In this document: in pieces, positions 1 through 42,742 of the stretch
Layout of the letters: the number at the start of each line of letters is the position of its first letter
How positions within the stretch are numbered: position 1 is the stretch's first letter
Assembly (NCBI RefSeq): GCF_000002865.3
Contig: NW_001865080.1
Location: 17,875 to 60,616 of the forward strand
Reading direction: 5' to 3'
DNA length: 42,742 nucleotides
From: Monosiga brevicollis MX1
Lineage: Eukaryota > Opisthokonta > Choanoflagellata > Craspedida > Salpingoecidae
The notes under the pieces: model-generated
Told to the model about the DNA's origin: nothing
What the model saw: only the letters and a program-made list of their open reading frames with translations
Database searches by the model: none
Translations under genes and position numbers: made by a program

Positions 1-2
1 CC

Positions 3-182
3 AAGCACATTGCTGTCAAGTATCGCTTTGTGCAAGAGAGGTATGAACGCAACCAGCTCGATGTCCGGTTCTGCGGGACCAAGGACATGGTTGCTGACCT
101 TCTCACCAAGCTGCTCAATGGACCGAGCCATCGTCGTTTGTGTGACATGCTCTTCCGTTCTCAGCTTGAAGGGGAGTATTAG
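3..182 (+). mobile_element. Ty1/copia retrotransposon polyprotein, C-terminal end (RNase H tail)
   Basis: Reading from base 3 to the TAG at 180-182 gives about 59 residues typical of the end of a Ty1/copia Pol polyprotein. It opens with a KHIAVKYRFVQE-like segment, followed by the hallmark TKDMVADLLTKLL (family consensus: T.dm.AD.lTK.L), and ends shortly after. In this family the segment lies at the end of the RNase H domain, after reverse transcriptase. The rest of the element is off the left edge, so whether it is intact cannot be judged. A purine-rich stretch (AAGGGGAG, 169-176) sits at the stop codon, where copia elements usually carry the polypurine tract just before the 3' LTR. Confidence 0.85.
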
Positions 183-600
183 AGGCACAATCTGAGACGG
201 TATACTTTACCACGTTGTGTGTCCTCTGGTACTTGATGTTGTCCCACCTTGTTGTGTAACATCTTGCTGTACCATCTTGCTGTATCATCTTGTTGTGGCA
301 TCTGTTGGTCCCAACAGATTGCTGATATCGCTTCCACCTGTCTTCAGTGTGATAGTCCATTCTCTGTCTCCACTGTGTGTGTGTGTGTTTCCACCTGCTA
401 TAAATGGGAGCGATCTCCCTGGATCGGTACCATTTTCCTTCTTGACCTCGGTCGTTCCACTTCCCTCCTTCTGTCTTGTTCTGTCTTGTTCCTTCGCCTT
501 GCTTCAATCCATGTTCTCGTATGCACTTCGATTGGTTGGATACCTCTGTGACAATCGCCTTGTCCACACACATAACACTGTACTGGACATACACCTTTAT
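177..600 (+). mobile_element. Probable 3' LTR region of the copia element
   Basis: This stretch follows the putative polypurine tract directly and has no convincing gene. It contains a TATAAAT box (399-405) and pyrimidine-rich direct repeats such as CATCTTGCTGT. These fit an LTR U3/R region. Neither a matching 5' LTR nor a clear CA terminus can be seen in the window, so the right boundary is unknown; it is set here where the minisatellite begins. Low-copy spacer DNA with a chance TATA box is the alternative. Confidence 0.4.
399..405 (+). promoter_or_regulatory. TATA box (LTR promoter or promoter of the repeat ORF)
   Basis: TATAAAT stands in otherwise pyrimidine-rich DNA, 112 nt upstream of the first ATG (511) in frame with the repeat ORF. 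It could be the LTR promoter of the copia element, and could then drive transcription through the downstream minisatellite. Confidence 0.4.
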
Positions 601-1764
601 AATCTTCTCGAACCTGATCTGTTCGAGCCTGATCTGTTTGGTCCTGCTCTACTCGAACTTGATCTGTTTGGGCCTGATCTGCTCGAACCTGATCGGTTCG
701 GGCCTGATCCGTTCGGGCCTGCTACGTTAGGTCCTGCTTTGCACGAGCCTGATCTGCTCGGACCTGATCTTCTCGAACCTGATCTGTTCGAGCCTGATCT
801 GTTTGGTCCTGCTCTACTCGGACTTGATCTGTTTGGGCCTGATCTGCTCGAACCTGATCGGTTCGGGCCTGATCCGTTCGGGCCTGCTGCGTTAGGTCCT
901 GCTTTGCACGAGCCTGATCTGCTCGGACCTGATCTTCTCGAACCTGATCTGTTCGAGCCTGATCTGTTTGGTCCTGCTCTACTCGGACTTGATCTGTTTG
1001 GGCCTGATCTGCTCGAACCTGATCGGTTCGGGCCTGATCCGTTCGGGCCTGCTACGTTAGGTCCTGCTTTGCACGAGCCTGATCTGCTCGCTGATCTTCG
1101 ACCTGATCTTCTCGAACCTGATCTGTTCGAGCCTGATCTGTTTGGTCCTGCTCTACTCGGACTTGATCTGTTTGGGCCTGATCTGCTCGAACTTGATCGG
1201 TTCGGGCCTGATCCGTTCGGGCCTGCTGCGTTAGGGCCTGCTTTGCACGAGCCTGATCTGCTCGGACCTGATCTGCTCGAACCTGATCTGTTCGAGCCTG
1301 ATCTGTTTGGGCCTGCTCTACTCGGACCTGATCTGTTTGGGCCTGATCTGCTCGAACCTGATCGGTTCGGGCCTGATCCGTTCGGGCCTGCTGCGTTAGG
1401 TCCTGCTTTGCACGAGCCTGATCTGCTCGGACCTGATCTTCTCGAACCTGATCTGTTCGAGCCTGATCTGTTTGGTCCTGCTCTACTCGAACTTGATCTG
1501 TTTGGGCCTGATCTGCTCGAGCTTGATCTGTTCGGGACTGATCCGTTCGGGCCTGGTCTGTTCGGGCCTAATCTGCTCGGGTCTGGTGTGCTCCGATATG
1601 TTGTGCTCGGGCCTGATCTGCACGGGCCTGGTCCGCTCGGACCTTCTCTTCTCGCGCCTAACCTGTTCGAACCTGATCCGTTTGGTCTTGCTCTACTCGA
1701 GTCTGATACGTTCGGGCCTAAAATGCTCGGGTCTGATGTGGTCGAGCCTGATAATAATAAATAA
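511..1764 (+). CDS. Hypothetical pentapeptide-repeat ORF, 417 aa
   Basis: From the ATG at 511 to the TAA at 1762-1764 the frame is open. The protein has a short unique N-terminus (about 33 residues) and then roughly 75 five-residue units of the type xPDL(F/L), for example EPDLF, GPDLL, GPALL. Lysine is nearly absent from the array and Asp/Glu are abundant, so the product would be strongly acidic. The unit vaguely recalls the A(D/N)LXX pentapeptide-repeat fold, but proline occupies the usual small-residue position, so membership is doubtful. Because 15, 165 and the 9-bp indel are all multiples of three, an open frame is expected even without selection; the opposite strand is open too. A TATA box at 399 and AATAAA at the stop make expression possible. 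Treat as unproven. Confidence 0.25.
   Translation: MFSYALRLVGYLCDNRLVHTHNTVLDIHLYNLLEPDLFEPDLFGPALLELDLFGPDLLEPDRFGPDPFGPATLGPALHEPDLLGPDLLEPDLFEPDLFGPALLGLDLFGPDLLEPDRFGPDPFGPAALGPALHEPDLLGPDLLEPDLFEPDLFGPALLGLDLFGPDLLEPDRFGPDPFGPATLGPALHEPDLLADLRPDLLEPDLFEPDLFGPALLGLDLFGPDLLELDRFGPDPFGPAALGPALHEPDLLGPDLLEPDLFEPDLFGPALLGPDLFGPDLLEPDRFGPDPFGPAALGPALHEPDLLGPDLLEPDLFEPDLFGPALLELDLFGPDLLELDLFGTDPFGPGLFGPNLLGSGVLRYVVLGPDLHGPGPLGPSLLAPNLFEPDPFGLALLESDTFGPKMLGSDVVEPDNNK
601..1764 (+). repeat. Nested minisatellite: 15-bp units in a 165-bp higher-order repeat
   Basis: The array is built from 15-bp units of the form GNNCCTGATCTGYTC. Eleven variant units form a 165-bp higher-order unit. Higher-order copies start at 610, 775, 940, 1114, 1279 and 1444; spacing is 165 bp except the third interval, which is 174 bp because of a 9-bp in-frame insertion near 1090. 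After about 1520 the units become divergent and end at a TAA inside an AATAAATAAA stretch. Sharp order inside the 165-bp unit and high identity between copies point to recent amplification by unequal exchange of the large unit on an older 15-bp array. Confidence 0.95.
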
Positions 1765-2217
1765 ATTAGGTGTTTGAACCTCAGAGCTGAAAGCAAAGCT
1801 GTGCAACCCCGACATCAAAATCACAACGGCACGCAAAACAACACAAGAGAACAAGTTACATTCGCTGGCTTTTATCATGCCAAGAAGTACAAGCGCGAAG
1901 AATCACGCACATAGAAACAAAAATCGTACAAAACGACCAAGTATAACCAGAGATAAGGCCATTTCAAACACAAGACACCCAGAAGGGCAGTCACACATCA
2001 CAAGTATAAGCCATCACAGCACAAACACAATGAACACCACGGCACGCTCACATCCAACGAGACACAACGTCGGATTGAGAAAACAACCGACCACAGAAGA
2101 CAAAGACATCATACAAAGGACCTTACAAAAATTCAGCAGAATACCACAAAATACAGCAAAAATTAAAACAGGTGCACACAGGGATCCCCACAGAGGGACC
2201 CCCGAGACGGTGCCTAC
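1765..2217. other. Spacer, no gene seen
   Basis: This A-rich stretch on the plus strand lies between the minisatellite and the retroelement. Its right part is probably the 3' untranslated part of the minus-strand non-LTR element. No clear poly-T (a minus-strand poly-A tail) or target-site duplication is visible. Confidence 0.5.
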
Positions 2218-4373
2218 CTACGACGAGCGCAGGCAGGCACCGCCAAAGTGGCGCTGGATGTGGTCAGCGTTCATCTGATGGACCAGCGCCGCAAAGCGAC
2301 CTTTCCACCGAGGAACAAAGGCCTCATCCAGCCCCGGCTGGTACACACCACGGGCCTCGGCGCAGCGGGCGAGCTGACCAAGCAGATCCACAAAGGAGGA
2401 GGCGAACCCACCGGTTGTCGTCATCGCCGCAGGGACGATCAGAGTTTTTCCATGGTTGAAACCGGTGTAGTAGTCGCGCTTCTCCTTTTCGGCTCGGCGA
2501 AGGGCAGCGCCCACCTTGATGCAGGCTTGCGAGGTGGTCGGGGGTTGGGCTGTGCGCACAGTCACGTCAATGCCCAGGTCGGGCAGAGCTGGGCCCAGAG
2601 CACCGCCGGGAAAAGGGTTGCGGCAGTGCAGGTCGATGCGGCAGCTCTGGCCGTTGGCGTTGTAGCCAGACTTTTCCACCCAGACATGGGAGAGGGTGGC
2701 GTACCTGAGCAGGCGGCCCATCTCGTCGCGAAGGGCGTTGTGACGCTTGATGGGACGGCAGGTTAGCAGGTGCTCGCGGGTCAGTCGCGGCTGAGGTGTC
2801 TTGCTGCTGCAGAGCGGGCACTTGTCCGTCGGCTTGACGTTGATGAGTTCATGGAGGCCAAAACCCATCATGGACACGACCGCAATGGCAAAGGTCGTGT
2901 CGCTCAAGCGACGCAACTTGTCCCGACCCCGCATGGTCAAGAGTGTGTGAACATGTTCACACACCAAGACAGTGCTGACGCCCCATTCGCGTGAGGCCAG
3001 ATATGCCTGCTGCAGGTCCAGTGCACACTTGGCCATCAGGTCGTCCAGTGCCGCCTTGGAACGAAGGGCAATGATCTCAGCTGGTCGCTGAGTCGCCGCG
3101 TCCTTGACCGTGGCCATCTGGAAGCCAGCTCGCTGCACATGGACCTCAAAGTCGGCAGCCCTCGATGCATCCTCCAAAAGTCGATCGTAGACCCGAGGGT
3201 AGCGAGTGGCCAGCTTGGCCATGTTGCAGACATAAGCCACCGGACCGCGCTCAACCAGGTCGTGCAGGCCAAAGCCCCCGGTGTTGGCCCGCGTGAAGAT
3301 GCGAGCCTCCAGGAGCTGTTCCAGCGTAACGTCATGACCTTCAGCTCCGGCTGGTGCAGACAGGTTTACCTTGGCAAAAAAGGCTTTGACAAAGGTCTCC
3401 TTGCAAGCACGGTTCAAGAGCTCGGACAAGCCCGACGTCAGACTTGGGGGCAGCGTGTAGAGGTGGTTGATGAGGCTAGGCACGTACTGCATGGCCGTGA
3501 GGAGGGCCTGAAGCGAGACACCGGTCGTCAGCATGTCATTGAGCTTGCCAGCAATGTGCTTCGCCTTGTCGTTCAGCTGCTTCTTCATACACTCGCGACG
3601 GCCAATCGGCGTTCCCATGACCGTCATGCCCGTGTTGGCCGTCTCGCGCACGGCATCTGGCAAGACAGACTTGATAGCAGTGATGGAAGCCGAATGGTGG
3701 CGAGGCATGTAGAAGCGGCTCTTACTGGGCTGCAAATGAAGGCCAGCAGACTCTGCACGAGCCTTGACAATCTCGACGTCGGCCGCCACGTCCTCCGCGG
3801 GACCCATCAGTACAATGTCGTCGAGGTACTTGATGACCTTGCAGCGATAGTCAGTGGTGGCGTCGAGGAGACCGAGGACCTCACAGGAGTACAGGGCAAA
3901 GAAGAAGGGCGATAGCTCGTTGCCCTGCACAATGCCTTGGCCAACATCAATGTCAATGACCTTGAAGAACTTGTCGACAATGCAGTGGGTAGTGGGTCGA
4001 GCATAGTGTCGTTCAAAGGCGCGCAAGAGCCAGGGACCTTGTCGGCCACAATCTCGTGCAGCCGTGCTCGGTCGGTGTAGTTGAAGGCACTCTTGAAATC
4101 GAGGGAGAGCATGGTCCAGCCCGGGGTAGACTCACAGGCTTGAAGCTCACCAAAGGCCATGCCAACTGCTGCTGAAATGCCGTCCTTGACTCCGACGGCC
4201 AGCTCTGGACTGGCCTGCAGCCATGCCAAGAGACGCAGGATCAAAAACCCCTCCTTGACATGGCCGATGCGCACATACGTCCCAATAGATGCTCTCATAT
4301 ACTGTCCTTTCGTATCAACCATTTCATACTCCCTCTCTGTCTTCGTCTTTGCCGCTGCCTCTGTCTCATTCAT
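2218..4373 (-). pseudogene. Non-LTR retrotransposon ORF: reverse transcriptase + CCHC + R2-type endonuclease-like, frameshifted
   Basis: Two overlapping minus-strand frames make one degraded reverse transcriptase. The upstream frame (4373 to about 4030) has the fingers region (GVKDGISAAV) and catalytic motif A (LSLDFKSAFN). The downstream frame (about 4033 to 2218) has motif B (VQGNELSP), catalytic motif C (YLDDIVLMG, about 3802-3828), the thumb, a CPLC...HLLTC zinc knuckle, and then RHNALRDEM, a RID and GIDVTVR pair, and a Lys-Tyr motif. The RHN motif followed by spaced acidic residues is the pattern of the restriction-like endonuclease of R2/CRE-type elements, which nick a target site to prime reverse transcription. 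The frame changes near 4030, so the copy is probably dead. The N-terminal part and any DNA-binding zinc finger are missing, as in 5'-truncated insertions. A related but unnamed clade is possible. Confidence 0.8.
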
Positions 4374-4631
4374 AACCTCATACTTGTCTCTACCCGTCGT
4401 CGTGTTGAATAGCTCTAACAGCTACGCTGCATATCCATTACAAACGGCGTCCTGGCATAATCGTCTTGCCCGCTATGTTGCCTTTCGTCGAGGCTCGAAA
4501 AGATGTGATTCCTTACACAGCTCATCTTCTCTCGAATGTTGATGAGAGTCGGTGCAGGTGACTTTTGCGAATTACGAGATTCAGCTAGGATTCATGAGTC
4601 GATTTGTGTCTTCAACTCTCTGGTTATTCGA
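4374..4631. other. Spacer, no gene seen
   Basis: This lies between the 5' end of the retroelement fragment and the 3' end of the KIAA1143 homologue. I see no coding or RNA signal. Confidence 0.5.
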
Positions 4632-5385
4632 TCAGTCTTCCTCGTCATCATCCTGGAAGGACAGAGTGCTTGCGTTTTTCTTGTTCAGACTCTTGCTACG
4701 CTTCGATCCATCCTTCACTTCCTTGTGGGTCTTGTCTCGTTTCTTTTTTGCAAACTTGGGTTGATCGTGAGCTGCAAGAACTGCTTCAGTTCCCTCTGTT
4801 AAAAAAGCACAAACGCATGAAACAAGGCCGTTAGAGACGCACAAGGTAGACGGGGGGAAGGTGTGTGAAAGGATGGAAGGACCACACAAGTTGGCAGTGC
4901 CACGTACTAGCACCGCTGGCGACGGCTGCTTTTGCCTCTTGCATGGTCAGATCTCCATCTTTGAGCACGACCACCTATCATACACAAGGCATGAACAGCA
5001 GCAAAGTGGATGTATCAAGAATATGGCCCAGGCGCCCCGAGTCAGTATTGAGCTTGCTTATTGTCACAATGGACGGGGCCCGCCAAAAGCACGGCGATGG
5101 AGCGGGCGTTGCACCTGAGGCTCATCCTCCACCTTGACGTGGAAGGAATCGTCATCATCCGTGGCTTTGGGCAGCTTGGCAAACTTGGCTTGAATGTCTT
5201 CTTCCTGCTGCTCCTCGCGAGGCTTGAGGCCATGTGTCGCTCTGCCGGCGGGCATCAATGCTGAGCATGTTCAAGTTGTACGCATCAAGCAGCAAGAGTA
5301 GGGGGTCACAGGCAGACCTGAGCTTTTGCAGAAACTTGGGTTCTCGGATCCCGGTGAAGCTCACATCGACCTTTTTGCGCGACAT
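4632..5385 (-). CDS. KIAA1143 homologue (DUF4604 family), 141 aa
   Basis: Four exons: 5385-5318, 5241-5115, 4974-4908, 4795-4632 (426 nt, phases consistent, all GT-AG). The N-terminus MSRKKVDVSFTGIREPKFL matches the human KIAA1143 start (MSKRNQVSYVRPAEPAFL). The centre EDEPQVVVLKDGDLT matches EDEQPQVVVLKKGDLS. After a Lys-rich segment the protein ends in TLSFQDDDEED, matching LLSFDNEDENE. Length is close to the human 154 aa. The family is widespread in eukaryotes, small, charged and probably disordered, with no settled molecular function. The start is the ATG at 5385; two upstream ATGs in the same frame are disfavoured because homology begins at MSRKK. Confidence 0.85.
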
Positions 5386-5576
5386 CGTCGAGGACTGTCG
5401 CTGCCGACCGGACATGATGCTGCTGCTGATGATAACGATGCTTGGAGATGTTGTCACCAAGAAAGAGCTCTATCTAGAAAGTGAGATGCCGCTGCCGTGG
5501 CCTTCAAAGCTCAAGGCGGATGCGAATCATTGCCCTCACCGCAGCCCAGCGCCATGAGGACAGCCGCGGACGAGAG

Positions 5577-5830
5577 TGAGGAAGAGAGAGAGCGAGAGAG
5601 AGAAAGTGTGAGAGAGAGAGAGAGAGTGAGTGAGTGAGAGAGAGTGAGAGAGTGAGAGAGAGTGAGTGAGAGAGAGTGAGTGAGAGAGAGTGAGTGTGTG
5701 TGTGTGAGAGAGGGAGAAAGGGTTAGAGAGAGTTAGACTTTTTTTCAGAGGGAATTTTGAGATTTACAGAGAGAGAGAGATTTTGAGAGAGAGAGCTTTG
5801 AGAGAGATACGCACAACAGACTATTTGGCT
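5577..5830. repeat. GA-rich low-complexity tract
   Basis: About 250 bp of GAGA/GTGA repeats on the plus strand, equivalent to CT-rich DNA on the sense strand upstream of the KIAA1143 homologue. Confidence 0.9.
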
Positions 5831-6012
5831 GAATTTCTGTGAAGTGGAGGGCAGAGTGTTGTCGGTCTTGGAAGCGAGCAGGTCGAGGGCGGGGACGGGG
5901 AATGGCAATCTCGATGAAGCATTTGCTTTCACTTTTGGTGGGTATCAGGGGGCTACGGCTCCCACTCTACCTCTCCCCTTTGGATGTCGGAAACGCCTGA
6001 AGGTGAGCATCT

Positions 6013-6016
<4 letters not shown>

Positions 6017-6042
<26 letters not shown>
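6017..6042. repeat. (TG)n microsatellite
   Basis: About 13 TG units, inside the putative first intron of the PX gene. Confidence 0.9.
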
Positions 6043-6047
<5 letters not shown>

Positions 6048-6145
6048 GAGTCGTTCTGCTGGTCATGGATGGCTAGCTCGGCCTGCCGGCTGGGCTGAGG
6101 AAACAAGCCGCCGTGCTCCCTGACGCTGTAGGAATGTGTTCGTAG

Positions 6146-8155
6146 ATGCCACTTCCAATGCCTCCCGCTCGTTGTAGCGTGCCCTCTTTCCGCTGGATGG
6201 GTGAACACATCTACTTTGAGATTGTCTGCAGCAATCAAAATCAAGGTTGCTCACACTTCGCCAGCGCCCGTGGCTGGGTCCGAAACATGCCGCAGCCCCA
6301 ATTATGCCCTGATTGTTTGACACTCATTTCGGGCCTTTATTATAACGCGATGTAGCTGTCGTTGGCTCTGTGCAGCAAACGTACGACGACTTTTTTGAGC
6401 TGCATTGCCGCTTGCTCGATGAATTCCCGATCGAAGCAGGTCGAGGTACCCATCCACGGTACGGCCTGCTCATGCCTGTGAGCCCGGACACCAGATCGCA
6501 GCGCCCGACGAGCCATTCCTCAGATTGGTCCCTGATGCCTGTCATCCTTGAATCACACCTGGAATCCCCCACAACAACAATAGCATCTTGCCTCCTCTGC
6601 CAGGCAAGCGCCTCCTGAGCTTCAAGGCGTCTAAGTCAGCCCGGAGACGAGGTGAGCCTGTGATTCGAATCCGGCATGAGATGCTGCCGTCGTTGTAGAG
6701 CACAATCGGACGGGTCTTGCACACCTTTCATCCCTCTTGGATCAACGGATGCTGAATCGAGAGTTGGTCACGAGTGCTCTCACACTTGGTGCATTGCGCC
6801 TGCGTAGCTGCCGAGGATCTTGCGACGCGCCGCAGACCAGCACTTGAACTCTATCTGAATGGTCTCCTGCGCATCCCAAATGTGGCTCAGTACGTCAAGG
6901 ATGCCCCCATTTCCTGTCGCTGACACTAGAGTTGAGACTCTTGAGCTCCATATTCATCACATATTGCGCTTTTGTGGCCCACAGCTCCCCACCAGTCCTG
7001 TCATTTCTGCGGTCGCCGTCACTCCCAGATCAAGTCATACGGTCTACTGCCAATCTGCCTGCCAAACACATGCCCGAGCAGGCCAACACCCAAAACGCCA
7101 ACGACGTCAACGTTGAACTGAGAGATTACGCCATGTATCAAGGGCCTTTTAGTCGACGCCAGCGCCTCGTGCTTGCCATCGCTGAGCCAAAACTAGGTCG
7201 CATCCTGTTATACAAAGCCGCTTTCAAAGGAGATCAAAGGTACGCGCGACAAGTTTAAGCCACACAATGCCATGCCTTTTCTCCATCGGTTTTACCTGTT
7301 CCATGCATATGCCCTTGCTCTTGTGCTGCTCCTGCGGCGGTCTCACGGCCGAGGCCAGCTTGCCATATGTCGGCGAGGTGCCGGTAATAGCAAGCAGCAT
7401 TCATGCTGCACAATCTCCTGACAATAACCTGGTGGACCAAGTAAGCTTCGCTCCCGCCCTCTCTAGGAATGTTTAAGGAGTGTTTGAAAACTGACCTATT
7501 CTCATCTCCGATGGGTGACCTGTCGCTTCATCTCCAACGATAGCCGGACCCTGACCATGAACAACCAGACATGCCACACAGCGAGGCGACTCATCTCGTG
7601 ATCAACGTCAAAGATCATGCGCATGACCATCATATATGGCTATCCACGGCCCTCGAAGCCGCGCGATGGCTGACATACTTTCATCAAGTTGTGCCTGAGC
7701 GCGTTGTGTACGGTACGTTTAGCGTAATGCTTGGTTGACTGCTACCAACTCTGCCGCAAAGGTGCTGTAACTTTGTTGGATGGTGATGCGACACAGATGG
7801 CCGAGAGATCGCCCCGGCACCTGCAGCGCCTTTCACGATCCATGAGGTACAGTGGCCGTCGAAGTTGAAGCTCCACTGAGTTCCACTGGAGTGTATATAT
7901 CGTCTTATGGTCTGCCCACACACGCCCGCCTCTCTTTCCGCTTTACGTTGGGATTAGGCGCCGGAACCATCCAATCAGGGAGGTGTCCCAACCGCAAGAG
8001 CATCGGAATCTCAGCACAACAGCGCGACAGAGGACATGGAGGGTCGAGGCTCAATTTTGAGTTTTTCGGAACAGACTTCACCACAACTCGAGCACGCATC
8101 ACTGGGTGCACTCGTCGACAACCGATCAGGCGGCCATCATCACCTTGCCACCTGA
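6146..8155 (+). CDS. PX and PH-like domain protein
   Basis: Best model, exons 6146-6277 (end uncertain), 6376-6458, 6584-6651, 6841-6915, 6996-7239, 7359-7440, 7544-7712, 7797-7846, 8015-8155; about 347 aa. The first four exons give a PX domain: HIYFEIV, TYDDFFELHCRLLDEFPIEAG, the proline-rich loop ILPPLPGK, a basic SFKASKSARRR, and LELYLNGLLRIP. These closely follow the PX domain of animal Tks5/NOXO1. PX domains bind phosphoinositides on membranes. A later region (LVLAIAEPKLGRILLYK through HHIWLSTALEAARWLTYF) has the strand pattern and final Trp helix of a PH domain. No SH3 domain is visible, although its animal relatives have them. The true start may lie upstream (about 5844-6002). The stop overlaps the 3' end of the convergent DDX18 gene by 16 bp. 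Confidence 0.65.
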
Positions 8156-11100
8156 GAGCCAGACTTCTTCTTCATAAACTGCCTGCGGAAGGCACGAGTT
8201 TTGTCGTCCACTTGGTAGCCCTCACCAAAACCGCCGCCACCACCACGCTTCTGAACCTTGCCCTTGCTGGCATGCACATCTACAAACGCGGTTGGATCAG
8301 ATTTACAAAAGGCAGATTGCCAAAAAAAGAACAAAAGCAAAGAATAATAATGAGAACTGATAAACGGACAGTGTAAGTCGTGAATCGGGTATATGTGTGG
8401 GTGTGTGTGTGTGCTTGCAGCCAGCAACGCGCGGGCGTGCTGCTGGTCATGTTTAGCCAAAGCTTAGCCAAAGCAAAATTGACTCGAGAACGTTTGTCTG
8501 CCAGCAACGTCCACTTACTCAGGTTGACGTTGGGAGGCACGGAAAAACCAAAGGCCTTGCCGACACGACTGAGGTCCAAAGTGTTGACATCAAAAATCTG
8601 CACAAAAAAGAATGAGTGTTGGCGTGCCTGCTCACCCTGATGCAGCCATGGATCGAGTCACACCTGCTTGAGTGAATGCGAAGCATAGGCCTGCAAGTAG
8701 GAGCGATAGCCTTCCTTGGCAGACTTGTGCAAATAGTAATTCTCCTGAATCAGCTTTTCAAGCTGGGAAAAAAAAAATAAGTATCAGATAAGTGGAAAAC
8801 AATTGCAGGCATTGGTGTACCAAGCTTTGGGTGCACTTCGACCCGAAAGGCCCACTGCGACATGGGGCTCACCTGCATCTGTACATTGCTGATCTTGGCC
8901 GCTGGGAACTCGTACTCTTTTGGGCGCACCTTGGCCTGCTTCAAGTATTTGAGAAACGCGACTTCCTCGGGAAGGAGGAAAAGAAGCGCCTTGCCCGATT
9001 TGTCTGTGCCACGAGCCGTACGACCGACGCGATGGATGTAATCCTGTTGTGGGAAGCGCAAACCCCAGGAGCAATCAGTGATGTCTTGATTGATGCCAGC
9101 CCAAGAAAAGACGCCCTTGCGGACAGGTAATTGGCAGAGACGGAAGCGGACGTACGCGAGGATCATCCGGGGGATCATACTGCACGATCCAATCCACATT
9201 GGAAATATCCAAGCCACGCGCAGCGACATCGGTACACAGAAGAATGCCATGCTCTGCGTTGCAAAACTCGAAGAAAGTGGTCGTGCGCTTTCCTTGCTTT
9301 TGCTTGCCCTGTGACCATCATCAAATTGGGAAGTGAAAAAAAGGCGAGGCTCTCCAACACCGAGTGCACCACAAAAAAAAAGGAAGGACATAGCAAAAGG
9401 TATGGACAAGGTGGGATAAAATAAAGACGGGGTCAACCACGGCGAATGTTGCTGAGCTTACATGAATGTCCAGGACGGGGATGTCAATGTAGTTGAGCAG
9501 CTCGGCATGGAATTTTACACTGTTGCAAGAGCTGAGAAAGACCATGACCTTCTTCTTCAGGTTGCGCTTCAAAAATGTGAAGAGAAGCAAGAAGCGCTTG
9601 TCTGCGGGGCAAATCTATTGAGAAGCACGGCAGAGTCGAAGTGATATGAGCAAGGCAAAAACGACAGCACGCTTGAAGAATCTGACGTGAAGGGTTACGA
9701 CATTGCAAGGACTCACAATGTAGCCCTGTTCAATGTTGTCAGCTGTCGCCTCTTCGTCTTGGTCGTTGACACCAACGTAGAGGGGCTCGCCCTTGAGACT
9801 GATGCGAGCCAAGTCTTCGACCTTCCGCGTCTGTGTGGCCGAGAACAAAAGGGTCTGGCGCTTCTCTGCGGACATCCAAAGGCAAAGATGAGCCGTGGAG
9901 ACGTGGCTCGTACCTTTGCGCACGCGCGCGCGCTCTCTCTTTATTATTTGTTACATCAGATCAATCAGCGTAGGCTGAGCACGAGGTGCTTAGAACGTAC
10001 TGGGGAGCAGCTTGATGATTTGGCGCATCTCTTCCTCGAAACCGACTTGCAGGATGCGATCAGCCTCGTCAATGATCAAGCATTGCAGGTTCTTGTAGAG
10101 GAAACCTTGCGTGTTCTGCAGGTGATCGAGCAGTCGACCGGGGGTAGCGACCAGTACGTTGACGCCCTTGACCAAGCGATCGGCTTCAGCCTGTGCAAGC
10201 ACGCGAGGCGGGCATTGGGTAAGGAAAGGGGAGCAGATGGCTCACGTGGAGGATAGACAAGCCAGATGGGACAGAGAGAGAGAGACAGAGAGAGAAAACG
10301 TCGTTTTGAGCAGTAAGCACAGTGCTGGTTTGTAATTTGGACTTACTCGGCGGTTGGCACCACCCATGACAAGGCCATGTGTTTGGGGATGGTAGCGAAG
10401 GAGGTCCTGAACGACACCGTATGTTTGCAATGAAAGCTCACGGGTGGGGCTGATGATGATAATGCCGGTGCCGTTGCGGGGGGTAAACTTGAGCGTCTGC
10501 ATGAGCTCGACGGCGGGCAGCAGGAAGGCCATGGTCTTGCCCGAGCCTGTCTTGGCGGCACCGAGCAAGTCGCGCTTTTGCAGGAGGAGGGGCAATGTTT
10601 TGTACTGAATTTCCATCATGTGTGTAAAGCCCATTTCCTGTCAATGTCGTGAGCACAAAAGGGAGGTGAGGCATGCGATGGGAGCCCATGCGGCCAGAGT
10701 TTGTTGGATGGATCCATGGTCATGGCTCAAACGCGGCAGAAAATAAAGACCAGGGAGCCAGGGAGGCCCGGCCAGGTCGGTGCGAGCGTACATCAATGGC
10801 CTTCATGGTATTTTCTGAAAGCAGGTGCTGAAAGGCTGAGAACTTGACATGGTCTGCGCCCTTCTCGTAGTCGGGCAGAGCGTCTGGATGCAACGCTTCG
10901 AGGGCCGAAACGGCGGCTTCCGGGTCCACTTTAGCGCGCTTGGCCTGTTCGGGTGAAGTCGCGTGCTCGGTCTTTTCCTGCCGGCGGCTGACGGCTTGCT
11001 CGGGTTGCTCGGGGCCCTCGCGGTCACTCTTGCTCGCATGCCCTGCCAATTGCGATGAAAGGAGTTTAGATTTGTTGAGCTGATTCGCGGGGAGGGGAGG

Positions 11101-11239
11101 GCTGCAGGTGGTCTCGGCATTGACTTTGAAAGACATGAAAGCGGGGATGCCAGAACCTACCACGCTTGGGGGTCGCCATCTTGCCACCGGCAGCCTTTTT
11201 GCGCTGCTGGCCCATCGCCTTTGCACCTTTAGGCGCCAT
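8140..11239 (-). CDS. DDX18: DDX18/Has1 DEAD-box RNA helicase, about 611 aa
   Basis: Eleven exons: 11239-11161, 11123-10792, 10637-10347, 10190-10001, 9865-9717, 9614-9462, 9308-9156, 9043-8873, 8762-8664, 8597-8519, 8279-8140. All phases agree. Helicase motifs in order: Walker [10 protein letters not shown] (about 164-172), PTREL (201-205), TPGR (250-253), DEAD (275-278), SAT (306-308), and HRVGRTARG (453-461). The C-terminus has the Has1/DDX18 signature [15 protein letters not shown], then FGFSVPPNV and a Gly-rich KRGGGGGFG. Has1/DDX18 is a nucleolar ATP-dependent helicase needed for pre-rRNA processing and 60S assembly. The start [15 protein letters not shown] is basic, as expected for a nucleolar protein, but implies a 37-nt first intron; an internal ATG at 11136 is an alternative. 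Confidence 0.93.
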
Positions 11240-11267
11240 CTTGCCCCCAAATGGCTCGGCCTCTCAG

Positions 11268-11400
11268 AGCAGAGAGCAGAGAGCAGAGAGCAGAGAGCAG
11301 GAAAAGCGCGCGCGCGCGTCAGAGAGCGAGAGAGAGAGAGAGAGAGAGAGCGCGATGTGCGCGAAATGAGAGAGAGAGAGCGCGTGTGTGTGTGAGAGAG
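11268..11400. repeat. AGAGAGC heptamer repeat and GA tract
   Basis: Several tandem copies of a CAGAGAG-type heptamer lead into alternating CG and then (GA)n, immediately upstream of the DDX18 start; this is CT-rich on the DDX18 sense strand. Confidence 0.9.
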
Positions 11401-12430
11401 ACAACGAACGCGTGTCCGTCGAAAATGCTGACATTTGACGTTGGCTAGAGGGGGCACGTGTGTGTTGCTTGTGAGCAAAACGGCGCTACGTTTGTGCGGT
11501 CAGGCTACTTTAGAGGATCAAAGTCAAAACTAGAGGGATAAAGTGTCCAGCAACCTGGCTATTATTTTACTTCCTCTTTTGGTGGTGAAACAATACAGAG
11601 CCTTGACAACAACAGCGTAGCAACCGCACCCTCTCTCTCTGTGTAAAAGTGTAAATGTGTGTCTCACATGTACATGTAGTAGTAAAGTCTAACACCACGC
11701 GGGTGCAGCTTCTCTCTCTCTCTCTCTCTGTGCCGTCAGACAAAAGATCGCTCTTTTCTTTTGTTCTCACACCTTTGCTGTTGCTCCCCACACGCTCTGG
11801 TGCTTGCTGCTGGATACTCATTTTCTCTGGGTGAGTGATGGCTGCCCCGCATCTTCTCTGACCTTCCTTGTATTTTCCCTTCCATCTCACACCCAGAAAT
11901 CCCACAACGACACCCTCCTCTCAACATCTCCCTCACTCCCACCCCCTCTCTCACACGGACGCTCGCTCTCACCCTCTCTCTCTCATGGCTGTGTGCGTCT
12001 GATTTTCGGTTTTTGGCGTTTTTTTTAGTTTCTCTGGACCGACTGGGTGAGTGCGCGCCGTCTCGTTTGTTCCTCCTCCTCCTCGTTGTTGTTGTTGTTG
12101 TTGTCGCTCTTGGCTGCCGTTTATGTTGCAAAGAGGGGACTGCACTTGTACGGTCCATCCATCCATCTTCCAGTTTGCAGGCGGCGGTGGCCTCGTGATC
12201 ACCGCCTGCCGCTTTCTTGTGTGTTTGGGGAATCGTCTTCTTGTCAACCGTTTTTTTTTTCAGCCGTGAAAGGTTGTCGCTCGTCGGGCCTGAGAGTGGC
12301 GTGCAGTGCCTCCGGGGTCTGCCTCGTTGACAACACAGGGGCTTAATTGGCGAGGCCAGGTCATCGCGCTCGGCAACACAACTTACTCTGTTCACAACTC
12401 TTCTTATCCTCGCTCTCTCCATCTATTTTC

Positions 12431-12432
<2 letters not shown>

Positions 12433-12478
<46 letters not shown>

Positions 12479-12487
12479 TGTGTGTGT
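12433..12487. repeat. Poly-T plus (GT)n microsatellite
   Basis: About 32 T residues followed by roughly 11 GT units, upstream of CCT5. Confidence 0.9.
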
Positions 12488-12750
12488 TATATGGTGTTAT
12501 ATGGCAGTTGCTTGTCAATTCATCGTTTATCACTGGTATCGACCATACCCTGGCGCCACCTCACAGTGTCTGCCTGGTGCTTTTGAATGCTGTTCTCGTC
12601 ACGTAGGCACCTCTTTTTGCTCAGCGTTGACCCAACCCGTCTTTCTCATCTTGCTTAGTTGCGGCACAGTTTGCCGAGCGGTTGGCCAATTTCGGCCCAG
12701 ATCCGAAGAAAACACCGTCACACACCCTTGCAGGTCCACACACCGCCGCC

Positions 12751-14824
12751 ATGGACAGCGCTCAGAACGGTCAGGTTACCTTTGACGAGTACGGTCGCCC
12801 CTTCCTCATCATCCGTGATCAAGACCAGAAAGCTCGCCTCTCCGGTCTCGAAGCGCAGAAGGTTTGTTGGCCCACCCAGCTCAGCATGCTTTAGAGCTGT
12901 GCGCGCGTCGGCGTGCTTTTTTTTTTCTTCTTCTTTTTTTTTTTTTTTTTTTTTTGAGGAACAAAAGAAAAAAAAACCAGGAGGAAGGGAAGAGAACTTT
13001 GACGCCCGATTCTGTGGCATGTCGTCATTTTAGGGCGCCGTTTGGGTTGTGCTATTTGTGCTGCTGTGTGCCATGTCTCTTTCTAGTGACCTGGTCAATT
13101 CTGATTTTTTTTTTTCGTTTCTTCACTTGATTAGGCACACATTCTGGCCGCTCGCTCGGTGGCCAACACGCTCCGCACTTCCCTGGGTCCCAAGGGCTTG
13201 GACAAACTTCTCGTGAGCCCTGATGGCGAGATTACCATCACCAACGATGGTGCCACCATCCTCGACAAGATGGTGAGTTGACTCTGTCCACCCAACCTCG
13301 CACCACATTCCTTGGTTGAGACTGCCACTAACCCTCAACTGGGTCAATCCTGTCACGTTAGGATGTGAGTCATGAGATTGCCAAGTTGATGGTACAGCTG
13401 TCCAAGTCCCAGGACGATGAGATTGGTGATGGCACAACCGGCGTCGTGGTGTTGGCTGGTGCTCTCCTGCAGCAGGCCGAGCAGCTCCTGGACCGCGGCC
13501 TGCACCCTATTCGTGTTGCCGATGGTTATGAAATGGCTGCCAAGGTTGCTCTGGACCGTTTGGATGCCATTGCCGACACCTTTCCCGTCGATGTCAAGAA
13601 CCCTGAAACGCTCGTGGAGACTGCCATGACCACCCTCAGCTCAAAGATTGTCAACCGGTGTCACCGCCAGTTTGCTCAGATTGCTGTCGATGCCGTGCTT
13701 GCTGTCGCCGACCTCGAAAAGCGCGACGTCAACTTTGAACTCATCAAGATGGATGGCAAGGAAGGTGCGAAGCTCGAGGACACTATGCTCGTGCACGGCG
13801 TCGTTCTGGACAAGACCATGAGCCACCCGCAAATGCCCAAGACGGTCAAGGATGCCCGCGTGGCCATCCTCACCTGCCCCTTTGAGCCCCCTAAGCCCAA
13901 GACCACGCACAAGCTGGACATCAACTCGGTTGCGGCCTACGAAGAGCTGCGCAAGTACGAGCAGGAGAAGTTTGCCGAAATGGTCCAACAGGTCAAGGAC
14001 ACGGGTGCCAACCTCGTGCTCTGCCAGTGGGGCTTTGATGACGAAGCCAACCATTTGCTCCTCCAGAAGGAGCTGCCCGCCGTCCGCTGGGTCGGTGGCC
14101 CCGAGGTTGAGCTCGTGGCCATTGCCACTGGCGGCCGCATCGTGCCCCGCTTTTCCGAGCTCACCGCTGACAAGCTGGGTAAGGCTGGCCTCGTGCGCGA
14201 GTTGGCCTTTGGCACCACCAAGGAACACATGATGGTCATTGAAGAGTGCCAAAACTCAAAGGCCGTGACCATCTTTGTGCGTGGTGGTAACAAGATGATC
14301 ATTGACGAGGCCAAGCGTAGCCTTCACGATGCTATTTGCGTGGTCCGCAACCTCGTCCGCGACGACCGTGTGGTGTATGGTGGCGGTGCCGCCGAAATCG
14401 CTTGCTCCATTGCCGTTAAGAACGAAGCTGACAAGGTGCGTTCAAGTGCTATCGTTCGTCCTCGTTGCTCGTTTAAGTTGCAATGACCTCACCGTTTTGT
14501 TGTCGATTTGCCTTTGCGTTACAGGTGTCGTCGCTGGAGCAGTACGCCATGCGTTCGTTCGCCGATGCCCTTGAGAGCATTCCTCTGGCCCTGGCCGAGA
14601 ACAGTGGCTTGCCTCCCATTGCCACGGTCTCCGAGGTGATTGCCCGTCAGGTCAAGGAGGGCAACGCATATCTGGGTGTTGACTGCTTGAGCAAGGGCAC
14701 CAATGACATGAAGCAGCAACACGTTCTTGAAACACTGATTGGCAAGAAGCAGCAGATCAGCCTAGCCACTCAGCTGGTCAAGATGATCTTGAAGATTGAC
14801 GATGTCCGAACCCCCGCGAACTGA
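12751..14824 (+). CDS. CCT5: T-complex protein 1 subunit epsilon (CCT5), 540 aa
   Basis: Exons 12751-12861, 13135-13272, 13362-14435, 14525-14824; all in phase, giving 540 aa against 541 in human. CCT5 is one of eight subunits of the cytosolic chaperonin TRiC, which folds actin, tubulin and WD-repeat proteins using ATP. The subunit identity is clear from the start ([19 protein letters not shown]), which is specific to epsilon, and from [37 protein letters not shown] and the end [18 protein letters not shown]. Nucleotide-binding motifs are LGPKGLDK (about 54-61), GDGTT (105-109) and GGGAAE (423-428). ATG context is GCCGCCATGG, a near-perfect Kozak match. The first intron contains an unusually long T tract. 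Confidence 0.98.
12918..12974. repeat. T-rich then A-rich tract in CCT5 intron 1
   Basis: Runs of T (with TTC interruptions) are followed after ten bases by a shorter A-rich stretch, so the intron RNA could fold into a U/A hairpin. The tract is not at the acceptor, where intron 1 has its own T run (13106-13115). Confidence 0.8.
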
Positions 14825-15584
14825 GATGCCGAATAGTCTTTAACTGGATTGACTCGTGGCAGGACCTTGCCGCCTCTTGTAGCTTATGGCCTGACTCCTA
14901 AACCTTGTGGCTGGCGTCTCTTTCCCGCGTCGAGAAGTGAAAAAAAATAAAAATTTATGAGAAACACTCTTTCAACCGAGTCTTGGTCATTTCCGATGCC
15001 TGATCTAGGGGTCCGAAGAAAGGAAAGACCAGTCTGTTTGGCATCAGTTGTTCAATTCTTGTTGGTCAAGGAAGCTCATGTGATGAGCGAAAACCGAAGA
15101 TAACAAGACGCATGACCAAAGAACGGAAGCAGGGGCATTTTATCAAAAGAAAGATGAACAAACATCAGGACTCGTGGAAAGGAAACACAGCAACAGACTG
15201 AACCACATATCCTGAAGGGTGTGGAACAGGGCTGTACTCTACCAAGCTCGGACACGGAGCAACTTCAAGTCGAATGGAAAGTCGAAATGCATTTGCGCGC
15301 CCAGTTGGCCGCCCGCAGGGCGCCGAGTGAAACAGTCAAAAGAGTGACCAACAGTCAAACAAAACAAGGCACTAACAAGCCAGATGAACCAAAATTAAAC
15401 TGCGGAGGACTCGACAGAAGAACATTCAAAGTGCCTCGTGCAAAATGCACGGTGTCAGCAAAGAGGTGGCATACCGACCAATGAGGTCCACAGAAGGCAG
15501 ACAGCACGTGGGCTGGTGTCTGCTCAAGTCAAAACAAGACGCAGCAGCCTACTTGTGGAGAAGGCCGTATCAACTTCTCATGGT
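14825..15584. other. Convergent CCT5 / kinase 3' region, no gene seen
   Basis: Contains the CCT5 3'UTR with its poly-A signal. The rest up to the kinase stop codon has only short, unsupported frames. Confidence 0.5.
14946..14951 (+). terminator. Poly-A signal of CCT5
   Basis: AATAAA lies 122 nt after the CCT5 stop codon, a normal distance for a short 3'UTR. Confidence 0.6.
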
Positions 15585-16855
15585 CTACACCAAGGATTGG
15601 ACGAGCGTCTTGAGTTTGCCCTTGTCGCCCTGTTCGCTGACAAAGGGGTGTTTGCTCAAAGCTCCAGCTATCAAAGCCATCGCACAATGGTGATGTAATT
15701 GTGAGCTTTGACGGGAATCCCAAGAAGGGGGGGGAAGCGGGGCGGCACTGATGACCACAAATGCGTACCAGTGATGCGGTCGGTGGGCTTTTTCACCAGT
15801 GCCGAGGCGACAAAATCGTGAAACGAACTACTAAAGCCACGGCTGGCGTCGAGGGTCGGGCTAGGTCCAGAGAGAATTTTGAACAACACCTGAAAAACCC
15901 GGATAGCACGACGCAAGGGGGAGAGGCAACTTTGGAATGAGTCTGCAACAAATGAGCGATTGTTGTGGACAGCTTGGCTAAGGCCACTAGTGTCGGGCGG
16001 ACGGGGTCATTTGTCGAGTACCTTGATGGGGTGGAGGTCAGCATGCGGCGGGCGGCGTTGGGCTAGCTCCAAAGCTGTGATGCCCAACGACCAAATGTCG
16101 GCGCGCGAGTTGTAGGCGTTTGAGCTATCATTTTCACAGGCCACGACTTCTGGAGCCATCCAATGTGGAGAGCCGACAAAGGTGTGCCGGCGCTGGTCTT
16201 CGCTCTTGCCGAGGGCGGATACGCCAAAGTCGGCGAGTTTGACGGTGCCGTGGCGGGTGATGAGGGTATTGGCGCAATTGATGTCGCGATGGATTACAAA
16301 ATGAGCGTGCAGGAAGACGAGGGCTTTGAGCATTTGGTGCATGATGGGAGCAATGTAGCCTTCATCAAAACCGGCTTCTGTCTTGTCAACGAGCGAGCCC
16401 AGGGATCCACCATCACAGAGTTCAATGATAATCCACAAGTCAGGTTTGTTGAAGTAGCCGTCGATAAAGTTTGTGATGTTATCATGGCGGCAGCTGGTCA
16501 AAATGTCAACTTCGGTGGAAAAATCACTGAGCTGAGCGCTGGCACCAATTTGAGCAATCTTGGCGGCCGCCTTTTGACCTGTTTGTCGATGCCGCACAAG
16601 GTGAACCTTGCCGTATGTGCCTGGTGGGGGTGCGGAGCAAATGGGGGATGACATGGCAGAGATGAGGAACAGGAGGGACACAGGGCTAGGAAGGCGATGA
16701 ACAAGTGGGAGGTGTTTGGGCCCAAGTGGGCACTGGAGCCGAGCAGGAGGGTCTAGGAGGGGGCGCGCACCTGCACCCAGGTCGCCCGTAATTTGCCAGA
16801 TGGTGATTGGGTTTTCGTTCTTGATGTTTCGCAGCTTGGTGGAGCTGAGACCCAT
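15585..16855 (-). CDS. STE20-family (SLK/LOK-like) protein kinase, about 295 aa
   Basis: Four exons: 16855-16771, 16620-16022, 15889-15769, 15667-15585 (888 nt, phases consistent). The protein is almost only a kinase domain. Motifs: Gly loop GAGTYGKV (27-34), AAAKI with Lys49, alpha-C Glu65, catalytic loop HRDINCAN (139-146), DFGVSA (159-164), GSPHWMAPE (178-186), then DIWSLGITALELAQ and a closing SKHPFV. The AAAK pairing, MAPEVV followed by a CE motif, and the PPH...HPIKVL segment resemble the SLK/LOK branch of STE20 kinases, which phosphorylate cytoskeletal targets such as ERM proteins. Unusual points: Asn143 replaces the catalytic-loop Lys, and the start MGLSSTK fits an N-myristoylation signal. 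The long C-terminal coiled coil of animal SLK/LOK is absent. The start is the only ATG upstream of the domain in frame. Confidence 0.88.
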
Positions 16856-18518
16856 GGTGCTGGACACAGCAACCACACTCGTGGAATATCGAGTAGGAAT
16901 AAGCAGCGAGGTGACACGGCGCTGAACGCTGTGGGCCCAAAGGCGACGAGCGTACAAGGCAAAGTGGCGGGCAGGCCGGGGTCTGAGCCACCGCCAGATC
17001 GTATCTGCGCGTGCCCTGGGGCTGACCAGCTGTTTGGCACCGTTGATGACACTGCCTCTGGGGGCTTCCAACCTTGAGTAATCGGGTCGGCCTCACCAGG
17101 AAATGGGAAAGTTGATATGGGCCCGGCTAGAACTCGTTCCTTTGCGCTCCTGTGTGGCGCAGACAAGGGGCACACGAGCAGCTCGAGATCAGCTTGCCCG
17201 AGGTGTGCATTCATCGAGGACGACCCACAAACCCATGCTAGCCAGATTCATTCAGGGTCGCTAGGCAGCGATGCCATCTGGCGCATCAAGGGGTGCAGCG
17301 GCGGCGAAAGAATTCTTTTGCCGCCGTCGCCTCAAGAGCCCCGCCCCCAACTTTGCTTTGATCACGCAACGCCGTCATGAATCACCGCCTCCACCTATCC
17401 TTGCTCCCTCTTCCTCGCCCTCCATCCCGCTCCCCAAGCCAAAATCGACATACCTCGTCGTCCGCCCCGTTCCCCCTTGCGGCGCGTCAAAATCGTCCAG
17501 CTGCCAAAACTGAGATCCCCGATCCGCCTCCTTGCCCGTCCGTCCGTCCGTCCGTCCGTCCGTCCGTGTGTTGTGTTGTGTTGTGTTGTGTTGTGTTGTG
17601 TTGTGTTGTGTTGTGTTGTGTTGTGTTGTGTTGTGTTTGTGTGTGTGTGTGTTGTNGCGGCCTCAACGTGAAGAGAGAGACAGACACACACAACACACAC
17701 ACACACACACACACACACGATGAATTGTCAGATGAATTGGCACACCAGGAGCTGAGGTTACCAGATGTTAGTCATCCTTTTTGGAAGGTTTGCTTGACAG
17801 CAAACGACTGGCTCATCTCTCCGGTGCTACCAAGTGTGAACCGGGGTCAAGAAACACACGACCAGTCAACGTGTTCAGCTGTATCAACCACGCGGGAAAA
17901 ACACCCGTAAAACAATACGGTTCCTGACACGCGCGAACAGCCTTTTCCTCTGGCCGCCATTCGCAGCAAACCGGTGAGCCGTTCCATCCTGCCAGTCGCG
18001 ACCCTGGACTGTCGCTGCACCGCTGCCCTTTTGATGTCGGTGTTGGATGCATGTGTCGGAGGCAAAGCGGGCGGTCGTACACACAGCTGTCATTTATTTG
18101 AATGGGTTTGAAAGGGACTGCCCTGGGCAAGGGCTGCCTCATGCCGCCCGACATGCCACGCCTCCCGTTTCGATGCGGCTCGCCGGGTCTGGTTGGAACA
18201 CATTGGCGTGGCATGGCGGTAACCGGCAGCGCTACCACCTCGCCTCATTATGGCAGTTATCGTTGATCAATGAACCACCGAGATGCCCCTGGGGACGCAA
18301 TGCTTGATACCCCACCTCTCCTTGAAGTTTCCGGCCGTTCTCTCTCAGCGTTGTTCGTCGTGTTGTCCGTGTGGTTTTCTTGTTGATTTGGGTGTGGTCG
18401 GGTTGGCTACTCTCCTCCGGTGGTGGTGGTGGTGGTGGTGATGACACTGGCTTGTCGTGATGCATGCTTGCTGATCTTGTACCACCTCTGTTTGCTCCCT
18501 TAAATGTCATCAGGCACC
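16856..18518. other. Divergent kinase / RPS10 spacer with compound microsatellite
   Basis: No gene recognised. Long open frames on the minus strand up to about 17215 are GC-rich shadow frames without homology. The centre holds the compound microsatellite 17536-17720. A likely 3' splice acceptor (CATCAG|GCACCATG) lies directly before the RPS10 ATG, so RPS10 probably has a 5'UTR exon and intron in the right half. Confidence 0.5.
17536..17720. repeat. Compound microsatellite: (CCGT)n, (TTGTG)n, (TG)n, (CA)n with one undetermined base
   Basis: About eight CCGT units pass into about 14 TTGTG pentamers, then TG, an N at 17656, a short unique segment and CA repeats. The N and the mirrored TG/CA arms suggest an assembly join or polymerase slippage here. 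Confidence 0.9.
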
Positions 18519-19697
18519 ATGCTGATTCCCAAGGCGAACCGCAAGGCGATCTACACCCGCCTCTTCCAGGAGGGTGTCCTCATCGCTGAGAAGGATTTCA
18601 ACGCTCCCGCTCACTCTGAGCTGGCCGAGATCCCCAACCTCCAGGTCATCAAGGCCTGCCAGTCGCTCAACTCTCGCGGCTATGTCAAGGAGCAGTTCGC
18701 GTGGCGCCACTACTACTGGTACCTGACCGATGAGGGTCTCGAGTACCTCCGCACTTACCTCCACCTTCCCGCGGAGGTTGTGCCCAACACCCACAAGCAG
18801 CCTGCTCGCCCCACCGCTCGCCCCGGTCGCGCGGCTGCTCGCCCTGCTGCCTCGGGTTTCCGTGGTGCCGCGGATTCCTACCGCCGTGGTAAGCCTGCTC
18901 TCCAAATGATCCAGCTTCCACACACGCACAACTTTTGATACACCAAACAGCTCCACAACTTGTTGATACGATTGCTTTGTGGAGTGGCAATCTGCCAACG
19001 ACTTTGACATGTCCATGCTATTTTATGGCCGTGTTTGTTCCCCAACCCGCCCGAACACCAAGTGTTTCTTCTTTTTCTTGTTCATTGATGACTCAGGCAT
19101 TTGGCTTTATGCCGGCCTGTAGTGGGTCGGCACATGCTGAAAACTCTAGCTACCTTTTACATCTCTGAGAACAAGCAAAGATGACCTGTGTTGTGTTTGT
19201 GTCTGATTCTTTTTCCTCCCCGGCACGGGCAAGGCGCGTTTGGGTCTGCCTCGACCCAGTTTTGTTCCCTGATGACTCAGGCATTTGGCTTTATGCCGGC
19301 CTGTAGTGGGTCGGCAAATGCTGAAAACTCTAGCTACCTTTTATTTCTCTGAGAACAAAATCCCGCCTTGCTTGTGTCTTCGATTTGTTGGTGGTGCTTT
19401 TGTCGTTTATTCTTGTTCACTGATGACTCAGGCATTTGGCTTTATGTCGGCCTGTAGTGGGTCGGCACATGCTGAAAACCCTAGCTACCTTTAATTACTC
19501 TGAGAACAAGACAACTGATACCCATCCTTCACCATCCAATCACATGCATCGCCCTGCCGCTGTTTTTTTGCACGCTAGCTCACTCGTACTCTTCCTTGCT
19601 TTTGCTACTTTCTTCAGACGAGGGCAAGGTTGGTGGTGCCGGTCCTGGCTTCCAGCCCCAGTTCAAAGGCTCGTACGGTCGTGGTGCCTCCATGTAA
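18519..19697 (+). CDS. RPS10: 40S ribosomal protein S10 (eS10), 149 aa
   Basis: Exons 18519-18888 and 19618-19697 (450 nt). The N-terminal winged-helix domain is unmistakable: [56 protein letters not shown], followed by the Arg/Gly/Pro-rich tail ending in YGRGASM. eS10 sits in the beak of the 40S subunit near the mRNA entry. The start MLIPK matches the family (MLMPK in human); an ATG five codons upstream is probably in the 5' intron. The only coding intron (729 nt) is far longer than its neighbours and carries three box C/D snoRNA-like elements, the usual host arrangement for guide RNAs in ribosomal protein genes. Confidence 0.97.
19077..19175 (+). ncRNA. Box C/D snoRNA-like element, copy 1 (RPS10 intron)
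   Basis: Terminal stem CTTGTTC (19077-19083) with GAACAAG (19169-19175), C box TGATGA (19086-19091), D box CTGA (19165-19168), and an internal CTGA (19137-19140) that could be D'. Between them is an 8-bp hairpin (TGCCGGCC with GGTCGGCA, one wobble). The segment AGGCATTTGGCT (19095-19106) is a perfect complement of a conserved 28S rRNA stretch recalled as AGCCAAATGCCT. Spliced-intron processing is the expected biogenesis. Confidence 0.82.
19260..19360 (+). ncRNA. Box C/D snoRNA-like element, copy 2 (RPS10 intron)
   Basis: Nearly identical to copy 1 in the core. The terminal stem is TTTTGTTC (19260-19267) with GAACAAAA (19353-19360): the outer pair C-G of copy 1 is T-A here, a compensatory change. 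C box 19270-19275, D box 19349-19352, internal CTGA 19321-19324, rRNA-complementary segment 19279-19290. The bases directly before the D box (TTTATTTCT) differ from copy 1. Confidence 0.82.
19411..19511 (+). ncRNA. Box C/D snoRNA-like element, copy 3 (RPS10 intron)
   Basis: The terminal stem TCTTGTTC (19411-19418) pairs fully with GAACAAGA (19504-19511). C box 19421-19426, D box 19500-19503, internal CTGA 19472-19475, rRNA-complementary segment 19430-19441. The internal hairpin keeps pairing with one G-U. Bases before the D box (TTTAATTACT) differ again, while the core is conserved. Confidence 0.82.
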
Positions 19698-20534
19698 AAA
19701 TTGATGGCTGCCATCTAGTTGACCGTTTGGAGAGTGTTGTGCCCCGGCTCATCGCATACGACTGACTCCAAATCAAAAACAAAAACCCCCAAATTCAGCG
19801 CGTGGTCGCTTTGTCGACATGCCCAGTTCTATGAAGACCAAAGTCACATTCAAGCCGGGAAAGGGACACACACTGAACTGAAGACAACACACACGTGTAT
19901 TTCAACAATTGCAAGGGGCTGAGACATCACTCGTAGGATTGGTTCGGGCTGTCGTGGGTACCACAGTTGCTTTCTATTACTATACGGTTAGGTCCCGTCG
20001 TTGGGCTTATCACTCTCGGCTGCTGACCTTCAACCCTCTCGCATAGCATATTGGACAGTGCACAACACTTGATCAAACGTTTCAACATTAAGTAGGGCTC
20101 TTCTCTGTCTTGGTGTCATGTTGGAGTCAGTTCGGTTCAGTTTGATCTTTCCAATTTGGTTGTCGGGTTCAATAAACATACAAAGGCGGAGAAGGAAGTT
20201 GGGCGGAGGAGCACACGCTGGCATCACAGCATACGTGGACGTGGCGAGGCCACCGTTGACCGCCACCGTCAGTCACATACCGCAGAAAACATATCACTCA
20301 TCGATGCCAAGGAAAAAGTCAAGCGAAGGAAAAAAAAAAAAAAAAAGAAAAAAAGAAAAAGAAAAAGGCATAAAAAAGGGGGGCAGGTGAACCAAAGTAA
20401 AAAATGAGGCATGGCCTCTCGGGGTGGCTGGATGGGGAAAGGACAGAAAACAAGGCAACATCAAAGGACGGCACATGAAAACGAAAGAAGGGTTCAAAAG
20501 AACATGCGCTTGGACAAGCGTCAACAGGAAGCGT
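19698..20534. other. Convergent RPS10 / EIF3L 3' region, no gene seen
   Basis: 3'UTR and spacer. An AATAAA lies at 20171-20176 on the plus strand and an A-rich tract at 20329-20376. The short frames are not supported. Confidence 0.5.
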
Positions 20535-23500
20535 TTATCGGTTAGACGTAACCATCTTCAGGGAAGCTGTCAAGAAATCGTCGCCGTAGCTCTTCTTGAC
20601 AGTCATGGTGGCAATGCAGATCTCATCGCCATCAACATAAAAGTCAACGCTGTCCGTGAACTGACGTTCGCCGGCCAGCGGCTCGCCTCCAGGAGTATGA
20701 ACAATCTGGCTCATCTTGTGCTTGAAGCTGTGCAACATTGATCGCAGCTGCGGCACCGTCTGAAATAAAAATAAGAGGCGGGGGTGCAAGACGAAGAAGC
20801 ACATGAGACATGGACATGTCGGTAAAAGAAGATGCACAACGAAGAAGAGAAAAAAAATAATAGAAGGTCCATCAGACAATTAAAACCTTATCATTAGTCT
20901 CGACAGAGCACTTAGAGCGCTTAAGTAGTACCAATATAGAAAGCATCATTGGACCGCTTCAACAAGAACGACCAAAAACAGAAACGAAAATAACTAGGCT
21001 CACACACGCATGCAAACACAATAAAACGCACCAGTTCCAAGAACTTGGCCAACTTCTCGAGCTTCATGCGCGTGTAGAGCTTGAGGTAGCTGCGGATTTG
21101 ACCCAAAAGGATCAACTGCTTTGCCTCTTGCTTGAACAGTTCCAATTGTCGCTCAGACTCAGCCTTGAGCACGTCCTCCTCAGGAGGTTGTTGGGGGTCC
21201 GCCAAAAAGGGGCAAAGGAATCGAGGAGCACCACGGAGCAGAAGATGGTTGATGGCTTCATCGGCACCCTCGCCAGACTGAATCTTGCGAATGTTCTCAC
21301 CCTCCTTCTCGTTCATCAGATGCTCGACCGAGCGCTCAAGGCGCTGGGGCAGCAGACTGTAGGCGAGAGCAAGGAGGCAGACAATGGTGTCGCGTTTGCG
21401 GCCTCCATCGTAATGACCAGGTCCACGGTGGCTGGCCATTTGGATCAGAATCGACTCGAACAGACGGAAGGCATCCTGATAACGGCGCAACATCAAATAG
21501 CAAAATCCTATGCCAAGAAAAGAGCAAGCAGTCAGTCTAACAGCTGCAAAAGTATGCACAGATTCAAAGGCGAAACAAATCTTACCGAGATGATAGTGGA
21601 GAGATACGTTGCAGGCCGGCACGAGAGAGAAGATGAAACGGCGATCCAGATCAACGTTCTTCATGATCTGCAGAGCTTGACGATAATCGCCTGATGACAT
21701 GCGCAATGCCAAGGTGGAGTGAGACCAACGTGCAAGAGATGATAAAGACAACGCAGCGCGTGCCTCAGCCACACTCGGAAAAGGCGAGAAAAGGAACGAA
21801 ATATCGTCTGCCAGCAGGGGGAAATGTCGGCACAAAAAGCCGCACGCCTCCAAAAAAGCAGAACTCAATCTAGCGTCCGCCTCTTCAACATCATTCATGG
21901 AATCCCCGAAGGGATCCTCTTTGACGTTGCTTTGAACGGCGCATATAACAAGGCAAAAGCGGACAAGGGATGCCAAGATAGCCAAACGACAAGACTCGAC
22001 GGCATGCGTGTGTTCAAGCGTTGCACGACACAGCTACTAACCAAGGTGGCACTGCAGACGGACAAGGCCGACAAGGGAGAAGCAGCCGAGCATTTTGTAG
22101 AGGCTGCTCTTGCCAAAGGCACCAGCCATCTCAGTGGGGTTTTGGCCGCTGCGGTAGGCCTCGAGTTGTTCGTTGATTTCGCTCTTGAGAATGAGGGAGT
22201 GCAGGGCGTTGAGAACAATGGTGACGTTCCAGGCGTTGGGTCGCTCGGCGATCTCCTGATAGTCGCTCTCGGTCTTGGCGTCATCAACGCGGGATCGGAA
22301 AATGACAAAGTCTTGGAACTATGAGATGTGAATGACACGCACATGATGGGAGCGTGAGTAAGCCTTGAAACATGGCCAAAGATGTGCGAGGGTGCTTGGA
22401 GTGGGGGTGGGGAAGGAGCCTCAGGTTGTCAGAGGTCAAGTATCATCACATAAAATCAGGACGATAACGCAGTATGATGCTCATCTTTGGCAACTTCCCA
22501 CGAGTGTGTTTGTTTTGTTTTATCAACAACCATGGCAAGATGTCAGCTGGGAGAAAAAGAATGAAGAAGAAGAACCAACCTGGTACAAGAACTCATCAAT
22601 CATGTCCCAAAGCCACTTGTTAGGCAGCTCGAGGTCGAGAGGCGCATCCGGCTCTGTGCAAAAGAGAACCCATTGAAAATGCCGGTTAGGAATGGCCTGT
22701 GACGATAGCCAGTGTCAGCAAGACTAGAGATGACGAGTAAACTCACCGACAAACATGTTGATGAGCTCAATGTAGTGGTCGTACGAGGCATGGCGATCCT
22801 CCACGGTGATTTCAATGTTGGTGTTGCTGGAACGGTAGTAGACATCACGGTAGTAGAGCTCGGGATACAACGAAACGAAGTACGAGTCCTCCTGGCCTTC
22901 CTGCTCGAACATGGCCTGGATGTACACGGGCTCGGGCCATCGGCTGTCCTTGAAGTATCTAATGAATCATGGGAACCCAGGGAAAAAAATCAGAAATCGG
23001 TCATGGCAGTTCTCTCAGCTGGGTTCTTTGGAAACACGTGATCAAACTGGACCTTGGTGCCAACGTACTGGTCGGTGGTGCGACGCCATTTGTATTCGTA
23101 ATGCTCTTCGATTTCCTTGAGGCTCTTCTCTTGAATGGCCTTGTTGAACGAGCGGAGGTAGTTTTGCACCTCTTGCGGGACATTGGCGTTAATGTCCGCA
23201 ACGGTGATTTCTGCGAGACAAAAGTCACACCATTGTCGCGTCAGGTATGCATCAAGACTGAAGGGCTTTGAAGCTATGATGATCAGTCGACTGACAGCAC
23301 AGCACCAGAGGCCGCAGAGAAAACAAAAATTCTCAAATGCCAAAAAAAAGCAGTCAAGGCAACGGAAAGAAGGAAGTTTCATGCCGGTTTCCCTTTGACA
23401 TGCCACAGGACGGGAGCCGTAAGGCCCACGACCACGACAGCCAAAAAAATACGACATTGTTAATCTTGCACTGCAGCGAAAGCCATCTCGCCAGAGAGAA

Positions 23501-23718
23501 GACCAGCTGATGGTTTTAGAAACAGTGCTTGGGAGCGCGACGGCGCACACACGGAACAAAGCCGATAAAGAACATAAAAAAAAGGGCAGACAACCACAAA
23601 AAAAAGGGCATCCAGTCTTGCCACAAACGACGGCCACTCAAAGTCTTGGCGCTGCAATCGGTGCAGGCCACGGCCAGAGAAGGAGCTCACCTTGCTCTTC
23701 AAAGGTTTCCTGCTCCAT
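20535..23718 (-). CDS. EIF3L: Eukaryotic translation initiation factor 3 subunit L, 512 aa
   Basis: Eight exons: 23718-23691, 23210-23069, 22958-22747, 22653-22580, 22318-22042, 21690-21586, 21507-21032, 20759-20535; phases agree throughout (1539 nt). Family landmarks in order: VQNYLRSFNKAI, YFKDSRWPE, SLYPELYYRDVYYR, LPNKWLWDMIDEFLYQ, ALHSLILKSEINEQLE, GFCYLMLRRYQDAFR, QIRSYLKLYTRMKLEKLAKF, and a C-terminal FYVDGDEICIA. The C-terminal half is the PCI domain that builds the octameric core of eIF3, which recruits the 40S subunit to mRNA. Human EIF3L has 564 aa; the shorter N-terminus accounts for the difference. The last intron (21031-20760) is A/T-rich. Confidence 0.95.
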
Positions 23719-24499
23719 GATGTCGGTTCACGATCAGTGAGCGCCAGAGGGAAGTGTGAGGGCAGCCCTGATACCACACACACGAGGCAGAGTGAAGAGA
23801 GAGAGAGAGAGAGGGAGACCACGAGTTGAACACTGACAAGAGGTAGCACACTCTCTCTACCTCCTCTCTCTCAACGGCTAAAACACATTCATGCAAACGA
23901 CAACGTGGGAGCTGAAGCTTGTGGGCCTGTGCAACGTGAAGGGCTATCTAAATATAGTGCAAGCATCCGAAGATAGAACGATCGACTCAAACTCGTTTGT
24001 TTTTGCCCCACCCTCATTGCTACTAAATGTACTTGATCTGTCTTTTGTTCAACAAAAGCAGAAAAAAAATTTCAAGAGAGAGAGAGAGAGAAAGAGAGAA
24101 ACTCAACTCAGTGGCGTTGGTGACTTGATGTGACGTGGTGAAGGCCCATTTAACACACACTGAACCGGACCAGACCGCCTGAGACACGCTCGGGCCCGAG
24201 TTCGCCTCAGTCGCAGGTGCTAGTGGCTGTTGCATTCTTTGAACCGGCTCCAGTAGCTGCTGTTGAGGTTTGACGGTGCCGTGTCAGCTTGCAGCACGCG
24301 CCTGTAAGCCCCCCGGACGCCGCCGGCTGTTTAAACACATCAGCAAAACAAATAGTAGGTCAGGAGCCCCCTGTCACGGACACTGGCAACCATCGACTCA
24401 TCGACTGTTGCGAGGCTTGACGTCCCCGCCTCGTCGCCTCTCACTGGTCGTGGATATGTGCCCGTCCTGCCTGCGTTTTGACGGACAGCCACCAGCATC
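23719..24499. other. Divergent EIF3L / PSMD11 promoter region
   Basis: No gene seen. GA tracts at about 23797-23816 and 24077-24100 are CT-rich on the EIF3L sense strand. No TATA box or recognisable RNA gene was found. Confidence 0.5.
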
Positions 24500-26445
24500 A
24501 TGGCCACCATGGAGGCTCGAATGGACGTGGATGCCGAGGACGAGCTTGAACACCAGGCTCACCATGAAGCTCAGACGCTGGTTGACCCAGAAGGCGCCAT
24601 GCAAGCCCTCCGTGATGCAAGTCAGTTGGGACCAGATAGATGTGCTTGCTCTGCAACTCTTGATCCGACCCTGATGTCGACATTGGCGCCACCCCACACC
24701 TAACACAATTTCTTCCCATGCTCGTTGACACCTTGACAGTTGCACAGCCTCTTGACCGCTCCGTCTCTGGCGCTATCAAGAAGCGCGACAAGGACATTAC
24801 CGAGCTGAGCCAGCTCTATTCCAAATATGACAAGGCTGCCGAAATGCGTCAGCTTATCGATGACGTTCGTCCCTTCCTCGAAGTCATCAGCAAGGCCAAG
24901 GGCGGCAAGGTCTTCAAGAATCTTATCGACCGCTTTGTCGAGCTAAAATCCGCTACGCCCGATGAGGTCTGAGCGCGCTGTTTAGCGCATCCTTCTGCTC
25001 TGCCCGCAACTTTGATGTGCTCCGCCCCTTTCCCTACCTTGGACCTAAGCCGTCCGCTTGCCTCTTCGTCGATTGGCGCGCCACATAGAAAGTCAACATG
25101 TGCAAGGATTGCATTGCCTGGGCCCAGGAGAACAAGCGCACGTTTCTGCGCCAGGCTCTTGAAGTCCGACTCATTGCCCTCCACCTCGATGCCAAGGTGC
25201 GTGCCCTACCTTTTGCTCTCACAACACCAGGCTAGGCTTGACCACGACTTGCGTTGTTTATCTTTGCGCTCACCCCGTCAATCGCCACTCTGATGGCTCT
25301 CTGCTGGGACGCAGCAATACCAAGAGTGTTTGGCAGAGCTTCAGCCATTGGTCCGGGAGCTCAAGCGCCTGGACGATCGCCAGCTGCTCGTTGAGGTCAT
25401 GCTGATGGAATCCCAAGCCCTCTTCGCTCTGTCCAACTACCCCAAGGCACGCGCCTCGCTCGTTTCAGCGCGCACCACCGCCAACACCATCTACTGTCCG
25501 CCCAAGATGCAAGCCGCGCTCGATCTGCAGTCTGGCATCCTGCATGCTCAGGAGGGTGATTACAAGACTGCATACTCATACTTTTACGAAGCCTTTGAAG
25601 GCTACGACTCAGTGGACATGCCGGCCAACGCCCTTCGTGGCCTCAAGTACATGCTGCTGAGCAAGGTCCTGCTCAAGGATGCCGCAGATGTCCCGGCCAT
25701 TGTCACCGGCAAACTGGCTCTCAAGTACTCGGGCCGTGATATTGAGGCCATGCAGGCCGTCGCGGCCGCCGACCTGAAGCGTTCCGTTGCCAACTTTGAG
25801 CGGGCGCTCAAGGATTATCCTTCGGTACGTTGAACAAATCGACCGCGCCTGCAGAACAAGGCCAGGCCCACCTCCTTGTGTTTGAAGACGGCCTTCAATA
25901 AACGGGCGCCGAGGCTCACTTCTCATCAACACCACCTCTAACCCTTCCCCTCTTGCATTGCTTCAGGAACTGCAAGATGACATGGTGGTTCAAGGACATG
26001 TTCATGATTTGTGGGATTCCCTGTTGCAGTCCAACTTGGCGCGCATCGTCGAGCCCTTCTCGCGAGTAGAGATTACCCACGTCGCCGAGACCATCAACCT
26101 CTCCGTGGCTGACGTGGAGAAGAAGCTCTCACAGATGATCCTGGACGGCCAGCTCCACGGCATCCTCGACCAAGGCACAGGCTGTCTGGAAATTTTTGAA
26201 CCTGAAACCAAGGATGAGACGTAAGGCTCGACCCGGAATCTTTTTTTTTTTTTCTTTTTTTTTTTCCTCTGGCCCATGACTTGCGCATGACAATCGTGGT
26301 AATTTTTTTTTTTTAACTGTTGCTTCGTCTTGTTGGTTCCCACCTGTTCCGTGCTACTTGCAGCTATGACTTGGCATTGCAGACGATTGAGCACGCTGGG
26401 TCGGTGCTGGATGCGCTCCAAAAGAAAGCGCAAAAGCTGTATTAA
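24500..26445 (+). CDS. PSMD11: 26S proteasome non-ATPase regulatory subunit 11 (Rpn6), 433 aa
   Basis: Six exons: 24500-24620, 24740-24966, 25089-25196, 25315-25824, 25967-26220, 26364-26445 (1302 nt). Human PSMD11 has 422 aa. Conserved blocks: [79 protein letters not shown], and the PCI winged-helix [32 protein letters not shown]. Rpn6 is an alpha-solenoid and PCI protein of the lid that clamps the lid to the base and the 20S core. The N-terminus is more acidic than in animals. Translation could start at the third codon-four ATG (MEARMDV) as well. Confidence 0.97.
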
Positions 26446-26768
26446 GATGTGACCCTCGTTCTGTGCCAAGCCGCAGTGTCCCGAGGATCTCTGCAGGCAA
26501 TGTCCGTGTGCCCTGGATTTCTGTCTCAACTCATTTGCGTCTCTTTTGTACCGACAACGGAAGAAAAAGAACGAAAGAATGGAATGGAAAAAATGGAAAA
26601 GTTTCCCGATGCTCTGAAACAGGTTCACCCTCAAAGCTGAACTCGGCACACATTGCATATGTAATTTTTCGACACGAGACATTTGACAAGAGCAGAGGGA
26701 GTGAGGGGTGGCATGGCTAGTAGGAAGCCCAAGCATTCCTGGTAGGAGGCAGGCTTTTGCCAGTGTAT
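26446..26768. other. Convergent PSMD11 / GID8 3' spacer
   Basis: About 320 bp of 3'UTR for both genes; no further gene seen. Confidence 0.5.
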
Positions 26769-27998
26769 CTAAACCACGGTGCCCTCCATGGGTTGGCTGG
26801 CGTTGAGCTTGGTGACCGCCTTTTCGACGGCCTCGGCTGGGTTCAGCGCTGGATACGCGATACCAGCTTCCGTCATTTGCTCTTGGCACCATTCCAGCAG
26901 CCGAACCATGTTTGTCAAGGTTGTGCGTGCCTCGACTCCCTGCGATGACAGTTGCAAAATCAACAATCGCCCCCATTAGATGAGGCGACACAAGTGGACG
27001 AGAGCCAAGCCGAGGTGTCCTACCTGAGCTTGCAACACGGCCGTATTGATCAGCGAAGCCAAATGCTGGCGGCGCTCAACGGACAACAAGCCCTGCAGTG
27101 GGGATCTGGCAGCAATATCAGTGATGAGCCGTGCACCGTGCAGCGAGGTGAGCTGGCTGCATGTCCAAAGAGGCAAAGGGACTGGAGTGACGATGAACAA
27201 AAAAGATCAAGTCAACCCCCACCCCCACCACCACCCCCCTCAAAAAAAAAAAATAAGTAAATAAATAATAGTGACGCACGATTGTGGCTGCCCAAATGCC
27301 AAAAGGCCCATGGCCTGCTGAATCTCAGAGCGAAGGGCTGCTGTGGCTGAAGACTCTTCATCCGCATCGCTGGCCGTCAACTGGTCGACGTTGAATTCGG
27401 TCTGACACAAGAAATTGGCAGCGAGATGAGTCTGCAGGTTGAGTGGCTGTGGAGCAAGCAGCACATGACGAGGCTAGGCGAGGTGCCAACTTGAGCAAAG
27501 TTGATGGCTTCAGACAAGGCCCCTTTGCGTATCAGTTCGATAAACTGTTGAACTCGCAGCTTGAGGTACAGCTGGTTGTCGGTATCAAAAATGTCTGTGC
27601 TAATGTCATTGACGCGGCGAAACGCCCCCTCCACATCCCCAGCGTCGATGGATTCACGAATCTACGGCCACGCGCAGGATGAGACCAGCGGGCCAGAGGA
27701 TGATGGCGTCGAGATGCAAAGGCACAGCAACCAAGGTGACTTGGGAAAGGAGTCAAGACACGAGCAGCCAGGCACGGGGCACCTGTTGTCGAGTGTCCAC
27801 AGCGCTGAGGTCACCGGTGGCATCCAGGTCTGCCTCATGGGCTAGTGCTTCAGCAGCATCCCTGTAGCCCTCAACGATCAAAAACTCGAGTACGGCACGA
27901 TCCAGTGCCTGCAGTCGGGGCGCTCTTTCACGATCGGCGTGCTCACGCCAGCTGGCGTCCACCTCTGGCGCCGCCAGCTCGTCGACGTCGACGTTCAT
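26769..27998 (-). CDS. GID8: GID8/TWA1 homologue (LisH-CTLH-CRA protein), 253 aa
   Basis: Five exons: 27998-27783, 27661-27491, 27401-27280, 27105-27024, 26939-26769 (762 nt, in phase). The N-terminal helix pair LDRAVLEFLIVEGYRDAAEAL is a LisH motif. The next exon is CTLH: IRESIDAGDVEGAF, DTDNQLYLKLRVQQFIELIRKG, ALSEAINFAQ. The rest is the CRA region (MGLLAFGQPQ, RRQHLASLINTAVL, LLEWCQEQM). This order and length (human GID8, 228 aa) fit GID8, a scaffold of the CTLH/GID E3 ubiquitin ligase. RanBP9/10 share these motifs but carry a SPRY domain, absent here. It lies tail-to-tail with the proteasome subunit gene. Confidence 0.92.
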
Positions 27999-28437
27999 GC
28001 CGCTGTTGCTCGTGTTTGTTGTTGGTGGAACCGGTGATGCTGATAGTGTTGACTCTCACTGCATCAACGTCTCTCTTGTGTGTGGCGCGGTCGCCAGCCA
28101 AGGACCCACGGCCAGCCACCAATCCCAGCAAGAAAGCAACCAGCAACAAAACTATGCCTGTGTACAGGATGTCAAGGTGTCAGACGGAGCGAGGGTGCGG
28201 GGACGACTAGGGGGGTCGTCGGCGGGAATGAAAAGAGCCCATCACAACAAAGCAAAACTGCGTGACATCCAGTGCGGGCTGAGCCAAAAGCAAAGGCCGG
28301 ACCAGCCGTCGCTTCCACCCCCAACGAGACTTACTTTGCAGGGCGCCTTCAGCCGTATCTTGCTCCAATGTCACGTCACCCCCACCGGCAAGCATTCACT
28401 GGCTGTGCAAGCAGCCACCCCATTGATCGAACTGCCA

Positions 28438-28460
28438 AAAAAAAAAAAAAAAAAAAATAG

Positions 28461-28510
<50 letters not shown>

Positions 28511-28520
28511 CTCTCTCTCT

Positions 28521-28574
<54 letters not shown>

Positions 28575-28606
28575 CTCTCTCAAGCTCTCTCTCTCTCTCT
28601 CTTTCG
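28438..28606. repeat. Poly-A plus (CT)n with AAGCTCTCT interruptions
   Basis: About 20 A residues are followed by a long CT tract broken at intervals by CAAG, giving a second-order repeat. Confidence 0.9.
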
Positions 28607-28986
28607 AGCGAGTGGCAACAAGAAACTCGAGTGCAGTGAGCATACCTTTTCGAGTGGGCTCGAAAGAAGTGACCATATCCGCTTGTTGGCCCTCTTTGGA
28701 TGGACTGGTGATGGTGATGGTGGGGTGAGTGCCGGACGTGCTAGTACGGGGTGTAGTCAACTCCGTGTGCCTACCACCTGCTGGCCTCCTTCTCCCCCGA
28801 TCCAAACGCACACCCTGAGCCCTTGGCGCCCTGTGCGTGTGTGTACTCGAGTTCGTCTGTCACTTGTCTGTACACTCTCTCACCTCTTTGTCCAACACAC
28901 TTGTCCGCGTGGATGACACTACAGGGTTATGTGATACATTTTAGAGAAGCGTATTCAATTTTACTTCAGGGTGTCTTCTCAGCAAC

Positions 28987-28987
<1 letters not shown>

Positions 28988-29026
<39 letters not shown>
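28988..29026. repeat. (CA)n microsatellite
   Basis: About 19 CA units followed by a CG-alternating stretch. Confidence 0.9.
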
Positions 29027-29027
<1 letters not shown>

Positions 29028-29403
29028 GGGCGCGCGCGCTGCGCCATCCGCCAGAGCGACGTGGTGGCTGCCGTCAGTCTTGCTGCTTCCGACTCCTCGT
29101 CCTCCTCCTCCTCTTCTTCTTCTTCGTCTTGTTTTTTCGACTCCTTGTACTCTTCTCCTCTCCCTTCTCTCTCCCTCTCTTTCTCTCTCTCTTTTTCGTT
29201 GACACGAGGGACGATCTTCCGTTGATCCACCTTTTGCTCATTCGCCTCGTGTGCTGCATCGATCCTCAGGAATTAAACAGCGCGCCTTCTTCTTCTTCTT
29301 CTTCGTCGTCGTCGTCGTCTCTGATGGGGATAGGGTATTGGGCAGGGCACGTCATTTGCTTGGAAGACAAGAAACACCAAAGGCGTCTGGGTGCGGCACA
29401 GCC

Positions 29404-32392
29404 ATGCGCGCCACGGCGCAGCAAGCCCGCACCAGGGCCATGCCCTCGCTCTACCTGCTTCTGCTCCTCCTCTCCCTGACAAGGCCACTTGTATGTCACG
29501 CCAAGGTCGATCTCGATCTTGCGCGCCAGCTCATGGCACCTCAGCTGCAGGCCATTGCCAATTTTCTGGACGCTTACGATACAGCCCGGAGCACGCTCCA
29601 ACCAGCGGCGCCCTTGCCTGCCTCCTCAGCCGGCTCTGCTGCTCCAGCTGCTGCTGCCCGGGGCCCGACACAAAGCCCGGGCCCAATCATTGACAAATGC
29701 ATCTATGATCTCAATGAGCTATTCCCGCGCATCCTACCCCCCGGGGATCAAAACTTTTCCCACCGCAACCTGACCCTCAACGGCCTGCGCATGGTCGATG
29801 CCTGGGGCAAGCTTCCGGCCGGTGTCCTCACCAGCCCACCTTCCATCCAAATGTTCGGTGACTATGCCGAATGCATATCCTTGCACCCGCCGAGCATCCC
29901 ACTCCAATTTTGCATGGTGGAAGGCTTTGAGCAGGTGACCCCCAATGAAACCCATGTCCTGGCCGCTGAAACCACCCAGGTGGCCTCGTGGGGCATCTGT
30001 CTCCCACGCTCCTGCAACGAGCCCTCAGTCAAGTCCCTGGTCGACAACGCCACCGCCACCTACCTACCTGGCCTCTTCTCCTCCACCACAGTCCACTGTG
30101 CCCGCAGCCAACATGTGACTCCGGGCAATGCTTCCGTTTTCATCGTCCTCGGCCTGCTCGTCGCGCTCGTTGCTGCCGGCACCGGCCTGCACCTCTGGCT
30201 TACCCTCCGAAGCCGACTCTGGGCCCCCAAGCTCTTGCTCGAAGAGAATGGCTATGCTTCGCCCCGCGCAGATGGCACGGCCTCGAATCGCTACTCTTGG
30301 GCACGCGCTTCCGTCTCGGATGACCCCAACCAAGTAGGTGACCCCTCCCCATACCAGCGAATTGTATCCCCGCCCAGCTCTCAGCCCTCCTCCAGTGAAC
30401 CCCTCTCGCGCGACGTCTTGGTGGATCACCCCGCCAATGCCGCCAACGCCGCCAACGCTGCCACCCGTGACCATTACGCTTCCACCAATGGCCCGGTGAA
30501 CAGCACAGGCCCTGGCCTTCAGACCCGTCGTGCTGCCCCTCTGAGCAATGGCCATACTGGCAGCAACCACAGTAGCATGGAAGAGGCTCCAGTCACCGCC
30601 ACGGTGGCAACGCCGACAGCAGTTGACGTTGGGCCAAATCGCCTTGCGTCCAACTTGGCGCTCACCCGCTCTCTGCCGGGCTTTCGTCAGAAAAGTTTGG
30701 CAGCTGGGCCGGGTGCTGGTCGTGACTTGCGGCTTAGCCCCAGCACTCCGCGCTACGAATTGGATCTCGCCGCCCCGCCCACCCCAAGCGAAGAGGCAGA
30801 GGATCAAAGTCACATCGATGGCTCTTCCGAACACGCGCCACTCCTCAAACGCATCTCCTTCGACGGCCTCACTGCCGCCAGTACCCCCTTTCAGGGCATC
30901 ACAGAGCCTCAACCGCCCGCCTGGCAGCGCTGCCTGCTGGCCTTTTCGCTCCGCACAAACCTCCCGCGCTTGCTAAGCATGCAACGCAACCGCCACTCCA
31001 TCGCCATTTTTGATGGTATGCGCAGCTTAAGCATGTTGTGGGTTATCCTGGGCCACAGCTGGCTCTGGATCTTCAAACAATGGCCGCAAAACATGGTCGC
31101 CGTGATTGCCCTAGGCGATCGGCTTTCCTTTCAGGCTATCGCTGCCACCTCATACGCGGTCGATACCTTCTTCTTCATCTCGGGCTTTCTGGTCTGTTAC
31201 AGCTGCCTGACGGTGCTCAAGAAGCGCAAAACCCTCCCCTGGTTGCGATACTACCTGCACCGTTACATTCGCTTGACCCCGTCCTATGCATTGGTCATGC
31301 TTCTGTTTGTGAATCTCTCCCCTTTCCTTGGCGACGGGCCCGTCTTTTACCGCCAGCAAGAGAGCATGTCCATGGATGCTTGCGAAGGCCTCACTCGCTC
31401 GTCCTGTGGCTGCGCCAAGTACTGGTGGGCCAATTTTCTCTACATTCAGGTACAAGACCCCGACGGCAGGATCGAAGCGCGCCTCGCCAGCCCTGACCGA
31501 CTTTTTTGCTCTGCATGCTTCCTGCGGCCTCGCTTCGTAGAATTACTACCCGAGCTCAGATCCCAACAATGAGTGCATGGGATGGACCTGGTACCTGGCG
31601 CTCGACATGCAAATGTATTGGGCCAGCCCCCTCTTGCTTTTGATCCTCCACCGTCACAAGGTGTGGGGTATGATCGTCTGGTCTGTGGCCTTGCTGGCCA
31701 GCATCGTGATTCCCTTTGCACTGGCCTATCACTACCACCTCTCTGCCAACGCCTTGCCGGGCGTACCGGGGGAACATTTTACCAGCCGGACCGATCAGGG
31801 CAACATCTTTTCGCTCATCCAGAATAAGCCCTGGACGCGCATGGCGCCCTACCTCATGGGCATCATGCTTGCCTATCACCTGACTGTCCGCCACAACTCG
31901 TACAGCCCCCAGCTGCGGCTCAAGCCTGCCCTTCATGCGGCCGGCTGGGCGGTGAGTGCGGCTCTGCTCTTCATCATCATCTATTGTGCCACCGGCTTTC
32001 AAGCGCGACTGTTCGACTACAACTTTTCCCAGTTTGAGGATGCCGTCTGGATCTCCCTGTGCCGTCCTCTCTGGGCATTGGTGCTTTGCTGGATCACTTA
32101 TACCTCGGCCATGAATGCGGCAGGCTGGGTCTCAGACCTGTTGGCTGCCCCATTTTGGCTGCCTGTCTCCCGCCTCACCTTTAACGCATATCTGATTCAC
32201 CCAGTCGTGTTGAACACCTTCTTCAACAACCTCCGACAACCGATTTACTATCAGGACGGCGTGGCCATCAACTTTTTCATTGGCAACACCGTCATGAGCT
32301 ATGCTGCGGCGGGCTTGGTCGCGTTGTTGGTGGAGATTCCTTTTGCTGAGCTCGAAAAGGTTTTTACTTCCCGCAAATGGCGCAAGCCATAA
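29404..32392 (+). CDS. NRF-6-type membrane O-acyltransferase (acyltransferase 3 family), 965 aa
   Basis: Two exons: 29404-31449 and 31541-32392. Residues 1-33 are a signal peptide (hydrophobic LYLLLLLLSL ending in CHA). The secreted part is an NRF domain with spaced cysteines (DKCIYDLNELF, YAECISL, FCMVEGFEQV, WGICLPRSC). A first membrane segment follows at about 243-268 (VFIVLGLLVALVAAG). Then comes a long Ser/Pro/Ala-rich linker, and an integral membrane acyltransferase-3 domain from about 530: GMRSLSMLWVILGHSW with the key His, FFISGFLVCYS, and YYLHRYIRLTPSYAL. The type member is C. elegans NRF-6 (nose resistant to fluoxetine), implicated in uptake or transport of lipophilic molecules. Substrate here is unknown. 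An ATG 36 nt downstream (MPSLYL) would give an equally good signal peptide. Confidence 0.9.
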
Positions 32393-33024
32393 CCCTGTCT
32401 TTTAATTCCTCTGTCACAAGAGGGTGCTTGTGTGCTGTGTTCATGTGGAATCCGTACGTCGAGTGTATGGAAGTGGGTTTGCCAGCGCAATGGGCTTGTG
32501 CTTCAGGCTGCCACAGCTGTTTCCGACCAGAGAAAAAATGTTGATTGATTTCATGCCAAGAACGTCTTGTTGTGTTTTCGTTTTTGTTTTTTTGTTTTTT
32601 TGTTTTTAGCTTTCTCCTCAACCCTGATAATTGAACAACCAGATTTAAGCAGGGCTGTCTAGTCGCATTGGGCATGCGATTATGGCAGAGGCCATTTCAA
32701 CATCAACTTACATGTGAATCAAGAGGGGCAGGAGAATCGTCAATTCGACTTGTGAAGACTTTGGTTGGCGAGTACGAGAAAGAGGCGCAAGAGCATGAAG
32801 AAGAATCTGATGGTCGATGGTCGATAACTCAAACAGGATACTCGGGGACTACACGCCAGACTGGGCATGCAGGGAGAAAAGGGAAGATGATGATAAGAGA
32901 CGGCAGGCATGGAATGAAGAGAAGCGGCCAAGGTTACGAGAACGAGAACCAGCTCGAAACAAGGAAAAAGGAAAAAAAACTTTCAAAGATCTGGTCTTGT
33001 GCACGGACAGCAAAAACGATGTGC
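32393..33024. other. Convergent acyltransferase / MNK 3' spacer
   Basis: No gene seen; 3'UTR sequence with a T-rich run at 32578-32610. The long plus-strand frame 32668-33465 is an antisense shadow of the MNK 3' exon at its right end. Confidence 0.5.
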
Positions 33025-34254
33025 TCAGTCCCGGAAGCTGGGCGTCACAAGTTCGTCAAGATCGTTCTCACGAATCTCATTGAAAGCTCGAGCAACAACG
33101 TGACGCGAGGACCGACGTCGCTGGCTGATGGTGCTCTTGGTTGGGTGGCAAAGTTTCAGGCTCTCGCTGCTCACGTTCATGCGCCGGTGTGTTGCATTGG
33201 CTGCATCTGCAAATTGATCAAGGGTATTGCGGCGCTGCCGGTCGCGCAGAATCTCTGGCGTCTTGAGAGCAATGGCTGGGGGGTCATGACGAATCCATGG
33301 ATGCATCAAAACTTGCCGCGCAGTCAACCGCTGCAACAAACAAATCAGCAACCAAAACAGGTGAGCGAGGACCGCTTGGTACCAGCAGACGCAAGGAAAG
33401 AAAAGAAACCGAGGAGGGGTTGGGGACTTGGCGTACGTCTTCGGCGCGAACAAGGAGACGTGTGATAAAGTCCTTGGCCCCGCTGGAGATGTGATGCCAA
33501 TGCGAAGCAGGAAAGCTGAATTCTCCTCCAGAGATGGCGTCCAAGAGTTCCTCCTATCTCATGGATGGTCAGTGCAGTGCCCGCGCCGTCCCCATGCATA
33601 AGCAAAGCCTGAGTGAGAAAGGGGGTGCGCTCAACCTGGATGCCGCGACCACAGCCAATAGCTGCATGAAGATAGGGGCGTCGATGCAGACGAGGTAACA
33701 GACCGTGTGTAGCGCTGCCATTTGACCTCTAAGTTGAGCTGCCGTGTTTGAGTTGGCGGGACCTCGAAAAGGGGCCTGGCCCGAAAGAATGAGATAAGTC
33801 ACCACACCCAGCGACCAACAGTCGCAAAGAAAATCGTAGCTAGCGGCTCCGCCAAAAATGGCGTCGGCCACCTCGGGTGACATGTACTCTGCAATCGGGC
33901 AATACGCACGCACACACGTGGTGCAAAAGGGGGGTGAGGACTTGACATGGGGTCGAAGGTTTCAAAGCAAACAACAACAACAACAAAAGAAAAGGAGGGG
34001 GGAACAAAAAGGTACCTGGAGTTCCGACCGGAGTCATCAGCGGCTTGCTTCCATTGGAAGAGTCGATGACGGCGGCGAGATTGAAATCACAAATTTTAGC
34101 AGGGGTAACCTTGCCTTCATGTTGACAGAGAATGTTTTGGGGTTTAATGTCGCGATGCACAATGCCATTGCGATGGAGGTAGCTGATGCCGCTAGCAACG
34201 TCGCGTATAACCATGCTCGCCAGGCGCTCCGTAAAAGCGGAGAGGCCCTGTCGA

Positions 34255-34291
<37 letters not shown>

Positions 34292-35456
34292 CGATGAAAA
34301 TGAGTTGAAGGGAGAGGCAAACAGGTCTGGGATGAGTGGCAGAATGAGGTCGTGCGAGTGCGATCTCCTGGACCCCAAGAGCGGTGCGAGCGAGGTGGGG
34401 AAGAGGACGCACACGAATGCATTCCATTAGATTACCACCAGCCATGTGTTCGTAGACGATACAAAATCGATCAGGTTCCTCAATATAAGTAAAGTACTGC
34501 ACAACATTGGGACACGCTCCCACCTGACACGTGCGCGAGTCAAAAGAGCAGCGGGTGTTGCAGGTCAGCAAACGAAGCGGAGCTGGCAAAGGAGAGCGCT
34601 CAAGGGCTGGACATACTCTGACGGCAATGTCTATTTCCCGCAAGACTTGCTTGCGATCGAATTGATCGGTGGCTTTAAAAACAATCTTGACTGCACGACG
34701 CTTGTGCGTTTCATACTCGAAACACTCGTTCACGACGCTGAAAGCGCCTTTACCGAGTTGGGGGCCCATGCGATACCGTTCTGCCATAGCAATCCAGCAG
34801 CACAGCGGTGGGAGGGGGATGAGGGGATAGGAGGTACGCATCAAGCAAAAAAAAAAGGGGGTGGGGGGTTTCGGGACTAGGCAATGGGTGAGGTAGGGCT
34901 GAGCCGTCAAGTACAGAGGGGAAGCTGAGGTCTCACCATCAAAAGAGATGGGCTTTTGCTTGATGACGACCTTTTTCTTTTTCTTTTTGACGGCTTTGCG
35001 GTCAGGGAGAGCAACGTTGAGGAGGGCTGAGTTGCTGTCGGTGGATGCATTGAGGTCGTCGCGGGAGGATGTGGAGCTGGAAACTGGGGTGGGGTTCTGC
35101 GAGCTAATCGCGCGAGGAGCAGAGGAGGCTGGATATTGGGTTGAGCTGTGAGGGGACAAGACCGAGTCATTGTGGGAGCGGGCAGTGCGCGAAGAGGCGG
35201 CATCGTCTTGGGAGCTGGACGGATATGAGTCGATGTTGGTGGGGGTCTCGGGGTTGCTGCCCTGGCCGTTGCTGCGATGGGGTGACCCATTCTGGAGGCG
35301 GTTTAGAACGGTGGCACCTCGTAAGCTGTCAAAGGTGAAGACGTCGGGCTCGGCCGAGGAGCGCAGTGAGCGGCCCTCCTCGGAGTTTTGGGGTAGAGGC
35401 GGTACTGGGGTACCCAGCTGTTCGGCGCCGCTCTCGCCACGATCCAAGGCTGACAT
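33025..35456 (-). CDS. MNK-like (MAPK-interacting) protein kinase, about 534 aa
   Basis: Model: 35456-34937, 34780-34617, 34523-34413, 34247-34016, 33888-33763, 33728-33700 (small exon, uncertain), 33553-33437, 33330-33025. The first exon is a Ser/Pro-rich tail ending in a Lys run (VKKKKKKVVIKQK), like the basic eIF4G/importin-binding region of MNKs. Kinase motifs: GKGAFSVV, Lys205, HRDIKPQN (296-303), KVTPAKICDFNLA, GTPEYMSPE, DCWSLGVVTYLILSGQAPF. The sequence KVTPAKICDFN parallels KVSPVKICDFD of human MNK1/2, and the C-terminal RRNTLDQFADAANATHRRM parallels the MNK RNSSTMDLT.FA..A.A.NRQL. MNKs phosphorylate eIF4E downstream of MAPK. Here DFG/DFD is DFN (319-321), and the cysteine-rich insert after the PPF region of animal MNKs is missing. 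Confidence 0.88.
34257..34287. repeat. Poly-A tract in an MNK intron
   Basis: About 28 A residues on the plus strand; on the gene's strand this is the T-rich tract directly before a 3' acceptor. Confidence 0.9.
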
Positions 35457-36555
35457 GCCGAAGGGTGCCCAAGTTGCAGCGCAGCAGCAGCAAAGTCCTG
35501 ATTCCAACAGCGGCAGCCAACACGCATCCGGTGGCAGCAGGCAGGGGAGCTCCAAAGTGGCTGATGTCGAGCGCACTCAAGAGCCCAAAGCACCAATCAC
35601 ACAGCCAAAGCTGCCGGAAAGCCGGACAGCGAGAGCGCGCGCGCGAGACAGAGAGAACGCGCGCGCAGACACACGCACACACACACAGCAGGGGGCTTCG
35701 TCGATCACGTTGATCGGTGTTGTTGTTGTTGTTGTTGTTGTTGACTTGCTCTTCTGCACCGTAGGGCCGTGTGGGCGGGGTGGTCTGCTACAGCGGTCTG
35801 CTTGGCTTGAATCACCAGTGTAGCTGCCAACGGCGCTGGAAATCGTTGACCAAGTCGTCGTTCGGTGCGCGCTGCCATATCCTATTTTTTTTTTTTTTTT
35901 AAGCCATCTCGTCCTGTCAAGGTACTGCAGCAAAAGAAAAACACCAGAGACGGTGACTGAGAGGGAAGAGAACTTGAGAGGGATGGATCGGAAGGGAGGA
36001 AGAAGTAGAGAGGGGAAGGGAGGGAGAAGCGCGGTTAGAGAGGGGGAGAGGGATTGGTGGATGTTCAGAGGTGGATGCTGATGTCGAGTGGGAATTGACG
36101 TTGAAGAAGAGGTGAAAGGAGAGATGCGTGTGATGTATGAGAGTGAGACAGAGATGTGTGATAAACTGTATACCTGACAAGAGAGAGAGGCAAAGGCGAT
36201 ATAGCCGGCAGAGTGAGAGGTGTGACGAGCGTCAACAGCAAGAGAGGAGAGGACTACTGGTGTTTGGCTGAAGAAGTGTCAGTCCTTGGGGCAGCGAAGA
36301 CAGGCATGAAACGACGCCAACCCGCCAGGTGCTGAAGCCATTGGTGCAGCAGCATTCGCACCCATCGTGTACCTGTCGACTCCATCAAACCCGGGCTGAT
36401 CACGGCTCGGACGGGACTCGGGTCGGCGCTGCCGTTTGCCCGACCCAACCGAAGAAGCGCAGATGTTGTTTTTATATCCGAGAGATGTCTTTAGAGTACT
36501 GAACGTTCATCTTACAGGGGTCATTGTTAGATTGTGGTCCTAAGCGTGGGCGAAA

Positions 36556-36642
<87 letters not shown>

Positions 36643-36742
36643 CTTGTTCCGCGTGCACGACCGTTCAGACGGCGGCGGCGAGAGCCGAGTGGTGTTGGGT
36701 TGTGAGGACGGCGAAGCGGGTGTTGTGGGGTTTCAGGTTGAA
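35457..36742. other. Divergent MNK / ELP1 promoter region
   Basis: No gene seen. Alternating CG/GA near 35630-35690, a TTG triplet run (35720-35742), poly-T (35885-35900), GA-rich DNA (35945-36200) and the CT tract at 36560-36638. A pyrimidine-rich acceptor-like TTTCAG at 36731-36736 just before the ELP1 ATG suggests a 5'UTR intron. Confidence 0.5.
36560..36638. repeat. (CT)n microsatellite
   Basis: About 39 uninterrupted CT units, about 105 bp upstream of the ELP1 start on its sense strand. Confidence 0.95.
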
Positions 36743-39700
36743 ATGAAGAACTTGGCTGTGACGCGCCAATGGCGCTCTGCTGCGGGCACGGCCCCCAACG
36801 TGGAGCAGCTGGCCATCAACGTCGACACTGAAGGCCTCTACAGCGCCAGCAGCGGCGCGGTACACTACCACAATGACGAGCTGACCGAGGTGCGTGCCCT
36901 CAAGAACAACGGCGCTTGAATGTCCGCGGGACACATTGCTCATCTCGAGACGTTGCGCCTCGTTTCATCCGCATCCACAGGTCGTGGATCAGCACGAGCT
37001 TGTGCCCGAGGCCAGCCTTTGCGGTCCTGTCGTGGCCCTGCAGCACTTGGCCCTGCTCGAGTGTGTCAATGCCGTGACGGCTCTGGGCCAGATGTACAAC
37101 ATCGAGCCCCTATCCCATGAGGTGAGCCTGGGAACATTATCCCACTTCCCCTGCAGTTTCTTCATCCCACCTCCCCTCTCATTGGCACCGTGTCAAACCA
37201 TCTTGGTGCTCTAGGTCGAGCTTGTCGGCGAGGTGCCTGGCGGCATTGAGGCTGCTGCCTGGAGCCCCGATGAAGAGGTATGAAGGCCCTTGTTCTCATC
37301 TTACAGACTTTCCTTCTCGATTCCAGTCTCTCGGTGGGCCTACCCCCGCCTGCCGTTGGCCCCAGCTATGCTCGGCTGACCTGAATGCTGCCCTCTTTGG
37401 CACTTGCCCTTGCTGTAGTTTCTCGTCACCGTCACGTGCAATCAGCAGCTCCTCATGCTGACCAAGGACATGGACGTTCTAATTGAGACCCCGGCCCGGC
37501 CCACGGACTATGGTCTGGATCAGCCTGTCACTCTAGGTGGGTACCCAAAAACTGGCAAGTCTTCCATGACCCAAACGATTGGCGGCCCTCATCCAGGTAC
37601 CTCGTCCGCCACCTTTCAACAGGATGGGGCAAGGCTGAAACTCAATTCCAAGGCAAGGCGGGCAAACTTTCAAGCCGCCCGCGCCAGGTGGAAGCTGCCG
37701 TGCCTTTTGATGATGGACGGGCACGCATTTCCTGGCGTGGGGATGGCGAGTTCCTTGCCACCTCCACCCTGGATGAGGATGCTCGATCTGAAGGCCACCT
37801 CCGCAAGCTTCGCATCTGGCGCCGTGATGGCACCCTTTCTGCCACAGCCGAACGCGTCCGTACCCTGCTTGGCGCTCCCACAACCAACAGTCCCTCGCCT
37901 TCATTCTTTCAAAAGCACACCTGCCACCGTCGCCTCATCCGCGCATTTTGCTGCTGCAGGTGCCTGGCTTGGAGTCTTGCTTGGCCTGGCAGCCCTCTGG
38001 CAGGCTAATTGCTACCAGTCAGCGACTACCCAGTGCCCACCACATTGTTTTCTTCGAACGTAACGGTCTACGGTACGCCCCCAGCTTCGCGTGGCATTCC
38101 AAGAAATAAGCCCCGCTTCTCAGTCGCGGGTCCTTGTTGTTACTGCTGATGTGACTTTTTTTTTAAAAAGATGACTTTTCTTCCGTTTATTCTTTCTCCG
38201 CCACTCATCACTTTTGACTGGCTTTGCCTCAGCCATGGCGAGTTTGCGCTGCCGTTTGCACAGTCCGAGGTGCACGTTCGACACTTGGCCTGGAATGCCA
38301 ACTCGACCATCTTGGTGCGCACCTTGCCAGAGTCGCGGGCGGTCCTTCCCCATCTTTTTTCTTGGGTCGAAGACGAGGCAACCTGACTGCGGCTCTCATC
38401 CGTACCCATAGGCTGTCTGGCTCCAGCGCCTAGGCGAGAATCAAGAGCCCACTGCTGAGAGCATCTTGCAGCTGTACACAGTAGGAAACTATCACTGGTA
38501 CCTCAAGTTTGAGCGCCGCTTTGCCGCTGCGGCCAGCTTGGCCAGCCTACGCTGGCACTCAGAAGATGCAAATCGGTACGTGCTAACTTGCGCTAACCAG
38601 TCGAATATATCCCACAGACTCACAATCCATGCACGCACGCGCTTAACAAACTTGTGCGCGTGGCTGTGTCTCCGTGGGGTGGGGTGGAACAGGTTGTACA
38701 TGGCGACCACAGATGGTCGGCTGGAAGGTCTCGAGCTACATCGTGCAGTGTCGCGTCCTGCCATTTCGTCTGGAATGGATCAGGGTCATGTAAGCGCAAG
38801 TCGTTCTGGTTTCGATCCCCTCCTGCTGTGCTACACACGCCTATCCCTCGTGGATCTTATGACTCGCCCAACCGAACCTGCTGTGCACAGGTGGCCGTCA
38901 TTGATGGACCCAAGCTGCTCCTCACTGCCTGTCGCCAGGCCGTTGTACCGCCCCCCATGGCTCAGCAATCACTTCAGCTACCTGCAAGCATCGTGGCAGT
39001 GGATGTGCAATCGTTTCCCACGGTACGGATCTGCCCATCCACAAGTCCACACGTAGTTTGAGCGGCATGCGCACCAGCGCGAGACAAACAACGGCATGTG
39101 CCGCCAGTGCAGCCAGCGCAATCCTTCGACACCGTGTGTGTCTCATGTGACGTCATTTACTTACTGGGTCGTGGCACCTAGACGGGGTGTATGTTGGCCG
39201 CCGTAACTGCCGATGGTCAATTGACCCTGGGCCAGCTGGAAGCCAAGGGCGAGGCCACGCTCCAAGCAGCCCAGATGCTGCCCGATAACCTGGTGCTTGA
39301 TGTGCGTCACTATAGCGTGCCCGAAAAAAAAATGGCCCCAAAATGCTGCCGTCGTCTAACTCTTTCACCCGCATGTGTAGGGACGATTGATCGCGCACTT
39401 GTGCTTGCTCTCGGCCACGCGGGTGGCAGTGATTGTTGAGCAAGGGCTTTGGGTCTTGAGCATCAGTAGCACGATTCAAGTAGAGCGCCAGCTTTCTCTG
39501 CCGGCACCGGTGACGGCCGTGACGGTTGTGGATGGCACGCTCTTTCTTGCAACTCGCGAGGGCAAAGTTTTCCAAGTCAATGCTGACGCTGAAACCGTGG
39601 CACCTATGCCAACCCCCGCTGCATCCCACACCGAGGACAGCCAGTTTGTGCAGTTTCCCGAACCTGTCTACGACTTGGCCGTCGTAAAACTGGGAGGCAA

Positions 39701-42490
39701 CTGGCGCGCTCTCGGTCGATCGCGCCGCAACCGTTTCTACGTCAATGAAGTGGAACTGTGCAACAATTGCAACAGCTTTGCCTTGCGGGATGACTTTCTC
39801 TTGTTGACGACGACAGAACACCGCTTGCATTGCTGGCCAACGACTCAAGACGTGACCGCTGAGACCCGGCTTCCCTCGCAAAAGGCGCACGAGTATGATG
39901 GGCGTCTGCGCGCTGTGGAACGCGGCGCTGAGTTGGTTGTTGTGCCTGGCCGAGATATCAAAGCCGTCTTGCAGATGCCTCGCGGCAATCTCGAAGCCAT
40001 CTATCCGATGGCGCTCGTGGTGTTTGAGATTCGTCGGCTCTTATCGCTGCAAAAATGGCGCGCGGCATTTTTGTTGCTACGACGCCACCGTGTGTCGCTC
40101 AACCTGATGATTGATCACGATCCAACCGCCTTTGAGTCGCGCATTGACGACGTCGTGCGCGCCCTGGACAGCTCCGACTTTGTCAACCTTCTCATCATGG
40201 AACTCAAAGACGAGGACACAACGCAACACATGTATCTCCCACTTGAAACCGCCCACCAGGTATGTCACAACGCAAAACGCCCCCGCTTGTCGGAAACTGA
40301 AGCAGAGTGGGTCTTCTGCGCAACTACGCGTGTGGTTCTGGAGCTGACCATGCTTGCATGTTGTGTGGTAGGTGCCGGCCGAGGCCGCTTATACCCGGGC
40401 AGGCAAGGTCAACAAGTACTGCCTTTTGCTCCGTGAGGCGTGCACGCGACTCGATGAGCAGCGCTACCTACATTCAATCCTGACGACCTGTGTCAAACAT
40501 CAGCCGCCGCTGCTAGAGGAGGCTTTGCGTTATGTCCTCAACCTGCGCAAGGATGCGGGCGCACTCCCGGCGAGCACGGTGACGGGGAACGCAGGAGCCG
40601 ATGCCGCTCGCTCGGCACTGAAGTACCTGCTGCTACTCGTGGACGTTCAGCAGCTTTATCGCGCCGCACTTGCCAGCTACGACCTCAAATTGGCCCTTAT
40701 TGTTGCCCAGGTGTGTCAAACTACGGGGGCAGGAGAAACACTCAAATGGGGAGACGAGACTAAATTTGACGAGCTCGGGCACGCATCGCCACCCGCGATG
40801 ATCAGCGCCCACACACCCAGCTCACGCTGATGTGATGGTTCAAACTAGGTGGCACAAATGGATCCGCGTGAGTACGTGCCCTTTCTGCAGCGTCTGGATA
40901 CACTTTCTGAACCGCTGCGTGCGTATGAGATTGAACTCTTTCTCAAGCGCTTTCCTCGGGCCTTTGAGCACCTCTTGCGGGCTGGTCCAGCGCATTTTGC
41001 TCAAGCGTGCGAACTCGTTGAGCGCCAGCATCTGCATGCGCATGCGCTGCGACACTTGGCACAGGAACGGGCCACAAAGCCTGAGACGGCAGCCGAACTG
41101 CACCAGATTCAGCGAGACATTGCTCTGGCCTATGGTGAGGTGCTTGTTGGCGCCAGCCAGATGCGCGAGGCCGCTCTAATGTTCATCAAGGCTGAGGCCC
41201 TTGATCGCGCGGCAGAAGTCTTGGTCGATGCTGGAGCTTGGCGCCAGCTGGCCCCACTTCTGCCACAGCTTGCTCCGGCTCGGGCTGATGATCTGCGGGA
41301 GCGCATGCGAGAATCGCTGGACACGCTGCAAGCGCATCGTGAGCTGGGGGCGTTCGTGGAACTCTGTTGTCTGCCCGTGTGCACCGAAAGTGCCTCGCAG
41401 AACCTGGCTTCGGAGGCGCTTGAGGCCTACTGTCAGGCTCGTGCATGGGCGGATGCGCTACGCTTGGCTGCCGTGGTGACGGGGGGTCAACACGCGGTTC
41501 AAACGGCCCTCGTGACGCATCACAATGGCCTGCAGCAGCAATATTCGGCCATGTTGGAGCAGTTGCAGCGCCACACGAGCCGACTGGATGCCGTGCGCGT
41601 GCGCAAGGTCGAACTCGCACATGAGGATGCCCTGGGCCTTTTTGACGAAGACGATGAGGATACGCTTTTCATGGGGCGTGATTCGGACCTCTTTAGCCAA
41701 GCCAGCAGGTACGGCGGAGCAGACCTGTACCGGGTGGTGGCATCCCCCCCCCTTTGTTTTTGTATTTCTTTCCGTTTCTCTTTCGCGCTCGCATTGCTTT
41801 GGCTCGTCTAGCTTGGGCCGACCACCATGTTCGCAACTCATTTGGCCTGTGCGCGTTGGCTTGTGCAGCGTGAAAAGCAAGACATCGCGCGGAAGCTCGC
41901 GCACTCGCAGCTCGCGCCGCTCCACTTCAAAGTCGTCCAAGGGCCGCCGTCGACACGAGGCTAAGAAGTTCAGTCTGAAAGAAGGGGGCATGTTTGAAGA
42001 GGAGGCTCTTCTGCATGAGCTGGCTCGCCTGGGGCGGCTCTTGGAGGATGCCGCGGATGCCGTTCGTGAGGCCTGTGAGGCGGCTGTGTCTCTTGACCTG
42101 TACCAGCTGGCTGACCAAACACAAGATCTGTACAACCAGTGTCGCCAGCGCGCGCAGCGTTCGATTAATCACGCGTGGACGCCGGCGGCCATGCGCCTGA
42201 CCTGGCTCATTGACATGGGCGCGTCTCCGGTCAAGAGCGAAAGTGATATGCCAGCCCTGCTGCGCACTGCGCGAGGTGAGCGCGACCCAAGTTTGGAGAC
42301 GCAAGGCACCACCATGATTACGGCCAAGGGTCGGCGAGCCGCCGCGCGGTCGCTGGCCGCTGAGCAAGAGGTCGAGTTTGCCGAACGGCCCCTCAAGCCT
42401 CGTCTGGCCGAAACCTCGAGTGTGGCGCTTGACTGCCTCACTCATCCCAAGCAAGCGGCGGCCGCCTCCGCCGAGAATCCGATGGCCTAA
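36743..42490 (+). CDS. ELP1: Elongator complex protein 1 (ELP1/IKAP), about 1369 aa
   Basis: Fifteen exons: 36743-36889, 36981-37121, 37215-37277, 37419-37536, 37623-37855, 37960-38072, 38233-38314, 38412-38575, 38693-38789, 38891-39022, 39182-39301, 39381-40259, 40372-40710, 40849-41708, 41869-42490; all phases agree. Human ELP1 has 1332 aa. The N-terminal half holds two WD40 propellers: WSPDEE, WGKAETQFQG, ISWRGDGEFLA, VFFERNGLRHGEFALPF, LYTVGNYHWYLK, AVVPPPM. Then come FALRDDFLLLTT, LQMPRGNLEAIYPMALV and the TPR-like helical solenoid (NLLIMELKDEDTT, ALKYLLLLVDVQQLY, DPREYVPFL, IALAYGEVL). The C-terminus has ESDLF-like DSDLFSQAS, a basic Ser/Arg stretch and GRRRHEAKKFSLKEGG, matching the human tRNA-contacting basic region. 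ELP1 is the scaffold of Elongator, which modifies wobble uridines of tRNAs. The start MKNL equals human MRNL. Confidence 0.97.

Positions 42491-42742
<252 letters not shown>

Follow-up and report, generated by a model that had tools for sequence, protein, structure and literature searches.

The RPS10 intron examined here contains three 99-nt units that, from their boxes, stems, and spacing, are very likely box C/D snoRNA genes. The reading we prefer, with a probability of about 0.65, is that these units act as snR13-like guides on the 28S site equivalent to yeast A2280/A2281. They would be additional members of a well-known kind of RNA, probably methylation guides to a known site in the large-subunit rRNA. 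The candidate 28S target is new here, as the initial annotation of this DNA named none. The units provide well-supported genes for guide RNAs in a lineage where we found no snoRNA catalogue in the open-access literature.

The elements had been assigned to a 729-nt intron of RPS10, and this assignment is borne out by GT..AG boundaries and by an upstream exon that encodes an S10_plectin domain (PF03501, E 2.2e-45). They had been described as three elements of about 100 nt that share TGATGA, CTGA, and an internal hairpin, and we recovered them as three copies with pairwise identities of 92, 92, and 91 of 99 positions. When the copies were compared in 10-nt bins, identity was 6 to 10 of 10 within the units and 0 to 6 of 10 outside them, and similarity ends at the outer pair of the terminal stem. 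Alignments of the six spacer pairs were no better than those of shuffled sequences, with the strongest pair matched by 12 of 200 shuffles. These sharp limits of similarity, together with the unrelated spacers, indicate that the conserved entity is the stem-bounded unit and not the surrounding intron. Eleven positions vary among the copies, and all lie outside the 40 positions proposed to be functional (P 0.002 in a post hoc test). For the guide and accessory segments alone, the absence of variable positions has a P of 0.08. A DNA search of the genome placed the element at one place, the RPS10 intron, with limited candidates scored, such that distant copies may be missed. A pattern search of the genome, also with limited candidates scored, returned four matches, which are the three copies and one site with three mismatches. 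One scan of viral contigs gave no match to the element.

Coordinates of the RPS10 host intron, the three units, and their proposed internal features (positions in the window)
Feature	Positions	Strand	Remarks
RPS10 host intron	18889-19617	+	GT..AG; PF03501 in exon 18519-18887
Copy 1 (99 nt)	19077-19175	+	stem 19077-19083/19169-19175; box C 19085-19091; box D 19165-19168
Copy 2 (99 nt)	19261-19359	+	stem 19261-19267/19353-19359; box C 19269-19275; box D 19349-19352
Copy 3 (99 nt)	19412-19510	+	stem 19412-19418/19504-19510; box C 19420-19426; box D 19500-19503
D' guide AGGCATTTGGC (proposed)	copy 1 19095-19105; copy 2 19279-19289; copy 3 19430-19440	+	perfect complement, L006 28S
Degenerate D' box TTTA (proposed)	copy 1 19106-19109; copy 2 19290-19293; copy 3 19441-19444	+	abuts 5' arm of hairpin
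Internal hairpin TGCCGGCCT/GGGTCGGCA	copy 1 19110-19132; copy 2 19294-19316; copy 3 19445-19467	+	fold prediction
C' box ATGCTGA (proposed)	copy 1 19134-19140; copy 2 19318-19324; copy 3 19469-19475	+	6/7 of RTGATGA
Accessory segment GCTACCTT (proposed)	copy 1 19149-19156; copy 2 19333-19340; copy 3 19484-19491	+	complements AAGGTAGC beside the guide target, L006

All three copies have box C (UGAUGA) and box D (CUGA), and the R position of box C is U, C, and C in copies 1 to 3, not a purine. The kink-turn geometry is exact in each copy: a stem, three unpaired bases ending in U, and GAUGA, with CUGA against the stem. The kink-turn spacing (3-nt bulge and tandem G-A) and the terminal stem were thereby found in three of three copies. 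The terminal stem has 7 bp in every copy (CTTGTTC/GAACAAG in copies 1 and 3, TTTGTTC/GAACAAA in copy 2). It reaches 7, 9, and 8 bp in copies 1 to 3 when extended outward with G-U pairs allowed. The outer pair is C-G, T-A, and C-G in copies 1 to 3. This covariation had been put forward as an argument for a folded RNA; the change itself is present, but it concerns one of the seven pairs and amounts to a single compensatory event, and the unit boundaries are the stronger evidence.

We scanned both strands of the window (the whole stretch of DNA that was analysed, 42,742 nt) for TGATGA with a 3-nt bulge, CTGA 50 to 130 nt further on, and an abutting stem of at least 5 pairs. Three places were identified, all of them the three copies, against a chance expectation from 100 first-order Markov sequences of 0.13 places with stems of at least 5 pairs, 0.06 with at least 6, and 0.01 with at least 7. 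Across the whole contig, C15 (230,375 non-N letters of 260,982), stems of at least 7 pairs occur solely at the three copies, and none occurred in 15 simulated contigs. A locally duplicated C/D guide family, as originally proposed, is the best reading of units that end at the stem, have an exact kink-turn, and are invariant (post hoc) in their proposed functional segments. Searches of the window, the intron, and copy 1 against Rfam returned nothing at the gathering score and only weak, chance-level matches at E values up to 10 (0, 5, and 2 across scans). The description of the family as probably unannotated fits this lack of any above-chance Rfam family match, although the comparison is with Rfam and not with the genome annotation.

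Contig C15 has two further C/D-like places with stems of 6 pairs, compared with 0.2 expected. One (G000:C15:158974-158873, minus strand) has exact kink-turn spacing and lies approximately 320 nt from a U15 homologue, described below, on the opposite strand. The rRNA matches of two inner pieces of this stretch were no better than those of shuffles (24 and 21 of 40). The other (G000:C15:256095-256227, plus strand) is plausibly due to chance.

Within each unit, the proposed D' box, UUUA, has two of the four letters of CUGA and sits directly before a 9-bp internal hairpin, one arm of which reads TGT.. in copy 3. The C' candidate, AUGCUGA, comes after the hairpin and a 3-nt bulge, which places the hairpin between D' and C'. 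We dropped a reading of AUGCUGA as the D' box (by its CUGA) in favour of C', as the hairpin and the 3-nt bulge give a kink-turn register. A rival internal fold, in which CUCAGGC pairs with GCCUGUAGU, excludes the hairpin. For copies 1 and 3 it is predicted to be the minimum, and there it would mask part of the guide. In copies 1 to 3, the pairs of the internal hairpin have mean probabilities of 0.47, 0.96, and 0.06, and those of the terminal stem 0.91, 0.87, and 0.98. The internal hairpin is real but ambiguous: prediction gives two mutually exclusive folds, either of which may be adopted in the particle, and the minimum differs by copy.

We searched the genome assembly for the 5.8S family, an 18S motif, and the 28S site motif and found none of them, and rDNA seems to be absent from the assembly. 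As the species' own rDNA was not found there, the 28S site was taken from one proxy eukaryote (L006). The proxy rRNAs are eukaryotic rDNA within contigs of public collections, and L006 alone provides the target stretch uninterrupted: the model ranges of L005 and L007 miss it, L002 had no rRNA match, L004 was left out, and in the 28S of L003 a group I intron match begins at the target stretch. The eukaryotic rRNA genes of L003, L005, L006, and L007 are located in contigs filed as bacterial genomes, and L003 has three group I intron matches within or beside its rRNA genes.

In the L006 proxy, the sequence upstream of the weak D' box, AGGCAUUUGGC, is antisense to 28S GCCAAAUGCCU. The 28S reads CTTAAGGTAGCCAAATGCCTCG there, to which AGGCAUUUGGCU in the unit is perfectly complementary over 12 nt. 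A second segment, GCUACCUU, is invariant in three of three copies and is an 8-nt complement of 28S AAGGUAGC, which adjoins the guide target. Modified positions reported for yeast include m5C2278, Am2280, Am2281, and Gm2288 (PMC5199042). The published positions fit CAAAUGCCUCG in one register, in which the fifth base from UUUA falls on A2280 and the sixth on A2281.

Among 20,000 shuffles, 4.1% gave a 12-nt complement somewhere in the pooled proxy rRNAs, and 328 of 400,000 gave one of at least 11 nt to this exact 28S site. Both pairings, at most 30 nt apart at any place in the 4,896 nt of proxy rRNA, occurred in 780 of 200,000 shuffles. Given the guide match, the accessory match has a chance of 0.8% in a 28-nt neighbourhood and 2.1% in a 60-nt neighbourhood, percentages that are optimistic because the accessory match was noticed after the guide match. 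By duplex energy, the D' guide does not stand out, with 16 of 40 shuffles as good. Whole-element matches to three rRNAs, a set that excludes the L006 28S, were equalled by 39, 34, and 30 of 60 shuffles. We also considered, and rejected, a conventional D guide shared by the three copies: within the seven bases that precede box D, positions 82 and 84-86 vary, and in copy 1 the best ungapped match of this region with a start in the conserved part ends eight bases before box D (L007).

The 28S reading demands AAGGUAGCCAAAUGCCU in the species' own 28S. A U15/SNORD15 homologue is present on the same contig as the element, at a separate locus outside the window (G000:C15:158408-158551, plus strand, corresponding to L008 1376-1519). 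This homologue carries GAGGCAUUUG, which implies that the 28S of this genome has the target site; it also carries GAGGCAUUUGUCUGA and GAUGACGAGUCUGA. Against the SNORD15 model (RF00067) it scored 49.1 bits, below the cut-off of 75, with an E value of 6.5e-10 on its own stretch. In the genome-wide search its E value was 3.2e-8, the best of the 8 places listed, and the next was 0.54. The element itself was not matched by RF00067 at E values up to 10, and the RPS10 intron is absent among the 8 genome-wide places listed. The pattern AGGCATTTG-N0-3-CTGA occurs at 11 places in the genome (5 forward and 6 reverse). Seven of these 11 loci gave no Rfam match at the gathering score, and the L008 stretch, the sole such locus scanned at E values up to 10, gave SNORD15. 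Another of these loci, L009, has TGATGA 87 nt upstream and a 5-pair stem.

Under the 28S reading, each unit would encode, within the intron, a box C/D snoRNA that is freed from the RPS10 intron after splicing and, as expected from its family, binds the Snu13/Nop/fibrillarin core. The AGGCAUUUGGC segment before the degenerate D' box (UUUA, or CUUUA counting the last guide base) would pair with 28S GCCAAAUGCCU and bring fibrillarin to the A that corresponds to A2280 of yeast 25S, possibly also to the one that corresponds to A2281. The GCUACCUU segment, 3' of C', would form with the adjoining AAGGUAGC an accessory pairing that overlaps the guide. The three copies may raise the dose of the RNA or be redundant.

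Several other explanations have to be weighed against this reading. The units could be genuine box C/D snoRNAs whose D' match is a coincidence, the true target lying elsewhere in the 28S or in a different RNA, which we regard as unlikely. One candidate for such a site is AUGAUUAGAGGU: copy 3 forms 11 consecutive pairs beside box D (9 Watson-Crick and 2 G-U) with the 28S of L005 in the D+5 register, and 10 with that of L003. The energy of this match was equalled by 6 of 40 shuffles, and for the region beside box D the corresponding counts were 14, 5, and 6 of 40 in copies 1 to 3. However, the pairing is broken at 4 and 2 of its 11 positions in copies 1 and 2, L007 breaks one position, L006 lacks the searched motif, and nothing found indicates methylation of the AUGAUUAGAGGU site. 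It would also leave the invariant AGGCAUUUGGC unexplained, and the D' guide has no other explanation under either reading. Because the copy-3 match overlaps the accessory segment, part of that segment's conservation could be due to it. As it offers another reading of part of the segment, we reduced our confidence in the 28S model to 0.65, from 0.7. If this alternative were true, a mark would be expected at the A of AUGAUUAGAGG.

Three folded units inside one ribosomal-protein intron might instead be structured elements that are not released and that influence the splicing or feedback of RPS10 in cis; intronic snoRNAs are described as able to regulate their host gene through base pairing with intron sequence close by (PMC10324135). 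This explanation is very improbable: an exact C/D kink-turn whose bulge holds the variable bases speaks for Snu13-type binding, and elements acting in cis would need no terminal stem to close each unit. We give even less credence to functionless decayed or recent repeats, such as mobile or duplicated pseudogene copies. Three similar copies in succession would suit them, and snoRNA duplication with loss of expression is reported to be common (PMC12309372). The boxes and stems are intact in all three copies, though, the spacers are unrelated, and the genome searches, with limited candidates scored, gave no further copy beyond the intron save the 3-mismatch pattern site.

With the 28S reading preferred, the element can be compared with U15, with which it shares the antisense AGGCAUUUG. 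In U15 this antisense precedes box D and selects the A2281 equivalent, whereas in the element it precedes D'. The site of U15 would thus have the element as its second guide, for which chicken offers a precedent: chicken U15 lies in introns of RPS3, likewise a ribosomal-protein gene, and acts as a 3' guide, and a 5'-guide snoRNA is located elsewhere (PMC2653536). Neurospora CD1 and chicken GGgCD49 are listed as D' (5') guides that match the snR13/U15 site over 10 nt (PMC2780460, PMC2653536), a likeness of listing and not of compared sequences. In Arabidopsis, the D and D' guides of U15 are reported to serve the equivalents of A2281 and G2288 (PMC8053127, PMC8817022).

A close parallel is yeast snR13 (RF01223), in which, as described, one D' guide methylates L2280 and L2281, and the D' box is UCGA, or CUCGA when the last guide base, C, is counted with it (PMC5389607). 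Its accessory pairing overlaps the guide, and mutating this pairing reduced modification at L2280 and left none detectable at L2281 (PMC5389607). Like snR13, the element would have a D' guide in register for A2280/A2281 (on the proxy 28S), a D' box without its 5' C, C as the last guide base, and a candidate accessory pairing beside the target that overlaps the guide (an 8-nt match in three of three copies, part of which has another reading in copy 3). This likeness is set by the published description and not by the letters of the snR13 guide and accessory segments. Unlike snR13, with its model of 124 positions, the unit is 99 nt long, has a 9-bp hairpin between D' and C', and is RPS10-intronic in three copies. 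The RF01223 profile did not match the element at E values up to 10, and its whole-genome search returned one place, on C47, with an E value of 8.68. As neither the snR13 nor the SNORD15 profile of Rfam matches, we term the element snR13-like and not a member of snR13.

Tentatively, a snR13-type two-site D' guide with an overlapping accessory pairing might coexist here with a canonical U15. Two guide RNAs with overlapping targets would then serve the adjacent A2280 and A2281, and the snR13 type would rest on a genuine C'/D' kink-turn stem and be maintained in triplicate. The double specificity of snR13 is reported not to be conserved in Arabidopsis (PMC8053127). If the target is right, the units offer a natural setting in which to ask how snR13-like RNAs select two neighbouring sites. 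They would also test whether snR13 and U15, which are placed in one Rfam clan (PMC3511168), represent a single old family or two separate ones.
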